From positions 744,001-808,000 of the forward strand of contig NZ_QDDR01000001.1 in assembly GCF_003075525.1 (NCBI RefSeq): 64,000 bases of DNA, read 5' to 3'. The stretch is from Pararhodobacter aggregans. Its GTDB lineage: Bacteria > Pseudomonadota > Alphaproteobacteria > Rhodobacterales > Rhodobacteraceae. The notes below the pieces were generated by a model that saw only the letters and a list, made by a program, of their open reading frames with translations, was not told the DNA's origin and searched no databases. Positions 1 to 64,000 of the stretch are shown here, piece after piece (position 1 is the stretch's first letter; every line of letters begins with the position of its first letter). The position numbers and the translations under genes were made by a program.

Positions 1-541
1 AGTAGCCGCCCTTGTGGCCGGCGCGGTGGGCGAGGTTGCCGCCTTCGAATTCGGCATCCGTGTTCCAGGCCGCGGCATCGGCGTCGATCGAATAGCCGAC
101 TTTCGCCGGGGTGACCGAATAGCGCACGTCGTCGAACAGGAAGAACTCGGCCTCGGGGCCCGCGTAGAAGGTGTCACCGATCCCCGAGGATTTCAGGTAG
201 GCTTCGGCCTTCTTGGCGGTCTGGCGCGGGCAGCGGTCATAGACTTCGCCGGTGTCGGGCTCGACCACGTCGCAATGGATGGCCAGCGTCTTCTCGGCGT
301 AGAACGGGTCGAGGTAGACGCTCGTGGTGTCGGGCATCAGTTTCATGTCCGACTGATCGATGGATTTCCAGCCGGCGATCGACGAGCCGTCGAACATGAA
401 GCCTTCTTCGAGGAAGTCCTCGTCCACCAGATCCGACACGACGGTCACGTGCTGGAGTTTGCCTTTGGGGTCGGTGAAACGGATGTCCACATATTCGACC
501 TGTTCGTCGGCAATCAGCTTGAGAACTGATTCAACGCTCAT
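1..541 (-). CDS. glnA: Glutamine synthetase type I, N-terminal part (runs off the window)
   Basis: The first 180 codons of glutamine synthetase, which makes glutamine from glutamate, ammonia and ATP in the cytosol. Translating the minus strand from the ATG at 541 gives MSVESVLKLIADEQVEYVDI, then the typical DPKGKLQH segment, MFDGSSIAGW and the start of the catalytic domain (YAGPEAEFFLFD). The 3' part lies outside the window. It follows glnB by 34 bases on the same strand, the standard alphaproteobacterial glnBA operon, so it is probably expressed from the promoter upstream of glnB under nitrogen control. The adenylylation site lies in the missing part. Confidence 0.96.
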   Translation of the reverse strand, partial: MSVESVLKLIADEQVEYVDIRFTDPKGKLQHVTVVSDLVDEDFLEEGFMFDGSSIAGWKSIDQSDMKLMPDTTSVYLDPFYAEKTLAIHCDVVEPDTGEVYDRCPRQTAKKAEAYLKSSGIGDTFYAGPEAEFFLFDDVRYSVTPAKVGYSIDADAAAWNTDAEFEGGNLAHRAGHKGGY

Positions 542-575
542 ACTAAGTCCCCTGGATTGTTAGAGAAGTTTAGGG

Positions 576-1055
<480 letters not shown>

Positions 1056-1096
1056 GGCCCACCTGATGTGCGGGTTATGGATGATTGAGCGGCGAA

Positions 1097-2743
1097 ATGA
1101 CCGATTTGGTGACATCTGCACAAATGCGCGCCATCGAGCGAACGGCCTTTGAGTCGGGGGTTGTGACTGGCCTGGACCTGATGGAGCGCGCGGGTGAGGG
1201 GGTCGTGGCGGCGATTCAGATGCGCTGGCCGGACGCGCAGCGGGTCACCGTGCTCTGCGGGCCGGGCAACAACGGCGGCGACGGGTTCGTCGTGGCGCGG
1301 CTCTTGCGCGAGGCGGGCTGCGCGGTGAGGGTGCTGGCGGCGGCGGTGCCCGACAGGATGCCGCCCGACGCCGCCGAAAATGCGCGGCGGTGGCTGGAGG
1401 CGGGCGTCATACTGCCCCTGACACGCAAGACGTTGAACGATCCTGACTGGGGACGCTCCGATCTCTATGTCGATGCGATCTTCGGCACCGGGCTTTCGCG
1501 CCCGCCCAAAGGTGACATCGCCAGCGTCCTGTTGCGCCTCGGCGGCGCGAGCGGCGATGGCGAATACTACTCAAACCGGCTGGTGGCCATCGACGCACCT
1601 TCGGGCCTGTGTCTTGACAGCGGACGCATCCTCCTGGCCGGGGAATCGGTGCCCCATGCGGCGTTGACGGTGACCTTTCACTGCCTGAAGGCTGGGCACG
1701 TCCTGTCGCGCGGGCCCGAGGTCTGCGGCGAAGTCGTCGTGCACGATATCGGCCTTGAACCCTGGTTGCGAAATCGCAAAGGCATGAATTCGCAAGAGTT
1801 CGCCTGGTTCATGGCCGGGCGCACCCCTCCGCTTGGCCTGGTGTCTCCGCTTCCCTTCGAGAGGATGAACGCCGACGCGCGGGTCGGTTCGTTCATGATT
1901 GAGGCTCTGAACAAGTTTGGCCGACTGAGCGAGGAGACCCACAAATACACCTATGGACACGCGCTGGTCCTGACCGGCGGCATGGGCCGTACCGGGGCGG
2001 CGCGGCTGGCGGCGCGGGCGGCGCTCAGGGTCGGCGCCGGGCTGGTGACGCTGGGCGCGCCGGGCGGGGCGATGCTGGAATGCGCGGCGCAGATCACCGC
2101 GCTGATGCTGCGCCGGGTCGAGGGCGGCGGGGATCTGGCGGCGCTGCTCGGCGACCCTCGGATCACCGCGCTGTGCCTCGGGCCCGGGATGGGGGTGGAG
2201 CGGGCGGCGGAGATGCTGGCAGTGGTGCGGGAGGGTGGTGTGAAACCCCATCCTACGGTGGTGGTCGATGCCGATGGGCTGACCGCTCTGGGGCCGGTTG
2301 CGGCGCCCCTGCCGCCCGGCTGGGTGCTGACGCCGCACGGTGGGGAATTCGCGCGGCTCTTCCCCGATCTTGCCGCGAAACTGACGGCGCCAGCGGACAC
2401 CGGCCCGGCCTATTCCAAGGTCGATGCGACGCGCGAGGCGGCGGCACGGGCGGGTTGTGTGGTGCTGTTCAAGGGGCCGGACACGGTGATCGCCGCGCCG
2501 GACGGGCGGGCGGCGGTGCATGCGGCGACGGGCGCGCGGGCGGTGCCCTGGCTGGCGACGGCGGGGGCGGGGGATGTGCTGGCCGGGCTGATCGCGGGGC
2601 TTTGCGCCCGCGGGCTCGGCGGGTTCGAGGCCGCCTGCGCCGCGGCCTGGCTTCACGTCGAGGCGGCGCGGGCCTTCGGGCCGGGCCTGATCGCCGAGGA
2701 TCTGCCCGAGGCCCTGCCGGGGGTGTTGCGGGCGCTGGGGTAG
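1097..2743 (+). CDS. nnr: Bifunctional NAD(P)H-hydrate epimerase/dehydratase
   Basis: Repairs damaged NAD(P)HX. The N-terminal YjeF_N domain epimerises R/S-NAD(P)HX (GPGNNGGDGFV near residue 57). The C-terminal ribokinase-like domain is the ADP-dependent dehydratase (HALVLTGGMGRTG start, ATAGAGDVLAGL near the end). At 548 residues it has the normal length for the fused form. I prefer the ATG at 1097 (MTDLVTSAQMRAIE); an in-frame TTG at 1085 would add four residues. It is divergent from glnB. The TAG stop lies inside a perfect palindromic repeat. Confidence 0.93.
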   Translation: MTDLVTSAQMRAIERTAFESGVVTGLDLMERAGEGVVAAIQMRWPDAQRVTVLCGPGNNGGDGFVVARLLREAGCAVRVLAAAVPDRMPPDAAENARRWLEAGVILPLTRKTLNDPDWGRSDLYVDAIFGTGLSRPPKGDIASVLLRLGGASGDGEYYSNRLVAIDAPSGLCLDSGRILLAGESVPHAALTVTFHCLKAGHVLSRGPEVCGEVVVHDIGLEPWLRNRKGMNSQEFAWFMAGRTPPLGLVSPLPFERMNADARVGSFMIEALNKFGRLSEETHKYTYGHALVLTGGMGRTGAARLAARAALRVGAGLVTLGAPGGAMLECAAQITALMLRRVEGGGDLAALLGDPRITALCLGPGMGVERAAEMLAVVREGGVKPHPTVVVDADGLTALGPVAAPLPPGWVLTPHGGEFARLFPDLAAKLTAPADTGPAYSKVDATREAAARAGCVVLFKGPDTVIAAPDGRAAVHAATGARAVPWLATAGAGDVLAGLIAGLCARGLGGFEAACAAAWLHVEAARAFGPGLIAEDLPEALPGVLRALG

Positions 2744-2767
2744 GATGGGCAATATTGCCCATCCTAC
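2740..2767. repeat. Perfect 28-bp palindrome overlapping the nnr stop codon
   Basis: The left arm GTAGGATGGGCAAT is followed at once by its exact reverse complement, with no mismatch. The TAG at 2741-2743 is the stop codon of nnr. It sits in the 33-base gap between nnr and the convergent Hint gene and may act as a bidirectional 3' hairpin. It resembles the GTAGGGTG palindromes near 34.1-34.3 and 37.0 kb. Confidence 0.85.
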
Positions 2768-2776
2768 GGGCGCCGC

Positions 2777-3280
2777 TCAGTGCAGCCAGCGCTGATGCGC
2801 GGCGACCGGCGTGCGGGCGCTGGCGATCTCGTGCCCGCCCGCGCTGAACACCTGCGGCGCGTCGAAATGCAGCCGGATCAGCCGCAGCCGCGCCCGCGTC
2901 TCGCGTCGGACGAACAGGTCGTCGACCAGCGAGGCCGCCGGGGTCAGCATCTCGTCCTGGCCGTGCAGCACCATGGCCCGCCAGTCGCGGACCAGCACCT
3001 GCTGGTTGGCGGGCAGGGTCAGCGGCGCCCCGGCCTCGCCCCCGGTGGCGGCGGGGCTGTCGATCACCACCACCTCGACGCTCAGGGCCTCGAGGACCGA
3101 GGTCCCGCGCAGTTCCACCAGCCCGTTGCGGGTCTGGATCCGGTCGCCCGCCAGCAGGAATTCCACCGGCATCGGACCCTCGGCGGTCTCCACCAGCGTG
3201 CCGGGCAACAGCCCGGTCGGGCGCGAGCGGCGGGTGGCGAGGGGGAGGGGCGGCAAACTGGGGGCAAGCTGCGGAAGCAT
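2777..3280 (-). CDS. Degenerate Hint-domain protein
   Basis: A 167-residue protein (start MLPQLAPSLPPL at 3280; ten residues longer from 3310) built on a Hint (hedgehog/intein) fold of the kind common in Rhodobacteraceae. GLLPGTLVETAEGPMPVEFL...GDRIQTRNG matches the family's opening block C-F-x-P-G-T, and LPANQQVLV matches the later SPQH block. The usual nucleophilic Cys is Gly here and the block-B His is Gln, so self-cleavage looks impossible if this alignment is right. No signal peptide or partner domain is visible. Function unknown. Confidence 0.72.
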   Translation of the reverse strand: MLPQLAPSLPPLPLATRRSRPTGLLPGTLVETAEGPMPVEFLLAGDRIQTRNGLVELRGTSVLEALSVEVVVIDSPAATGGEAGAPLTLPANQQVLVRDWRAMVLHGQDEMLTPAASLVDDLFVRRETRARLRLIRLHFDAPQVFSAGGHEIASARTPVAAHQRWLH

Positions 3281-3407
3281 CGGGCGTCCTTTCCGGGTTA
3301 CTGTTTCCAATCTGACGACAATCTTGGCGCAAATAGGGCATCACCGGCGCGTTTTCGCGGCGATTCCCCCTCGCGCGGCGGCGAGGGCGTTGCTAGAAGC
3401 GGCGCAT

Positions 3408-3491
3408 GCGGGTGTGGCGGAATTGGTAGACGCACCAGATTTAGGTTCTGGCGCCTTTGGCGTGGGGGTTCGAGTCCCTTCACCCGCACCA
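3408..3491 (+). tRNA. tRNA-Leu (anticodon UAG), CCA encoded
   Basis: GCGGGTG at 3408-3414 pairs with CACCCGC at 3481-3487 as the acceptor stem. A discriminator A and an encoded CCA end follow. The anticodon arm CCAGA-TTTAGGT-TCTGG gives anticodon TAG, which reads CUA leucine codons. The long variable arm (cgcctttggcgt) and the TTCGAGTCC T-loop fit a class II leucine tRNA. Confidence 0.96.
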
Positions 3492-3536
3492 TCCTGACAT
3501 CGCGGGACAATCCCCGCCAGCCGCGGCCGGGCTTTG

Positions 3537-3980
3537 TCAGGCGTTCCGTACCGCTGTCACGTCGCGATGGGTGATCGGCCGTCCGGTGCGGGCGTCGGTC
3601 AGCACCGGCTCGATTCTCTCACCCGTCTCGCGCGAGACCAGCGTGATGGCGGTTTCCCCCTCGGGCGGGACATGGTCCTCGGCCCAGCCGATCAGCGCCA
3701 CCAGCACCGGATAGAGCGCCTTGCCCTTCTCGGTCAGGCGGTATTCGTAGCGCGTCGGACGCTCCTGATAGGCCTCGCGCCGCAGCACGCCATCGGCTTC
3801 CAGCTTGCGCAACCTGTCGGCCAGGACATGGCGGGTGATGCCCAGCCGGGCCTGCATCGCCTCGAACCGGCGGATGCCGAGGAAGCAGTCGCGCAGCACC
3901 ATCAGCGTCCAGCGGTCGCCGATCACCGACAGGCCGCGGGCCACGGGGCAGGATTGGTCTTTCAGCTCGTCCCATTTCAT
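3537..3980 (-). CDS. HxlR-family winged-helix transcriptional regulator
   Basis: A 147-residue MarR-like regulator of the HxlR family. The opening CPVARGLSVIGDRWTLMVLR is the family signature, with the conserved Cys near residue 11, followed by the helix-turn-helix (ITRHVLADRLRKLEADGVL) and the wing (YRLTEKGKALYPVL). HxlR proteins often sense electrophiles or redox state through that Cys and repress a neighbouring gene. It is divergent from a MATE efflux gene, and the spacer carries two matching inverted repeats. I infer that it represses itself and the pump. Confidence 0.9.
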   Translation of the reverse strand: MKWDELKDQSCPVARGLSVIGDRWTLMVLRDCFLGIRRFEAMQARLGITRHVLADRLRKLEADGVLRREAYQERPTRYEYRLTEKGKALYPVLVALIGWAEDHVPPEGETAITLVSRETGERIEPVLTDARTGRPITHRDVTAVRNA

Positions 3981-4006
3981 GCGGCCATCCTAAACCACGT
4001 TGACAG

Positions 4007-4048
4007 GTTCCGAAAGGGAACTTACCCATAGTCCATTCCTTTTTGGAA
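4007..4048. promoter_or_regulatory. Tandem inverted-repeat operators for the HxlR regulator
   Basis: Two copies of TTCC-N5-GGAA lie in the HxlR/MATE spacer, at 4008-4020 and 4036-4048, exactly 28 bases apart. The first extends to GTTCC-N5-GGAAC and begins two bases after a TTGACA (4000-4005) that could be the -35 box of the MATE gene. Identical geometry in both copies suggests one dimer bound to each. Confidence 0.6.
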
Positions 4049-4078
4049 CCCACTATATCATCAGGCGAGGTGCGGGCG

Positions 4079-5464
4079 ATGAGCATGGCGATGGAGGGCC
4101 GCGAGCAAGCGGCGGCGGCGCGGCGCGCGGCGCGGACCAAGGCGATGCTCGAGGGGCCGATCGGCCCGGTGCTGGCCCGCCTTGCCGCGCCCAATGTGCT
4201 GGCCATGGTGGTGCAGGCGCTGATGAGCATCGCCGAGGGCATCTTCGCCGCCCGCCTTGGCGTCGGGGCGCTGGCCGGGCTCGCGCTGGTCTTCCCGCTG
4301 GTCATGCTGACGCAGATGCTGTCGGCGGGGGCGATCGGCGGCGCCATCTCCTCGGCGGTGGCGCGGGCGCTGGGGGCGGGGAACGCGGCGCGGGCCAGCG
4401 GCCTTGTGCTGGCCGCCTGGGTGGTCGCCACGGGTTCGGCGCTGCTGTCGCTCTTGGCAATGGCCCTGTTCGGCCGCGTGATCTTCGAGGCGCTGGGCGG
4501 CGCGGGCGAGCCCGCCGAGGCGGCGCTGGCCTATGCCGCGGTGTTTTTCCCCGGCTGCCTCGCGCTCTGGCTCTGCCACGCGACGCTGAGCGTGCTCAGG
4601 GGCACCGGCGGGATGGCCGCGGCCTCGGGCATCCTGCTGGCGGTGTCGCTGGTGTCGATCCCGATGTCGGGGGCATTGGCGCTGGGCTGGGGCGGGCTGC
4701 CGGCGCTGGGCATGGCGGGGCTCGCGCTGGGGACGGTGCTGGCGCATGGCGCGGGGGCGGTGCTGGCGGTGGCGCTGCTGGCCTCGGGGCGGGCCGGGCT
4801 TTCGCTCAGGGGCGCGCGGATCGCCCGGGGCATGTATGCCGACATCCTGCGGGTGGGGGGCATCGCCGCGCTCAATACCGCGCTGACGGTGCTGACCATC
4901 GTGCTGATGGTCGGCGCGGTCGGCCGCTTCGGGGCCGAGGCGCTGGCGGGCTACGGGCTGGGCGCGCGGCTGGAATTCCTGATGATCCCGGTCGTGTTCG
5001 GCATCGGCGCGGCGATGACCGCCATGGTCGGCGCCAACACCGGCGCCGGGCAGAAGGAACGGGCGCTGCGGGTGGCCTGGGCCGGATCGGTCGCCGCCGC
5101 CGTCATCGTCGGCGCCATCGGCCTGACGGTGGCGCTGGCGCCGGACCTCTGGCTGCGGCTGTTCCTGACGGCGGAAGAGGGCGGGGCGCTGGCCGCGGGC
5201 CGGTCCTATTTCCGCATCGTTGCGCCCTTTTACGGCTTCTTCGCCCTGGGCCTCGCGCTCTATTTTGCCAGCCAGGGGGCGGGGCGGATGCTCTGGCCCT
5301 TCCTGGGCGGCGTGGTCCGGATCGCCGTCGCCTTTGGCGGCGCGATGGCGGCGGTGGCATGGACCGGCTGGGGCGTGAGCGGCGTGTTCATCGCCATCGC
5401 GGGGGGCATGGCGAGCTATGGTTTCTTCGTGGCGGGGGCCCTGGCCCTGACCCGCTGGCGCTGA
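4079..5464 (+). CDS. MATE-family multidrug/metabolite efflux transporter
   Basis: A 461-residue polytopic inner-membrane protein of the MATE family, which exports cationic drugs or metabolites using a Na+ or H+ gradient. The translation shows about twelve hydrophobic segments in two homologous halves, with family features such as [18 protein letters not shown] at the N-terminus. The start at 4079 follows AGGCGAGG at a good distance; an upstream in-frame TTG at 4043 lies inside the operator and is unlikely. It is probably controlled by the divergent HxlR regulator. Substrate unknown. Confidence 0.9.
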
Positions 5465-5558
5465 TTCAGGGTTGATCCGCCTTCCCGCCCGCTCTAGGAA
5501 GGCGCAGATTTCTTCAGGCCGCCGTCCGGGCGGCCTGTCAGCTTATGCGAGGACACGA

Positions 5559-6890
5559 ATGCAAGTCACCGAGACCCTGAACGACGGTCTGAAGCGCGGC
5601 TACACGATCACCATCCCGGCCGCCGATCTGGCCGCCAAGGTGGACGAGAAGCTGCGCGAGGCCCAGCCCGAAGTCGAGCTGAAGGGCTTCCGCAAGGGCA
5701 AGGTTCCGATGGCGATGCTGAAGAAGCAATTCGGCCCGCGCCTGATGGGCGAAGCGATGCAGGAAGCCGTCGACGGCGCCATGCAGAACCACTTCGACGC
5801 CTCGGGCGACCGTCCGGCGATGCAGCCGAAGGTCGAGATGAAGGACGGCGAGACCTGGAAAGAGGGCGACGACGTCGTGGTCGAGCTGAGCTACGAGGCC
5901 CTGCCCGAGATCGCCGAACCCGACTTCACCGCCCTGACGCTGGAGCGTCTGGTGGTGAAGGCCGATGAATCGGCCGTGGACGAGGCGCTGGGCAACCTCG
6001 CCAAGCAGGCGCAGAGCTTCGAGGACAAGGACGGCGCGGCCGAGAACGGCGACCAGGTGACCTTCGACTTCACCGGGCGCGTCGACGGCGAGGCCTTCGA
6101 GGGCGGCGCTGCGCAGGATTACCCGCTGGTGCTGGGCTCGGGTCAGTTCATCCCCGGCTTCGAGGACCAGCTGGTCGGCACCAAGGCCGGTGACGAGAAA
6201 GACGTCACCGTCACCTTCCCGGAGAACTACGGCGCCGAGCATCTGGCGGGCAAGGAAGCGGTCTTCGCCTGCGTGATCAAGGGCGTGAAAGCCCCGGCCG
6301 AAGCGGAACTGAACGACGAGCTGGCGGCGAAATTCGGCGCCGAATCGCTCGAGGCGCTGAAAGGCCAGATCCGTGAGGGGCTGGAAGGCGAATACGCCCA
6401 GGCCGCCCGCGCGGTGGTCAAGCGCGGCCTTCTGGACCAGCTGGACAGCACCGTCTCGTTCGATCTGCCGGAAAGCCTGGTCGAGGCCGAGGCCAGCCAG
6501 ATCGCCCACCAGCTCTGGCATGACGAGAACCCGCAGGTCCATGACCACAACCACGGCTCGATCGAGACCACCGACGAACACCGCAAGCTGGCCGTGCGCC
6601 GCGTGAAGCTCGGCCTCCTGCTGGCCGAAGTCGGCCGCAAGGCCGAGGTGACGGTATCGGACGCCGAGATGACCCAGGCCATCCTGGCTCAGGCCCGCCA
6701 GTACCCGGGGCAGGAGCGCGAATTCTTCGAATTCGTGCAGAAGAACCCGCAGATGCAACAGCAGCTGCGCGCGCCGCTCTTCGAGGACAAGGTCGTGGAC
6801 ATGATCCTCGGCAAAGCCTCGGTGAGCGAGAAGGAAGTTTCGAAAGACGACCTGAAAGCGGCGCTGGACAAGCTGGAAGAGGAAGCCTGA
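5559..6890 (+). CDS. tig: Trigger factor (ribosome-associated chaperone/PPIase)
   Basis: A 443-residue chaperone that binds the ribosome exit tunnel and nascent chains. The N-terminal ribosome-binding signature GFRKGKVP places Phe44-Arg45-Lys46 exactly. The FKBP-type prolyl isomerase domain occupies about residues 155-245 ([20 protein letters not shown]), followed by the helical C-terminal domain. The start at 5559 has a GAGGA ribosome site seven bases upstream. Transcription ends at a strong hairpin and T-run at 6919-6946. No clpP or lon follows in this window. Confidence 0.97.
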
Positions 6891-6918
6891 GGCTTCCCGA
6901 CCCGCTGAGGAAATGGGC

Positions 6919-6946
6919 CCCCCGTACCGCAAGGTGCGGGGGTTTT
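6919..6946 (+). terminator. Rho-independent terminator of tig
   Basis: CCCCCGTACC and GGTGCGGGGG form a 10-bp stem (one wobble) around a GCAA tetraloop, followed by TTTT. It lies 29 bases after the tig stop codon. Confidence 0.85.
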
Positions 6947-6955
6947 CTCATGGCC

Positions 6956-7115
6956 GGGGGCGGGGGAGGGGTTTCGCCCTCGTTGCCCGCTGCCGCGGGC
7001 GCCTCGGGCGACCAGCGGCGCGGCGTGCCGCCGCGCCGAAGGAAGGGGGGCCGTCTGCCCCCCTCTTGGCCCAAGGGCCAATTCACCCCCCGAGGATATT
7101 TCCAGAACAAAGATG
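6956..7115 (+). repeat. Composite REP-like element, full-length copy
   Basis: Starts with GGGGAGGGGTTTCGCCCTCGT, continues through CTCGGGCGACC and G/C-rich hairpins, and ends in CCGAGGATATTT then CCAGAACAAAGATG. The same order of blocks recurs at 34806-34916 and 48434-48552. No coding potential is visible. With the next element it fills the 331-base gap between tig and the acyl-CoA synthetase gene. Confidence 0.7.
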
Positions 7116-7139
7116 AAGACTAAGGGGGCGTTAACCCGC

Positions 7140-7190
7140 CTTCTTTGCGCTCCAAATATCCTCGGGGGTCCGGGGGCAGACGGCCCCCGG
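7140..7190 (-). repeat. REP-like element, inverted relative to the previous copy
   Basis: Read on the minus strand it ends CCGAGGATATTTGGAGCGC then AAAGAAG, and it carries a CCGGGGGC/GCCCCCGG-type hairpin. It faces the copy ending at 7115 across 24 bases, so the two make a large inverted pair just downstream of the minus-strand synthetase gene. Confidence 0.7.
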
Positions 7191-7222
7191 GGCTTGAGGC
7201 ACGCGCGCGGTTCCGGTTCCGC

Positions 7223-8734
7223 TCAGCGCTTGAACCAATCCTTGAACGCGTCGCGCAGCAGGTTCTTCTGCACCTTGCCCATGGTGTTGCGGGGCAGGTC
7301 CGCGACCAGCACCAGAGCGCGCGGCACCTTGAACCGCGCGAGCCGGGCGCCGAGGTCCTTCAGGATCGCCGCCGTATCCGGCGTCTCGCCCGGCAGGGGC
7401 ACGATCACCCCCAGCACGCCCTCGCCCAGATCCGGGTGCGGCACGCCGATGACGGCGCTTTCCTTGACACCCGGCGCCTCGTCCAGTTCCAGCTCGATCT
7501 CCTTGGGATAGATGTTGTAGCCCCCGGCGATGATCAGGTCCTTCTGGCGGCCGACGATGGTGACATAGCCGTCCGTGTCGATCCGCCCCAGATCGCCGGT
7601 GATGAAGAACCCGTCGGCCCTGAGTTCCGCCGCGGTCTTCTCGGGCATCTGCCAATAGCCCTGGAACACGTTCGGTCCCCGCACCTCGAGGATGCCGATC
7701 TCGCCCCGGGGCAGGGTCGCGCCGGTATCGGGATCGGTCACCTTCACCTCGACGCCCGGCAGGGGCAGGCCCACGGTCCCGGCGCGGCGTTCGCCGTCAT
7801 AGGGGTTCGAGGTGTTCATGTTGGTCTCGGTCATGCCGTAGCGTTCGAGGATCCGGTGCCCGGTGCGGTCCTCGAAGGCGATATGCGTCTCGGCCAGCAG
7901 GGGCGCCGAGCCCGAGATGAAGAGCCGCATATGCGCGACCAGATCCCGGGTGAAGCGGGGATCGTCCAGAAGGCGGGTGTAGAAGGTCGGCACCCCCATC
8001 AGGCTGGTGGCCCGGGGCATCCAGTGAATGAGCGCGTCGATGTCGAGCCTCGGCAGCAGGATCAGCGTGCCGCCCGCGGCGAGCAGCGTGTTGGTGGCGA
8101 CGAAGAGCCCGTGGGTGTGGAAGATCGGCAGGGCATGCAGCAGCACGTCGCGGTCGCTGAACTGCCAGTGATCGACCAGCACCTCGGCATTGGACAGAAG
8201 GTTGCGCTGGCTGAGCATCGCGCCCTTGGAGCGGCCAGTGGTCCCCGAGGTATAAAGCAGCGCCGCCAGATCCTCGGACCCCCGCTCCACCGCCGCCGCC
8301 TCGGGCGCCCCCGCCATCGCCTCGGCGAAACTGCCGCTGCCATCGGCGTTCAGCACCATCAGCCGCGTGCCGCAACGCTCGGCCACCGGGGCCAGCGCCG
8401 CCGCCTTGGCGCCGTCGGCCAGCAGCAGCTTCGCCCCGGCGTCGCCGAGGAAATAGGCCACCTCATCCGGGGTATAGGCGGTGTTGAGGGGCAGGAAGAC
8501 CACGCCCGCCATCACCGCGCCGCCGTAAAGCGCCAGCGCCTCGGGCGATTTCTCGACCTGCACCGCCATCCGGTCGCCCGGTTCCAGCCCCAGCCCCCGC
8601 AGCGCCCCCGCCACCCGCGCGCACATCGCGTGGAAGGCGGCGCCCGAGATCGTGCTGCCATCGGGCAGGATCAGGAAGGCGCTGTCGCGGGTCTTCAGGG
8701 GCGCGAAGAGCGCGTCATAGAGCGGGTTCGGCAT
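7223..8734 (-). CDS. matB: Malonyl-CoA synthetase (AMP-forming acyl-CoA ligase)
   Basis: A 503-residue ANL-superfamily enzyme that activates a carboxylic acid with ATP and CoA. The P-loop LLYTSGTTGRSKGAML lies near residue 157, and YGMTETNMNTSNPYDGERRAGTVG is typical of MatB-type malonate-CoA ligases, as is the length of about 503. The invariant lysine region is NTMGKVQKNLLRD at the C-terminus. A matA decarboxylase is not adjacent, so malonate use is inferred from sequence type only; another short dicarboxylate or acyl substrate is possible. Confidence 0.85.
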   Translation of the reverse strand: MPNPLYDALFAPLKTRDSAFLILPDGSTISGAAFHAMCARVAGALRGLGLEPGDRMAVQVEKSPEALALYGGAVMAGVVFLPLNTAYTPDEVAYFLGDAGAKLLLADGAKAAALAPVAERCGTRLMVLNADGSGSFAEAMAGAPEAAAVERGSEDLAALLYTSGTTGRSKGAMLSQRNLLSNAEVLVDHWQFSDRDVLLHALPIFHTHGLFVATNTLLAAGGTLILLPRLDIDALIHWMPRATSLMGVPTFYTRLLDDPRFTRDLVAHMRLFISGSAPLLAETHIAFEDRTGHRILERYGMTETNMNTSNPYDGERRAGTVGLPLPGVEVKVTDPDTGATLPRGEIGILEVRGPNVFQGYWQMPEKTAAELRADGFFITGDLGRIDTDGYVTIVGRQKDLIIAGGYNIYPKEIELELDEAPGVKESAVIGVPHPDLGEGVLGVIVPLPGETPDTAAILKDLGARLARFKVPRALVLVADLPRNTMGKVQKNLLRDAFKDWFKR

Positions 8735-8770
8735 CGGTTTCCTCCTTGCGGCCCGGGCGTGCCCCGACCT

Positions 8771-8869
8771 TCTTCATTCACTTTGTTTCAAATACGCAGG
8801 GGGGGTGTCCAGAGGGGGGAGCCTGCTTCCCCCTCTGGCGAGGGGGTGCGGGGGGCGAGCAGCCCCCCG
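8771..8869 (-). repeat. REP-like G/C hairpin element (divergent copy)
   Basis: The minus strand reads a run of C's, then TGCGTATTTGAAACAAAG and AATGAAG. The plus strand shows AGGGGGTGCGGGGGGCGAGCAGCCCCCC, nearly the same hairpin as in the 56.0-kb copy. It lies between the start of the matB-like gene and the end of the Sua5-type gene. Confidence 0.5.
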
Positions 8870-9811
8870 CTACCGCGGCGCCGCGGCGCGGCGCAACCGG
8901 TCATTGATGGCGCGCCCCAGCCCCGTCTCGGGCAAAGGGGCAAAGGCGATCCGCCCCTCGGGCCCGGCCAGCGCATCGGCCTCGTGCAGGGCGTGGAACA
9001 GGCGGGCGGCGGCTTCGGTGGTGTCGCCGGTCGCGCTCAGCGTCAGCGCGGCGCCGGGGCAGGGGCCGAAGCCGACCCAGATCTCGCCGGGCTCGGGCGC
9101 CGTCGCCTCCAGCCGGACCCGGCCGCGCGGCGCGTAATGGGACGCCAGCTGCCCGGGGGCGGTGATGGCGCCGCCCTCGCGCGCCGTAACCTTCAACCCC
9201 AGCGCCTCGATCGCCTCGACCGGCAGGCCGCCCGCGCGCAGCAGCACCGGCGCCTCGCCCGTCGCATCCAGGATCGTCGATTCCAGCCCGACCGCGCAAT
9301 CGCCGCCATCCACCACCGCCGCGATGCGCCCGCCAAGCCCCTCCAGCACATGGCGCGCCGTCACCGGGCTGATCCGGCCCGAGGGATTGGCCGAGGGCGC
9401 CGCCAGCGGCCCGTCGAAGGCCTGCAGCAGCGTCTGCGCCACCGGATGGGCGGGCACCCGGATCGCCACCGTGTCCAGCCCCGCCGTCACCAGCGGTGAC
9501 AGCCCGCCCTTCAGCGGCAGCACCAGCGTCAGCGGTCCGGGCCAGAAGGCCTGCGCCAGCCGCCGGGCCAGGGGCGTCAGCCGGGCGTAACGCTCGACCT
9601 GATCGAGGTCCGGCAGATGCGCGATCAAGGGGTTGAACCGGGGCCGCCCCTTGGCGGCGAAGATCCCCGCCACCGCCTGATCGTCGCGCGCATCGCCCCC
9701 CAGCCCGTAGACCGTCTCGGTCGGGAAGGCGACGAGCTTGCCGTCGCGCAACAGCCCGGCGGCGTCGCGCAGGCCCGTCGCATCGGGGGGCAGGAGGCGG
9801 GTTTCGGCCAT
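8870..9811 (-). CDS. tsaC: L-threonylcarbamoyladenylate synthase (Sua5/YwlC type)
   Basis: A 313-residue enzyme that makes threonylcarbamoyl-AMP from threonine, bicarbonate and ATP for the t6A37 modification of ANN-decoding tRNAs. The N-terminal YrdC domain shows LVAFPTETVYGLGGDA and KGRPRFNPLIAH. The length and the C-terminal part (QLASHYAPRGRVRL onward) mark the long Sua5/YwlC form. The start at 9811 (MAETRLLPPDA) removes a 40-residue upstream extension. The acyl-CoA dehydrogenase gene is divergent, 118 bases away. Confidence 0.93.
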   Translation of the reverse strand: MAETRLLPPDATGLRDAAGLLRDGKLVAFPTETVYGLGGDARDDQAVAGIFAAKGRPRFNPLIAHLPDLDQVERYARLTPLARRLAQAFWPGPLTLVLPLKGGLSPLVTAGLDTVAIRVPAHPVAQTLLQAFDGPLAAPSANPSGRISPVTARHVLEGLGGRIAAVVDGGDCAVGLESTILDATGEAPVLLRAGGLPVEAIEALGLKVTAREGGAITAPGQLASHYAPRGRVRLEATAPEPGEIWVGFGPCPGAALTLSATGDTTEAAARLFHALHEADALAGPEGRIAFAPLPETGLGRAINDRLRRAAAPR

Positions 9812-9929
9812 GGTCCGGTGACGCTGCGTCTTGATTTCCGTGGGTAGCGTGCGAGGTTCATTTGCGGCAATACAGCCGGCGACCGGGCTTGCCAAGTCGC
9901 CCGGCCCGCGTGTTAGCCCGGAGGATGCC

Positions 9930-11639
9930 ATGCCCTACGCCGCGCCTGTTGCCGATATCCGTTTCCTGCTCGACAAGGTGCTGGGCTATGATCGGCTCGC
10001 CGCCACCGAGACTTTCGCCGAGGCGGGCGCCGATGTGACCGAGGCGATCCTGGGCGAACTCGGCCGGCTTTGCGACGGGGTGCTGGCGCCCCTGAACCGC
10101 GCGGGCGACCTGACTCCGGCCCGGCTGGAGAATGGCGTGGTGCGCACCTCGCCCGGCTTCAAGGACGGCTACAAGGCGATTGCCGAGGGGGGCTGGCTGG
10201 GCATCTCGGCCACGCCCGAGCATGGCGGGATGGGCCTGCCGCAGACCCTGAACACGGCGATGAACGAGATGATGTCGGGCGCGAACCTGGCGCTGCAGCT
10301 CTGCCCGCTGCTGTCGCAGGGCCAGATCGAGGCGCTGGAGCATCACGCCTCGGACGCGCTGAAGGACCTCTATCTGCCGAAGCTGATTTCCGGCGAATGG
10401 ACCGGCACCATGAACCTGACCGAGCCGCAGGCCGGCTCGGACGTGGGTGCGCTGAGGACCAAGGCCGAGGATAACGGCGACGGCACGTTCAGCGTGACCG
10501 GGCAGAAGATCTTCATCACCTGGGGCGACCATGACGTGGCCGAGAACGTCTGCCATCTGGTGCTGGCGCGTCTGCCCGACGGGGTGGCGGGGACCAAGGG
10601 CATCAGCCTGTTCCTGGTGCCGAAGCTGATCCCCGATGCCGCGGGCAAGCCGGGCGAGCGCAATTCATTGCGCGTCGTCTCACTGGAGCACAAGCTGGGC
10701 ATCCATGGCTCGCCCACCTGCGTCATGTCCTTCGAGGGCGCGAAAGGCTGGATGGTCGGCAAGCCGAATGGCGGCATGGCGGCGATGTTCACCATGATGA
10801 ACAACGCCCGCCTCGGCGTCGGCGCCCAGGGCATCGGCGTGGCCGAGGCCGCCTATCAGCACGCGCTGGCCTATGCCCAGGAGCGCAAGCAGGGCCGCAC
10901 GCCCCAGGGTGACACGGCGATCATCGACCATGCCGACGTGCGCCGGATGCTGGCGGTGATGAAGGCCGAGACCTTCGCGGCCCGGGCCATCGCGCTCGAT
11001 TGCGGGCTGGCCATCGACATGGGGCGCGCCACCGGCAAGGACAGCTGGAAGGCCCGCGCGGCGCTGCTGACCCCCATCGCCAAGGCGCATGGCACCGATA
11101 TCGGCTGCGAGGTCAGTTCGATGGGCGTGCAGGTCCACGGCGGCATGGGCTTCATCGAGGAAACCGGCGCGGCGCAATATTTCCGCGATGCCCGCATCAC
11201 GCCCATCTACGAGGGCACCAACGGCATTCAGGCCATGGACCTTGTGGCGCGCAAGATGATGGACGGGGGCGAGGCCGCGAGCCGCCTGTTGCAGGAGGTC
11301 GAGGATGCGGCCGAAGGCGCCCGCGCCACGCTGCCCGATCTGGCCGAAAAGGTCTGGGAAGCGGCCGAGACGATGCGCGAGGCGGTCGAATGGCTGGTCG
11401 GGCAGGAGATGAACGAGCGTTTCGCCGGGGCCACGGCCTTCCTGCGGGCCTTTGCCCGGGTGCTGGGCGCGCATTACCATCTGAAGGCGGCGCTGGCCGA
11501 TCCCGAGGGGCCGCGCGCGCGTCTGGCCCGGGTCTTCATCACCCGCATCCTGCCCGAGCACGAATCGCTTCTGGTGCAGGCCCGCGCCGGGGCGGCGCAG
11601 CTTTACGACCTCAGCATCGAGGATCTGCAGACCGCATGA
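9930..11639 (+). CDS. Acyl-CoA dehydrogenase, long form with C-terminal extension
   Basis: A 569-residue FAD enzyme that oxidises an acyl-CoA and passes electrons to ETF. The start (MPYAAPVADIRFLLDKVLGY), the central NLTEPQAGSDVGALRTKA and the signature QVHGGMGFIEETGAAQYFRDARI...YEGTNGIQAMDL match the long family that includes the DMSP-pathway enzyme DmdC and related medium/long-chain dehydrogenases. The start follows GGAGG. The last codons overlap the next gene by ATGA, so the two form one operon. The ETF-quinone oxidoreductase at 17.4 kb would accept its electrons. Confidence 0.9.
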   Translation: MPYAAPVADIRFLLDKVLGYDRLAATETFAEAGADVTEAILGELGRLCDGVLAPLNRAGDLTPARLENGVVRTSPGFKDGYKAIAEGGWLGISATPEHGGMGLPQTLNTAMNEMMSGANLALQLCPLLSQGQIEALEHHASDALKDLYLPKLISGEWTGTMNLTEPQAGSDVGALRTKAEDNGDGTFSVTGQKIFITWGDHDVAENVCHLVLARLPDGVAGTKGISLFLVPKLIPDAAGKPGERNSLRVVSLEHKLGIHGSPTCVMSFEGAKGWMVGKPNGGMAAMFTMMNNARLGVGAQGIGVAEAAYQHALAYAQERKQGRTPQGDTAIIDHADVRRMLAVMKAETFAARAIALDCGLAIDMGRATGKDSWKARAALLTPIAKAHGTDIGCEVSSMGVQVHGGMGFIEETGAAQYFRDARITPIYEGTNGIQAMDLVARKMMDGGEAASRLLQEVEDAAEGARATLPDLAEKVWEAAETMREAVEWLVGQEMNERFAGATAFLRAFARVLGAHYHLKAALADPEGPRARLARVFITRILPEHESLLVQARAGAAQLYDLSIEDLQTA

Positions 11640-12700
11640 CCAGCGCCACCACCGCCCCCCGCCCGGCCGAGCCCGGTATCCGCTTCCCGCATGAGGCGCC
11701 GCCCGGCCCGGGCGAGGCCATCGAGGTGGCGCCGGGGGTGCTGTGGATGCGTCTGCCGCTGCCGATGGCGCTGGACCATGTCAACGTCTTCGCGCTGGAC
11801 GAGGGAGACGGCTGGACGGTGATCGACACCGGCTTTTCCTCGAAACGGGCCAAGGCCGAATGGCAGGCGCTGCTGGCGGGGCCCTTGGGCGGGCGGCCGG
11901 TGCGCCGCGTGGTGGTCACGCATCACCATCCCGACCATGTCGGGCTGGCGGGCTGGTTCCAGACCGAACACGGGGCCGAGCTGGTCACGACCCGCACCGC
12001 CTGGCTGTTCGCCCGGATGCTGCTGCTCGATGCCCATGCCCAGCCGGTGCCCGAGACCATCGCCTTCTGGCGCGGCGCGGGTCTTGAGGAAGACGAGATC
12101 GCCCGGCGCATCGCCGAGCGGCCGTTCAATTTCTGCGATGTGGTCGACCCGATGCCGCTGGGTTTCACCCGGGTCGGCGAGGGGCACGAGATCACCATGG
12201 GCGGCCGCCGCTGGGTCGTGCATTGCGGCAATGGCCATGCACCCGAACACGCGACCTTCTGGAGCCTCGACGACGATCTGGTGATCGGCGGTGACCAGCT
12301 GCTGCCGGGGATCAGCGCCAATCTCGGCGTCTATGCGACCGAGCCCGGCGCCGATCCGGTCGGCGACTGGATCGAGAGCTGCACCCGGCTCGCGGGCTTC
12401 GCCGAGGACCGCCATCTGGTGCTGCCCGGCCACAAGCTGCCGTTCACCGGCCTGCCGCTGCGCCTGCGCCAGATGGTCGAGAACCATCAGGGCGCGCTGA
12501 ACCGTCTGCAGGGCTGGCTGACCGAACCGAAGACCGCGGCGCAATGCTTCCTGCCGCTCTTCAAGCGCGAGATCACCGGCCCCGCCGCCGGCATGGCGCT
12601 GGTCGAGGCGGTGGCGCATCTCAACCGGCTGCTGGTCGAGGGGCGGGTGCGGCGCTGGCGCGACGAGCGCGGCGCCTGGCTCTGGCAGGCGCAGGGCTGA
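11636..12700 (+). CDS. MBL-fold metallo-hydrolase
   Basis: A 354-residue metallo-beta-lactamase-fold hydrolase. The zinc motif VVVTHHHPDHVGLAGW is intact, with later metal ligands in HCGNGHAPEHATFW and LPGHKLPF. A C-terminal winged-helix-like segment (REITGPAAGMALVEAVAHLNRLLVEGRVRRW) is typical of the LACTB2-like group of Rhodobacteraceae. It is translationally coupled (ATGA) to the acyl-CoA dehydrogenase, which suggests a thioesterase or related hydrolase role in acyl-CoA breakdown; that role is inference. Confidence 0.88.
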   Translation: MTSATTAPRPAEPGIRFPHEAPPGPGEAIEVAPGVLWMRLPLPMALDHVNVFALDEGDGWTVIDTGFSSKRAKAEWQALLAGPLGGRPVRRVVVTHHHPDHVGLAGWFQTEHGAELVTTRTAWLFARMLLLDAHAQPVPETIAFWRGAGLEEDEIARRIAERPFNFCDVVDPMPLGFTRVGEGHEITMGGRRWVVHCGNGHAPEHATFWSLDDDLVIGGDQLLPGISANLGVYATEPGADPVGDWIESCTRLAGFAEDRHLVLPGHKLPFTGLPLRLRQMVENHQGALNRLQGWLTEPKTAAQCFLPLFKREITGPAAGMALVEAVAHLNRLLVEGRVRRWRDERGAWLWQAQG

Positions 12701-12825
12701 GGCGGCCTTCGCTGTGGCCCTGCGGCGTCAGGTCGGCCTGGCGCAGGGCCCGGGCCGCGCTGGCGGGGTGACAGGGGTTTCGCCATCCGCTATGGAGTGG
12801 AAAACACACGGGAATGGAGACCCCC

Positions 12826-12960
12826 ATGGCTGAGTACAAGCACGGCTCGATGGACACCACCGAGCAGGAAAAAACCTTCAACGGCTTCATCAAGGCGTCG
12901 ATCTATGTCGCGGCCTTCTCGATCGCCTGCCTGATCTTCATGGGCCTCGTCAATTCCTGA
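12826..12960 (+). CDS. aa3-type cytochrome c oxidase subunit IV
   Basis: A 44-residue membrane peptide (MAEYKHGSMDTTEQEKTFNG, then one transmembrane helix ending MGLVNS). It matches the bacterial aa3-oxidase subunit IV family, an accessory single-helix subunit of the terminal oxidase in Rhodobacter and Paracoccus. A GGAATGGAGA ribosome site lies seven bases upstream. The catalytic subunits are not in this window; this small gene is usually unlinked to them. A short hairpin at 12972-12991 follows. Confidence 0.93.
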   Translation: MAEYKHGSMDTTEQEKTFNGFIKASIYVAAFSIACLIFMGLVNS

Positions 12961-13033
12961 GGAACCCCGGCGGGCGCCGCCCAAGGCGCCCTCGCCAAGC
13001 CGCTTCGCGCGGCCTGACAAAGGACATCCCGAC

Positions 13034-13633
13034 ATGTCGCTGCTGACGCGCCTTCTGGCCCTTGTCACGCTGGTCGTGCTGGCTGGCTGTACGACCAAGC
13101 CCGCGGTCTGGGCCCCGGACGAGGCGGTGATGGCCGCCCGCTATCAGGCGGCGGGGCCGACCGAGATCGTGCTCTTCAACGTCATCAATAACGAGAACGG
13201 TCGCGGCGAGCATTCGGCGCTGATGATCAACGCGCCCAGCCAGCGGGTGCTGTTCGATCCGGCCGGCACCTGGACGCATCCGGCGGCGCCGGAACGCCAT
13301 GACGTGCATTACGGCTTCGATGACGCCCAGCTCTACCGCTACACCTATTACCACGCGCGCCGCACCCATCACGTGCTGATGCAGACGCTGTTCGTGCCGC
13401 CCGAGGTGGCCGAGCGCATCCTGCGGCTGGCCGAGGTCGAGGGGCCGGTGCCCGACGCCTATTGCGCGAAATCCATCATCAGCATCCTGCATCAGGTGCC
13501 GGGCTATGAATGGATCCGTGATTCCTTCTACCCCAACAGCCTGTCCGAGCAGTTTGCAACGATTCCGGGGGTGCGGGAGGAAAGGGTCTATTCCGACGCG
13601 CTGCCCACCGAACGACAGCAATACACGCAATAA
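13034..13633 (+). CDS. Lipoprotein, possible permuted papain-like (NlpC/YiiX-type) fold
   Basis: A 199-residue lipoprotein: the signal peptide ends in the lipobox LAGC, with acylated Cys near residue 19. I do not recognise a named family. The mature part has a His block (NGRGEHSALMINAPSQRVLFDPAG) followed about 90 residues later by a Cys block (PDAYCAKSIISIL). His before Cys is the order found in circularly permuted NlpC/P60 and LRAT/YiiX-like hydrolases, so it may be a cell-envelope hydrolase or binding protein. It ends at a strong terminator. Confidence 0.8.
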   Translation: MSLLTRLLALVTLVVLAGCTTKPAVWAPDEAVMAARYQAAGPTEIVLFNVINNENGRGEHSALMINAPSQRVLFDPAGTWTHPAAPERHDVHYGFDDAQLYRYTYYHARRTHHVLMQTLFVPPEVAERILRLAEVEGPVPDAYCAKSIISILHQVPGYEWIRDSFYPNSLSEQFATIPGVREERVYSDALPTERQQYTQ

Positions 13634-13636
13634 GCA

Positions 13637-13662
13637 AAACGGGGCCTTCGGGCCCCGTTTTT
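13637..13662 (+). terminator. Rho-independent terminator after the 13.0-kb lipoprotein gene
   Basis: AAACGGGGCC and GGCCCCGTTT pair perfectly around a TTCG tetraloop, with T-rich sequence after the stem. The A-rich 5' arm could also serve the convergent azlD transcript. Confidence 0.9.
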
Positions 13663-13689
13663 CGTTTGTTCGGGGGGATGGCCGGAGCC

Positions 13690-14022
13690 TCAGGCGCCCA
13701 GCGTCAGGGTCAGCAGGGTCAGCGTCGCGGCGCCGCCCAGCATCGCCCAGATGGCATTCTTGGTCCAGACACCCACCGCCAGCGTCACCACCACCGCCGC
13801 CAGCCGCACCGGATCGGGGCCGGATTGCCCCTCGAGCGGCAGGAAGATCTGCGGCGCCATCAGCCCGGGGATCACCGCCACCGGCGTATAGCGCAAAAGC
13901 CTCAGCGCCCAGGGCGGCAGCGGGCGACGCCCGACCAGCCCCAGGAACGAGAAGCGCAGGGTGAAGGTGCCGATGGCCAGCGCCACGATGACGATCCAGA
14001 TCGTCGTCTGATCCAGAATCAT
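13690..14022 (-). CDS. azlD: AzlD-family branched-chain amino acid exporter subunit
   Basis: A 110-residue membrane protein with about four hydrophobic helices (WIVIVALAIGTFTLRFSFLGL, then VAVIPGLMAPQIFLPL). It is the small partner of AzlC in the LIV-E exporter family that expels branched-chain amino acids or analogues. Its start overlaps the azlC stop by four bases (ATGA), so the two are coupled. It is the last gene of an operon beginning at greA. Confidence 0.92.
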   Translation of the reverse strand: MILDQTTIWIVIVALAIGTFTLRFSFLGLVGRRPLPPWALRLLRYTPVAVIPGLMAPQIFLPLEGQSGPDPVRLAAVVVTLAVGVWTKNAIWAMLGGAATLTLLTLTLGA

Positions 14023-14747
14023 GACGCGCCTCCCACCGGGCGGTTCTTCTCGGTCCAGACCTCGACCAGGGCGCCGGTGACCATGGCGGCCAGCGCCGCG
14101 ATCAGCAGGCCCAGGCTATAGGGCAGAAAGGCCAGCCCCAGCGCCACCACCACCGAGACGAAGGCCGCCGCGACATGGGCCAGCGTCCGCAGCATCGGGC
14201 CGATGAGGGCGATGAAGGCAATGGGCACGGCGGCGCCAATAGGCACCCAATCGGGGATCTGGCTGCCGACCAGCGCCCCCATCAGCGTGCCCAGATACCA
14301 GGTCGGGCAGATCAGGAACACCACCCCGAAATAGAAGGCGAGCTTGGCCCGGGGGCTCAGCGGCGGTCCCTGCTCGTAGCGCAGGATCGACACCGCATAG
14401 GCCTGATCGACCATCAGATAGGCCACCGCTGCCCGCTGCCAGACCGAGGCCCCGCCCAGATGCGGCGTCAGAGAGGCCGAATACATCGCCATCCGCGTGT
14501 TCACCGCCAGCGCGGTGATGATGACGATGATGGTCGGCGCCTGATCGGTCATCAGCTGCAGCGCGGTCAGCTGCGCCGCCCCGGCGATCACCGCGACCGA
14601 AAAGGCCATGGTCTGCCAGACGTCGAGCCCGGCCTCGCCGGCGACCACGCCGAAGACGAGGCCGAAGGGGGCGACAATCAGGATGAACGGCCCGCCGTTG
14701 CGCACGCCTTGCCAGAAGGCGCTCGAGGGAGTGATGTCAGTGCTCAT
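14019..14747 (-). CDS. azlC: AzlC-family branched-chain amino acid exporter, large subunit
   Basis: A 242-residue polytopic inner-membrane protein. FWQGVRNGGPFILIVAPFGLVFGVVA and SVAVIAGAAQLTALQLM are typical AzlC segments, and about seven hydrophobic helices are visible. It pairs with AzlD to export branched-chain amino acids. It follows a two-helix membrane protein gene by 20 bases on the same strand. Confidence 0.93.
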   Translation of the reverse strand: MSTDITPSSAFWQGVRNGGPFILIVAPFGLVFGVVAGEAGLDVWQTMAFSVAVIAGAAQLTALQLMTDQAPTIIVIITALAVNTRMAMYSASLTPHLGGASVWQRAAVAYLMVDQAYAVSILRYEQGPPLSPRAKLAFYFGVVFLICPTWYLGTLMGALVGSQIPDWVPIGAAVPIAFIALIGPMLRTLAHVAAAFVSVVVALGLAFLPYSLGLLIAALAAMVTGALVEVWTEKNRPVGGAS

Positions 14748-14767
14748 GGTTTATCCGAAAATGCCGT

Positions 14768-15736
14768 TCATCCAAAAATGCCGGTGACCCGGCCCAGCAG
14801 CATGAAGGCCCGCGCCGAGCGGGTCTCGGCGAATTGCGCGATCTCGCCGTCCGAGGCCGAGGCCTCGAACACGGTGAAACGGCGGTCGAAGGCGCGCAGG
14901 AAGCGGTGCGCGGCCTCGCGGAACCCGGGGTCCGAGCGCATTCTGGCATAGGTCAGCGCCAGGCACGAGCGGTCGCGGATCCCGCCCAGCGCCGCCACCT
15001 CGGACCCGCGGGCGCCGAGCGCGAAGGCCCGCCAGACCTCGGGCCGGGCCCGGTCGGGGCGCAGGTCGTCCATGTAGATGCCTTCCTGCGCCAGCGTGGT
15101 CAGCACGTCCTGCGCCGCGCGCACCAGAATGGCGGTGCCGTGGTCGCCGAGCGCCCGGCGCAGCGCGGCGAAGCCTTCTTCGTCCGCTTCGGTCTCGGGG
15201 AAGTTGAGGGCCCGGATGAAGTCGGCCGGCGGCAGGGGTTCGGGCGCGGGCGCGGGGTTTTCCAGCGCCAGCACCGGCTGGGTGCCGTCCTGCGGCGCCG
15301 GTTCCTCGGCCGTGGCGGGGCGGGTCGGCGCGCGGCGGGTGTGGAACATGGCCATCCGCTCCTCGGCCGCCTTCTGCGACGCGGCGATCTCGTCGAGCTT
15401 TTCCTCGACCGTCGGGCGCAGCGCCAGACCCGCCGCCTGCTGCTCGCGGATCCAGCCGCGGCGCATCCCCTCGACGCTGGCCTGAAGCCTGAGCGATTCG
15501 TCGCGCATGTCGCGGGCCGCGCGCAGCACCAGCACCGCCATCCAGATCAGCGCCACCGGCAGAAAGACCGCCAGCGCCACCACGACCAGCCCCAGCGTAT
15601 CCGAGATCCGCATACCCTGCTGGCCCAGCACCCGGAAGGCCGCGACCAGCGCCACCAGCCAGGCCAGCGACAGCAGGAAGGCCAGCAACTCGGGCGAGAG
15701 GCGCGGGCGGCGGCGGGGGGCTGGCTCGTCGGGCAT
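14768..15736 (-). CDS. Conserved two-helix membrane protein of unknown function
   Basis: A 322-residue protein whose family I do not recognise. Two transmembrane helices lie near residues 16-36 and 48-70 (LLAFLLSLAWLVALVAAF; LGLVVVALAVFLPVALIWM). A charged coiled-coil-like stretch follows (RDESLRLQASVEGMRRGW...), then a Pro/Ala linker, then a mostly helical C-terminal domain of about 150 residues (NFPETEADEEGFAALRRALG to the end). The soluble part would face the cytoplasm. It sits 13 bases after greA and 20 before azlC, so it is cotranscribed with both. Confidence 0.8.
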   Translation of the reverse strand: MPDEPAPRRRPRLSPELLAFLLSLAWLVALVAAFRVLGQQGMRISDTLGLVVVALAVFLPVALIWMAVLVLRAARDMRDESLRLQASVEGMRRGWIREQQAAGLALRPTVEEKLDEIAASQKAAEERMAMFHTRRAPTRPATAEEPAPQDGTQPVLALENPAPAPEPLPPADFIRALNFPETEADEEGFAALRRALGDHGTAILVRAAQDVLTTLAQEGIYMDDLRPDRARPEVWRAFALGARGSEVAALGGIRDRSCLALTYARMRSDPGFREAAHRFLRAFDRRFTVFEASASDGEIAQFAETRSARAFMLLGRVTGIFG

Positions 15737-15749
15737 CGACGGCCGCCTC

Positions 15750-16220
15750 TCAGCGGTATTCGACCGAGAGAACCTCGTAGCTGCGCTCGCCGCCGGGGGT
15801 GCGCACCTCGACCGAATCGCCGGGCTCCTTGCCGATCAGGGCGCGCGCCAGAGGCGACTTGATGTTGAGGAGGTTGTTCTCGATATCCGCCTCGGCCTCG
15901 CCGACGATCTGATAGGTCCGCTGCTCGTCGGTGTCCTCGTCGACGATGGTGATCGTCGCGCCGAACTTGATGGCGCCCGAGAGTTTCGACGGGTCGATGA
16001 CCTCGGCGCGGCCGATCAGGCCCTCGACTTCCTTGATCCGGCCCTCGATGAAGCTCTGCTTCTCGCGGGCGGCATGGTACTCGGCATTCTCGGACAGGTC
16101 GCCATGTTCGCGGGCCTCGGCAATGGCACGGATCACCGCCGGCCGCTCGACTGACTTGAGCTCGCGCAGTTCCGCATCCAGGGCGTCGAAGCCGCGGCGG
16201 GTCATGGGGATCTTTTCCAT
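15750..16220 (-). CDS. greA: Transcription elongation factor GreA
   Basis: A 156-residue factor that enters the RNA polymerase secondary channel and triggers cleavage of backtracked RNA. The N-terminal coiled coil carries the acidic tip [18 protein letters not shown]. The C-terminal FKBP-like domain follows ([23 protein letters not shown]). The length is normal. It is the first gene of an operon with the 14.8-kb membrane protein and azlCD. Confidence 0.97.
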
Positions 16221-16308
16221 CGGGTCTCACACGAAAAGAAAACGCCCGCGGCCGGGGCCGGGGCAATCAGGGTTCAGGCCCCTACCTGATAGCAGGCGGC
16301 GATGAAAT

Positions 16309-16343
16309 GCAAGCCCCGCGGGTGGCCGATGAGCGGGGCTTGC
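16309..16343 (-). terminator. Hairpin downstream of the VOC gene
   Basis: GCAAGCCCCGC (16309-16319) pairs perfectly over 11 bp with GCGGGGCTTGC (16333-16343) around a 13-base loop, nine bases after the VOC stop codon. There is no clear T-run, so it may be a stabilising hairpin or a weak terminator. Confidence 0.6.
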
Positions 16344-16351
16344 CCGAAGCG

Positions 16352-16735
16352 TCAGGCGTAGCTGACCACCTCGTATTCGACGCCATCGGCATCGTGGAAA
16401 TAGAACCGCCGGCCGGGTTCGTAATCGGCGTGGCTGTGGGTCTGGAACCCGGCCTCGCGCACTTTCGCCTCGGTCGCGTCGAGGTCGGCGACGGTCACCG
16501 CCAGATGGTTCAGCCCGCCGATCGTGTCATAGCTGCGGGCAGCGGCCGGGCGGGGCGCCTGCGATGGGCGGTAGAGCGCCAGATAGCTGTCGTCGCCGCC
16601 GATATGGATCGAGCGCCCGCCATGGATCGCCGAGCCCTGCCAGCGGATGTGCCAGCCAAAGACCTGCGCCATCCAGCGGGCGGTGGCCTCGGGGTCGGTG
16701 ACGGTGAGATTGGTGTGTTCCAGCGCGGCCTGCAT
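16352..16735 (-). CDS. VOC-family (glyoxalase/bleomycin-resistance fold) protein
   Basis: A 127-residue vicinal-oxygen-chelate protein. Paired beta-alpha-beta-beta-beta modules are visible: LEHTNLTVTDPEATARWMAQ with GHIRWQ-type strands, and LNHLAVTVADLDATEAKVRE with FYFHDADGVEYEVVSY. Candidate metal ligands are His8, the second-module His and the C-terminal Glu. The start at 16735 follows GAGGAG. It is divergent from soxR and lies downstream of a promoter with the long spacer and dyad typical of SoxR targets, which suggests a role in resistance to redox-active or electrophilic compounds. Confidence 0.88.
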   Translation of the reverse strand: MQAALEHTNLTVTDPEATARWMAQVFGWHIRWQGSAIHGGRSIHIGGDDSYLALYRPSQAPRPAAARSYDTIGGLNHLAVTVADLDATEAKVREAGFQTHSHADYEPGRRFYFHDADGVEYEVVSYA

Positions 16736-16769
16736 GATGGTCTCCTCGTGATTCGGGTTGCAGGCCGCT

Positions 16770-16800
16770 TGTGTAATTCCTAAACCTGACTTTAGGTCAA
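16770..16800 (-). promoter_or_regulatory. SoxR box and 19-bp-spacer promoter for the VOC gene
   Basis: CCTAAACCTGACTTTAGG (16779-16796) is an 18-bp dyad of the same length and shape as the enteric SoxR box. On the minus strand a -35 TTGACC and a -10 TACACA are 19 bases apart, with the dyad filling the spacer, as MerR-family activators require. The predicted transcript starts near 16763, about 28 bases before the VOC start codon. Confidence 0.75.
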
Positions 16801-16811
16801 GGGAGGAAGCC

Positions 16812-17264
16812 ATGCCACCGGAACGCGGACTTTCCATCGGCGCGCTGGCCGGGCGCACCGGGCTCGCCGTCTCGGCCATCCGCTATTACGAGGCGCAGGG
16901 GCTGATTGCCGCCGAGCGCAACGCGGGCAATCAGCGGCGCTTTCCCCGGGCGGCGATCCGGCGGTTGAGCTTCATCCTCATCGCCCAGCAATTCGGCGTC
17001 TCGCTGGCCGAGATCCGGGTGCTGCTGGCCGACCTGCCCGAGGGGCGCAACCCCAGCCCCGCCGACTGGCGCCGCATCAGCCTGCAGTTCCGCGACCGGC
17101 TGGACCAGCGCATCGCCACGCTGACCCGGCTGAGGGACGATCTGGACGGCTGCATCGGCTGCGGCTGCCTGAGCCTGCCGAAATGCGCGCTCTACAACCC
17201 CGGCGACCGGGCAGGCGAGCGCGGCGCGGGGCCGCGCTATCTGATGGGCGACCGGCCGGGATGA
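16812..17264 (+). CDS. soxR: Redox-sensing transcriptional activator SoxR
   Basis: A 150-residue MerR-family regulator. The N-terminal winged helix (LSIGALAGRTGLAVSAIRYYEAQGLI) is followed by a dimerisation helix and the [2Fe-2S] motif CIGCGCLSLPKC, whose four cysteines are diagnostic of SoxR. Outside enterics SoxR usually controls nearby efflux or detoxification genes directly in response to redox-cycling compounds. The start at 16812 follows GGGAGGAAG. Its own start lies 15 bases beyond the SoxR box, so it may be autoregulated. Confidence 0.95.
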   Translation: MPPERGLSIGALAGRTGLAVSAIRYYEAQGLIAAERNAGNQRRFPRAAIRRLSFILIAQQFGVSLAEIRVLLADLPEGRNPSPADWRRISLQFRDRLDQRIATLTRLRDDLDGCIGCGCLSLPKCALYNPGDRAGERGAGPRYLMGDRPG

Positions 17265-17386
17265 GTCGCGCGGGCAAGGCATTCTGACGTTCCGTAGCAA
17301 TTGACCCCGCCCGGTTTCAAAGGGTATGCCGCAGCATAGCGAACCGTAACAATGTTGCGCACGACGTCAGCCAGCGAGGAGCCCCC

Positions 17387-19042
17387 ATGTCCGAAGTCGA
17401 AACCGGGATCGAACGCGAGTCGATGGAATACGATGTCGTCATCGTCGGCGCAGGCCCTGCCGGTCTGTCGGCGGCGATCCGGCTCAAGCAGCTCGATGCC
17501 GACCTCAATGTGGTCGTGCTGGAGAAGGGCTCGGAAGTCGGCGCGCATATCCTCTCGGGCGCGGTGCTGGACCCTTCGGGGCTGAACCGGCTGATCCCCG
17601 ACTGGAAGGAAAAGGGCGCCCCCCTGAACGTGCCGGTCACGCATGACAATTTCTATCTGCTGGGCGAGGCGGGCAAGATCCGCGTGCCGAACTGGCCGAT
17701 GCCGCCCCTGATGAACAACCACGGCAATTACATCGTCTCGATGGGCAACGTCACCCGCTGGATGGCCGAACAGGCTGAGGCGCTGGGCGTCGAGATCTTC
17801 CCGGGCATGGCCGCCAGCGCGCTGGTCTATGACGGCGACCGGGTGAAGGGCGTCGTCGCGGGCGAATTCGGACGCGAGGCCGATGGCTCGATGGGCCCGA
17901 ACTACGAGCCGGGGATGGAGCTGCACGGCAAATACGTCTTCATCGCCGAGGGCGTGCGCGGCTCGCTGGCCAAGCAGTTGATCGAGAAATACGAGCTGTC
18001 GAAGGGGCATTGCCCGCAGAAATTCGGCCTCGGGATGAAAGAGATCTGGGAGATCGACCCCGAGAAGCACCGCGAGGGCACCGTCACCCACACCATGGGC
18101 TGGCCGCTGGGCTCGAAAGCGGGCGGCGGCTCGTTCATCTATCATTTCGAGAACAATCAGGTGCTGATCGGTTTCGTCGTGCACCTGAACTACGCCAACC
18201 CCTACCTCTATCCCTACATGGAATTCCAGCACTTCAAGCACCATCCGATGGTGGCGGAGCTGCTGAAGGGCGGCAAGCGCGTGGCCTATGGCGCCCGGGC
18301 GATTTCCGAGGGCGGCTGGCAGTCGATCCCCAAGATGACCATGCCGGGCGCGGTGCTGCTGGGCTGCTCGGCGGGGCTGGTGAACGTGCCGCGGATCAAG
18401 GGCAACCACAACGCCATGCATTCGGGGATCGAGGCGGCCGAAGCTGCCTATGCCGCGATCCAGGCCGGGCGCGAGGGCGATGAGCTCACGATCTATGAGG
18501 AAAACGTCCGCGGCGGCGTGATCGGCAAGGACCTGAAGAAGGTCCGCAACGTCAAGCCGATGTGGTCGAAATGGGGCCTCGCGCCGTCGCTCGCGTTCGG
18601 CGGGCTGGACATGTGGACCAACACGCTGGGCTTTTCGCTGTTCGGCACGCTCCGGCACGGCAAGTCCGACGCCAAGGCCACCGGCGAGGCCAAGGATTTC
18701 AAGCCGATCGACTATCCCAAGCCCGATGGCGTGCTGTCCTTCGACCGGCTGACCAACGTCAGCTTCTCGTTCACCAACCACGAGGAAAGCCAGCCCGCGC
18801 ATCTCAAGCTCAAGGATCCCTCGATCCCGATCGCGGTGAACCTGCCGAAATACGCCGAGCCCGCGCAGCGTTATTGCCCGGCCGGCGTCTACGAGGTGGT
18901 CGAGAAGGACGGCAAGCCCGAGTTCGTCATCAACTTCCAGAACTGCGTCCACTGCAAGACCTGCGACATCAAGGACCCCAGCCAGAACATCAACTGGACC
19001 ACGCCGCAGGGCGGGGACGGGCCGAACTACCCGAATATGTGA
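17387..19042 (+). CDS. Electron transfer flavoprotein-ubiquinone oxidoreductase
   Basis: A 551-residue peripheral membrane flavoprotein that moves electrons from reduced ETF to ubiquinone during fatty-acid and amino-acid oxidation. The FAD-binding GAGPAGLSAAIRL lies near residue 21. The C-terminal 4Fe-4S domain is intact (YCPAGVYEV with CVHCKTCDIKDPSQNINW). The length matches the family. The start has GAGGAG upstream. It is monocistronic, with a long hairpin downstream. Acyl-CoA dehydrogenases such as the one at 9.9 kb feed it. Confidence 0.97.
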   Translation: MSEVETGIERESMEYDVVIVGAGPAGLSAAIRLKQLDADLNVVVLEKGSEVGAHILSGAVLDPSGLNRLIPDWKEKGAPLNVPVTHDNFYLLGEAGKIRVPNWPMPPLMNNHGNYIVSMGNVTRWMAEQAEALGVEIFPGMAASALVYDGDRVKGVVAGEFGREADGSMGPNYEPGMELHGKYVFIAEGVRGSLAKQLIEKYELSKGHCPQKFGLGMKEIWEIDPEKHREGTVTHTMGWPLGSKAGGGSFIYHFENNQVLIGFVVHLNYANPYLYPYMEFQHFKHHPMVAELLKGGKRVAYGARAISEGGWQSIPKMTMPGAVLLGCSAGLVNVPRIKGNHNAMHSGIEAAEAAYAAIQAGREGDELTIYEENVRGGVIGKDLKKVRNVKPMWSKWGLAPSLAFGGLDMWTNTLGFSLFGTLRHGKSDAKATGEAKDFKPIDYPKPDGVLSFDRLTNVSFSFTNHEESQPAHLKLKDPSIPIAVNLPKYAEPAQRYCPAGVYEVVEKDGKPEFVINFQNCVHCKTCDIKDPSQNINWTTPQGGDGPNYPNM

Positions 19043-19063
19043 CGGTCTCGCGGTTGCGTGATG

Positions 19064-19092
19064 GCGCGCGTCCCTGACGGAGGGACGCGCGC
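19064..19092 (+). terminator. Hairpin downstream of the ETF-quinone oxidoreductase gene
   Basis: GCGCGCGTCCC and GGGACGCGCGC pair perfectly over 11 bp around a seven-base loop, 21 bases after the stop codon. There is no T-run, so this is probably an mRNA-end hairpin or a terminator needing help. Confidence 0.55.
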
Positions 19093-19159
19093 ATTGCCCT
19101 TGCCGGGCCGGACCGCTACACCTTGGGCAACGCATCCCTGACCGACGCGGGAGTTCCCC

Positions 19160-20875
19160 TTGCCTCTTTCCCCCCGATTTCGCCCGGCCTCTCTGGCCCT
19201 GCTGCTGATCCCGGCCCTGGCGCTGGCGCCTCAGGCGGGGCGGGCCGAGGGGACGGCAGGCGCCTTCCTCGCCGCGCGCGAGGCCGGGGTGATGAACGAT
19301 TTCGCCGCCTCGCTGCCCTATCTGCAACGGCTGCAACAGGCCGATCCTTCCAATCTGGGTACGCTGGAAAGTCTGGCGGTCAGCGCCTTTTCCGTGGGCG
19401 AATTCGATCTGGCGGCGCAGACCGCGGGCGAACTGGCGGCGCTGGACCCGGCCAACCGGGCGGCGGCGCTGCTGCTTCTGGCCAAGGCCTTTCACGAGGG
19501 CGATTACGCCGCCGCGCTGACGATCAGCGACAGCGGGGCGTCGATCCATCCCCTGATCGAGGGGCTGGCCCGCGCCTGGGCGCAACTGGGCGCCGGGCGC
19601 ATGTCCGACGCGCTGGCGACGCTCGACACCGTGGCCGGGGTCGAGGGGATGCAGGCTTTCGCCGAATATTGCCGGGCGCTGATGCTGGCGACCGTCGGCG
19701 ATGTCGAAGGCGCCGTGGCGGTGATCGAGGATGACGCGGCCGGGGTGTCGACCGCGCTGAACCGGCGCGGCTATATCGCCTATGCCCAGCTTCTGGCGCT
19801 GAGCGAGCGCTACGACGACGCGCTGGCGCTGATCGACACGGTCTTCGCCCCGGGCGCCGATCCCGCCATCGACCGCATGCGCGCCGCCTATGCGGAAGGG
19901 CGGGCGCTGCCCTTCGACGTCATCGCCTCGCCCAGCGAGGGCATGGGCGAGGTGTTTTCGGTCATGGCCAATGCCATGGTCACCGGTCGCAACCCGCTGG
20001 AAGCGCTGATCTATTCGCAGGCCTCGGTCTGGGTGAATCCGGCGTTGACCGAGTCGCAGCTGCTGATCGGCCAGATCTTCGAAGAGATGGACCAGCCGCA
20101 GATGGCCGCTGCCGCCTACGAGGCGATCCCGGCCGACAACGTCTTCGGCAATGCCGCGCGGATGGGCCGGGCGCAGGTGCTGGAAACGCTGGGCCGCCGG
20201 GACGAGGCGATCGCCGATCTGCAGGCCATGGCCGAGGCCAATCCGCAAAGCTATGCCGCGCACAGCGTGCTGGGCGATTTCCTGCGCCGCGACAACCAGT
20301 TCGCCGAGTCCGCCGCCGCCTATACAAGGGCCATGGACCTGCTGACCGAGGCCGGGCTCGAACCGGAATGGCAGCTCTGGTTCTCGCGCGCGGTGGCCCT
20401 GTCGCGGGCCGATCAATGGCAGGCGGCCGAGGCCGATTTCCGCGCCGCGCTGGCCCTGCAGCCCGATCAGCCGACGGTGCTGAACTACCTCGGCTATTCG
20501 CTGATCGAACGCGGCGAGAAGCAGGACGAGGCGATGGAGATGATCGAGCGCGCCGTCGCGGGCGATCCCGACAGCGGCTATATCCTCGACAGCCTCGCCT
20601 GGGCGCTCTACCGGCTCGGTCGCTATGACGAGGCCGTGGGCCATATGGAGCGCGCGGTCGAGATGGAGCCGACCGACGCGGTGCTCAACGACCATCTGGG
20701 CGATGTCTATTGGGCCGTGGGCCGACACCGCGAGGCGCATTTCCAGTGGCGCCGGGCGCTGTCCTTCGCCCCGGCCGAGGATCTCGACGAAGAGCGTCTG
20801 CGCCGCAAGATCGAGGTCGGGCTTGACACCGTGCGGGCCGAGGCGGGCGAGCCGCCGCTGCACCCGGCGAACTGA
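19160..20875 (+). CDS. Secreted TPR-repeat protein
   Basis: A 571-residue protein with a signal peptide ([22 protein letters not shown]) and many tetratricopeptide repeats. Clear units include [43 protein letters not shown] and [21 protein letters not shown]. It is probably a periplasmic or outer-membrane scaffold. The start is a TTG preceded by GGGAG; no better ATG lies in frame at a suitable place. Its stop overlaps the ispE start (TGATG), so the two are coupled, an arrangement common in this family of bacteria. The specific role is unknown. Confidence 0.88.
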
Positions 20876-21720
20876 TGTCCGGCAGGGTCCGGGCCGTCGC
20901 CCCGGCCAAGATCAATCTGACCCTGCACGTCACCGGCCAGCGCGCCGACGGCTATCACCTGCTCGATTCGCTGGTGGTCTTCACCGAGGCGGGCGACGGG
21001 CTGACCCTGGCGGACGGACCGGGCCTGTCCCTGGACCTGACCGGCCCCGCGGCGCCCGCGCTGGCGGTCGAGCCTGACAATCTGGTCCTGCGCGCCGCCC
21101 GGGCCGTGGGCGCCACCCGCGCGGCCTTCACGCTGGAAAAGCGCCTGCCGGTGGCCTCGGGCATGGGGGGCGGCTCGTCCGACGCGGCGGCGGCGCTGAA
21201 GCTGCTGGCGGGGCGGGGCTTCCCGCCGCCCGATACCGCCGGGCTGATGCGGCTGGGCGCCGATCTGCCGGTCTGCATGGCCGCGCCCGCGCCCAGCCGC
21301 ATGACCGGGCTGGGCGAGGGCGTGGCGCCGGTGGCGGGGGTGCCCGCGCTTTGGCTCTTGCTGGTGAACCCGGGGCAGGCTCTGTCCACGCCCGCCGTCT
21401 TCAAGGCTCTGAATCAGCGCGACAATCCCCCGATGCCCGAGGTGCTGCCGGGCTGGTCCGACGCCCCGGCGCTGGCCGAATGGCTGCGGGACATGCGCAA
21501 TGATCTGGAGCCGCCTGCGACGGCGCTGATGCCCGGGATCGGCGATCTGCTGGCGGCGCTGCGGGCGCAGCCGGGCTGCCTGCTGGCGCGGATGACCGGC
21601 TCGGGCGCCACCTGTTTCGGGATCTTCGCCACCGAGGGCGCGGCGCAGGACGCGGCCCGCGCGCTGGCTGCGCCGGGGCGCTTCGTCTTGCCGACGCGCA
21701 GCCTGCCGTCGGTCAGGTGA
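20875..21720 (+). CDS. ispE: 4-diphosphocytidyl-2-C-methyl-D-erythritol kinase
   Basis: A 281-residue GHMP kinase of the MEP isoprenoid pathway that phosphorylates CDP-methylerythritol. Visible motifs are [24 protein letters not shown], the ATP-binding loop [21 protein letters not shown], and [12 protein letters not shown] near the C-terminus. The start overlaps the stop of the TPR gene. It converges on ispB, another isoprenoid gene, with only nine bases between the stops. Confidence 0.97.
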
Positions 21721-21729
21721 AATCGCGGG

Positions 21730-22725
21730 TCAGTTGACCCGTTCGACCACGAAATCGGCCAGATCCGCCAGCATCGCCTTCAGCGGGTGATCGGGCAGCG
21801 GGTCGAGCGCCCGCCGGGCCCGCGCCGCCCAGTCCAGCGCCGTCTGCCGCGTGCTGGCCAGCGTGCCGTGCCGCGCCATCAGCGCCATGGCCTGCGCCAG
21901 ATCCGCATCCCGCTGCTCGCCCCGGCCGATGGTCCGCTCCCAGAAGGCGCGTTCCTCGGCATTGGCGGCGGCGATGGCGCGGATCACCGGCAGCGTGAGC
22001 TTGCGTTCGCGGAAATCGTCGCCGAGGTTCTTGCCAAGCCCGTCGCCCGCCCCGCCGTAATCGAGGAAATCGTCAACGATCTGGAAGCAGATCCCCAGCG
22101 CGTCGCCATAGTCGAAAAGCGCCTGCACCTGCGCCTCGGGCGCGCCGGCGACCACCGGGCCCACCTGCGTCGCGGCCGAGAACAGCGCCGCCGTCTTGCC
22201 GCGGATCACCGTCATATAGGTGTCTTCGGAGGTGGCGATGTTCTGCGCCGCGGTCAGCTGCAACACCTCGCCCTCGGCGATTACCGCCGCGGCGTTCGAC
22301 AGGATGCCCAGCGCCCGCAGGTTGCCGGGCTCGACCATCAGCTGGAAGGCCCGGGCAAAGAGGTAATCCCCCACCAGGACCGAGGATTTGTTGTCCCACA
22401 GCAGGTTCGCGGTCGGACGGCCCCGACGCTGGGCGCTTTCATCGACCACATCGTCATGCAGCAGCGTGGCGGTGTGGATGAATTCGACCGTCGCCGCCAG
22501 CTTCACATGCGCGTCGCCCCGGTAGCCGCAAAGCTGCGCCGCGGCCAGGGTCATCATCGGCCGGATGCGCTTGCCACCGGCCTCGATCAGATGCGCGGTG
22601 ACCTCGGGGATGCGGGGCGCGTTTTCGGAGGCCATGCGCTCGCGGATCAGCGCGTTCACCCGGCCCATGTCCTCGGCCAGCACCTGAGACAGGGCTTCCA
22701 GCGGACTGATTTGGGTGACGCTCAT
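21730..22725 (-). CDS. ispB: Polyprenyl (octaprenyl/decaprenyl) diphosphate synthase
   Basis: A 331-residue trans-prenyltransferase that makes the ubiquinone side chain. Both aspartate-rich motifs are present: LLHDDVVDESAQRRGRP (FARM) and QIVDDFLDYGG (SARM). EAGGKRIRPMM lies near the N-terminus. Chain length (C40 or C50) cannot be set from sequence by eye; C50 is common in Rhodobacteraceae. The start at 22725 (MSVTQISPLEAL) leaves 52 bases to the divergent DUF2007 gene. Confidence 0.94.
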   Translation of the reverse strand: MSVTQISPLEALSQVLAEDMGRVNALIRERMASENAPRIPEVTAHLIEAGGKRIRPMMTLAAAQLCGYRGDAHVKLAATVEFIHTATLLHDDVVDESAQRRGRPTANLLWDNKSSVLVGDYLFARAFQLMVEPGNLRALGILSNAAAVIAEGEVLQLTAAQNIATSEDTYMTVIRGKTAALFSAATQVGPVVAGAPEAQVQALFDYGDALGICFQIVDDFLDYGGAGDGLGKNLGDDFRERKLTLPVIRAIAAANAEERAFWERTIGRGEQRDADLAQAMALMARHGTLASTRQTALDWAARARRALDPLPDHPLKAMLADLADFVVERVN

Positions 22726-22777
22726 CGGCTGCCTGCCTTGCTTTGACAAGTCCGGGGCCTTGCCGTTTAGTGACCGG

Positions 22778-22981
22778 ATGAAAGAACTGCTGCGCACGAC
22801 CGATCCAACGGTGATCCCCTTCGCAACGGCCCTGCTCGCGGCCGAAGGTATAGAGGCCTTTGCGGTGGACGTCCATATGAGCGCGCTGGCCATTGTGCCG
22901 CAACGGCTGCTGGTGCGGGACGAAAACCTGTTCATGGCCAAGGCCATCCTGCGCGACAATGGCGTTCAGGTTGATGGCTGA
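22778..22981 (+). CDS. DUF2007-family small protein
   Basis: A 67-residue cytosolic protein, MKELLRTTDPTVIPFATALL and onward, matching the DUF2007 fold (a small ferredoxin-like domain related to PII-like signal proteins). Function is not established. The start at 22778 is the first ATG after ispB's divergent start. Its last bases overlap the start of the methyltransferase gene, so the two are coupled, a pairing often kept in Rhodobacteraceae. Confidence 0.85.
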   Translation: MKELLRTTDPTVIPFATALLAAEGIEAFAVDVHMSALAIVPQRLLVRDENLFMAKAILRDNGVQVDG

Positions 22982-23738
22982 GCCCGCACTCACGCGGGAC
23001 GTGTTTCTGGACGGCCGCCTGATCGCCTGGCAGCCGAAGGACGGCTACCGCGCGGCGACCGACCCCCTGCTGCTGGCCGCCGCGGTTCCGGCACGGCCGG
23101 GGCAGCGGGTGCTGGAACTGGGCTGCGGCGCGGGGGTGGCGCTGCTGGCGCTGGGCCTCAGGGTGCCGGGGCTGAGCCTGCGCGGCGTCGAACGGCAGGC
23201 GGAATACGCAGCGCTCGCCCGGCGCAATGGCGCCGAGAACGGCGTCGATCTGCAGGTGACCGAGGCCGATCTGGTGGCGCTGCCGCCCGAGCTGCGCGAA
23301 GGGTTCGACCATGTCATGGCCAACCCGCCCTATTACCGCCCGGGCTCGCCCCCCGCGCGCGACGCGGGGCGCGACGCCGCCCTGCGCGAGGAGACGCCGC
23401 TGGCCGACTGGGTGGCGACCGGTCTCAGACGGGCGAAAGGCGGCGGTTTCCTGACGCTGATCCATCTGGCCGAGCGTCTGCCCGAGATCCTGGCGGCGCT
23501 GGGCGGCCGGGCCTCGGCCACGGTGCGGCCGATCGCCGCGCGCGAGGGCAGGGCGGCCGGTCGCGTGCTGGTCCAGGCCCGCAAGGGCGGCCGCGCGCCA
23601 TTCCGGCTGCTGGCGCCGCTCGTGATGCACGAAGGCCCCGCGCACCGGGCCGATGGCGACGATTTCACCCCCGGCGCGCAGGCGATCCTGCGCCACGCGC
23701 AGGCGCTCGACTGGGGTGATTCCGCGGTTTCGGCCTGA
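22974..23738 (+). CDS. TrmN6-like SAM-dependent N6-adenine methyltransferase
   Basis: A 254-residue class I methyltransferase. The SAM loop VLELGCGAGVALLALGL lies near residue 44 and the adenine N6 catalytic motif appears as MANPPYYRPGS, as in the tRNA1(Val) A37 methyltransferase TrmN6/YfiC. The likely substrate is a tRNA adenine, though a protein or other RNA target is possible. The start ATG at 22974 overlaps the upstream DUF2007 gene. Confidence 0.87.
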   Translation: MAEPALTRDVFLDGRLIAWQPKDGYRAATDPLLLAAAVPARPGQRVLELGCGAGVALLALGLRVPGLSLRGVERQAEYAALARRNGAENGVDLQVTEADLVALPPELREGFDHVMANPPYYRPGSPPARDAGRDAALREETPLADWVATGLRRAKGGGFLTLIHLAERLPEILAALGGRASATVRPIAAREGRAAGRVLVQARKGGRAPFRLLAPLVMHEGPAHRADGDDFTPGAQAILRHAQALDWGDSAVSA

Positions 23739-23846
23739 ACCCGCCGGTCCGGTCAAATTGCCGCAAAACAACTTCGGGTTTCATGTGACAAACCGATGAA
23801 ACTGTGGTGCACTGATGTCTCGGATACCCGAAACAGGAGGATACCA

Positions 23847-24014
23847 ATGTCGTTGACTTCGCATCTTCAGGAATTGCGCCGCCGCCATCAGGCCCTGTCG
23901 GACCAGGTTGAAGTGGCCCAGCGCGCGCCGGGCAAGGACGACCTGGCCATCGCCGAGATGAAGAAGCAGAAGCTCCGCCTGAAAGAGCAGATCACTCGCC
24001 TTGCGGCTGAGTGA
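23847..24014 (+). CDS. DUF465/YdcH-family small coiled-coil protein
   Basis: A 55-residue protein (MSLTSHLQELRRRHQALSDQ, then an amphipathic Lys/Arg-rich helix ending RLAAE). It fits the DUF465/YdcH family of short helical hairpins, whose role is unknown. A strong ACAGGAGG ribosome site lies nine bases before the ATG at 23847. Its 3' end overlaps the convergent transporter gene by 23 bases. Confidence 0.88.
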   Translation: MSLTSHLQELRRRHQALSDQVEVAQRAPGKDDLAIAEMKKQKLRLKEQITRLAAE

Positions 24015-24873
24015 CGCGTGACGACCCGGCGCGCGCGGCGAGGGCCGCGCCGCCGGTGATGACCAGGGCTGCCAGGGCCAGCGACAGGCTGGCCGGCGCC
24101 ATCCCGGCCAGCACCAGCGCCAGCGTGGACAGGAGTGGCGCCGCATAGGACGCCGTCCCCAAGAGCTGGATGTCCCCGCCCTTGACCCCCACATCCCAGG
24201 TGTAGAAGGCCAGCCCCACCGGGCCGAGCCCCAGCGCCAGAATGGCCAGCCAGCCCCAGGCGCTTTCCGGCCAGATCGTCGTCTCCAGCCCCCAATGCGC
24301 CAGGGTGGACAGCAGCGCCGTGGCGAGGCAGGTGACCGCGACCGCCTCGGTCGGCACGCCCGCCAGCCGCCGCGAGCCCAGCGAATAGCCCGCCCAGGTC
24401 AGCGCCGCCACGAAGGCCACCGCATAGCCCGCCATCGCGCCCGAGACCGCGCCGATCCCGCCCGCGACGATCAGCGCCGCCCCGGCGAAGGCCAGGAGCG
24501 CCCCGGCGATATGCCCCGGACGCAGCGTCTCGCCCGGCAGAAGGCCCGAGAAGAGCACGATGAACAGCGGCCAGAGGTAGCAGATCAGCCCGGCCTCGGC
24601 CGCGGGGGCCAGCCTGAGCGCGGTGAAATAGAGGAAGTGATAGCCAAAAAGCCCCGCCGTGCCGAAGGCATAGGCCGAGAGCGGCACCGCGCGCAGCTTG
24701 GCGAGGCTGCCGTTCGCGACGATCCAGACCAGCCCGACAGCGCCGCCGATGGCGAAGGTCAGCGCGGTCAGCAGGAAGGGGGGCACCGGCGCGGTGGCCA
24801 CCGTGAAGAGCGCCAGCAGCGACCAGAGCGCCACCGCCGAGAATCCCACCCAGGTTGCCTTGCGCCGTGCCAT
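23992..24873 (-). CDS. EamA/DMT-superfamily metabolite exporter
   Basis: A 293-residue inner-membrane protein with ten hydrophobic segments in two EamA repeats (WVGFSAVALWSLLALFTVAT; VAFVAALTWAGYSLGSRRLAG). LICYLWPLFIVLFSGLLPGE is typical of the drug/metabolite transporter family. The start at 24873 (MARRKATWVG) removes an unrelated upstream extension. Substrate unknown; amino-acid or aromatic compound export is usual for the family. It converges on the DUF465 gene with a short overlap. Confidence 0.9.
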   Translation of the reverse strand: MARRKATWVGFSAVALWSLLALFTVATAPVPPFLLTALTFAIGGAVGLVWIVANGSLAKLRAVPLSAYAFGTAGLFGYHFLYFTALRLAPAAEAGLICYLWPLFIVLFSGLLPGETLRPGHIAGALLAFAGAALIVAGGIGAVSGAMAGYAVAFVAALTWAGYSLGSRRLAGVPTEAVAVTCLATALLSTLAHWGLETTIWPESAWGWLAILALGLGPVGLAFYTWDVGVKGGDIQLLGTASYAAPLLSTLALVLAGMAPASLSLALAALVITGGAALAARAGSSRVTQPQGE

Positions 24874-25018
24874 CGTCCCGTCCCGATTGAACCGGGACCC
24901 GACCCGGCACGACAGAAAAGCGTACCCTTTGGGAAAGGACAAGCCGATGAGTGCCGGTCTTCCACAATCGAGCGTCGCGCGGGGCGCCGCACTCTCCGAA
25001 CCGCCGGGGAGGGGCGTG

Positions 25019-25204
25019 ATGATCCACGCGCCCCTCCTCCTTGCGTTGCTGCTCGCGCTGGGCGGGCCGGCGCTGGGCCAGCCCACGGGCCCCGGCAATT
25101 CCAGCGGTGATGTGGTCCTGCAGGGCGACATGCCCCTGCCGCCACCGCGCCCGCGGCCTCGGGGTCCGGCAGCGCCCGGCTGCTGCACCGGCCTGTCGCG
25201 CTGA
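25019..25204 (+). CDS. Small secreted proline-rich peptide (hypothetical)
   Basis: A 61-residue reading frame with a clear signal peptide (MIHAPLLLALLLALGGPALG) and a short mature part: GNSSGDVVLQGDMPLPPP, a Pro/Arg stretch and a CC pair near the end. GGGGAGGGG lies just upstream of the ATG at 25019; an earlier in-frame ATG at 24947 would bury the signal peptide. A perfect 13-bp terminator hairpin begins six bases after the stop. I know no homologue. Confidence 0.55.
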   Translation: MIHAPLLLALLLALGGPALGQPTGPGNSSGDVVLQGDMPLPPPRPRPRGPAAPGCCTGLSR

Positions 25205-25209
25205 AACGC

Positions 25210-25237
25210 ACAGGGCGGGGCCGAGGCCCCGCCCTGT
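25210..25237. terminator. Bidirectional hairpin between the small peptide gene and phaB
   Basis: ACAGGGCGGGGCC and GGCCCCGCCCTGT are perfect complements over 13 bp around GA. It lies between two convergent genes and has no T-run on the plus strand. Confidence 0.75.
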
Positions 25238-25257
25238 CGTTCCGCCCCCGGAAGGGA

Positions 25258-25980
25258 TCAGACGAAGAATTGCGCGCCGTTGGCGCTGATGGTCGAGCCG
25301 TTGACGAAGCCCGCGTCATCCGAGATGAGGAAGGCCACGCAGCGGGCGATTTCCTCGGGCTCGCCCAGACGGCCCGCCGGGATCCCGGCGATGATCGATT
25401 CGCGCACCTTTTCCGGAACCGCCATCACCATTTCCGTGGCGATATAGCCCGGGCAGACCGCGTTGGCGGTGATGCCGAAGCGCGCGCCTTCCTGGGCCAG
25501 CGACTTGACGATGCCCAGATCGCCGGCCTTGGTCGCGGCATAGTTCACCTGGCCGAACTGGCCCTTCTGCCCGTTGATCGAGCTGATGACGACCACGCGG
25601 CCGAACTTGCGCTCGCGCATCCCGGGTCAGAGCGGATGGACGGTGTTGAAGACGCCGGTCAGGTTGGTGTCGATGACCTGCTTCCACTGATCGGGGGTCA
25701 TCTTGTGGAAGGGCGCGTCGCGGGTGATGCCGGCATTGGCGATCACCACATCGACCGGGCCCAGATCGGCCTCGACCTGGGCGATCCCGGCTTTCGAGGC
25801 GTCGTAATCGGCGACGTTCCACTTGTAGGTCTTGATGCCGGTCTCGGCGGTGAACTTGGCCGCCGCCTCGTCATTGCCGGCGTAATTGGCGGCGACGGTG
25901 TAGCCCGCGTTCTTCAATGCGACCGAAATCGCAGCGCCGATACCGCGCGACCCACCCGTAACCAGTGCAACCCGTCCCAT
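25258..25980 (-). pseudogene. phaB: Acetoacetyl-CoA reductase interrupted by an in-frame TGA
   Basis: The full frame is 240 codons, the normal length of NADPH-dependent acetoacetyl-CoA reductase in PHB synthesis. Residues 1-117 (MGRVALVTGGSRGIGAAISV to NTVHPL) hold the Rossmann glycine motif. Codon 118 (25627-25629) is TGA; the next codons are in the same frame and continue as PGMRERKFGRVVVISSINGQ with the catalytic Tyr-x-x-x-Lys in NYAATKAG. Relatives have Trp at this place (HP-x-W-x-GMRERKFGR), so TGG to TGA explains it. As read, the product would lack the active site. The gene follows phaA with its own AGGAGG site. A sequencing error is possible. Confidence 0.85.
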
Positions 25981-26027
25981 ATTTTCCTCCTGGGTATTGG
26001 CGTTGTAATTCTATTATCGAAATGAAA

Positions 26028-26056
26028 GGGCGGGCGCAACAAAGTTGCGCCCGCCC
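26028..26056 (-). terminator. Hairpin in the phaA-phaB spacer
   Basis: GGGCGGGCGCAAC and GTTGCGCCCGCCC are perfect complements over 13 bp around a three-base loop, 29 bases after the phaA stop. On the minus strand the stem is followed by TTTCATTTCG. It should reduce transcription into phaB or protect the phaA message. Confidence 0.7.
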
Positions 26057-26085
26057 CTGGCAATTCCTTGCGAGATTCAGGCGCC

Positions 26086-27258
26086 TTAGCGCTCGATGCA
26101 CATGGCAACGCCCATGCCGCCGCCGATGCACAGCGTGGCGAGGCCCTTCTTGGCGCCGCGGCGCTGCATCTCGAAGATCAGCGTGTTGAGGATCCGCGCG
26201 CCCGAGGCGCCGATCGGGTGGCCGATGGCGATGGCGCCGCCGTTGACGTTCACCACCTCGGGGTTCCAGCCCATGTCCTTGTTGACTGCGCAGGCCTGGG
26301 CGGCGAAGGCTTCGTTGGCTTCGACGAGGTCCAGGTCGGCGGCGTTCCAGCCGGCTTTCTCCAGCGCCTTGCGCGAGGCGAAGATCGGGCCCACGCCCAT
26401 GATCGCCGGGTCGAGGCCCGCGGTGGCGTAGGAGGCGATGCGCGCCAGCGGCGTCAGCCCGCGGCGGGCGGCTTCGGCTTCCGACATCAGCATGACGGCA
26501 GCGGCACCGTCGTTGAGCCCCGAGGCGTTGGCAGCGGTGACCGAGCCGTCCTTGGTGAAGGCGGGCTTCAGCTTCTGCATGGCCTCGATCGTGGCGCCGT
26601 GGCGGATGTATTCATCGGAATCGACCACGATATCGCCCTTGCGGGTCTTGATGGTGAAGGGGATCACCTCGTCGGCGAATTTCCCGGCCTTCTGCGCGGC
26701 CTCGGCCTTGTTCTGGCTGGCGACGGCGAATTCATCCTGCATCTCGCGGCTGATCTGCCACTTCTGCGCGACATTCTCGGCCGTCTGGCCCATGTGGTAG
26801 CCGTTGAAGGCGTCCCAGAGCCCGTCCTTGATCATCGAATCGATGAACTTCATGTCGCCCATCTTGGTGCCGGCGCGCAGATGCGCGACATGGGGGCTGA
26901 GCGACATGTTTTCCTGACCGCCGGCGATGACGATGGCCGCGTCACCAAGCTGGACGTGCTGGGCGCCCAGCGCCACGGCGCGCAGGCCCGAGCCGCAGAC
27001 CTGGTTGATGCCCCAGGCCGAGGCCTCCTGCGGCAGACCGGCGAGGATCGCCGCCTGGCGGGCCGGGTTCTGGCCCTGGCCCGCGGTCAGCACCTGGCCG
27101 AGGATGGTTTCCGACACCTCCGCCTTGTCGATCCCGGCGCGGGCAACGACCGCTTCGATGACCGCGGCGCCCAGTTCATGGGCGGGCGTATTGGCGAAGC
27201 TGCCGTTGAACGAACCGACTGCGGTTCGGCCGGCAGAGACGATAACGACGTTGGTCAT
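26086..27258 (-). CDS. phaA: Acetyl-CoA C-acetyltransferase (beta-ketothiolase)
   Basis: A 390-residue biosynthetic thiolase that condenses two acetyl-CoA to acetoacetyl-CoA for polyhydroxybutyrate and the ethylmalonyl-CoA route. The nucleophile is Cys88 ([13 protein letters not shown]). The catalytic His is in [11 protein letters not shown] and the second Cys in [13 protein letters not shown]. It is upstream of phaB in the usual order; phaC is not in this window. Expression probably starts in the 182-base spacer before the EAL gene. Confidence 0.97.
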
Positions 27259-27440
27259 GGAGGCTCCCTTCGCGTTTGGCGCGACCGCCAGGCCGCGAGA
27301 CTGCGCGTAGGTTTATGCCCGGCGCCCCCTCAAATCAATGCCGCAGTGCGGAAAAGGCAGGCGTTCTGCCCTAATTCACGGCGTTAGCGCCGCCGGTATC
27401 GCGGCCGGTAGCGCCCCCGGCACGAGACCCGCCCGCCCGG

Positions 27441-28274
27441 TCAGGCCAGCTTGCTCAGACGCGAGGTCAGCCACGGCGCCTCGGTCGAGGGGATGCCGTA
27501 GAAATAGCCCTGCAGGCAGTCGAAGCCGATGTCGATGAGGTAGCGCGCGTCTTCCTCGTTCTCGACCGATTCGGCGACGGTGAACATGTCGAAATGCCGG
27601 GCGATGGAGACCAGCGCCGCGGCCAGCACCTGATTGTCCGGGTCATGGGCGATGCCGCGGATGAACTGGCCGTCGATCTTGATGATGTCGAAATAGAAAT
27701 CCTTCAGATACCGGAAGGCGGTATAGCCCGCGCCGAAATCGTCGAGCGCGAAACAGATGCCGCGCGACTGCATGTCGGCCATGAAGACCGTCACCAGATC
27801 GGGCATCAGCATGGCCGAGCCTTCGGTGATCTCCAGGATCAGGCGTTCGGCGATGGTCGGATCGGCGCGCAGCCCGCGTTCCAGCGTCGCCAGCCATTGC
27901 GGATAGCCGATGGAGCGCGCCGACATGTTGACGCTGAGGCGGATCGAATGTTCCTTCGCCAGCGCGGCGAGGCCCAGTTCCAGCGCCAGACAGTCGATGC
28001 GGCGGCCGATTTCGTGGGTCTCCACCGCGCCCATGAAGTCACGCGCGGGGATCACCCGGCCCTTGTCGTCGAGGATGCGGATATAGGCCTCGTAGAAGGC
28101 GGCGCGGTTGGTCATGCGGGCCTGCACCACCGGCTGATAGGCCAGCATCGCGCGCTTTTCGTCCAGCGCCCGGCGCACCATGTCGATCGTCTCCTGCTGG
28201 CGCATCCGGTCGGCCACGGAAAGCGGGCTGTCGTAGCCGTCTTCGGGCAGGGCTTGGTTCTGGGGCGTGGACAT
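27441..28274 (-). CDS. EAL-domain protein (cyclic-di-GMP phosphodiesterase or sensor)
   Basis: A 277-residue soluble protein made of one EAL domain with a short N-terminal tail and no visible sensor. The name motif reads EAYIRI rather than EALxR, but other catalytic blocks are kept: LSVNMSARS, LILEITE, FALDDFGAGYTAF, IIKIDGQFI, VAESVE and QGYFYG. So metal binding looks possible and activity plausible, though the L-to-Y change leaves this unsure. AGGAGG precedes the ATG at 28274. It is divergent from argH. Confidence 0.92.
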   Translation of the reverse strand: MSTPQNQALPEDGYDSPLSVADRMRQQETIDMVRRALDEKRAMLAYQPVVQARMTNRAAFYEAYIRILDDKGRVIPARDFMGAVETHEIGRRIDCLALELGLAALAKEHSIRLSVNMSARSIGYPQWLATLERGLRADPTIAERLILEITEGSAMLMPDLVTVFMADMQSRGICFALDDFGAGYTAFRYLKDFYFDIIKIDGQFIRGIAHDPDNQVLAAALVSIARHFDMFTVAESVENEEDARYLIDIGFDCLQGYFYGIPSTEAPWLTSRLSKLA

Positions 28275-28404
28275 TCGGAGACTCCCTCCTGAGGGTTTTT
28301 TCTACTTAGACGCGAAATTCGTTAACGCCCGGTGAATCGCGGCGCTGATTGCACGCCGGGGAGGCCGGGCGTATACCGGCGCCGCAAGGCGACAGGGGGT
28401 CAGG

Positions 28405-29789
<1,385 letters not shown>

Positions 29790-29793
<4 letters not shown>

Positions 29794-29903
29794 AACACCT
29801 TCTCTGGGCGGCTTTGCTGGCCTTGGCGGGTTGCGGGGCAGGGGATCCGCCCTCGGCCCCGGGTGGCATGGATCTGCGGGCCTTCTGGGCCGAAGGATCG
29901 TGA
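29790..29903 (+). CDS. Tiny lipoprotein between argH and lysA (LptM-like)
   Basis: A 37-residue lipoprotein: signal peptide [15 protein letters not shown], then [12 protein letters not shown] and a short tail ending FWAEGS. It starts within the argH stop (ATGA). Position next to lysA and a CG-x-x-x-PP motif after the lipobox recall YifL/LptM, the small lipoprotein that helps the LptD-LptE outer-membrane translocon fold and that lies beside lysA/dapF in many Proteobacteria. That assignment is inference from size, lipobox and context. Confidence 0.75.
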
Positions 29904-30202
29904 GGCCGGTCTGGCTGCTGCTGGCGCTCTGGGGCGCGGTGCATCCGATGTCGTGGTTCCTCGACTGGTTCGGCGAGCACGGCTTCACCCTCTCCGGCAT
30001 GATCGGGGCCTGGCACGCCAATGCCGCGACCTCGGGTCTGGTCTGGGACCTGACCATCTCGGCCGTGGTGCTGACGCTCTGGATCGTCGTCGAGGGCGCC
30101 CGGACCCGGCACTGGCGGGGGCTCTGGGCGATCCCGGCGACCTTCTGTATCGGCGTGAGCTGCGGCTTGCCGCTGTATCTGTACCTGCGCAGGCAGGATT
30201 GA
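29900..30202 (+). CDS. DUF2834-family membrane protein
   Basis: A 100-residue membrane protein with three hydrophobic helices: the N-terminal WLLLALWGAVHPMSWFLDWF, a middle segment (SGLVWDLTISAVVLTLWIVVEG) and the C-terminal LPLYLYLRR end. It matches DUF2834, of unknown function. The start is a GTG at 29900 that overlaps the stop of the tiny lipoprotein gene. It belongs to the argH-lysA operon. Confidence 0.82.
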   Translation: MRPVWLLLALWGAVHPMSWFLDWFGEHGFTLSGMIGAWHANAATSGLVWDLTISAVVLTLWIVVEGARTRHWRGLWAIPATFCIGVSCGLPLYLYLRRQD

Positions 30203-30240
30203 CTTTCTGACAGCGCCGCGCGCGCATTCCGGGGGCCTTC

Positions 30241-31506
30241 GTGGACCATTTTCTCTATCGTAACGGGCATCTGCACGCCGAAGACGTCGCAATGTCCGAC
30301 ATTGCCGCCGCGGTGGGCACGCCGTTTTACTGCTATTCCGCCGCGACGCTGAGCCGCCACTTCCTGCTGTTCAAGGAAGCGCTGGAGCCGCTGCCGTCGC
30401 TCGTCTGCTTCGCGGTCAAGTCGAACTCGAACGTCGCCGTCCTGAAACTGCTGGGCGATCTGGGCGCCGGGATGGATGTCGTCTCCATCGGCGAATACCT
30501 GCGGGCCAGGGCCGCGGGCGTGCCGGGCGAGCGCATCGTCTTTTCCGGCGTCGGCAAGACGCCGGCCGAGATGCGCATGGCGCTGGAGGGCGGCATCCGC
30601 CAGTTCAACGTCGAATCCGAACCCGAACTGGAAGCGCTGAGCGCCGTCGCCTCCGCCATGGGGGTCGCGGCGCCGATCACGCTCAGGGTCAACCCTGACG
30701 TCGACGCCAAGACGCATGAGAAGATCTCGACCGGCCGCAAGGAGGACAAGTTCGGCGTGCCGATCTCCCGCGCGCGGGAGATCTACGCCCGGGCCGCCGC
30801 GCTGCCGGGGATCAGGGTGATCGGTGTCGACATGCATATCGGCAGCCAGTTGACCGACCTTGCCCCCTTCGAGGCCGCCTATACCAAGATGCGCGCCCTC
30901 GTTGAAGAGCTGCGCGCCGACGGCCATACGATCGAGCGGCTGGACCTCGGCGGGGGCCTCGGCATCCCCTATACCCGCGGCAACGAAGCCCCGCCCCTGC
31001 CGGTGGAATATGGCGCCATGGTCAAGCGGGTGCTGGGCGATCTGGGCTGCGAGATCGAGATCGAGCCGGGCCGGCTGATTTCCGGCAATGCCGGGATGCT
31101 GGTCTCGCAGGTGATCTACCGCAAGAAGGCCGAGGAACGCGAATTCCTCATCATCGACGCGGCGATGAACGATCTGGTGCGCCCGGCGATGTACGGCTCG
31201 CACCACGATATCGTGCCGTTGGTCGAACCGCCGGCGGGCGAGCCGCAGGTGGCGGTGGATGTGGTCGGGCCGATCTGCGAATCGGGCGACACCTTCGCCA
31301 AGCAGCGCGCCATGCCGCTGGTGCAGGCAGGCGAGCTGGTCGGTTTCCGCTCGGCGGGCGCCTACGGCGCGGTCATGTCCTCCGAATACAACTCCCGCCC
31401 CTTGGTGCCCGAGGTGCTGGTCTCGGGCGATCATTTCGCCGTTATCCGCCCCCGCCCGACCTATGACGAGATGATCGCCCGCGATACCATCCCGGCCTGG
31501 CTGTAG
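30241..31506 (+). CDS. lysA: Diaminopimelate decarboxylase
   Basis: A 421-residue PLP enzyme that makes L-lysine from meso-diaminopimelate. The PLP lysine is Lys60 in VCFAVKSNSN. Also visible are DMHIGSQLTDL, the glycine loop RLDLGGGLGIPY, and the dimer-interface catalytic Cys in GPICESGDTF. The start is a GTG at 30241, giving the normal N-terminus MDHFLYRNGHLHAE. It is the last biosynthetic gene of the argH operon; the TIGR02302 gene follows 12 bases later. Confidence 0.97.
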   Translation: MDHFLYRNGHLHAEDVAMSDIAAAVGTPFYCYSAATLSRHFLLFKEALEPLPSLVCFAVKSNSNVAVLKLLGDLGAGMDVVSIGEYLRARAAGVPGERIVFSGVGKTPAEMRMALEGGIRQFNVESEPELEALSAVASAMGVAAPITLRVNPDVDAKTHEKISTGRKEDKFGVPISRAREIYARAAALPGIRVIGVDMHIGSQLTDLAPFEAAYTKMRALVEELRADGHTIERLDLGGGLGIPYTRGNEAPPLPVEYGAMVKRVLGDLGCEIEIEPGRLISGNAGMLVSQVIYRKKAEEREFLIIDAAMNDLVRPAMYGSHHDIVPLVEPPAGEPQVAVDVVGPICESGDTFAKQRAMPLVQAGELVGFRSAGAYGAVMSSEYNSRPLVPEVLVSGDHFAVIRPRPTYDEMIARDTIPAWL

Positions 31507-31518
31507 AAGAGGATTTCC

Positions 31519-34050
31519 ATGGCGGACCCCAAGGACCCGCTCGCCCCCGCTTCGCGCGCGCTGTGGCTCACACGCGCGGGGATGGTGGCGGAACGGGTCG
31601 CCCGGGCGCTGTGGCTGCCGCTGTCGCTGGCGCTGATCGCCGCCACCCTCTGGGCCTTTGACCTGCACACCCGGTTGCCGGGCGATGCCGCGCTCTGGGT
31701 CGCGGGGGCCTTCGGGCTGGCGATGCTGGTCACGCTGGCGCTGGGCCTCTGGCGCTTCCGCTGGCCGTCCCGGGCCGAGGCGATGGCGCGGCTTGACCGC
31801 ACGCTGACCGGCCGGCCGCTGGCCGCGCTGACCGATACGCAGGCGCTGGGCGCGACCGATCCCGCCTCGGCCGCGCTCTGGCAGGCGCACCGCGCCCGGA
31901 TGCAGGCGCAGGCGGCCAAGGCGAGGGCTGTCCGCCCCGATCCGCAACTGGCCCGCCGCGACCCCTATGCGGTGCGCCTTGTCGCGCTGACCGCTGCGGC
32001 GGTGGCGGTGCTTTTCGCCGTGCCGGGCCAGCAGGGGCCGCTGGCGGGCATGCCAGGCGCCGCCGGGGCCGCCATCGGACCCAGCTGGGAAGGCTGGATC
32101 GTGCCGCCCGCCTATACCGGGCGGCCGGGCCTCTACCTCAATGAAATCGACCGCGAGAGTTTCGAGGTGCCGCAGGGCAGCCGCGTCGTGCTGCGCTTCT
32201 ACGGACCGCCCGGCGCGCTGACGCTGGAGCAGTCGCTCGCCGATGGCGTGCAGGCCGACGAGACCGGGCAGGCGCTGGAATTCGACGCCCGCCGCAGCGG
32301 CGAGATCGCCATCGAGGGGCCGAACGGCCGCCGCTGGGACGTCGCCGTGGCCGCCGACATGCTCCCCGAGATCCTGCCGATGGGGCCGATGGAACGCGCC
32401 CGGGGCGGGGTGGCCGAACTGCCCTTCACCGCCAGCGACGATTACGGCGTGCTGCGTGGCGAGGCGGTCATCACCCTCGATCTGGAGGCCATCGACCGCC
32501 GCTACGGCCTTTCGGTCGATCCCGAGGCGCGCGCACCCTTGCTGCTGGCGCTGCCGATGCCGATGTCGGGCGACCGCATGTCGCTGACCGAGACCCTGCG
32601 CGAGGACCTCTCGCAACACCCCTGGGCCAACCTGCCGGTGCAGGTCGTGCTGCGCGCGGTCGATGCGGCGGGGCAGGCGGGCGAGAGCCCGGCCGAGGCG
32701 GCGATCCTGCCCGGGCGGCGGTTCTTCGAACCCGCGGCCAAGGCGCTGATCGAACTCAGGCGCGACGTGCTGTGGAACGCGGTGAATGGTCGGCGCGCGG
32801 CGATGCTGATGCGGGCCATGCTGCATCGCTCGGAAGGCGCTTTCCATTACGAGAACGCGCCGGTCCTGATCCGCGGCGCGGTCAATTTCATCGAGACGCG
32901 GCTCGATGCCGGGACCTTCACGCCCGAGGCGCGCGATGATCTGGCGCAGCGGCTCTGGGATCTGGCGCTGTTGATGGAGGAAGGCGAGCTGGCCAATGCC
33001 CGCGACCGGCTGCAACGTGCCCGCGACCGGCTGGCCGAGGCGATGGAGCGCGGCGCCGACCCGTCCGAGATCCAGGACCTGATGGACGAGCTGCGCGAGG
33101 CCACCCGCGATTACATGGCGATGCTGGCCGAACAGGCCCCCGATGCCGAGGACCCGCAGGCCGACCAGCGCGATCAGGGCGAGCGGCAGGAGGGCGAGCG
33201 CGTCAGCCAGAGCCAGATCCAGGAGATGATGGACGCGATCCAGCAGGCCATGGAAGAGGGCCGGATGGAGGACGCCGCCGAGATGATGGCGCAGCTGAAC
33301 GCGCTGCTCGACAATTTGCAGATGACCCGCGGCGAGGGTGGCGAGCCCATGCCGGGCGGCGAGGCGATGGAGGGTCTGGGCGACACGTTGGGCGAGCAGC
33401 AGGGCCTCGCCGACGAGACCTTCGAGCAATTGCAGGAGCAATTCGGCCAAGGCGGCCAGCCTCAGGACGGTCAACCGCAGCAAGGCCAGCAACAGGGCCA
33501 GCAACAGCAGGGCCAGCAGGGCGAAGCCGGCAAGGATGATGAGCAGGCGATGCGCGAGCTGGCCGAGCGGCAGCGCGAATTGCGCGAGCGGCTGCGCCAG
33601 CAGCAGCTGGGCGATCTGCCGGGCGAGGGCACCGACGAGGGCGAGGCCGGTCTGCAGGCGCTGGAAGAGGCCAACCGCGCCATGGATCAGGCGGCCGAGT
33701 CGCTCGAACAGGGCGACATGCGCGGCGCGTTGCAGCGGCAGGCCGAGGCGCTGGATGCCCTGCGCGAGGGGCTGCGCGAATTCCGCGACGCGATGGACGC
33801 CGACCGGCGCGAGCGCGCGGGCTCCGAGGGCGACCCGGATCAGGCGCAGGCCCAGGGCTCGGGCCGCGATCCTCTGGGCCGCGAGATGGGGCCCTCGGCG
33901 CAGAGCGGGGATTTCGGCTCGGTCGTGCCGGGCGAGGATCCGCGGGAGCGGGCGCGCGAGCTGATGGACGAGATCCGCCGCCGCCAGGCCGAACGCGAAC
34001 GTCCCGAGGCCGAGCGGGATTACCTCAACCGGCTGATCGAGCCCTATTGA
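31519..34050 (+). CDS. TIGR02302/DUF4175-family large membrane protein
   Basis: An 843-residue protein restricted largely to Alphaproteobacteria. Two N-terminal transmembrane helices lie near residues 32-50 and 60-80, with a third near 155-170. An extracytoplasmic domain follows (WEGWIVPPAYTGRPGLYL...GSRVVLRFYGPPG), then a long helical part. Residues about 635-665 are a Gln/Gly-rich run (QGQQQGQQQQGQQGEAGKDD) flanked by charged coiled coil, and the end is DYLNRLIEPY. Function is unknown. The lysA-adjacent position is conserved in the group. Confidence 0.88.
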   Translation: MADPKDPLAPASRALWLTRAGMVAERVARALWLPLSLALIAATLWAFDLHTRLPGDAALWVAGAFGLAMLVTLALGLWRFRWPSRAEAMARLDRTLTGRPLAALTDTQALGATDPASAALWQAHRARMQAQAAKARAVRPDPQLARRDPYAVRLVALTAAAVAVLFAVPGQQGPLAGMPGAAGAAIGPSWEGWIVPPAYTGRPGLYLNEIDRESFEVPQGSRVVLRFYGPPGALTLEQSLADGVQADETGQALEFDARRSGEIAIEGPNGRRWDVAVAADMLPEILPMGPMERARGGVAELPFTASDDYGVLRGEAVITLDLEAIDRRYGLSVDPEARAPLLLALPMPMSGDRMSLTETLREDLSQHPWANLPVQVVLRAVDAAGQAGESPAEAAILPGRRFFEPAAKALIELRRDVLWNAVNGRRAAMLMRAMLHRSEGAFHYENAPVLIRGAVNFIETRLDAGTFTPEARDDLAQRLWDLALLMEEGELANARDRLQRARDRLAEAMERGADPSEIQDLMDELREATRDYMAMLAEQAPDAEDPQADQRDQGERQEGERVSQSQIQEMMDAIQQAMEEGRMEDAAEMMAQLNALLDNLQMTRGEGGEPMPGGEAMEGLGDTLGEQQGLADETFEQLQEQFGQGGQPQDGQPQQGQQQGQQQQGQQGEAGKDDEQAMRELAERQRELRERLRQQQLGDLPGEGTDEGEAGLQALEEANRAMDQAAESLEQGDMRGALQRQAEALDALREGLREFRDAMDADRRERAGSEGDPDQAQAQGSGRDPLGREMGPSAQSGDFGSVVPGEDPRERARELMDEIRRRQAERERPEAERDYLNRLIEPY

Positions 34051-34064
34051 GCGGCGTCCCGCGG

Positions 34065-34336
34065 GGTGGGTTGCGAAGCAAACCTACGGGGCCTGGTCCG
34101 GTGCGTGCGAGCACGCACCCTACGGGGCCCGGGAGGACCGCCGTGCATCGCGCCGGGTCTCCGTGACACGCCCGGTGCGCGAGGGGCCGGGCGAGATCCT
34201 CCTGCGTAGGGCGGCGGGATCCGACCCCGGCCTGCGCAGGGGCAGCGGCGAGGCGCGCGCACCCGGCGGGCGCCCTGTAGGGTGGGATTTCGTCCCACCG
34301 TTGCCGCCCCGGTAGGGTGCGTGCTCGCACGCACCG
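34065..34336. repeat. Cluster of GTAGGGTG-type palindromic repeats
   Basis: The 289-base gap between the TIGR02302 gene and the first Lrp gene is filled with palindromes: GGTTGC-GAA-GCAAACC (34069-34084), GGTGCGTGCGAGCACGCACC (34100-34119), GGTGGGA-TTTCG-TCCCACC (34281-34299) and GGTGCGTGCTCGCACGCACC (34316-34335). Most are flanked by GTAGG or CTACG. I see no gene here. Confidence 0.8.
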
Positions 34337-34339
34337 CCG

Positions 34340-34795
34340 TTACAACGGCCCCGGCAGGCGTTCCTCGCTGAGGAGTACATTGGCATCGACCGCGCCGATC
34401 CCGGGCAGGGTCATGATCCGCCGCCGGAGCACCCGCTCGAAATCCGCCAGATCCCGCGCCACCACCCGCAGCCGGTAATCATAGAGCCCGAGGACGTGCT
34501 GGACCGTCTGCACCTCGGGGATGGCCGAGACGGCGCGTTCGAAATCCTCGAGGCTGACCCGGCCCTTGGCGGCGAGGCTGACGCCGAGAAAGACGGTGAC
34601 GCCGAAACCCAGCGGCGCCTGATCGAGGATCAACCGGCGCCCGGCAATCGCGCCCTCGTCCGTCAGGCGCCGGATACGCCGCCAGGCGGCGGGCTGGCTG
34701 AGCCCGAGCTTGCGCCCCAGGGCACCGGCGCTTTGCGTGGCATCCTCGGCCAGCGCCCGCAGGATCGCGCGGTCGGTCTCGTCGAGGGCGATCAT
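34340..34795 (-). CDS. Lrp/AsnC-family transcriptional regulator
   Basis: A 151-residue regulator: N-terminal helix-turn-helix (LDETDRAILRALAED...LSQPAAWRRIRRLTDEGAI) and a C-terminal RAM ligand domain (VQTVQHVLGLYDYRLRVVARDLADFE). Such proteins sense amino acids as octamers. The start at 34795 (MIALDETDR) is chosen because upstream codons run into repeat sequence. A second Lrp-type gene lies 590 bases upstream on the same strand. Its target is unknown. Confidence 0.9.
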   Translation of the reverse strand: MIALDETDRAILRALAEDATQSAGALGRKLGLSQPAAWRRIRRLTDEGAIAGRRLILDQAPLGFGVTVFLGVSLAAKGRVSLEDFERAVSAIPEVQTVQHVLGLYDYRLRVVARDLADFERVLRRRIMTLPGIGAVDANVLLSEERLPGPL

Positions 34796-34805
34796 CGGCG
34801 GCCCC

Positions 34806-34916
34806 GGGGGAGGGGTTTCGCCCTCGTCCCCCGCGCCCGCGGCGCGGTCTCCTCGGGCGACCGGCCGGGGGGCGCTGCCCCCCGGACCCCCCGGGATATT
34901 TGGGGCGCAAAGAAGG
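34806..34916 (+). repeat. Composite REP-like element, full-length copy
   Basis: Begins GGGGGAGGGGTTTCGCCCTCG, continues CTCGGGCGACC, then a GGGGGGCGCTGCCCCCC hairpin, and ends CCGGGATATTTGGGGCGC followed by AAAGAAG. It has the same block order as the copies at 6956-7115 and 48434-48552. Confidence 0.7.
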
Positions 34917-34960
34917 GGCGGGCGAGAGAGGCGCCCTTGGCGGCTTGGCCTGCGCCCGGG

Positions 34961-35017
34961 GCGGGGCGGGGGGCGCTGCCCCCCGGGCCCTCCGGGATAT
35001 TGGGCGGGCAAAGAAGG
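34961..35017 (+). repeat. Composite REP-like element, 3'-half copy
   Basis: GCGGGGGGCGCTGCCCCCC hairpin, then TCCGGGATATTGGGCGGGC and AAAGAAGG. It repeats the 3' half of the element 100 bases upstream in the same orientation. Confidence 0.65.
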
Positions 35018-35384
35018 GTGCGGGGCAGGGCGGCGGGGAGGCCGCCGTCTGTGGTCCGGCGGGGGCGGGCAGTGGGGGGGACCCGGGCGTTCTGCGGGAG
35101 GGGCGTGGTGCCGGTCCCGGCCGACGCAGCGAGGCCAAAGCCGGTGCCGCGCACTGTGCCGTCGTCAGTGTCGGTGCCCCAGCGGTGTCTGGGGGGGCGG
35201 TGGGATGGGGCGGCGGGCGGCGCATTGCCGGCCGAGAGCCAAACCGGTGCGGCGCTGGTCGCGGGGGCAGCGCCCGGCCGCGCGTCCCCGTGTGGCGCCG
35301 TCCTGGCCGGAGCCGCCGTCAGGGCGCCGCCCCCCATGGGGTGCGCGCGAGGGGGCCGGGGCGTGCTGGCGGGCTCGGGGGCGA
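35018..35384. other. 367-base spacer with no gene I can support
   Basis: Very G/C-rich sequence between the REP-like elements and the second Lrp gene. Frames open on both strands give only low-complexity Pro/Ala/Arg/Gly translations with no ribosome site or recognisable motif. It could be a decayed gene or repeat-derived filler. Confidence 0.5.
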
Positions 35385-35843
35385 TCACAGCGGCAGCGCC
35401 TCGCCGCGCTTGATTTCGGCCACGTGCATCAGCGCCTCCAGATCGGCGATATGGGGGAGGGTGAGGAGGCGGGTGCGGTAGACCTCCTGGTAATGGGCCA
35501 TGTCGCGGGCGATGACGTTGAGGCGCACGTCGACCCGGCCGAGGAAAGTCTGGATCTCCAGCACCTCGGGCACGTGCCGGGCGGCGGCGATGAATTCGTC
35601 GAAGGCGCGCGGGTCGGTCTTGTCGAGCGTGATCCTGAGCGAGACCTCGACCTCCCAGCCGAGGCGGCGCCAGTCGATCACCGCGCCGACGCCCTTGAGG
35701 ATGCCGCGCGCGCGCAGCCGGTCGAGGCGGCGCGAGGCCGTCGCCTCGGTCATCGTGGCGCGGCGGGCCAGTTCGGCCAGCGGCAGGCCGGGATCGGCCT
35801 GATACTGGCGCAACAGGCGGCGGTCGGTGTCATCGACGGACAT
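35385..35843 (-). CDS. Lrp/AsnC-family transcriptional regulator, divergent from ilvC
   Basis: A 152-residue Lrp-type regulator with helix-turn-helix MSVDDTDRRLLRQYQADPGL...ATMTEATASRRLDRLRARGIL and a RAM domain (ALEIQTFLGRVDVRLNVIARDMAHYQEVYRTRLL-like core). It is divergent from ilvC with 129 bases between the starts, so branched-chain amino acid control of ilvC by this protein is a natural guess. It shares little sequence with the other Lrp gene at 34.3 kb beyond the fold. Confidence 0.91.
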   Translation of the reverse strand: MSVDDTDRRLLRQYQADPGLPLAELARRATMTEATASRRLDRLRARGILKGVGAVIDWRRLGWEVEVSLRITLDKTDPRAFDEFIAAARHVPEVLEIQTFLGRVDVRLNVIARDMAHYQEVYRTRLLTLPHIADLEALMHVAEIKRGEALPL

Positions 35844-35876
35844 GAAAACCCCGAAAATACCAAGATCTGCGAATGA

Positions 35877-36995
<1,119 letters not shown>

Positions 36996-37006
36996 GTGCG
37001 GAAAAC

Positions 37007-37043
37007 GGTGCGTGCGAGCACGCACCCTACGCCCCGGGCGTAG
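37007..37043. repeat. GTAGGGTG-type palindromes after ilvC
   Basis: GGTGCGTGCGAGCACGCACC (37007-37026) is identical to the copy at 34100-34119 and is followed by CTACGCC-CCG-GGCGTAG (37027-37043), a second small palindrome. It begins 12 bases after the ilvC stop. Confidence 0.8.
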
Positions 37044-37050
37044 ACGGGAG

Positions 37051-37082
37051 GGCGCGCGGCGAGGAGGCTGCGCGCCTTTTTT
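37051..37082 (+). terminator. Rho-independent terminator of ilvC
   Basis: GGCGCGC and GCGCGCC pair around a 12-base loop and are followed by six T's. Confidence 0.85.
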
Positions 37083-37111
37083 CATGGCGGCCTCTAGGGG
37101 GCGGGGTCATG

Positions 37112-37136
37112 AAAAAGGGGCCGCGAGGGCGGCCCC
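37112..37136 (-). terminator. Rho-independent terminator of the 37.2-kb lipoprotein gene
   Basis: Read on the minus strand, GGGGCCGC and GCGGCCCC pair around a four-base loop and are followed by TTTTT. It lies 24 bases after the stop codon of the lipoprotein gene. Confidence 0.85.
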
Positions 37137-37159
37137 GGGCGTCCCGTTTGCAGCGCGCC

Positions 37160-37630
37160 TCAGCGGCGCGAGCGGCGGGAATTGGTTTCGCCGACCACGA
37201 CGATCTCCGAGGCGGTTTCCAGCTGCGCCTGGGTCAGCGCCGCGACGGCGGTGATGGTGCGCGTGGCCTCGGTATTCGGGCCTGAGACGGGCGCCGAGGG
37301 CGCGGCGGCGACGAAGCGGAAGGTCAGCACGCCGCCGACCGGGCGGCCGAAATTCTCGGGCAGCAGCTGCGCGTCCCACCAGCCGTCCGAGGGCATCAGC
37401 GCCTCGGCCCGGACGATGGCGCCGGAGGAGGTGCTCTCGATGGTCATCGCCGTCACCGCGGGCACCAGCGGGCGGCCGTCGATCACGTCGCTGACCGGAC
37501 CCAGTTCCGGGCGCGTGTCCTCGCTGGAACTGCCGAACCAGTTGCGCGGGTTCATGCGCGACTCGCGGAAGCCGCCGCAGCCGGAAACGGCGAGCGTGGC
37601 GACAAGCAGGATGGTCAGCGGCGCTTTCAT
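37160..37630 (-). CDS. Conserved lipoprotein of unknown function
   Basis: A 156-residue lipoprotein with signal peptide MKAPLTILLVATLAVSGC and lipobox VSGC. The mature part starts GGFRESRMNPRNWFG, has a charged Ser/Glu linker, then a small beta-rich domain (DGRPLVPAVTAMTIESTSSGAIVRAEALMP). The 'RMNPRNWFG' start is a feature I associate with a Rhodobacteraceae family without known function. It is monocistronic and convergent with ilvC, with terminators for both genes in between. Confidence 0.85.
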   Translation of the reverse strand: MKAPLTILLVATLAVSGCGGFRESRMNPRNWFGSSSEDTRPELGPVSDVIDGRPLVPAVTAMTIESTSSGAIVRAEALMPSDGWWDAQLLPENFGRPVGGVLTFRFVAAAPSAPVSGPNTEATRTITAVAALTQAQLETASEIVVVGETNSRRSRR

Positions 37631-37764
37631 CGGGTCTCTCCATGCGGGACAGGCGGGGCGGGCGCCCTTGGCCTAGCGCAAAGGCGGGGGGTTGAAAAGG
37701 GCGGGACTGGACCTTTGCCGCGCCGGGGCCTAGGTCTGGACCCGCAGCAAGGGGAAGACGCGCC

Positions 37765-38178
37765 ATGGCCCAGGCAGAGTTTGACGAGATCGCCGAGACT
37801 TTCGAGTTCCTCGACGATTGGGAGGACCGCTATCGCCATGTGATCGAGCTGGGCCGCGATCTGCCGCCGATGCCCGAGGCGTTGAAGGTGCCCGCGAACA
37901 AGGTGAACGGCTGCGCCAGCCAGGTCTGGCTGTTTCCGCAGATCGAGGACGGGCGCTTCGACTTCCTCGGTGCCTCGGACGCGATGATCGTCAGCGGGCT
38001 GATTGCGGTGCTGCACGCGCTTTACGCCGGGCGGCCGCTGGCCGAGGTGCCGGGCGTCGATGCGGCGGGCGCGCTGAAGCGGCTGGGGCTGGACGAGCAT
38101 CTGTCGTCCCAGCGCTCGAACGGCCTCAGGGCGATGGTCGAGCGCATCAAGCTGGTGGCGACCGAGGCGCTGGGCTGA
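37765..38178 (+). CDS. sufE: SufE-family sulfur acceptor protein
   Basis: A 137-residue protein that takes persulfide sulfur from a cysteine desulfurase (SufS) and raises its activity for Fe-S cluster assembly. The acceptor Cys50 lies in KVNGCASQVWLFP, as in SufE. The C-terminal LDEHLSSQRSNGLRAMVERIK is also typical. No other suf genes are nearby. It is convergent with the 8-oxoguanine deaminase gene, with three bases between the stops. Confidence 0.94.
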   Translation: MAQAEFDEIAETFEFLDDWEDRYRHVIELGRDLPPMPEALKVPANKVNGCASQVWLFPQIEDGRFDFLGASDAMIVSGLIAVLHALYAGRPLAEVPGVDAAGALKRLGLDEHLSSQRSNGLRAMVERIKLVATEALG

Positions 38179-38181
38179 GGC

Positions 38182-39525
38182 TCAGGCCATCAGCCGGGCG
38201 GTGGCGCGGCGGGCGCTTTCGGCCAGCGCCTGTTCGTCCAGCGTGACCAATTGCCCGTCGCGGACTATCTGACGACCTTCAACCAGCAGGTGGCGCACGC
38301 GGTGCGGGCCGCAGAGGACCAGCGCCGCGACCGGGTCCCAGGACCCCGCAGCCTGCAGGGCGCGCAGGTCCCAGATGGCGATGTCGGCGCGTTTGCCGGG
38401 CTCCAGCGAGCCCAGTTCCGCCGCCCGCCCCAGCACCGAGGCACCGCCCAGCGTGGCGATCTCCAATGCCTCGCGCGCGGCCATGGCGTCGGCGCCGTTC
38501 GCCACCCGCTGCAACAGCATCAATTGCCGCGCCTCGCCGATCAGGTCGCCCGCGTCGTTCGAGGCCGATCCGTCGACGCCCAGCCCGACCGTCACGCCCG
38601 CGTCCCGCATCGCCCGCACCGGGGCGATGCCCGAGCCGAGGCGGCAGTTCGAGCAGGGACAATGGGCGACGCCGGTTTTGGTATGGGCAAAGAGCGCGAT
38701 CTCGGCGGCGTCCAGTTTCACGCAATGCGCGTGCCAGACATCGGCGCCGGTCCAGCCCAGTTCCTCGGCATACTGGCCCGGGCGGCAGCCGAACTGGGCC
38801 AACGAATAGGCGATATCCTCGTCATTCTCGGCCAGATGGGTGTGCAGCATGACGCCCTTGTCCCGCGCCAGCAGCGCCGCGTCGCGCATCAACTCGCGGC
38901 TGACCGAGAAGGGCGAGCAGGGGGCGAGGCCGACGCGGGTCATGGCCTGTGGCGAGGGGTCGTGGAAGGCGTCCACCACGCGGATGCAATCGTCGAGGAT
39001 CGCCGCCTCGTCCTCGACCAGCGAATCCGGGGGCAGGCCGCCCTTGGACTCGCCGATCGACATGGCGCCGCGGGTGGCGTGGAACCTCAGCCCCAGCGCC
39101 CGGGCGGCGTGGATCGTGTCATCAAGCCGCGAGCCGTTGGGGTAGAGATAGAGGTGGTCCGAGGACATCGTGCAGCCGGACAGCGCCAGTTCCGCCAGCC
39201 CCAGCTGGGTGGAGACCTGCATGTCCTCGGGCCGGTAGCGGGCCCAGATCGGATAGAGCGTCTTCAGCCAGCCGAAGAGCAGCGCGTCCTGCCCGCCCGG
39301 CACGGCGCGGGTCAGCGACTGATAGAGGTGGTGGTGGGTGTTCACCAGCCCCGGGGTGACGACGCAGCCCGAGGCGTCGATCACCTCGGCCCCCGGGGCG
39401 GTCAGACCGGGGCCGAGGGCGCTGATGGCGCCGCTCTCGATCAGGATCGAGGCGCCCGCCAGCTCGCGCCGCGCGCCGTCCATCGTCACCACCACCTCGG
39501 CGTTGCGGATCAGGATCTGTGGCAT
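38182..39525 (-). CDS. 8-oxoguanine deaminase (amidohydrolase superfamily)
   Basis: A 447-residue zinc amidohydrolase. Metal and catalytic motifs are in order: NTHHHLYQSLTRAVPG, LHTHLAENDEDIAYS, WHAHCVKL, and VGLGVDGSASNDAGDL. The subgroup with CPCSNCRLGSGIAPVR and SSDHLYLYPNGSRL is the one described as 8-oxoguanine deaminase, which converts 8-oxoguanine to urate. That fits the neighbouring urate genes. A related chlorohydrolase substrate is possible. It follows the NCS2 permease gene on the same strand, with a strong hairpin between. Confidence 0.88.
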   Translation of the reverse strand: MPQILIRNAEVVVTMDGARRELAGASILIESGAISALGPGLTAPGAEVIDASGCVVTPGLVNTHHHLYQSLTRAVPGGQDALLFGWLKTLYPIWARYRPEDMQVSTQLGLAELALSGCTMSSDHLYLYPNGSRLDDTIHAARALGLRFHATRGAMSIGESKGGLPPDSLVEDEAAILDDCIRVVDAFHDPSPQAMTRVGLAPCSPFSVSRELMRDAALLARDKGVMLHTHLAENDEDIAYSLAQFGCRPGQYAEELGWTGADVWHAHCVKLDAAEIALFAHTKTGVAHCPCSNCRLGSGIAPVRAMRDAGVTVGLGVDGSASNDAGDLIGEARQLMLLQRVANGADAMAAREALEIATLGGASVLGRAAELGSLEPGKRADIAIWDLRALQAAGSWDPVAALVLCGPHRVRHLLVEGRQIVRDGQLVTLDEQALAESARRATARLMA

Positions 39526-39543
39526 CGTCTTTTCCCTTGGCGA

Positions 39544-39569
39544 AACGGGGGCCCGGCGGGGCCCCCGTT
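39544..39569 (-). terminator. Hairpin between the permease and deaminase genes
   Basis: AACGGGGGCCC and GGGCCCCCGTT are perfect complements over 11 bp around a four-base loop. It lies just after the permease stop and before the deaminase start, so it may lower or separate deaminase expression. No T-run is seen. Confidence 0.6.
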
Positions 39570-39572
39570 GGA

Positions 39573-40979
39573 TCAGCCCTTCTGACCGGCGAGCCCGCCC
39601 GAGACTTCCTCGGTCGATTCCTCGGTCAGATGCTCGGGCAGCAGCAGGTTCAGCACCACCGCGATCAGCGCCGCGGGCAGAAGGCCCGAGGTCAGCAGGA
39701 TCTGCGCCGTGCGCGGCAGGTGCTGCAGCGCCGAGGGCTCCAGCTGCAGGCCGAGGCTGACGGACAGCGCCACGGCGAAGATCACCATGTTGCGCCGGTT
39801 CCAGTGGACGTCCGACAGCATCGAGATGCCCGAGGCGCAGACCATGCCGAACATGACGATGACCCCGCCGCCCAGCACGTTGATCGGCACGGTGTTGATG
39901 AAGGCGCCGACCTTGGGCACCAGCCCGCAGAGGATCAGGAACAGCGCGCCGAAGGTCACCACATGGCGGCTCATGACGCCGGTCATGGCGACGAGGCCGA
40001 CGTTCTGGCTGAACGAGGTGTTGGGCAGGCCGCCGAAGACCCCCGCCAGCGCCGTGCCGAGGCCGTCGGCAAAAGTCGCGCCCTGGATCTCCTTGTCGGT
40101 GGCCTCGCGTCCCGCGCCGCCCTTGGTGATCCCTGAGGTGTCGCCCACCGTCTCGATGGCCGAGACGACCGCCATGAAGCACATGCCGATGACGATGGCC
40201 CAGTCGAAGCGGAAACCCCAGTGGAAGGGCGAGGGCACGGTGAACCAGCCCGCCCGGTCCATCGGCGCGAAGCTGACCTGCCCCATGGCCAGCGCCACCA
40301 GGTAGCCGGCGATGATGCCGATCAGCACGGCGGCGACGGCGGCAAAGCCCCGGGCGAAGAACTTGATGGCCAGCGTGACGGCGATCACCACCAGCGCCGG
40401 CGTCCATTTCGACAGCGTGCCGAAATTCTCGGTCCCCATCAGCGGCACCCCGCCCGCGGCATACTGGATGCCGACCCGCACCAGCGCGAGGCCGATCATC
40501 AGCACGATCAGCCCGGTGACCAGGGGCGGCAGGGCGAACCGGATCTTGCCGATCACCGTGCCGAGCAGGAAATGGAAGATCCCGCCGATGAAGACCCCGG
40601 TCAGCAGGCCCGCTAGCCCGGCGGTGCCCGCGCCTGCCACGGCCGGGATCATGACCGGGATGAAAGCGAAGGAGGTGCCCTGCACGATCGGCAGCCGCGC
40701 GCCGACCGGGCCGAAGCCGATGGTCTGGAACAGCGTGGCGATGCCGGCGAACAGCATCGACATCTGGATCATGTAGGTCATGTCGGGAAAGCCCAGCGCC
40801 CCCTGATCCGAGCCGAAGCCGATCCCCGCCGCGCCGCAGACGATGATCGCCGGGGTCACATTGGCCACGAACATGGCCAGCACATGCTGGATGCCCAGCG
40901 GTACGGCCACGCCGAGCGGTGGGGTATAGTTGGGGTCGCGCAATTGTTCGGGCGTGCCGATGCTGCTGCTGGCGGTCAT
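39573..40979 (-). CDS. NCS2-family nucleobase (urate/xanthine) permease
   Basis: A 468-residue inner-membrane protein with about 14 hydrophobic segments. PPLGVAVPLGIQHVLAMFVANVTP is the usual N-terminus and the family motif appears as NTSFSQNVGLVAMTGVMSR (Q-N-x-G-x4-T). AIETVGDTSGITKG is the second substrate-site helix. NCS2 proteins import xanthine, urate or uracil with protons. The surrounding genes favour urate or xanthine. It is followed by the 8-oxoguanine deaminase gene. Confidence 0.93.
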   Translation of the reverse strand: MTASSSIGTPEQLRDPNYTPPLGVAVPLGIQHVLAMFVANVTPAIIVCGAAGIGFGSDQGALGFPDMTYMIQMSMLFAGIATLFQTIGFGPVGARLPIVQGTSFAFIPVMIPAVAGAGTAGLAGLLTGVFIGGIFHFLLGTVIGKIRFALPPLVTGLIVLMIGLALVRVGIQYAAGGVPLMGTENFGTLSKWTPALVVIAVTLAIKFFARGFAAVAAVLIGIIAGYLVALAMGQVSFAPMDRAGWFTVPSPFHWGFRFDWAIVIGMCFMAVVSAIETVGDTSGITKGGAGREATDKEIQGATFADGLGTALAGVFGGLPNTSFSQNVGLVAMTGVMSRHVVTFGALFLILCGLVPKVGAFINTVPINVLGGGVIVMFGMVCASGISMLSDVHWNRRNMVIFAVALSVSLGLQLEPSALQHLPRTAQILLTSGLLPAALIAVVLNLLLPEHLTEESTEEVSGGLAGQKG

Positions 40980-41094
40980 GATCTGTCCTTTCCCGGGGGG
41001 AGATGTGATTTTTCGCGCCGTCTCCGCGCCCTCCCCCGGGGAAGCGGTCCGGTTAGGTCGTCGCCGGGTTGGCCCCGGTCTGGATTGAGGCGCG

Positions 41095-41583
41095 TTACTC
41101 CGTCACGGTATGGGCCGTGTCGAACCAATGCTCCTGAAGGTTGGGCGTGGGGCCGATCCGGTCGACCACGGCGAAAAGCCCGGGCGCGGCCAGCGGCGTC
41201 AGCACCCCGTGCCAGGTGCCCCGGTGCAGGTTGATCCCCTGCGCGCCATCGGTCAGGAAGGCCAGCGGCTGGCCGGGCCGCCCGCCCGCGTCGGGCGCGA
41301 CGATGACCAGAAAGGGCTGCTGGTGCAGCGGCAGGAAGGCCTGACTGCCCTCGGGGTGACGCTCGACCATCTCCAGACGGTAGGGCAGGGCGCGCGGCTC
41401 GGCGTTGAAGACCGAGATCCCGGCCCGTCCCTCCGGTCCGAAATCGAGCGCCGCGCGGTCATGGAAGCGGCCGCAGAGGCCCTGGTTGATGATCTTGTCG
41501 GGCGCGCCACGCGCCTCCAGCACGTCGCCGAACGGGGCGAAGGCCGGGGCGGTCAGGGGCTGGAGGCGGATGGTCTGAGGCAT
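41095..41583 (-). CDS. allA: Ureidoglycolate lyase
   Basis: A 162-residue cupin-like enzyme that splits ureidoglycolate into glyoxylate and urea, the last step of this route. The start MPQTIRLQPLTAPAFAPFGD and the HRGTWHGVLTPLAAPGLFAVVDR block are typical of AllA; the His in the latter is a metal/substrate-site residue in the family. The start at 41583 drops a 12-residue extension. The spacer to the upstream allE gene contains a repeat-like palindrome. Confidence 0.93.
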   Translation of the reverse strand: MPQTIRLQPLTAPAFAPFGDVLEARGAPDKIINQGLCGRFHDRAALDFGPEGRAGISVFNAEPRALPYRLEMVERHPEGSQAFLPLHQQPFLVIVAPDAGGRPGQPLAFLTDGAQGINLHRGTWHGVLTPLAAPGLFAVVDRIGPTPNLQEHWFDTAHTVTE

Positions 41584-41605
41584 CGGGCGGCTCCTGGGCA
41601 GAGAA

Positions 41606-41658
41606 GCCGGGGGTTTCACACCCCCGGACCCCCGTGGCGTATTGTCAGCAGAATGAAG
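41606..41658 (+). repeat. REP-like element (divergent copy) between allE and allA
   Basis: CCGGGGGT and ACCCCCGG pair around TTCAC (41607-41627), then CCCCCGTGGCGTATTG and, eight bases later, AATGAAGGGGCGGGG. The end resembles the 8.8-kb copy (GCGTATTT...AATGAAG) more than the GGATATTT copies. Confidence 0.45.
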
Positions 41659-41667
41659 GGGCGGGGC

Positions 41668-42504
41668 TCAGGGCCTCGACCAGGGGCCGCGCAGGCGGGG
41701 ATGGCGGTTCACGTCCTTGTAGAGGAGATAGCGGAAGGGGCCGGGGCCGCCGGCGTAGCAGGCCTGCGGGCAATAGGCGCGCAGCCACATGAAATCGCCC
41801 GCCTCGACCTCGACCCAATCGCGGTTCAGCTTGTAGACCGCCTTGCCCTCCAGCACGTAGAGCCCGTGTTCCATGACATGGGTTTCCTCGAAGGGGATGA
41901 GGCCGCCCGGCTGGAAGGTGACGATGTTCACATGCATGTCGTGGCGCAGATCGCGCGGATCGACGAAGCGGGTCGTGGCCCAGTCGCCCTTGGTGCCGGG
42001 CATCGAGGCGGGGGCATGGTGCTGTTCGTTGGTGACGAAGGCGGGCGGCTTCTCGATCCCCGGCGCCGGTTCCCAGATCTTGCGGACCCAGTGCAGCGTC
42101 GCGGGCGTGGTCTGCGGGTTCTTCAGGCTCCAGCGGGACCCCGCGGGGAGATAAGCGTAGCCGCCCGGCGCCAGCGCGTGCTCCTCGCCCTCGAGCGTCA
42201 GGACCGGGCGGCCCTCGGTGACGAAGAGGACGCCCTGAACCTCGGCCTCGGGCTCGCCCTGACCCTGGCTGCCGCCCTCGGGATCGAGCGTCAGGATGTA
42301 TTGGGTGAAGGTCTCGGAAAAGCCCGACATCGGCCGGGCGATGATCCAGGCATGCGCCTTGTCCCAGCCCGGCAGGTAGGAGGTGACGATATCGCGCATC
42401 ACGCCGCGCGGGATCACCGCATAGGCCTCGGTGAAGACGGCGCGGCCGGTGTGGATCTGGGTCTGGGGGGGCAGGCCGTCGGCGGGCCCGGCATAGGTGC
42501 TCAT
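41668..42504 (-). CDS. allE: (S)-ureidoglycine aminohydrolase
   Basis: A 278-residue bicupin that hydrolyses ureidoglycine to ureidoglycolate and ammonia. Two cupin halves are visible (YILTLDPEGGSQGQGEPEAE...VLTLEGEEHALAPGGYAYLPAG; FQPGGLIPFEETHVMEHGLYVLEG...GDFMWLRAYCPQACYAGG). The second carries the manganese ligands Glu, His and Glu in FEETHVMEHG. The start overlaps the stop of the PuuE-UraD gene (ATGA), so the two are translationally coupled. Confidence 0.93.
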   Translation of the reverse strand: MSTYAGPADGLPPQTQIHTGRAVFTEAYAVIPRGVMRDIVTSYLPGWDKAHAWIIARPMSGFSETFTQYILTLDPEGGSQGQGEPEAEVQGVLFVTEGRPVLTLEGEEHALAPGGYAYLPAGSRWSLKNPQTTPATLHWVRKIWEPAPGIEKPPAFVTNEQHHAPASMPGTKGDWATTRFVDPRDLRHDMHVNIVTFQPGGLIPFEETHVMEHGLYVLEGKAVYKLNRDWVEVEAGDFMWLRAYCPQACYAGGPGPFRYLLYKDVNRHPRLRGPWSRP

Positions 42505-43937
42505 GGCAGAAGGTCCATCAGGCGGATTTCGGCGATCCGCTCGACCTGACGGCAGGCGGTGGCGAATTCGGTCGCGGTATCATTGGCGATGCGGGTCTCG
42601 AACGCAGCGAGGATCGAGGCCTTGGTGTTGTCCCGCACGGCGATGATGAAGGGGAAGCCGTGCTTGGCGACATAGGCGCCGTTCAGGGTCTGGAAGGTGG
42701 TGCGTTCCTGATCGGTCAGCGCATCGAGCCCGGCGCTGGTCTGCTCCTGCGTCGATTCCGCGGTGAGGCGTCTGGCCTGCGCCAGCTTGCCGGCAAGGTC
42801 GGGGTGGGCGCGCAGCACGCCGAGCCGTTCCTCGGGCGTGGCGGAGCGGAACATGCGGGCCAGTGCGTTGTGCAGGCCTACGGCCGTGTCATGAGCCGGG
42901 CCCAGCTCCAGCTGATAGGCGCGTTCGGCGATCCAGGGGGAATGCTCGAAGATCGAGCCGTAACGCTGCACGAAAGTCTCGCGGTCCATGCGCGAGGGGC
43001 GCGGATAGCGCCGCGGCGGGTATTGCGCAGCCCAGAAATCGGCGATCTGGCTGCGGGTGGCGAACCAGGCGCCGCCCCTGGCCGCCACATGATCCAGAAA
43101 GCGGATCAGCCCGGCCAGTTTCCCCGGCCGCCCGATCAGGCGGCAATGCAGCCCGATGGAGACCATGCGCCCGCCCTCGGCATGGAGCGTCTCGAAACTG
43201 TCGATCAGGTATTGGCCGAAATCCTGCCCCGTGACCCAGCCGGGCGCGGTGGCGAAGCGCATGTCATTGGCTTCCAGCGTATAGGGGATGACCAGCTGGT
43301 CGCGCTCGCCCGCCTCCAGCCAATAGGGCAGGTCGTCGTCATAGGTGTCGGAAATCCAGTCGAGTGCCCCGGTCTCGGCCGTGAGCCGAACGGTGTTGAC
43401 CGAACAGCGGCCGGTGTACCAGCCGCGCGGCGGCTCGCCCACCACTTCGGTGTGGAGGCGGATCGCCTCGGCGATCTGGGCGCGTTCGACCTCCTCGGGC
43501 ATGTCCTTGTGCTCGACCCATTTCAGCCCGTGGCTGGCGATGTCCCAGCGCGCGGTCTTCATCGCCTTGACCTGTTCGGGGCTGCGGGCCAGCGCGCTGG
43601 CCACGCCATAGATCGTCACCGGCAGGTCGCGGCGGGTAAAAAGCCGGTGCAGGCGCCAGAACCCGGCGCGGGCGCCGTATTCATAGATCGAATCCATGTT
43701 CCAGTGGCGCTGACCCGGCCAGGGCTGGGCCCCGGCGATGTCGGAGAGGAACGCCTCGGACTGGGCGTCGCCATGCAGGACGCTGTTTTCGCCGCCCTCC
43801 TCGTAGTTCAGCACCAGCGAGATGGCCACCCGCGCCCCGCCCGGCCAGGCGACCTGGGGCGCGCGGGGGCCGTAGCCGATCATGTCGCGGGGATAACGGG
43901 GGGGCTCGGTCACGACAGGATCCTCGGCAGGTCTCAT
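42501..43937 (-). CDS. Fused allantoinase (PuuE) and OHCU decarboxylase (UraD)
   Basis: A 478-residue fusion. The first ~305 residues are the metal-independent, polysaccharide-deacetylase-like allantoinase PuuE ([55 protein letters not shown]). The last ~165 are OHCU decarboxylase ([20 protein letters not shown] with the catalytic His, [37 protein letters not shown]). The enzymes act in sequence: decarboxylation gives S-allantoin, which the allantoinase opens to allantoate. The start is set at 43937 (MRPAEDPVV); a TTG at 43958 would add seven residues. Confidence 0.94.
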
Positions 43938-44068
43938 TCCATCTTCAGGGTAGCCCAAAAAATCGGCGCGTTTATCAAATTATCCCGAAAAGACCTTTGC
44001 GGCGCGGGCGGGCTGGCCTTTGCGCGCCGCTTGGGCAGAATGGCCGGGACCATGAACAGGAGCGCGCC

Positions 44069-44425
44069 ATGCCGGGTTATCTGACCACCCATGTCCTCGA
44101 CACCGCCCGCGGGCTGCCGGCCGAGGGCGTGACCATCGCGCTCTACCGGGTCAGCGGCAATTCGCACAAGAAGATCGCCGAGACGGTGACCAACGCCGAC
44201 GGGCGCACCGACAGTCCGATCCTGCCGCAGGACAGGTTCAGGACCGGGACCTATGAACTGGTGTTCTTCGCGGGCGATTACCTCAGGGCGACCGGACAGG
44301 GCGGGGCGGAGCCGCTGTTTCTGGACCAGATCCCGATCCGTTTCGGCATGAGCGACGTGGGGGCGCATTACCACGTGCCGCTGCTGCTGTCGCCCTACGG
44401 CTATTCGACCTATCGCGGCAGCTGA
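44069..44425 (+). CDS. uraH: 5-hydroxyisourate hydrolase (transthyretin-like)
   Basis: A 118-residue enzyme that hydrolyses HIU, the product of urate oxidation, to OHCU. All family signatures are seen: N-terminal [36 protein letters not shown] with the C-terminal YRGS tetrad, and the conserved Arg in [27 protein letters not shown] precedes the ATG at 44069. It is divergent from the PuuE-UraD gene, and its 3' end overlaps the convergent phosphoesterase gene by 16 bases. Confidence 0.96.
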
Positions 44426-45225
44426 GCCCGCATCGGCTGGTGCCCGGGCTGCAGCCAGAGGCCGTCCTCCAGACACCAGCTTTCGGGCGCGGTGGCGACA
44501 AAGCCGCGGGGGGTGGCGTAGTGGCGGGTGACGCGCAGGCTCGGCCCCTCCAGATCCAGGGTCAGGAAGACATTCGCCTCGCCCCGCCGCCGGGTCGAGA
44601 GCGAGGTGCCGTTCTGCACGAAGAGGATGCCGGGATCGTCGCGGAAGGGCGCGATGTGGCTGACATGGATATGGCCCGAGAGCACCATCCGCACCCCCAT
44701 CCCGGGCAGCGCCTGCATCAGGTCCCGGGCGCCGCGCATCAGCGGATCGACCGTCACCGCGGCATGTTCCAGAGGGTGATGCATGACGGCGATGCGGGTG
44801 CGGTGGGCGGCGCCCTCATAGGCGCGGCGCAGGCCGTCGATATGCGGCGGGCTGACCTTGCCGCGCATCCATTGCCAGCGGTCGGCGGTGTTGAGCCCGG
44901 CCACCACCGCGCGGGAATTGCGCCAGACGGGCTCGTCCGGTCCGCCGGTGGCGCGGCGAAAGCGGCCATAGGGGGCGAAGGCGCGCAGGAGCGGGTTGTA
45001 ATGCGGGATGTCGTGATTGCCGGGGATCGACAGCAGGGGGCCGGGCAGGGCGTTCAGAAAACCCTCGGCCTGCTGCCATTGCGGGCGGGTGCCGCGCTGG
45101 GCGAAATCGCCCGAGATCACCGTCAGGTCGGGGCGGGCGCGGCCCACCGCGTCGATCAGCGGCGCGATCAGCGCCGGTTCATGGGCGCCGAAATGCAGGT
45201 CGGACAGATGGACGATCCGCGTCAT
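44410..45225 (-). CDS. Calcineurin-like metallophosphoesterase
   Basis: A 271-residue dinuclear metallophosphoesterase. The five motif blocks are clear: [32 protein letters not shown] and LSGHIHVSH. Substrates of such proteins range from cyclic nucleotides to phospholipids; the link to the lipid-kinase-like gene next door hints at phospholipid metabolism. Its start overlaps the stop of that gene (ATGA), so they are coupled. It is the last gene of a LysR-led operon. Confidence 0.9.
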
Positions 45226-46166
45226 GCGGCGATCCGGTCCGCGGGGTCGGGCCGGATGATCGCCAGCGCATCGTCGAGGATCTTGAATTCCAGCGGCGCG
45301 GGCATCCGGCGTTTCTCGCCGTCATAGGCGACATAGGGCTGGCTGGCCCGGGTGGCGATGCGCATCTGGCGCGGCGTGATCAGGTCGATGTCGCGCCCGG
45401 CCTTCATGCTGCCGGTGGCCAGCCGCAGCGCCATGCGGAACAGGTGCCAGCGCGAGCCGTCGCGGGCGATATAGACCGCGAACTGGTCGGCGCTGATCGC
45501 CTCCCGCCCGTCGAGGCCGAAGTAATCGACCTGATAGGCCGAGCGCGCGGCAAAGACCAAGGGCGTGCGGATCTCCATGCGGGCGCCGTCGTCGGTCTCG
45601 ATGGTCAGCCGGTGCGGGCGCTGGAAGCGGTAGAGCGTGCGCAAGAGCGCCACATGCGCCATCAGCCGCGACCGACCCCAGCGCTTGTAGGCGGTCTCGC
45701 GTTCGCGCAGCGCTTTCGGATAAAGGCCGAGCGAGGCGTTGTTGAGGAATACCTGCCCGTTGACCACGCCGACCGAGATGCGGTGCGGGCTGCCATTGAG
45801 GATGGCGCGGGCCGCGGCCTCGGGCTCTTGCGGCAGGCCGAGGCCGCGGGCGAAATAGTTGAAGGTGCCGAGGGGCAGCACGCCCATCGGCACGCCGGTG
45901 CCGATCAGGGCCTGCGCCACGCCGGTGACGGTGCCGTCGCCCCCGGCGGCGACGATGATCCTGTAGCCCTCGGCCACCGCCTGCCTGACCTCATCCTCCA
46001 GCCCGCTCTCGGCCGACCAGCGGCGCAGGCGGGCACCCGGGCCCAGCACCGCCATGGCGCGGTCGATGGCCGCCTTGTCGCGGCTGTTGCGGCCGGATTT
46101 GGGGTTGGCGATGACGCAGATCTCCTCAGGTCGGATCGGGGTCCGGCTGTCGCTGGGGCTGGGCAT
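45222..46166 (-). CDS. Diacylglycerol/lipid kinase-family protein
   Basis: A 314-residue protein with the DAGK catalytic domain: ICVIANPKSGRN, the nucleotide loop IIVAAGGDGTVTGVAQAL, and MGVLPLGTFNYFARGLGLP. It would phosphorylate a lipid with ATP. The start is uncertain: the ATG at 46166 lies inside the 3' end of the LysR gene (41-base overlap), while a GAGGAG sits right at the LysR stop with no ATG, GTG or TTG soon after it. It is coupled to the downstream phosphoesterase. Confidence 0.87.
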   Translation of the reverse strand: MPSPSDSRTPIRPEEICVIANPKSGRNSRDKAAIDRAMAVLGPGARLRRWSAESGLEDEVRQAVAEGYRIIVAAGGDGTVTGVAQALIGTGVPMGVLPLGTFNYFARGLGLPQEPEAAARAILNGSPHRISVGVVNGQVFLNNASLGLYPKALRERETAYKRWGRSRLMAHVALLRTLYRFQRPHRLTIETDDGARMEIRTPLVFAARSAYQVDYFGLDGREAISADQFAVYIARDGSRWHLFRMALRLATGSMKAGRDIDLITPRQMRIATRASQPYVAYDGEKRRMPAPLEFKILDDALAIIRPDPADRIAA

Positions 46167-47115
46167 CCTTCGGTCGCACCTCGATCTCGGGCAGGTCGAG
46201 CCCCTGCACCTGCGCCGCCATGTCGGTGCGGATCCGCCCGACGATGAAATCGGCAAAGAGCCGCACCTTGGGATCGCGAAGCCGCCGGTGCGGGGTCAGC
46301 AGGCTCAGCGTCACGGGCAGGGGCGGCGTGGCGATGGCCACCGGCACCAGCTGACCCGTGCGAAGGTAAGCGCCCACCTCGAAGAGCGGTTTCAACACGA
46401 TGCCGTGACCCGCCAGCGCCCAATCGGTCAGCACATCGCCGTCATCCGATTCGTAAGGCCCGGAAATGTCGAATTTCTGAACGCCCGCCGGGGTTTGCAG
46501 CGCCCATTGGAATTCCTTGGCCCCGGGATAGCGCAGGTTCAGGCAATCATGCCGCTCGCGGATCAGCGCCGCGCCGTCCTGCGGCATGCCGCGCCGCGCG
46601 ACATAGGCGGGTGCGGCGCACAGGATGCGCGGGCATTCGGCGATCACCCGCATCTTCAGCGCGCTGTCCTCGAGCCGGCCGAGATGCAGCACCACATCGA
46701 GCCCCTCGGCGGTGACGTCGATGATCCGGTCCGAGAGGCGCAGCCGCAGGTCGATCAGCGGATAGGCCGCCTTGAAATCGGGGACAAAGGGCCCGAGGAA
46801 CCGGCGCCCCACGCCCAGCGGCGCCCCCACGAACAACACCCCCCGCGGGTTCTGCGTGGCGTCGGCCACGGCGGATTCGGCATCCTCGATGGCGTGCAGG
46901 ATGCCCAGCGCGCCCTCGTAGAAGATCCGCCCGTTCTCGGTCGGTTGCAGCTTGCGGGTGGTGCGGTTGAACAGCCGCACGCCCAGATGCTTCTCCAGCT
47001 CGGAAATCCGCCCCGAGGCGACCGCAGGCGAGGTTCGCTGATCGCGCGCCGCAGCGGACATGCTGCCCAATTCGTAGACACGCACGAACATGCGGATCAT
47101 GTTGACATAGGACAC
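46126..47115 (-). CDS. LysR-family transcriptional regulator divergent from puuD
   Basis: A 329-residue LysR protein. The helix-turn-helix is YVNMIRMFVRVYELGSMSAA...SPAVASGRISELEKHLGVRLFNRTTRKLQPT, followed by the periplasmic-binding-like effector domain. The start is a GTG at 47115. It belongs to the subgroup acting on divergent neighbours, and the 94-base spacer to puuD contains two dyads, so it probably controls urate hydroxylase in response to a purine. Its 3' end overlaps the lipid-kinase gene. Confidence 0.92.
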   Translation of the reverse strand: MSYVNMIRMFVRVYELGSMSAAARDQRTSPAVASGRISELEKHLGVRLFNRTTRKLQPTENGRIFYEGALGILHAIEDAESAVADATQNPRGVLFVGAPLGVGRRFLGPFVPDFKAAYPLIDLRLRLSDRIIDVTAEGLDVVLHLGRLEDSALKMRVIAECPRILCAAPAYVARRGMPQDGAALIRERHDCLNLRYPGAKEFQWALQTPAGVQKFDISGPYESDDGDVLTDWALAGHGIVLKPLFEVGAYLRTGQLVPVAIATPPLPVTLSLLTPHRRLRDPKVRLFADFIVGRIRTDMAAQVQGLDLPEIEVRPKDAQPQRQPDPDPT

Positions 47116-47160
47116 TTTCAGGCCCCGCTTGAAAGTCCTCAGAGATTTGTTGGACTAACA
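47114..47160. promoter_or_regulatory. Candidate LysR operators in the LysR/puuD spacer
   Basis: ACTTTCA-N9-TGAAAGT (47114-47136) is a perfect dyad touching the LysR start codon. TGTTGGACTAACA (47148-47160) is a near-perfect dyad with the T-N11-A frame usual for LysR sites, 50 bases before the puuD start. Both are reasonable binding sites for autoregulation and activation. Confidence 0.5.
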
Positions 47161-47209
47161 GAAAGACGGGGCGGGGTATAGCCTTGGCCCAAACAACGGG
47201 GAGAGTAGG

Positions 47210-48430
47210 ATGTTCGAACTCGCCATCATCGGTGCCTGGGCCGAATTCGCCGTGCGCTGGCTGCATGTCGTCACGGCCATGGCCTGGATCGGCTCGTCCT
47301 TCTATTTCATCGCGCTGGATCTGGGGCTGAACCGCAACATCCCCGGCCCCGCCGATGGCGAGGAATGGCAGGTCCACGGCGGCGGCTTCTACCATATCCA
47401 GAAGTATCTGGTGGCGCCCGAGCGGATGCCCGAGCATCTGGTCTGGTTCAAATGGGAAAGCTACATGACCTGGCTGTCGGGCTTCACCCTGATGGTGCTG
47501 GTCTATTACCTCGGCTCGGAATTCTACCTGATCGACCCCGAGGTGATGGCGCTGGCCCCTTGGCAGGCGATCGGGATCTCGCTGGCGTCCTTGGCCTTCG
47601 GCTGGCTGGTCTATGACCAGATCTGCAAGCGCTTCGTGAACTCGAACCAGACGCTGGTGATGATCGCGCTCTTCGTCGTGCTGGTCGGGATGAGCTATTT
47701 CTACACCTCGGTCTTCACCGGGCGGGCGGCGCTGATCCATCTGGGCGCCTGGACGGCGACGATCATGTCCGCCAACGTCTTCATGATCATCATCCCCAAC
47801 CAGAAGATCGTGGTGGCGGACCTGAAAGCGGGCCGGAAGCCCGATCCGAAATACGGCAAGATCGCCAAGCAGCGCTCGACGCACAACAATTACCTGACGC
47901 TGCCGGTGATCTTCCTGATGCTGTCGAACCATTACCCGCTGGCCTTCGCCACGGAATACACCTGGATCATCGCGTCCCTGGTGTTCCTGATGGGGGTGAC
48001 GATCCGGCATTACTTCAACTCGAACCACGCGCGCACCGGCAATCCGACCTGGACCTGGGCGGTGACGGCGGTGATCTTCATCGTCATCATGTGGCTGTCC
48101 GTGGCCCCGGCGCTGCGCGATCCCGAGGAGGTCGCGGCGCTGCCCCCCTCGGTCCAGCGCTTCGCCATGGCCGAGGATTTCCCCGAGGTCTATGACACCG
48201 TGACCGGCCGCTGTTCGATGTGCCATGCCGAATACCCGGCCTATCCCGGCATCAACTGGGCGCCCCACGGGCTCAGGCTGGAGACCGAGGCCGAAGTCGC
48301 CCGCGCGGCCCGGGTGATCTATCTGCAATCGGGCCGGGCGCACGCCATGCCACCGGCGAACCTGAGCTGGATGGAGCCGGAAGAGCGGGCGTTGATCGTT
48401 CGGTGGTATCAGGGTGTAACCGAAGGCTGA
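47210..48430 (+). CDS. puuD: Urate hydroxylase (membrane-bound, C-terminal cytochrome c)
   Basis: A 406-residue integral membrane enzyme that oxidises urate to 5-hydroxyisourate. It has about eight transmembrane helices from the N-terminus (RWLHVVTAMAWIGSSFYFIALD) to near residue 305, then a periplasmic cytochrome c domain with the heme motif CSMCH and a Met ligand region (AHAMPPANLSWM). Electrons should leave through the heme to the respiratory chain instead of to O2 and peroxide. The start follows GGGGAGAG. It is divergent from LysR and ends at a hairpin/T-run. Confidence 0.95.
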   Translation: MFELAIIGAWAEFAVRWLHVVTAMAWIGSSFYFIALDLGLNRNIPGPADGEEWQVHGGGFYHIQKYLVAPERMPEHLVWFKWESYMTWLSGFTLMVLVYYLGSEFYLIDPEVMALAPWQAIGISLASLAFGWLVYDQICKRFVNSNQTLVMIALFVVLVGMSYFYTSVFTGRAALIHLGAWTATIMSANVFMIIIPNQKIVVADLKAGRKPDPKYGKIAKQRSTHNNYLTLPVIFLMLSNHYPLAFATEYTWIIASLVFLMGVTIRHYFNSNHARTGNPTWTWAVTAVIFIVIMWLSVAPALRDPEEVAALPPSVQRFAMAEDFPEVYDTVTGRCSMCHAEYPAYPGINWAPHGLRLETEAEVARAARVIYLQSGRAHAMPPANLSWMEPEERALIVRWYQGVTEG

Positions 48431-48433
48431 GGC

Positions 48434-48552
48434 TTTTCGCCCTCGTTCCTCGGGCGACCAAGGGCGGGGGGCTGCCGCCCCCCGCGCCCCCCGCCCAAAG
48501 GGGGGCACGCCCCCCTTTGGAAACCCCGTGGATATTTCCAGAACAAAGATGG
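48434..48552 (+). repeat. Composite REP-like element, full-length copy after puuD
   Basis: TTTTCGCCCTCGT, CTCGGGCGACC, a GGGGGGCTGCCGCCCCCC hairpin, AAAGGGGGGCACGCCCCCCTTT, then CCCCGTGGATATTT and CCAGAACAAAGATG. Most of it recurs, inverted and almost unchanged, at 56017-56110. It begins four bases after the puuD stop. Confidence 0.75.
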
Positions 48553-48575
48553 GGGCCTGCGGGCCCCTTTCTTTT
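48552..48575 (+). terminator. Terminator after puuD
   Basis: GGGGCC and GGCCCC pair around TGCG and are followed by TTTCTTTT. It directly follows the repeat element. Confidence 0.65.
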
Positions 48576-48581
48576 GTCGAG

Positions 48582-48602
48582 ATGATTGACATGGGTAATC
48601 AT
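48582..48602. promoter_or_regulatory. Candidate MarR operator
   Basis: ATGATT and AATCAT form a dyad with nine bases between them and overlap TTGACA-like sequence, 34 bases before the MarR start codon. Size and place fit an autoregulatory MarR site controlling the regulator and the reductive dehalogenase-like gene. Confidence 0.5.
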
Positions 48603-48635
48603 TTCGGCTTGTCTTGCGGCAAGGGAGAGGACCGA

Positions 48636-49079
48636 ATGGGCGGCTATCGGTTGCATGGCAGGCTGGGGTTCCGCGTCTCGCGGCTGGCGCGGCTGATGCA
48701 GGCGCGCCACGAGGCGGCGCTGCCCGCGGGGCTGACGCGGTTGGGCGCGGCCGTGCTGGGGGGCGTGGGGGAAGAGGGGGTCGTGACGCCCTCGGACCTT
48801 GCCGCTTATGTCGGCATCACCCGGCCTGCCATGTCGCGGCTGCTCAGGGGGCTGGAGGCGAAGGGCTACGTCGCCCGCGCCGCCGCCGGGGGCGAGGACG
48901 GGCGGCAGACCGCCGTGGCGCTGACGCCCCGGGGGGTGGCGGTGCTGGCCGAGGCGCGGCGCGCGGGCGATGCCCTGCAGGCGCATTTCGCGGCCAAGCT
49001 CACGCCCGAGGAACTCTCCGCCCTGACCCGCGCCCTGGCCCGTCTGGCCGAGGGCGAGCCCGATCCCACCGATTTCTGA
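48636..49079 (+). CDS. MarR-family transcriptional regulator
   Basis: A 147-residue winged-helix regulator (LGFRVSRLARLMQARHEAALP, then TPSDLAAYVGITRPAMSRLLRGLEAKGYVARAAAGGEDGRQTAVALTPRG). MarR proteins are usually repressors released by aromatic or phenolic ligands. The start at 48636 follows GGGAGAGG. It lies nine bases upstream of the large reductive-dehalogenase-like gene, so the two share a transcript and a dyad operator. Confidence 0.91.
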   Translation: MGGYRLHGRLGFRVSRLARLMQARHEAALPAGLTRLGAAVLGGVGEEGVVTPSDLAAYVGITRPAMSRLLRGLEAKGYVARAAAGGEDGRQTAVALTPRGVAVLAEARRAGDALQAHFAAKLTPEELSALTRALARLAEGEPDPTDF

Positions 49080-49088
49080 GGTCCCGCG

Positions 49089-52000
49089 ATGCCGCTCTTT
49101 GCCCATGCCGACCGTCCCGTCCACCTCGGCCCCTTTCCGCTGGAGCGGTTGCGGCGCGGGGGCGGCGTGTCGCTGGAGGGCTTGCCCTTCTCGCAGCCGC
49201 TGCGCTTCGATCATCCCGACCCGCATTCGCTGGCCCATGCCATGGCGCGCTATCAGACCATGTTCGACACGGTGCGGCAGGGGCCGGTGGTGCATGAGGC
49301 GGCGGGCATCCCGGACGACCCGGTGGAGCGGTCGAACCACCTGAAGGCCGCGGGCTATTACTTCGACGCCTCGATGATGGGCGTGTGCCGGCTGGAGCCC
49401 GCCCACCACCTGCCCGAGCCGCATCGCAACCCGATGATCGACGCGCTACGGGAAGAGCTGGAGCGCGGCCAGCCCAAGACCCATGCCGCCGGGATCGACG
49501 CGATCTATGCCGATATTCTGGACGCCGCGCGCTCGCCGCACGGGCCGGTCACGCATCACCGCTTCGCCCTGCTGATCGCCGTGGGCTATACCCGCGATCC
49601 GGGGCAGGGCGAGCCCGGCTGCGACTGGCTGCACGGCACGCAGGCCGAGCGTGCGGCGCTTCTGGCCAACAACACGGCGGTGGTGCTGTCGTCCTATCTC
49701 AGGATGCTGGGGCACGAGGCGCGGGCGCATTCCATGTCGACCTCCGAGGTGGATCTGCCGCGGCTGGCGGTCTCGTCGGGGCTGGCCTTCGTGGACGGGG
49801 GCGCGGCGGTCAGCCCCTATCTGGGCACGCGCTACGGGTTGGCAGCGGTGACGACGACGCTGGAGCTGGCGCCCGATCAGCCGCTCGACGGCGACGGGCG
49901 CAGCGCGCGCAGCCACGGGCCGGGCTGGTGGAGCGGCGCCGCCGCCCCCCGGCGGGCGGCCACCGCCGAGCCTTTCGCCCATCGGGAATTCCGCAAGGGG
50001 CCGTACCCGTTCGAGCGGCTGAAACGGGTCGAGGAACCGACCACGCTGATCGACCATGCCCGTGTCCCGCGCTTCCCCAAACGGGCGGATTTCTTCGCCC
50101 GGGCGCTTTACGGCGACATGGGGAAATCGGTGCAGGAGGGGGCCAAGGGCGGGCGCTATGTCGCCAAGTCGCCGATCGGGGCCTGTGCGCGCCGGGCACT
50201 GGGTGCGTTGCTTTTGTTGCAGTTCGGGGATGCCCGCGGGCCGGAATCCGCCCCCGATCCCGAAAGAAATGCAGAGAATCTGAAAGCGGCGGGCTATTAC
50301 CTCAGCGCCGATGCGGTGGGGCTCTGCGCCGTGCCGGACTGGGCCTATTACTCGCATAACTCGGCGGGCGAGGCGCTTCAGCCCTACCACCGGAACGCCG
50401 TCAACATGCTCTTCGACCAGGGGCACGAGACGATGGAAGGCGCCTCGGGCGACGACTGGATCAGCGTCGCGCAGTCGATGCGGGCCTATCTCAGGTTCTC
50501 GCTCTTGGGCGGCGTGGTGGCGGAGCAGATCCGGCGGCTGGGCTATTCGGCGCGGGTGCATTCGGTGCTGGACGGCGACGTGCTGCAACCGCCGCTGCTG
50601 CTGCTGTCCGGCCTCGGCGAAGTCAGCCGGATCGGCGAGGTGATCCTGAACCCCTACCTCGGGCCGCGCCTGAAATCCGGCAGCGTCACCACCGACATGC
50701 CGATGGCCGCCGACAAGCCCATCGACTTCGGCCTCCAGACCTTCTGCAATGCCTGCAACAAATGCGCGCGGGAATGCCCCTCGGGCGCGATCACCGCCGG
50801 GCCGAAGCTGATGTACAACGGCTACGAGATCTGGAAATCCGACGCCGAGAAATGCGCCCGCTACCGGATCACCAACCAGGCGGGCGGCATGTGCGGGCGC
50901 TGCATGAAGACCTGCCCGTGGAACCTGCAGGGCCTCTTCGCCGAGGCGCCGTTCCGCTGGCTGGCGATGAACGCGCCGGGCTCGGCCAAGGCGCTGGCGG
51001 CGCTGGACGACCGGCTAGGGCGCGGGGCGATCAACCCGGTCAAGGCCTGGTGGTGGGACATCGAACTGGACAAGGCCGGCAAGCGGTACGTCCCCGCGGC
51101 GCAGACCAACCGGCGGGACCTCAACCGCGATCTGGACCTGAAGTATGAGGACCAGACGCTGGCGGTTTACCCGGCCGATGTCATGCCGCAGCCCTTCCCG
51201 ATCACCCAGCCCCTGAACCGCGAGGAGGGGATCGCCCGCTACCGCGCCATGCTGACGCCCGAGGAATACCGCAACCGGCTGGCGAGGGGCCAGACCGAGG
51301 GGCTGGTGCCGGGGACAAGGCCGCCCGAGGCGCCGCCGGTCTTCCCCGTGTTGATCGCCCGGCGCGAGGACCTCAGCGACGACACGATGCGGTTCGAACT
51401 GACCCGCGCCGATGGCCAGCCCTTGCCGCCCTTCGAGGCGGGGGCCCATGTCGCCCTGATGATCGCGCCGGAATATCAGCGCGATTATTCGCTGGCCGGG
51501 AACCCCGCCGACAGCACGAAATACGTCCTCGGCATCCAGAAAGAGGCCGCCGGGCGGGGCGGCTCGCTGCTGATCCACCGGGTGTTCCGCGAGGGGCGGC
51601 GGGTGTTCGTCACCCCGCCCTCGAACCTCTTCCCGCTGGACGAGGCCGCGCCCTTCACCCTGCTGATCGGCGGCGGGATCGGGGTCACGCCGATGCTGAC
51701 CATGGCTCACCGGCTGCACGCTCTGGGCCGGGATTTCCGCCTGCATTACCTTGCGCGCGGCACGGCGCCCTTCGGGGCCGAAATCGCCGCCGCGCCCTGG
51801 GCCGGGCACGCCCAGACCCATGTGAAGACCGACGGGCCGCGGGTGGACCTCGCCACGCTGATCCCGCCCTATACCCCGGGCGCCAAGCTCTACACCTGCG
51901 GCGGGGGCGGGTTCATGGACGGCGTTTTCGACACGGCCCGGGCGCAGGGCTGGCCCGAGGACGCGCTGTCCCGCGAATATTTCGCCGTGCCCGAGGCGCC

Positions 52001-52283
52001 CGACTGGGTGAACCACCCCTTCACCCTGCGCCTGACCCAATCGAGGCGCGACGTGCCCGTCGCCGCCGACCAATCGGCGACCGAGGCGCTGGCGGCGGTG
52101 GGCATCACGATCCCCACCAAATGCTCGGACGGGATCTGCGGCGTCTGCGCCGTCACGCACCAGACGCCCGAGGGGATCGAGCACCGCGACTATGTGCTGT
52201 CGGCGAAGGAGCGCGAAAACCGGGTGATCCTGTGCTGCTCGCGGGCCCGGGATGCGGCGGGGGTGCTGACACTCGATCTGTGA
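49089..52283 (+). CDS. Self-sufficient reductive dehalogenase-like fusion (RdhA + reductase + ferredoxin)
   Basis: A 1064-residue cytosolic multidomain redox enzyme with no Tat signal. Residues 1-290 are a degenerate RdhA-like module and 300-690 a second one: NHLKAAGYYF at 83 recurs as NLKAAGYYL at 397. Two 4Fe-4S motifs follow (C553, C556, C559, C563; C589 with C602, C605, C609). Residues ~745-1064 are a phthalate-dioxygenase-reductase-like part: flavin motif RDYSLAGNP at 798, NAD loop GGGIG at 861, and 2Fe-2S CSDGICGVC at 1012. The layout resembles catabolic dehalogenases such as BhbA, which use B12 and NAD(P)H to remove halogen from aromatics. Substrate and B12 use here are inference. Confidence 0.85.
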   Translation: MPLFAHADRPVHLGPFPLERLRRGGGVSLEGLPFSQPLRFDHPDPHSLAHAMARYQTMFDTVRQGPVVHEAAGIPDDPVERSNHLKAAGYYFDASMMGVCRLEPAHHLPEPHRNPMIDALREELERGQPKTHAAGIDAIYADILDAARSPHGPVTHHRFALLIAVGYTRDPGQGEPGCDWLHGTQAERAALLANNTAVVLSSYLRMLGHEARAHSMSTSEVDLPRLAVSSGLAFVDGGAAVSPYLGTRYGLAAVTTTLELAPDQPLDGDGRSARSHGPGWWSGAAAPRRAATAEPFAHREFRKGPYPFERLKRVEEPTTLIDHARVPRFPKRADFFARALYGDMGKSVQEGAKGGRYVAKSPIGACARRALGALLLLQFGDARGPESAPDPERNAENLKAAGYYLSADAVGLCAVPDWAYYSHNSAGEALQPYHRNAVNMLFDQGHETMEGASGDDWISVAQSMRAYLRFSLLGGVVAEQIRRLGYSARVHSVLDGDVLQPPLLLLSGLGEVSRIGEVILNPYLGPRLKSGSVTTDMPMAADKPIDFGLQTFCNACNKCARECPSGAITAGPKLMYNGYEIWKSDAEKCARYRITNQAGGMCGRCMKTCPWNLQGLFAEAPFRWLAMNAPGSAKALAALDDRLGRGAINPVKAWWWDIELDKAGKRYVPAAQTNRRDLNRDLDLKYEDQTLAVYPADVMPQPFPITQPLNREEGIARYRAMLTPEEYRNRLARGQTEGLVPGTRPPEAPPVFPVLIARREDLSDDTMRFELTRADGQPLPPFEAGAHVALMIAPEYQRDYSLAGNPADSTKYVLGIQKEAAGRGGSLLIHRVFREGRRVFVTPPSNLFPLDEAAPFTLLIGGGIGVTPMLTMAHRLHALGRDFRLHYLARGTAPFGAEIAAAPWAGHAQTHVKTDGPRVDLATLIPPYTPGAKLYTCGGGGFMDGVFDTARAQGWPEDALSREYFAVPEAPDWVNHPFTLRLTQSRRDVPVAADQSATEALAAVGITIPTKCSDGICGVCAVTHQTPEGIEHRDYVLSAKERENRVILCCSRARDAAGVLTLDL

Positions 52284-52364
52284 ACCCCTGCACAGGATGC
52301 TTGCGCCCGCGCGCCTTTACGGAAAGGCCACGCGCGCTTAGCTGAGGGCAAACAGGAGTTCTCA

Positions 52365-53396
52365 ATGAGCGACATTTCCCTCGGCCTCGACACCTTCGGC
52401 GACATCAGCACCGGCGCCGACGGCCAGCCGAAACCCATGGACCAGGTGCTGCGCGACGTGGTCGAGGAAGCGGCCTATGCCGACGAACTCGGCATCGACT
52501 TCATCGGCCTCGGCGAGCATCACCGCGACGATTTCGCCATCTCGGCGCCCGAGATCGTGCTGGGCGCCATCGCCGGCCGCACCAAGCGCATCAAGCTGGG
52601 GACGGCCGTCACGATCCTGTCGACCGATGACCCGGTGCGGGTGTTCCAGCGGTTCTCCACGCTGAACGCGGTGTCGAACGGGCGGGCCGAGCCGATCCTC
52701 GGCCGCGGCAGCTTTACCGAGAGCTATCCGCTCTTCGGCTATGACATGAACGATTACGACCAGCTCTTCGAGGAGAAGCTCGACATCTTCGCCCGCCTCC
52801 TGCGCGAGGAAAGCGTGACCTGGCAGGGCAAGACCCGCACGGCACTCAGGAACGCGACGGTCTATCCGCGCCTCGGCCAGCCGATGACCACCTGGGTCGG
52901 CGTCGGCGGCAGCCCGGAATCGGTGGTGCGCGTGGCCCGGCAGGATCTGCAGCTGATGCTGGCGATCATCGGCGGCGATCCCCTGCGCTTCAAACCTTAT
53001 GTCGAACTCTACCACCGCGCCGTCGCCCAGTTCGGGACCGAGGCGAAGCCGATCGGCGTGCATTCCCCGGGTTTCGTCGCCGCCACCGACGAGGAAGCGC
53101 GCGAAACGCTCTGGCCGCATTACCAGGCGATGTTCGGCCGCATCGGGCGCGAGCGCGGCTGGCCGCCCACGACCAAGGACCGCTATCTGGCCGAGGTCGC
53201 CCATGGCGCGCTCTTCGTCGGCTCGCCCGAGACGGTCGCCCGCAAGATCGTCCGCGCGGTCAAGGGCTTGGGTGTGCAGCGCTTCGATCTGAAATACACC
53301 ACCGGCCCCGTGCCGCATGAGCAGAACATGGAGGCGCTGCGGCTTTACGGTGAGCAGGTGATCCCCATGGTCAAGGACATGCTGTCCGAGGGCTGA
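52365..53396 (+). CDS. LLM-class flavin-dependent oxidoreductase
   Basis: A 343-residue luciferase-like (LLM) flavin oxidoreductase: EEAAYADELGIDFIGLGEHHRDDFAISAPEI is the N-terminal barrel signature, and LGRGSFTESYPLFGYDMNDY, GVGGSPESVVRVA and GVHSPGFVA mark the FMN monooxygenase-like subgroup. It may oxidise an organic compound with reduced flavin and O2. AACAGGAG precedes the ATG at 52365. It begins 81 bases after the dehalogenase-like gene on the same strand and may belong to the same unit. Confidence 0.9.
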   Translation: MSDISLGLDTFGDISTGADGQPKPMDQVLRDVVEEAAYADELGIDFIGLGEHHRDDFAISAPEIVLGAIAGRTKRIKLGTAVTILSTDDPVRVFQRFSTLNAVSNGRAEPILGRGSFTESYPLFGYDMNDYDQLFEEKLDIFARLLREESVTWQGKTRTALRNATVYPRLGQPMTTWVGVGGSPESVVRVARQDLQLMLAIIGGDPLRFKPYVELYHRAVAQFGTEAKPIGVHSPGFVAATDEEARETLWPHYQAMFGRIGRERGWPPTTKDRYLAEVAHGALFVGSPETVARKIVRAVKGLGVQRFDLKYTTGPVPHEQNMEALRLYGEQVIPMVKDMLSEG

Positions 53397-53554
53397 GGCC
53401 CGCCCCTCAACCCGGCCGTGCATCGGGCGCGGCCGGGACCGCCTGAGCGGTATTTCGCCGCTTCACGCGGGCGTGCCTTCATTTTTCGCCCGGAACATGG
53501 AACCTCTCGCGGGACCGCGCGTTATTTCGCCGGAACCCAACAGGAGACCTTTTC

Positions 53555-53827
53555 ATGAAATCCGTGATCCTCGCCACCGTCGCTACCGCCAGCCTGGCGC
53601 TCGGGGCCTGCACCATGTCCCAGAACGAACGCACCGTGGTCGGCGGTCTCGCCGGCGCTGCGGGCGGTCTGATTCTCGCCGATGCCTTTGACGCCAACCC
53701 CAACTGGACCGTGGTCGCGGCGCTTGGCGGCGCCGCCGCGGGCGCGCTGGTTGCGCGCAACACCGCCAGCGGCCAATGCGCCTATTCGAACGGCGACGGC
53801 ACCTATTACACCGGTCCCTGCGTCTGA
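53555..53827 (+). CDS. Small glycine-zipper lipoprotein
   Basis: A 90-residue lipoprotein: signal peptide MKSVILATVATASLALGAC (lipobox LGAC), then two glycine-rich helices (VVGGLAGAAGGLILADAF; VVAALGGAAAGALVARN) of the glycine-zipper type seen in outer-membrane lipoproteins such as SlyB/OsmB-like proteins, and a tail with two Cys (QCAYSNGDGTYYTGPCV). It probably anchors to the outer membrane. AGGAG lies upstream. It is monocistronic with a terminator. Confidence 0.85.
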   Translation: MKSVILATVATASLALGACTMSQNERTVVGGLAGAAGGLILADAFDANPNWTVVAALGGAAAGALVARNTASGQCAYSNGDGTYYTGPCV

Positions 53828-53858
53828 TCCCTCGGGTCGCAGTATCGGAAACGGGCAA

Positions 53859-53886
53859 CGGGCGGGTTCCTTCGGGAGCCCGCCCG
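53859..53886 (+). terminator. Terminator hairpin after the glycine-zipper lipoprotein gene
   Basis: CGGGCGGGTTCC and GGAGCCCGCCCG form a 12-bp stem with one G-T pair around a TTCG tetraloop, in the spacer before the convergent radical SAM gene. Confidence 0.75.
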
Positions 53887-53900
53887 CGGCTTTTGGCCCC

Positions 53901-54998
53901 TCAGAACAGGCTGAGCTGATCGCCCGGCCGCGGCGGCGGGCGGAACTTGCCGCAATCGAGCGCGGGCAGGGTCTGGGCATAGCCCAGGCGGCGCCGCGCG
54001 GCGACGACCCGGGCGCGCAGCAGATCGGCATAGGGGCCTTCGCCCCGGAAGCGGCTGTGGAAATCGGGGTCATTGTCGCGCCCGCCCCGCATCTCGCGCA
54101 GCAGTTTCATGACCTTGCCCGCATGGTTGGGCCGGTGCCGCGCCAGCCAGTCCTGAAACAGCGGCGAGACCTCGCGCGGCAGCCTGAGCAGCGCGTACCA
54201 GGCCGTCTTCGCGCCCGCCTCGCGCCCGGCGTCCATCAGCGCCTCGATCTCGTGATCGGTCAGCCCCGGGATCACCGGCCCCATCATCAGCCGTACCGGC
54301 ACCCCGGCGGCCGAAAGCGCCCGGATCATCGCCAGCCGCCGGGCCGGCGAGGGCGCGCGCGGTTCCATCGCCCGGGCGAGCCCCGCGTCCAGCGTCGTCA
54401 CGCTGATCCCGACCTCGGTCAGCCCCTCGGCCGCCATCGGGCCCAGCAGGTCGATATCGCGCTCGATCAGCGCGCCGCGGGTGGTGATGCTGACCGGATG
54501 GCGCCAGTTCCACAGCACCTCCAGCACCGCGCGCGTCACGCGGTATTGCGCCTCGATCGGCTGCCAGGGATCGGTGTTGGTGCCCAGCCCCATCGGCCGC
54601 ACGACATAGGATTTGCGCGCCAGCTCCTTCTCCAGCACCCGGGCGGCATCGGGCCGGGCGATGAGCTTCGTCTCGAAATCGAGCCCCGGCGACAGGCCCA
54701 GATAGGCGTGGCTCGGCCGGGCGTAGCAATAGATGCAGCCATGCTCGCAACCGCGGTAGGAATTGACCGCCCGGTCGAAGCCCAGATCCGGCGACTGGTT
54801 CCAGGCGATGACCGAGCGCGGCCGCTCGACGCTGACCTCGCGGCGCCTGAGATGCTCCTCCTCGGGCAGGTCCCAGCCGTCATGCTCCCAGGCGCGGACC
54901 TCGCTGTCATACCGCGGCGCGGGCTGCGCCAGCGTGCCCCGCGCGGGCGCGCGCAAGGAGGGATCGGTCGGGGGCAGGGGGGGCGAGCGCGGCGGCAT
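53901..54998 (-). CDS. PA0069-family radical SAM protein (SplB-like)
   Basis: A 365-residue radical SAM enzyme of the PA0069 subgroup of COG1533, the group that includes spore photoproduct lyase. The cluster motif is NSYRGCEHGCIYCYARPSHAYLGLSPGLDFETK, with later TNTDPWQPIE, SITTRGALIERDIDLL and RLMMGPVIPGLTD. The C-terminus ends GDQLSLF. The substrate is not known; a link to DNA damage is supported by the LexA-type box 12-26 bases before its start codon. Confidence 0.92.
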   Translation of the reverse strand: MPPRSPPLPPTDPSLRAPARGTLAQPAPRYDSEVRAWEHDGWDLPEEEHLRRREVSVERPRSVIAWNQSPDLGFDRAVNSYRGCEHGCIYCYARPSHAYLGLSPGLDFETKLIARPDAARVLEKELARKSYVVRPMGLGTNTDPWQPIEAQYRVTRAVLEVLWNWRHPVSITTRGALIERDIDLLGPMAAEGLTEVGISVTTLDAGLARAMEPRAPSPARRLAMIRALSAAGVPVRLMMGPVIPGLTDHEIEALMDAGREAGAKTAWYALLRLPREVSPLFQDWLARHRPNHAGKVMKLLREMRGGRDNDPDFHSRFRGEGPYADLLRARVVAARRRLGYAQTLPALDCGKFRPPPRPGDQLSLF

Positions 54999-55009
54999 GA
55001 ATCAAACTT

Positions 55010-55024
55010 GAACATAACATGAAC
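55010..55024 (-). promoter_or_regulatory. LexA (SOS) box of the alphaproteobacterial type
   Basis: On the minus strand GTTC-ATGTTAT-GTTC matches the alphaproteobacterial LexA consensus GTTC-N7-GTTC exactly. It ends 12 bases before the radical SAM start codon, with TTGAAA just upstream as a possible -35 box. Confidence 0.72.
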
Positions 55025-55035
55025 AATTTTCAAGT

Positions 55036-55076
55036 CCCGGATGGAAACCTGAGCTTGCTGTCGTCTTTTATCCGGG
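55036..55076 (+). other. Possible structured leader of the corrinoid protein gene
   Basis: CCCGGAT (55036-55042) pairs with ATCCGGG (55070-55076) around a 27-base loop, about 80 bases before the corrinoid start codon. I do not see the B12-box or another known riboswitch consensus, so this is only a possible hairpin. Confidence 0.2.
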
Positions 55077-55155
55077 GCATGTCGGGAATGGATCAGTTGC
55101 CGCCCGCTTCCTGCCGCATCTACGGATCCAGAGACCTCTATCCGGAGACCCCGCC

Positions 55156-55860
55156 ATGGCCGAGGACGACGACATCATCCTGTCCGAACTGAACGACGAG
55201 GAACTCGTCGCCCAGATGATGGACGACCTCTACGACGGCTTGAAGGACGAGATCGAGGAAGGCGTCAACCTGCTGCTGGAACGCGGCTGGACGCCCTATG
55301 ACGTGCTGACCAAGGCGCTGGTCGCCGGCATGACCATCGTCGGCCACGACTTCCGCGACGGGATCCTCTTCGTCCCCGAGGTGCTGCTGGCGGCGAACGC
55401 GATGAAGGCGGGCATGTCGATCCTGAAGCCGCTGCTGGCCGAAACCGGCGCGCCCCGCATGGGTAAGATGGTGATCGGCACCGTCAAGGGCGACATCCAT
55501 GACATCGGCAAGAACCTCGTCGGCATGATGATGGAGGGCGCGGGCTTCGAGGTGGTGGATCTGGGCATCAACAACCCGGTCGAGAAATACCTCGATACCG
55601 CGGTGGCCGAAGGCGCCGACATCATCGGCATGTCGGCCCTGCTGACCACGACGATGCCCTATATGAAGGTGGTCATCGACACCCTGAAAGAACGCGGCAT
55701 GCGCGAGGAATACATCATCCTCGTCGGCGGCGCGCCCCTGAACGAGGAATTCGGCCGCGCCATCGGCGCCGACGCCTATTGCCGGGATGCGGCGGTGGCG
55801 GTCGAGACCGCCAAGGCGCTGGTCGCGCGCAAACACAATCAGGGCGCCGCGCGCGCCTGA
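55156..55860 (+). CDS. Cobalamin-binding corrinoid protein
   Basis: A 234-residue corrinoid shuttle protein. Residues about 10-95 are the helical cap (EEGVNLLLERGWTPYDVLTKAL...FVPEVLLAANAMKAGMSIL). The rest is the B12-binding Rossmann domain with the cobalt-ligand motif KGDIHDIGKNLVG (D-x-H-x-x-G) and SALLTTTMPYMKVVID. Such proteins carry methyl groups between a substrate-specific methyltransferase and tetrahydrofolate or homocysteine. The cognate methyltransferase is not adjacent. A split methionine synthase or a one-carbon demethylation system are both plausible. Confidence 0.92.
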   Translation: MAEDDDIILSELNDEELVAQMMDDLYDGLKDEIEEGVNLLLERGWTPYDVLTKALVAGMTIVGHDFRDGILFVPEVLLAANAMKAGMSILKPLLAETGAPRMGKMVIGTVKGDIHDIGKNLVGMMMEGAGFEVVDLGINNPVEKYLDTAVAEGADIIGMSALLTTTMPYMKVVIDTLKERGMREEYIILVGGAPLNEEFGRAIGADAYCRDAAVAVETAKALVARKHNQGAARA

Positions 55861-56016
55861 GAGCCCTAAAACGGGGCGCGTCCTCGAACGGGACAGGGGG
55901 CCTCTGCCATCGGCAGGGGCCCTTTCCTGTCGCGCGCCCCGATCACCCCGCCCCCCTGCCGCGCCGCTCCCGGGCCAGGCGAGGGACAATTAGATCGCTC
56001 GACGATCCCCCGAAAC

Positions 56017-56110
56017 CATCTTTGTTCTCCAAATATCCACGGGGTTTCCAAAGGGGGGCGTGCCCCCCTTTGGGCAGGGGGTGCGGGGGGCGGCAGCCCC
56101 CCGCCCTTTG
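56017..56110 (-). repeat. Composite REP-like element, inverted near-copy of the 48.5-kb element
   Basis: Starts CATCTTTGTTCTCCAAATATCC, then ACGGGGTTTCC, AAAGGGGGGCGTGCCCCCCTTT, a GGGGGTGCGGGGGGCGGC hairpin and CAGCCCCCCGCCCTTT. Over about 90 bases it matches the reverse complement of 48434-48552 with few differences. Confidence 0.8.
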
Positions 56111-56250
56111 CGTCCACTGGGGGCGGCAGCCCCCCGCCCTTTGCGTCCACTGGGGGCGGCAGCCCCCCGCCCTTTGCGTCCACTTGGGGCGACAGCCCCC
56201 CGCCCTTCGCGTCCACTGGGGGCGGCAGCGCCCCCGCGTTTACGTCCTCC
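56086..56250. repeat. Tandem array of five 33-bp units
   Basis: The unit is GGGGGCGGCAGCCCCCC then GCCCTTTGCGTCCACT. Units 1-3 (56086, 56119, 56152) are identical; unit 4 (56185) has three changes, unit 5 (56218) is more diverged, and a broken sixth follows to about 56275. Each unit contains a G/C hairpin. The unit begins with the hairpin of the preceding REP-like element, so the array looks like local amplification of its 3' end. It ends at the flotillin stop codon. This array and the repeat before it fill the 414-base gap. Confidence 0.9.
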
Positions 56251-56274
56251 GGGGGCGAGCAACCCCCGCTTCCC

Positions 56275-57930
56275 TCACTCGGTCCCGGCCGCCGGGGGCA
56301 CGGGTCTGGCGCCCAGTGCGCCCTCTGCCATCCCTGCCAGACCGCCCTCCATCGACAGGCCCAGCTCCTCGCCGAGCTTGCGCAGCGCGGGCATCTGCAC
56401 CGCCATGCCCATGATCGAATCGAGTGCCTGATTGACCACCGGCTTCTCGCCCGGCGCCCCGCCAGCGCCGCCGCCGCCACCGCCCGGGCCGCCCAGCCCG
56501 CCGACGTAATGGATCTTGATCGAGTCGATCTTCTCCACCGGCTTCACCATCTGCGCCATGATCGAGGGGAAGGCCTCGAGCCGCGCCAGATCCACCTTCA
56601 TCGCCACGATCGCGGGCGAAATCGCGTTGTCGGCCTCGGTGATCGCCCGCTTGCCCTCGGCTTCGGCCAGCATGTCGGTCTTCTTGGCCTCGGCGCGGAT
56701 GGCGATGGCGTCGGCCTCGGCGCGGGCTTCCTCGCGCCGCGCCTCGGCCCGGTCCTGGGCCGCGTCCCGCTCGGCCTGGGCGGCCAGGCGGATGCGGGTC
56801 GCTTCGCGCTCGGCCTCGCGCTGGGCGTCGATCAGGGCGATCTGCTTGACGCGCTCGGCCTCGGCCACCTGCCGCGCCGTCGTCACCGCCTCCATCGCCT
56901 TGGTCGCTTCGGCCCGGGCCAGATCGGCCGAGGCGCGGGCGCGGCTTTCCTCCTCGGATTTCTTGGCGACGATGATCTGGCGCTCCTGATCGGCCACTTC
57001 CAGCTCGCGCTCCTTGGCGATCTCGGCCTCGCGCAGCGTGCGCTCGCGCTCGATCTCGCGCGAGCGGATGGCCTCTTCACGGGCGATCCGGGCGCGCTCG
57101 CGTTCGCGGGCCGAATTCTCGTTGTCGGTGGCGATCTGCGCCTCCTGTGCGGCCTTCAGCGTGGCGATGCGCTGCGCCTGCTCGATGCGGGCCTGTTCCT
57201 CGTCCTGCTCGATCAGCAGCTTGTGGCGCTGCGCCTCCATCGCCGCCCGGCGGACCGAGACCTCGGCGTCGGCGTCGATCTGGGCGCGTTCCTTCTTCGA
57301 GGTGGCGATCACCTCGGCCAGCCGCCGCATGCCCACCGCGTTGAAGGCGTTGTTCTCATCAAGCGCTGCGAACGGGGTCTGGTCCAGCGCCGTCAGCGAG
57401 ACGGATTCCAGCGACAGCCCGTTCTTCAGCAGATCCTCGGACACCGCATTCTGCACTTCCTGCACGAAATCGGCCCGGCTTTCGTGCAATTCGTCCATGG
57501 TCATCCGGGCCGCGACCGAGCGCAACCCGTCGATCAGCTTGCCCTCGATCATCTCGCGCAGCTGGTCGACGTCAAAGGTCCGCGCGCCCAATGTCTGGGC
57601 GGCGCGGGCGATCCCCTCGTCGGTGGGGCTGACCGAGACGTAGAATTCCACGCCGACATCGACCCGCATCCGGTCCTTGGTGATGAGCGCCGCCTCGTTG
57701 TCGCGCTTCACCTCCAGCCGCAGGGTCTTCATGTTGACCCGGTTCACCTCGTGCAGCAGCGGGATGACGATGGTGCCGCCATCCATGATGACCCGTTTGC
57801 CGCCCGCCCCGGTCTTGACCAGGCTCACCTCGCGCGTGGCGCGGCGGTAGAGGCGGCCCAGGACCAGGGCCAGCAGGATGAGAAAGACCAGAACAGCGCC
57901 GACCAGCGTCAGCAGGGATGTGAAAGCCAT
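56275..57930 (-). CDS. Flotillin-family membrane scaffold protein
   Basis: A 551-residue SPFH protein of the flotillin/YqiK group. One N-terminal transmembrane helix (LLTLVGAVLVFLILLALVLG) is followed by the SPFH domain to about residue 200. A very long charged coiled coil follows, rich in EAERERAR-type repeats, with the flotillin-typical AEAEGKRAITEADNAISP. A Gly-rich hinge (GGPGGGGGGAGG) lies near residue 480. Flotillins organise membrane microdomains. The upstream YqiJ-like gene, 27 bases away, is its usual partner. Confidence 0.93.
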   Translation of the reverse strand: MAFTSLLTLVGAVLVFLILLALVLGRLYRRATREVSLVKTGAGGKRVIMDGGTIVIPLLHEVNRVNMKTLRLEVKRDNEAALITKDRMRVDVGVEFYVSVSPTDEGIARAAQTLGARTFDVDQLREMIEGKLIDGLRSVAARMTMDELHESRADFVQEVQNAVSEDLLKNGLSLESVSLTALDQTPFAALDENNAFNAVGMRRLAEVIATSKKERAQIDADAEVSVRRAAMEAQRHKLLIEQDEEQARIEQAQRIATLKAAQEAQIATDNENSARERERARIAREEAIRSREIERERTLREAEIAKERELEVADQERQIIVAKKSEEESRARASADLARAEATKAMEAVTTARQVAEAERVKQIALIDAQREAEREATRIRLAAQAERDAAQDRAEARREEARAEADAIAIRAEAKKTDMLAEAEGKRAITEADNAISPAIVAMKVDLARLEAFPSIMAQMVKPVEKIDSIKIHYVGGLGGPGGGGGGAGGAPGEKPVVNQALDSIMGMAVQMPALRKLGEELGLSMEGGLAGMAEGALGARPVPPAAGTE

Positions 57931-57957
57931 GAAAGAACTCCGTTCAATGAGAAGGGC

Positions 57958-58677
57958 TTATTCAAGCGGCATCAGCCGGTAGAGGCCGCGCCGGTGGTCA
58001 CGCAGCACCAGAACTTCGGTGCCCTGGGCAAGTTGCGCCGCATCCTCGAGCGGTTCGGCGCGCAGGTAATGGGGATTGCCGTGGCGGTCGGTGACCCGCA
58101 CCTCGGCCGGGCGGCCGCGCGCGGCGGTGCCCTGGGTGATGATGCCCCGGCGGCGGCCGAGCTGCGTCTCGCTGACCGATTGCGTCTCGTCCCGGGGGAC
58201 CAGCCGGGCGAAGATACCGCCAAAGCCCCGCGCCACGCCCCAGCCCGCCAGCAGCGCCGGGATCGCCGCCAGCCAGGCGGGCAGGGGGCTGCCGGTCAGG
58301 CCCTCGGCCAGGCTCTGCAGCGCCATGCCGCCCGCGCCGAAGCCCAGCAGCGCCGAGGCGAGCCAGATCATGAACGGCGTCCGGCCGAGGCCAAGGACCG
58401 AGGCCACGCCCGAGATGGCCGGCGCCTCGACCGCGGCGGGTTCGAACCCGTCGATTTCGGGCAGTTCGGCTTCCGGCAGGTCTAGCTCTGGCGCGTCGAT
58501 TTCAGGCGCGTCGACTTCGGGCATGTCGATTTCGGGCGCATCCAGCCCCTCGGCCCCGCCGCCCAAGAGCGAGCCCCCCATCAGCCCCATCACCAGTTCC
58601 AGCACCAGCAGCCCCAGCAGCAGCCCCAGCGCGGCGGTGAAGGGCGCCATGGCCCCGGAAAGAAGGACCTCAAGCAT
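57958..58677 (-). CDS. YqiJ/NfeD-like OB-fold membrane protein, flotillin partner
   Basis: A 239-residue membrane protein. An N-terminal helix (FTAALGLLLGLLVLELVMGLM) is followed by an acidic repeat stretch of PEID, PEVD and PELD units (residues about 45-80). Two more helices come next, then a C-terminal OB-fold (GRRRGIITQGTAARGRPAEVRVTDRHGNPHYLRAEP). This is the layout of YqiJ, encoded with flotillin-like YqiK. The start at 58677 (MLEVLLSGAM) follows AAGGGG; 58695 is an alternative. Confidence 0.88.
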   Translation of the reverse strand: MLEVLLSGAMAPFTAALGLLLGLLVLELVMGLMGGSLLGGGAEGLDAPEIDMPEVDAPEIDAPELDLPEAELPEIDGFEPAAVEAPAISGVASVLGLGRTPFMIWLASALLGFGAGGMALQSLAEGLTGSPLPAWLAAIPALLAGWGVARGFGGIFARLVPRDETQSVSETQLGRRRGIITQGTAARGRPAEVRVTDRHGNPHYLRAEPLEDAAQLAQGTEVLVLRDHRRGLYRLMPLE

Positions 58678-58749
58678 CGGCGACCCCTTCGTCATGCGGA
58701 CGGAGCCCCAGAATAGGCGCTCGCAGCCGCGGTACAAGCGGCCTTTCGC

Positions 58750-59703
58750 TCAAGGTTTCGTGCCGAATCGTGCCATCCAGTCGGCGGGCGCCACCCCCTT
58801 GCAGCGGTGAAAGGCCCGCCGCATGCGTTCCTCCTGCCCGAAGCCAAAGGCCGCCACCGCCTGCTTGCGGGTGATCTCGCCCCGGGCCAGCGCCTCTGCC
58901 GCGGCCTCGACCCGCGCTTCCTCGACATAGCGGGCCGGGGGCAGGCCTGTCACCTGCCGGAAGATCCGGGCGAAACTGCGCTCGGACATGCCCGCCCGCG
59001 CCGCCAGCACCGGCACCGACAGGTCCCCGGACAGATGGTCGGCGATCCAGGCCGTCAGCCCCTCGAACCGGCCGTCCCGGGCCGCGATTTGCTGCCGCAG
59101 CGGCTGGCTGAACTGCCGCTGCCCGCCGGGCCGCTTGAGGTAGAGCACCATGTCGCGCGCCAGCCGCAGCGCCTCGGCCCGGCCGTGGTCGGCCTCGACC
59201 ATGGCCAGCGCCATGTCGATCCCCGCCGTCACCCCGGCCGAGGTCCAGACGCCCCGGTCCTCGGAGAAGATCGCGTCGGGCTCGACCGTGATCCCGGGCC
59301 AGCCCGCTGCCAGCCGGTCGCAATATTCCCAATGCGTGACCGCCCGCCGCCCGTCCAGCCAGCCGCCCGCCGCCAGTACGAAGGCGCCGACACAGACCGA
59401 GGCCAGCCGCCGCAGCCCCGGCACCGCCTGCGCCAGTGCCGCCTGCAGCGCGGGATCCGCCGCCGCGCCCCGCGCCGCATCCCCGCCCGAGACGATCAGC
59501 GTGTCGATGGGCCCGGCGCCCGCCAGCGGCAGTGTCTCCAGCGCCACGCCGGTATCGGTGACGATCCGCCCGCCCGCGGCCGAGGTCAGCACCACCCGGT
59601 AGCCGGGCCGCGCATCGGCAAAGACCTGCAGGGGCCCGGCCACATCCAGAAGTTTGGTGGCGGGAAACAGCAGGAAGGCGATGGTGGCGGAATCGGAGGG
59701 CAT
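58750..59703 (-). CDS. GlxA-family transcriptional regulator (DJ-1/PfpI + AraC)
   Basis: A 317-residue regulator. The N-terminal DJ-1/PfpI-like domain (ATIAFLLFPATKLLDVAGPLQVFADA, with Cys in LASVCVGAFVLAAGG) probably senses a small molecule. The C-terminal AraC helix-turn-helix pair follows (LSVPVLAARAGMSERSFARIFRQVTGLPPARYVEEARVEAA). The start at 59703 drops a 26-residue upstream extension. It is divergent from the DUF1272 gene, 58 bases away. Targets unknown. Confidence 0.92.
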   Translation of the reverse strand: MPSDSATIAFLLFPATKLLDVAGPLQVFADARPGYRVVLTSAAGGRIVTDTGVALETLPLAGAGPIDTLIVSGGDAARGAAADPALQAALAQAVPGLRRLASVCVGAFVLAAGGWLDGRRAVTHWEYCDRLAAGWPGITVEPDAIFSEDRGVWTSAGVTAGIDMALAMVEADHGRAEALRLARDMVLYLKRPGGQRQFSQPLRQQIAARDGRFEGLTAWIADHLSGDLSVPVLAARAGMSERSFARIFRQVTGLPPARYVEEARVEAAAEALARGEITRKQAVAAFGFGQEERMRRAFHRCKGVAPADWMARFGTKP

Positions 59704-59761
59704 CTTGTCATTTCTGCCAAGCCTGTCCCCTGCCATCAAGGGGGCAGAGAAAGGAGGCCCC

Positions 59762-60076
59762 ATGCTCGACCTGCGCCCCAATTGCGAATTCTGCGACCGC
59801 GACCTGCCGCCCGATACGGCCGAGGCCCGGATCTGCAGCTATGAATGCACCTATTGCGCCGAGTGCGCCGAGAACCTGCTGCACAATGTCTGCCCCACCT
59901 GCGGCGGCAATTTCCAGCCGCGCCCGATCCGTCCCCGCCGCAACCACCGCGAGGGCAAGGCGCTGGGCCTCGGCCATCACCCCGCCGCGACCCGCCGCCA
60001 CCATTCGCCCTGGAGCGCCGCGCAGATCGCCGAGATGGTCCACCGCCTTGCCAGCGTCGCCCCTGACCAGCGGTGA
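59762..60076 (+). CDS. DUF1272-family zinc-ribbon protein
   Basis: A 104-residue protein. MLDLRPNCEFCDRDLPPDTA followed by CSYECTYCAECAENLLHNVCPTCGGNF gives the Cys-rich DUF1272 pattern and suggests one or two zinc sites. After residue 55 the sequence is basic and His-rich (RRNHREGKALGLGHHPAATRRHH), longer than the minimal family. AAAGGAGG precedes the ATG. Function unknown. It lies 61 bases upstream of the aldehyde dehydrogenase gene on the same strand and may be cotranscribed. Confidence 0.88.
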   Translation: MLDLRPNCEFCDRDLPPDTAEARICSYECTYCAECAENLLHNVCPTCGGNFQPRPIRPRRNHREGKALGLGHHPAATRRHHSPWSAAQIAEMVHRLASVAPDQR

Positions 60077-60137
60077 CCCCTTTCGCCCGGGCGCCCGGGC
60101 GCCTATCCTCCGGGCCGCAAAGACCCGGAGATTTCCC

Positions 60138-61640
60138 ATGACCGACCTTTCCGCCGCCGCCGAGATCCTCGCCGCCTGCGGCCTCGATGCCGCCACGCTC
60201 AACGGCGGCACGCTGGCCGTCCACAGCCCCATCGACGGGGCCGAAATCGCCCGCCTGGCCGAGACCCCGGCCGCCGAGATGCACGCCGTGATTGCCCGCT
60301 CGCAAACCGCCTTCGCCGCCTGGAAGACGGTTTCGGCCCCGCGCCGGGGCGAGCTGGTCCGCCTGCTGGGCGAGGAGTTGCGCGCCTCGAAAGACGCACT
60401 CGGCGCGCTGGTCACGCTGGAGGCGGGCAAGATCGTCTCCGAGGGTCTGGGCGAGGTGCAGGAGATGATCGACATCTGCGACTTCGCGACCGGCCTTTCG
60501 CGCCAGCTTTACGGGCTGACCATCGCCTCGGAACGCCCCGGCCATGTGATGCGCGAGACATGGCACCCGATGGGCCCCTGCGCCGTCATCACCGCCTTCA
60601 ACTTCCCCGTGGCCGTCTGGTCCTGGAACGCGGCGCTGGCCTTGGTCTGCGGCGATTCGGTGATCTGGAAACCCTCGGAAAAGACGCCCCTGACCGCGCT
60701 GGCCTGCGCCAGGATCTTCGAGCGCGCGCTGGCCCGCTTCGGCGACGCGCCCGAGGGGCTGATGCAGGTGGTGATCGGCGGCGCCGAGCTGGGCGCGGCG
60801 CTGACCGCCTCGGCCGAGGTGCCGATCGTCTCGGCCACCGGCTCCACCCGCATGGGCCGCATCGTCGGGCCCGAGGTGGCCAAGCGTTTCGGCCGCTCGA
60901 TCCTGGAACTGGGCGGCAATAACGCGATGATCGTGGCGCCCTCGGCCGACCTCGACATGGCGGTGCGCGCCATCGTCTTCTCGGCCGTCGGCACCGCCGG
61001 GCAGCGCTGCACCTCGCTGCGCCGCCTGATCGCCCATCATTCGATCCGCGAGCAACTGGTCGAACGCCTGACCCGCGCCTATGCCAGCCTGCCGGTGGGC
61101 GACCCCCGCAAGGGCACCACGCTGGTCGGGCCCCTGATCGACGCCGGTGCCCGGGCCCGGATGCAGGCGGCGCTGGAACAGGCCAAGGCCGAGGGCGGCA
61201 TCGTCCACGGCGGCAAGGCCGCGACCAATGCCCCGCAAGGCGGCGCCTATGTCGAACCGGCGATCGTCGAGATGCCCGCCCAGACGGCGGTGGTGCGCGA
61301 GGAAACCTTTGCCCCCATCCTCTATGTCATGGGCTACGAGACGCTGGACGAGGCGATTGCCCTGCAAAACGGCGTCCCGCAGGGGCTGTCGTCCTGCATC
61401 TTCACCCTGAACCTGCGCGAGGCCGAGGATTTCCTGCAGCGTTCCGATTGCGGCATCGCCAATGTCAACATCGGCCCCTCGGGCGCCGAGATCGGCGGCG
61501 CTTTCGGCGGCGAGAAGGAAACGGGCGGCGGGCGCGAATCGGGCTCGGACGCCTGGAAGGGCTATATGCGCCGCGCCACCAATACGGTGAACTACTCGGC
61601 CAGCCTGCCGCTGGCGCAGGGCGTGAAGTTCGACGTCTGA
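60138..61640 (+). CDS. amaB: ALDH7-type L-piperideine-6-carboxylate/aminoadipate semialdehyde dehydrogenase
   Basis: A 500-residue aldehyde dehydrogenase of the ALDH7/antiquitin group. The catalytic Glu is in ILELGGNNAMIV, the Cys in GTAGQRCTSLRRLI. The C-terminal GPSGAEIGGAFGGEKETGGG and ESGSDAWKGYMRR are the group's signature. These enzymes oxidise alpha-aminoadipate semialdehyde (in equilibrium with P6C) in lysine and pipecolate breakdown. No lysine-degradation partner is adjacent. Start at 60138 (MTDLSAAAEIL). Confidence 0.88.
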   Translation: MTDLSAAAEILAACGLDAATLNGGTLAVHSPIDGAEIARLAETPAAEMHAVIARSQTAFAAWKTVSAPRRGELVRLLGEELRASKDALGALVTLEAGKIVSEGLGEVQEMIDICDFATGLSRQLYGLTIASERPGHVMRETWHPMGPCAVITAFNFPVAVWSWNAALALVCGDSVIWKPSEKTPLTALACARIFERALARFGDAPEGLMQVVIGGAELGAALTASAEVPIVSATGSTRMGRIVGPEVAKRFGRSILELGGNNAMIVAPSADLDMAVRAIVFSAVGTAGQRCTSLRRLIAHHSIREQLVERLTRAYASLPVGDPRKGTTLVGPLIDAGARARMQAALEQAKAEGGIVHGGKAATNAPQGGAYVEPAIVEMPAQTAVVREETFAPILYVMGYETLDEAIALQNGVPQGLSSCIFTLNLREAEDFLQRSDCGIANVNIGPSGAEIGGAFGGEKETGGGRESGSDAWKGYMRRATNTVNYSASLPLAQGVKFDV

Positions 61641-61663
61641 GGGATTGCCATCGTCAATCCGCG

Positions 61664-61699
61664 CATCTTTGCGCTCTAAATATCCTCGGGGGTGAGGGC
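61664..61699 (-). repeat. REP-like element, short copy after amaB
   Basis: CATCTTTGCGCTCTAAATAT, then CCTCGGGGGTGAGGGCC. Inverted relative to gene direction, it lies 24 bases after the amaB stop. The rest of the 268-base gap to the multicopper oxidase gene is G/C-rich and shows no gene. Confidence 0.65.
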
Positions 61700-61908
61700 C
61701 GCCCGGACAAGGCGCCGGTGGCGCCTCGTCAGGCCCGAACGCCCGGCGCGCAAGCGCCGGGCCGGACAGCCGTCAGGCGAAGAGGGGGGCAGACGGCCCC
61801 CCTCCCTCCGTCCCCCCGCCCCTCTGGCCCCCGGGGTGCGACATCGGCGGATCTCGCTTCACCGCACAACTCTGATAGAAAGACTCGGGTAACACCGGGA
61901 GTCGCGCC

Positions 61909-63300
61909 ATGAGCAGCCTCATGCATCGCCGCCAGTTCCTCGCCACCTCGGGCCTCGCCGGTCTCTCGCTGTTGGGCGGGCTGAGCCTCGGGCGGCAGGC
62001 GCGGGCCGAGCCTCTGGCGCTGACCATCCAGAACGCCCGCTACGCGCTGGAGGCCACCCCGACCGAGGGCATGGTCAGCCTCTCGCCCGACGCCCCGCCA
62101 CCGGTCCTGCGCCTCAGCCGCGGCCAGCCGTTCCGGGCCGAGGTGCTGAACACGCTCGACGCCTATACCTCGATGCACTGGCATGGTCTCAGGTTGCCCA
62201 ATGTCATGGATGGCGTGCCCTACCTGACCCAGGTGCCGCTGGGGCAGGGCGACCGCTATGTCTATGACTTCACGCCGCAGGACGCCGGGACCTTCTGGTA
62301 TCACCCGCATTGCACCACTATGGAGCAGATGGCCAAGGGCCTGACCGGCCTTCTGATCGTCGAGGACGAGCGCGACCCGCGCTTCGACCTCGACCTGCCG
62401 GTCAATCTGCGCGACTGGCGGCTGGGCGAGGACAGCCAGTTCATCGACCTCTACACCGCCCGCGGCGCGGCGCGGAACGGCACGTTTGGGACGCTGATGA
62501 CCGCCAACTGGGCCTCCGAGCCGGTCTATGACGTGCCCGCCGGGGGGCTGGTGCGGTTCAGGCTGGCGGCGACCGACACGACGCGCGTTTACCGCTTGCA
62601 GATGCCGGGGGCCGAGGGGCGGGTGATCGCGCTGGACGGGCATCCGGTGATCGACCCGGTGCTCTGGCCCGGTCCCGAGGCGCCGCTCGTGCTGGGTTGC
62701 GGCCAGCGGGTCGATCTGGCGATCCGGGCGCCGGGGCAGGAGGGGGCGGAACTGGTATTGCAGAACGACCAGCCGGGCGGGCCGCGGGTGCTGCTGAGGC
62801 TGCGCGCGGTCGGGGCGGATCTGCGCCACGATCTGGGCGACCTTGCGCCCCTCGCCGCCAATCCGCTGCCCGAGCCCGACCTCGCCCAGGCCGAGGTGCT
62901 GGATTTCGTGTTCGGCTGGTCGCCCAGCGACGCGCCGGTCAATGACGGTTTCTGCGGCTCGCTCGGCTATACCTTCTGGTCGATCAACCGGGTGGCCTGG
63001 CCGGGCGATGCCTCGGGCACCGGGCCTTTGGCCGAGCTGCGGCTGGGGCAGACCTATATCCTCAGGCTCAGGAACGAGAGCCCCAACGACCACCCGATCC
63101 ACCTGCACGGCATGGTCTTCAAGCCGCTGCGCTCGAACCGGCGGGAGGTTTCGGGCAATTGGGTCGATACCGCCATGCTGCTGGCCGAGGAGACGATGGA
63201 GGTGGCGCTGGTCGCCGACAATCCCGGTGACTGGGCCTTCCATTGCCACGTGATCGAGCATCAGAAAACCGGCCTCACCGCCTATCTGCGCGTGGCCTGA
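61909..63300 (+). CDS. Tat-exported multicopper oxidase
   Basis: A 463-residue periplasmic multicopper oxidase. The N-terminal HRRQFLATSGLAGLSLLGGL is a twin-Arg type signal ending near AEPLA. All copper motifs are present: SMHWHGLR, FWYHPHC, DHPIHLHG, and FHCHVIEHQKTGL with the type 1 Cys. No Met-rich insert like that of CueO is obvious. It may oxidise copper(I), other metals or phenols. It resembles the group called 'multicopper oxidase family protein' in Rhodobacteraceae. GGGAG lies upstream of the ATG. Confidence 0.93.
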   Translation: MSSLMHRRQFLATSGLAGLSLLGGLSLGRQARAEPLALTIQNARYALEATPTEGMVSLSPDAPPPVLRLSRGQPFRAEVLNTLDAYTSMHWHGLRLPNVMDGVPYLTQVPLGQGDRYVYDFTPQDAGTFWYHPHCTTMEQMAKGLTGLLIVEDERDPRFDLDLPVNLRDWRLGEDSQFIDLYTARGAARNGTFGTLMTANWASEPVYDVPAGGLVRFRLAATDTTRVYRLQMPGAEGRVIALDGHPVIDPVLWPGPEAPLVLGCGQRVDLAIRAPGQEGAELVLQNDQPGGPRVLLRLRAVGADLRHDLGDLAPLAANPLPEPDLAQAEVLDFVFGWSPSDAPVNDGFCGSLGYTFWSINRVAWPGDASGTGPLAELRLGQTYILRLRNESPNDHPIHLHGMVFKPLRSNRREVSGNWVDTAMLLAEETMEVALVADNPGDWAFHCHVIEHQKTGLTAYLRVA

Positions 63301-63478
63301 GGCGCGCGCGCGGGGGGTGGCGGATTTCCCCCGGGCGCGGGGCATCAGTGTACTGGATCTATTGACGGAATCAGCGCCGGGTATATCGTCGGTGTCACGG
63401 GCCGCGCTGCGGCCCATGCCCTCCCCCCGTGCGGGATATCCCCGCCGGGCAGAGGGGTTCCGCACAGGAGGAGCGGAG

Positions 63479-63589
63479 ATGGCTGACACCAAGAAGGCAG
63501 ATCCCAAAGGCACCGGCAAAGGGGCTCCGGCCAAGGGCGCACCGGCCAAGGGTGCGGCGCCCGTCAAGGGCACCGGCGGCAAGAAGTGA
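63479..63589 (+). CDS. Tiny basic Lys/Gly/Ala/Pro-rich protein, copy 1
   Basis: A 36-residue protein: MADTKKADPKGTGKG, then repeated APAKG units and the tail PVKGTGGKK. It is strongly basic and has no hydrophobic segment, so it is probably disordered and may bind nucleic acid or polyanions. A very strong ribosome site (ACAGGAGGAG) precedes the ATG, and TTGACG at 63362 with TATCGT 16 bases on could be a promoter. A terminator follows 50 bases downstream. It shares its tail with copy 2. Confidence 0.72.
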   Translation: MADTKKADPKGTGKGAPAKGAPAKGAAPVKGTGGKK

Positions 63590-63638
63590 GGCCATGCGGG
63601 GGCGCGTCACGCGCAGGCCCGCGATTGAGGAATGACCT

Positions 63639-63666
63639 GCCCGGCACCCCCAGGTGCCGGGCTTTT
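63639..63666 (+). terminator. Rho-independent terminator between the two tiny-protein genes
   Basis: GCCCGGCACC and GGTGCCGGGC pair perfectly around a four-base loop and are followed by TTTT. The right half GGTGCCGGGCTTTT is repeated 30 bases downstream at 63683-63696, a partial duplication of the terminator. Confidence 0.9.
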
Positions 63667-63826
63667 GCGTGGCGGGGTCCGGGGTGCCGGGCTTTTCTCC
63701 GCCCCGTCGCTCTTTGCTTTTGACCCGCCCGCCGATTGCGCTAGGCTGATGCGGTCGGGTCCTTCTTTCGACCGGCCCCGGTCCGCGTGATCGGCGAGAA
63801 CCCATTAGCACAAAGGAATCAACGGT

Positions 63827-63967
63827 ATGAGCAAGGATATCAAGGGCGGCAAGGGCTCGAGCGGCGGCCTCACCCCGGCCAGCGGCGGCAGCGTCGACAA
63901 GGGCTCGGTCACGCCGCTCGGCACCGGCAAGGGCGGCGACGCCCCGGTCAAGGGCGGCAAGAAGTAA
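63827..63967 (+). CDS. Tiny basic Gly/Lys/Ser-rich protein, copy 2
   Basis: A 46-residue protein: MSKDIKGGKGSSGGLTPASG, then GSVDKGSVTPLGTGKGGD and the tail APVKGGKK. It has no hydrophobic segment. The ATG at 63827 has AAAGGAA nine bases upstream, and third-position G/C is high as in real genes here. GTGKG and the PVKG...GKK tail are shared with the 36-residue protein 240 bases upstream, so I treat them as paralogues. Separate terminator and leader suggest independent transcription. Confidence 0.68.
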   Translation: MSKDIKGGKGSSGGLTPASGGSVDKGSVTPLGTGKGGDAPVKGGKK

Positions 63968-64000
63968 GCCCTCTGGCGAGCCCCGCTCGCGCAACGAAAA

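Follow-up and report, generated by a model that had tools for sequence, protein, structure and literature searches.

What does a MarR-type gene control when it lies directly upstream of a gene for a 1064-residue redox protein, and is the system new? In the window, the 64,000-nucleotide stretch of Pararhodobacter aggregans DNA analyzed here, we consider it highly probable that this locus is a unit under MarR control, which removes halogen reductively from ortho-halogenated phenolic compounds in air at the expense of NAD(P)H. Its central enzyme is probably B12 dependent and would remove bromine or iodine, perhaps also chlorine, from phenol-like compounds. Enzymes of this type have been described before and occur often in related bacteria; the regulatory link, with its candidate operator, is the part worth following.

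The features of the locus are collected in Table 1. A first-pass annotation had placed the MarR gene nine bases upstream of the large gene and an LLM-class flavin enzyme downstream, and the coordinates and profile matches bear out this arrangement: nine bases separate the end of the MarR gene (49079) from the start of the dehalogenase gene (49089), and 81 bases separate the dehalogenase gene from the LLM gene. The gene coordinates given there also hold, but 48582, which had been taken as the start, is where the candidate operator begins. The more likely MarR start is the ATG at 48636, which is preceded by the purine-rich GGGAGAGGA. A Pfam scan of nine proteins of the window turned up none from aromatic catabolism.

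Table 1. Features of the marR-dehalogenase locus, in positions of the window.
Feature	Position	Strand	Basis or remark
Urate_ox_N protein	47210-48430		Upstream of the MarR gene
Candidate MarR operator, 21-bp imperfect palindrome ATGATTGACATGGGTAATCAT	48582-48602	+	7 of 10 pairs symmetric; comparative sequence
MarR-family regulator, likely 147 aa	48636-49079	+	MarR_2 and MarR profile matches; start codon inferred from sequence
Self-sufficient catabolic reductive dehalogenase, 1064 aa	49089-52283	+	Profile, alignment, predicted fold, residues
LLM-class flavin monooxygenase, Atu2307/SP_0267 family (TIGR03858), 343 aa	52365-53396	+	Profile and structure-sequence match
PA0069-family radical SAM protein	53901-54998	-	Downstream of the LLM gene

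Profile searches for RdhA and PDR domains had been proposed in the first-pass annotation, and their outcome mostly agreed with it. The NCBIfam reductive dehalogenase model TIGR02486 matched the 1064-residue protein with 197.6 bits against a cut-off of 160.35, and phthalate dioxygenase reductase (2pia) aligned with residues 751 to 1061 at an E value of 2.3e-53; the Pfam dehalogenase model PF13486 did not report the protein at E 0.1 and was also silent at the locus in a whole-genome search. Alignment with NpRdhA of Nitratireductor pacificus (4ras, 6zxu, 6zxx, 6zy0, and 6zy1) covered residues 1 to 105 and 156 to 732 (E 1.7e-168 overall), the RdhA part being 40% identical in the structure alignment with a TM score of 0.90. 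Residues 75 to 270 and 385 to 562 aligned with each other (E 7e-15, 29% identity), and by sequence the N-terminal RdhA module is a duplicate that has diverged from the catalytic module. The order along the chain is thus a vestigial RdhA module, a catalytic RdhA module, two 4Fe-4S sites, and a phthalate dioxygenase reductase-like module for FMN, NAD(P)H, and 2Fe-2S, in which Pfam Fer2 matched at E 7e-07. The earlier description of tandem RdhA-like modules, two 4Fe-4S sites, a flavin/NAD reductase, and a 2Fe-2S site in one chain is borne out by these alignments and by the motifs.

Mapped by hand on the alignment, NpRdhA residues Tyr426, Lys488, and Arg552 correspond to Tyr467, Lys529, and Arg593 of the window protein, and all three positions were invariant in the 118 full-length relatives. 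The same held for the 4Fe-4S cysteines (C553, C556, C559, and C563; C589, C602, C605, and C609), for the 2Fe-2S cysteines (C1012, C1017, C1020, and C1049), and for R798 and S801, which we take to be the FMN-site motif. An AlphaFold2 model built from 27 rows had a mean pLDDT of 78.9 and a pTM of 0.80, with weaker stretches around residues 448 to 454, 510 to 530, and 590 to 630. Its 14 best solved structures were NpRdhA chains (TM 0.89 to 0.90 over the target); next came phthalate dioxygenase reductase and self-sufficient P450s. Residues 104 to 155, mostly missing in NpRdhA and 51 to 52 residues long in all 118 relatives, may be the insert that the accessible part of PMC10463259 reports for RdhA-PDOR fusions.

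Judged by these features, the protein belongs to the known self-sufficient catabolic RdhA-reductase (RdhA-PDOR) fusions of the BhbA/JtRdhA type. The first-pass annotation had thought the system little described, an impression that does not survive the comparison, since the architecture is that of BhbA and JtRdhA, assays of JtRdhA exist, and genes of this type occur widely in the family of the host. According to the accessible part of PMC10463259, this architecture is described for both proteins; BhbA was the first such fusion described, and JtRdhA of Jhaorihella thermophila, accession WP_104007082, was purified and assayed. With NADPH, JtRdhA removed bromine or iodine from phenols with air present or absent, the chlorinated phenols tested gave inhibition only, and the enzyme enabled Escherichia coli W to grow on 3-bromo-4-hydroxyphenylacetate. 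As described in that part of the report, JtRdhA resembles the window protein in being an RdhA-PDOR fusion with no Tat signal, a duplicated cobalamin domain, two 4Fe-4S sites, FMN, and 2Fe-2S, and it also shares the Tyr/Lys/Arg catalytic set and the RdhA-domain insert absent from NpRdhA. BhbA, encoded on plasmid pBHB of Comamonas sp. 7D-2 (L051), has the same fusion architecture and aligned full length with the window protein at 50% identity, yet it sits on a separate tree branch, and its gene adjoins protocatechuate 4,5-dioxygenase genes and a tricarboxylate-transporter binding protein gene, whereas the window gene adjoins marR. NpRdhA shares the vestigial and catalytic modules and the three catalytic residues but lacks the fused reductase and most of window residues 106 to 155. 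The portion of PMC13101508 available to us gives 4-hydroxybenzoate as the end product of BhbA, calls putative bhbA homologues widespread in the Roseobacter clade, and describes marine ecosystems as rich in bromophenols from human and biological sources.

Among 198 sampled genomes of the host's family, each from another genus, 77 (own genome included) gave a near-full-length match, a count made from match rows; any match was found in 147, many of them to the reductase part only. Within the host's genus, the pattern is patchy: 6 of 18 genomes matched at E 1e-100, namely, the own genome, relatives at 96% and 86% identity, and three at 50 to 55%, one of these partial. A scan of genome contigs added 39 loci, whose titles were mostly Burkholderiales (many Limnohabitans) and otherwise Alphaproteobacteria or unplaced. 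Together with 76 family genomes (the 77 minus the own genome), 5 plasmids, and the window, 121 loci were gathered; three partial ones were excluded, and the 118 full-length dehalogenases fell into 109 groups at 95% identity. In a tree of 82 full-length proteins, built by a quick method with SH-aLRT support only and rooted at the midpoint, the window protein and its 96% and 86% relatives (the latter from Pararhodobacter zhoushanensis) lay inside a clade of 37 that also held Rhizobiaceae and Burkholderiales. A second large clade had 42 members, Aminobacter was in neither, and BhbA and a Nitratireductor relative stood apart. FastTree recovered the same clades from all 118 proteins, with sizes of 37 and 78. 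That so many genomes of the host's family carry the gene suggests that reductive dehalogenation in air is commonplace among them.

The upstream gene product matched MarR_2 (E 3.2e-11, 43.6 bits against a cut-off of 27) and MarR (E 3.8e-08) when translated from 48642. A homologous marR gene adjoins the dehalogenase gene in 15 of the 118 loci, which form 14 groups at 95% identity. Of the 15 loci, five belong to the window's clade and nine to the second large clade, and the remaining one is Aminobacter. In 13 loci it lies upstream on the same strand, with gaps of 3 to 60 bases (278 in L004), and in two (L054 and L125) it is adjacent but divergent. It lies 2.9 kb off in L113, a partial match lies downstream in L052, and L059 has a weak match (E 0.00028); no match to the subfamily was found within 4 kb in 101 loci, or 102 if the weak one is ignored. 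Pairwise identities of MarR and dehalogenase correlated with r 0.73 (permutation p 0.0002) over 16 loci including L113, with the MarR frames read stop to stop, untrimmed, and with host descent left in. Parts of PMC6299228 and PMC7755780 describe a MarR-type protein of Dehalococcoides mccartyi, Rdh2R, as exerting negative control over a reductive dehalogenase gene; the likeness lies in this mode of control, and Rdh2R differs in controlling a respiratory enzyme in an anaerobic host. Among the papers listed in the literature searches, judged by titles, the starts of abstracts, and counts, and with subscription papers largely beyond reach, none dealt with MarR control of the fused catabolic type; in the accessible text of PMC10463259, the sole match to "MarR" was the word "marred."

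Upstream of MarR in eight loci there is a common 21-bp imperfect palindrome, which we propose as a candidate MarR operator. A matrix built from these eight sites found the site in six other marR-adjacent loci (L110, 28.6 bits; L136, 26.8; L131, 24.0; L115, 21.3; L125, 20.2; and L129, 19.2), giving 14 of 15. Control segments of 950 bp, 1,300 in all and drawn from the same loci, near-identical ones included, reached at most 18.5 bits, and their 99% point was 14.5. The site was present wherever marR lies upstream on the same strand (13 of 13 loci), including five loci outside the matrix. The site of L054 was weak (13.6 bits, below the 99% point), and L113 had none (6.1 bits); L119 (21.6 bits) and L058 (20.0 bits) surpassed the control maximum though no marR was detected there. 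Positions T2, T5, T6, G7, G13, A16, A17, and A20 were invariant in the 14 sites. A search of the own genome for the 19-bp core with up to three mismatches returned one exact match, at the window locus, and one other with three mismatches, so the regulator appears to be local.

The sites exceed random 21-mers in symmetry: 91 of 140 pairs are symmetric, where random 21-mers average 2.7 of 10. The site had, however, first been chosen in two loci for being palindromic, and in L125, just 3 of 10 pairs were symmetric. Shuffling the rows left the symmetry unchanged (mean 91.1), which gives no hint of compensating change; the symmetry sits in the common consensus. We set aside the idea that the site is mere conserved MarR coding sequence, as it lies anywhere from 16 to 100 nucleotides from the conserved N-terminal MarR motif and in all three frames, although 10 of 14 distances share one frame (frames derived by hand). 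In five of the 14 loci, the site ends 16 nucleotides before that motif, a spacing that would make TTGACA hard to read simply as a -35 box; the promoter reading was also dropped because a promoter scan gave no sigma-70-type site. The first-pass annotation had called the unit MarR controlled; this is plausible and has comparative DNA support in the candidate site beside marR, and control itself is predicted from sequence. The link between MarR and operator is, in our judgment, the most useful new point of the analysis.

Matches to CobN (1014.5 bits over two pieces; cut-off, 822.05) and PobA (681.8 bits; cut-off, 538.7) were found in the host genome, each with one in-frame stop codon reported inside the match, and are compatible with cobalamin production and 4-hydroxybenzoate use in the host. 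A homologue in Nitratireductor OM-1 adjoins pobA and genes annotated as extradiol and protocatechuate dioxygenases. Neighbors were clustered over 82 loci, with layouts inspected for 40 and in finer detail for 20, and with 20 neighbor proteins annotated by Pfam. The largest clusters were SDR type (23 of the 82 loci), one unannotated (13), TctC type (13), and aldehyde dehydrogenase type (11, named from annotated plasmid members). No common pathway was seen among these clusters, in which a minority of neighbors is annotated, and the neighborhood was abandoned as a guide to substrate.

Several other explanations were weighed. A respiratory reductive dehalogenase serving organohalide respiration would belong to the same superfamily and likewise explain a TIGR02486 score over the cut-off, but it is hardly credible here and was rejected: a motif search, rather than a signal-peptide program, found no RRxFxK Tat motif in the first 60 residues of any of the 118 proteins, the 9 and 81 bases between the marR, dehalogenase, and LLM genes leave no space at this locus for an adjacent rdhB, the reductase is fused, and the module is duplicated. 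That the enzyme is self-sufficient, cytosolic, and catabolic rather than respiratory, as the first-pass annotation held, is well supported by the missing motif, the fused reductase, the NpRdhA-like fold, and the accessible part of PMC10463259. It is also improbable, if less so, that this is an RdhA-fold enzyme whose natural substrate is not a halophenol (e.g., in another B12-dependent reduction) and for which dehalogenation is a side activity. The gene is very common, with 77 of 198 family genomes holding it at full length; its neighbors are diverse, including an MTTB methyltransferase, DBI_PRT, HPPD-like, Rieske and ring-hydroxylating oxygenases, SDR, and TctC; and QueG, a relative also encoded by the host genome, is to our knowledge not a dehalogenase. 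Yet the equivalents of Tyr426, Lys488, and Arg552 never vary among the 118 proteins, relatives of known function use halophenols according to the accessible part of PMC10463259, and bromophenols are said, in the available portion of PMC13101508, to be abundant in marine ecosystems.

The dehalogenase gene might also stand outside MarR control, with adjacency and the common site reflecting MarR autoregulation or shared ancestry. We think this unlikely, although somewhat less so than a different substrate. Same-strand genes nine bases apart are normally cotranscribed, the site accompanies every same-strand upstream marR, also in the five loci outside the matrix, and the identities of the two proteins correlate, shared ancestry being left in that correlation. 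Lack of the marR subfamily near 101 of 118 dehalogenase genes, together with the missing site in L113 and the weak one in L054, speaks for independence from MarR.

In the preferred reading, MarR-regulated dehalogenation of halophenols, FMN in the C-terminal reductase would be reduced by NAD(P)H, and electrons would travel by way of 2Fe-2S and both 4Fe-4S clusters to reach the cobalamin of the second RdhA module, a path suggested by homology to JtRdhA. The Tyr467/Lys529 pair would donate a proton, the halide would depart, and the dehalogenated phenol would enter ordinary aromatic catabolism. MarR on the palindrome upstream of its own gene would keep the unit repressed, and binding of a halophenol or a similar aromatic ligand to MarR would lift the repression; the LLM enzyme may act in, for example, oxidation of the product. 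We infer cobalamin binding, MarR action as a repressor, and its ligand, as well as the substrate class, for which the measured relatives are those at 40% (NpRdhA) and 50% (BhbA) identity. A wider and more tentative proposal, which we regard as possible but doubtful, is that in aerobes the MarR subfamily found here serves specifically to sense natural halophenols, controlling self-sufficient dehalogenases through the 21-bp palindrome in alphaproteobacterial hosts of both large clades, with the LLM enzyme as a further step of the halophenol pathway in close relatives. The enzyme class is attractive for aerobic removal of brominated pollutants. A MarR protein whose operator is defined and seems to serve a single target would offer a direct route to the natural inducer, and through it probably to the substrate.

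The downstream gene product matched Bac_luciferase (E 5.4e-50) and TIGR03858 (490.9 bits; cut-off, 462.25), as well as 2i7g of the Atu2307 family (E 4.2e-93), an entry named merely "Monooxygenase"; we saw no link between 2i7g or this family and dehalogenation. Of the 118 loci, 3 (the window, L002, and L020) have the LLM gene no more than 6 kb from the dehalogenase gene, and the two also adjoin in L141, another genome of the host's genus; L002 and L140 are one and the same DNA. L020 is from Pararhodobacter zhoushanensis, a cultured relative in which marR, the dehalogenase gene, and the LLM gene are all present. The adjacency of LLM and dehalogenase genes is limited to the window and its closest relatives.

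The host genome encodes a second reductive dehalogenase-like protein of 391 amino acids, which appears cytosolic and carries no reductase module. The two 4Fe-4S motifs of this protein span residues 283-294 and 337-345, positions identical to those in Ros_A3X954, and in a whole-genome Pfam search the dehalogenase model PF13486 scored barely above its cut-off at this place (24.6 versus 24.3 bits). Ros_A3X954 removes bromine from 2,6-dibromophenol (PMC13101508).

Positions of the features considered here
Feature	Location	Strand	Remark
Reductive dehalogenase-like protein, 391 aa	own genome G000:C3, L001:1132-2307	(-)	
Corrinoid protein closely similar to MtgC/MtbC	window 55156-55860		B12-binding domains (Pfam, NCBIfam)
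DBI_PRT gene near dehalogenase gene	L057:4825-5862		Pfam match
DBI_PRT-cluster gene near dehalogenase gene	L058:13440-14477		same cluster as L057 gene
Urate oxidase N-terminal domain protein	window 47210-48430		Pfam E 1.8e-131
38-nt G+C-rich repeat, two copies	window 48500-48537; 56031-56068		
G+C-rich stretch downstream of corrinoid protein gene	window ~56060-56350		

Within the window, the corrinoid protein scored under the curated cut-offs of the MtgC/MtbC models. Among the compared loci, MTTB methyltransferase-type genes were found near the dehalogenase gene in L003 (by Pfam) and in L004 and L079 (assigned by clustering). The DBI_PRT neighbor in L057 (by Pfam) and the one in L058 (by clustering) are CobT-type. 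The urate oxidase-type protein has a possible C-terminal cytochrome c domain, for which the Pfam match was below cut-off (E 0.031).

The 38-nt repeat is present in 17 copies in the host genome when up to 3 mismatches are allowed, and one copy lies shortly upstream of the candidate marR operator. By reading of the sequence, one frame of the G+C-rich stretch gives a repeated GAAAPRPLRPL-like unit.
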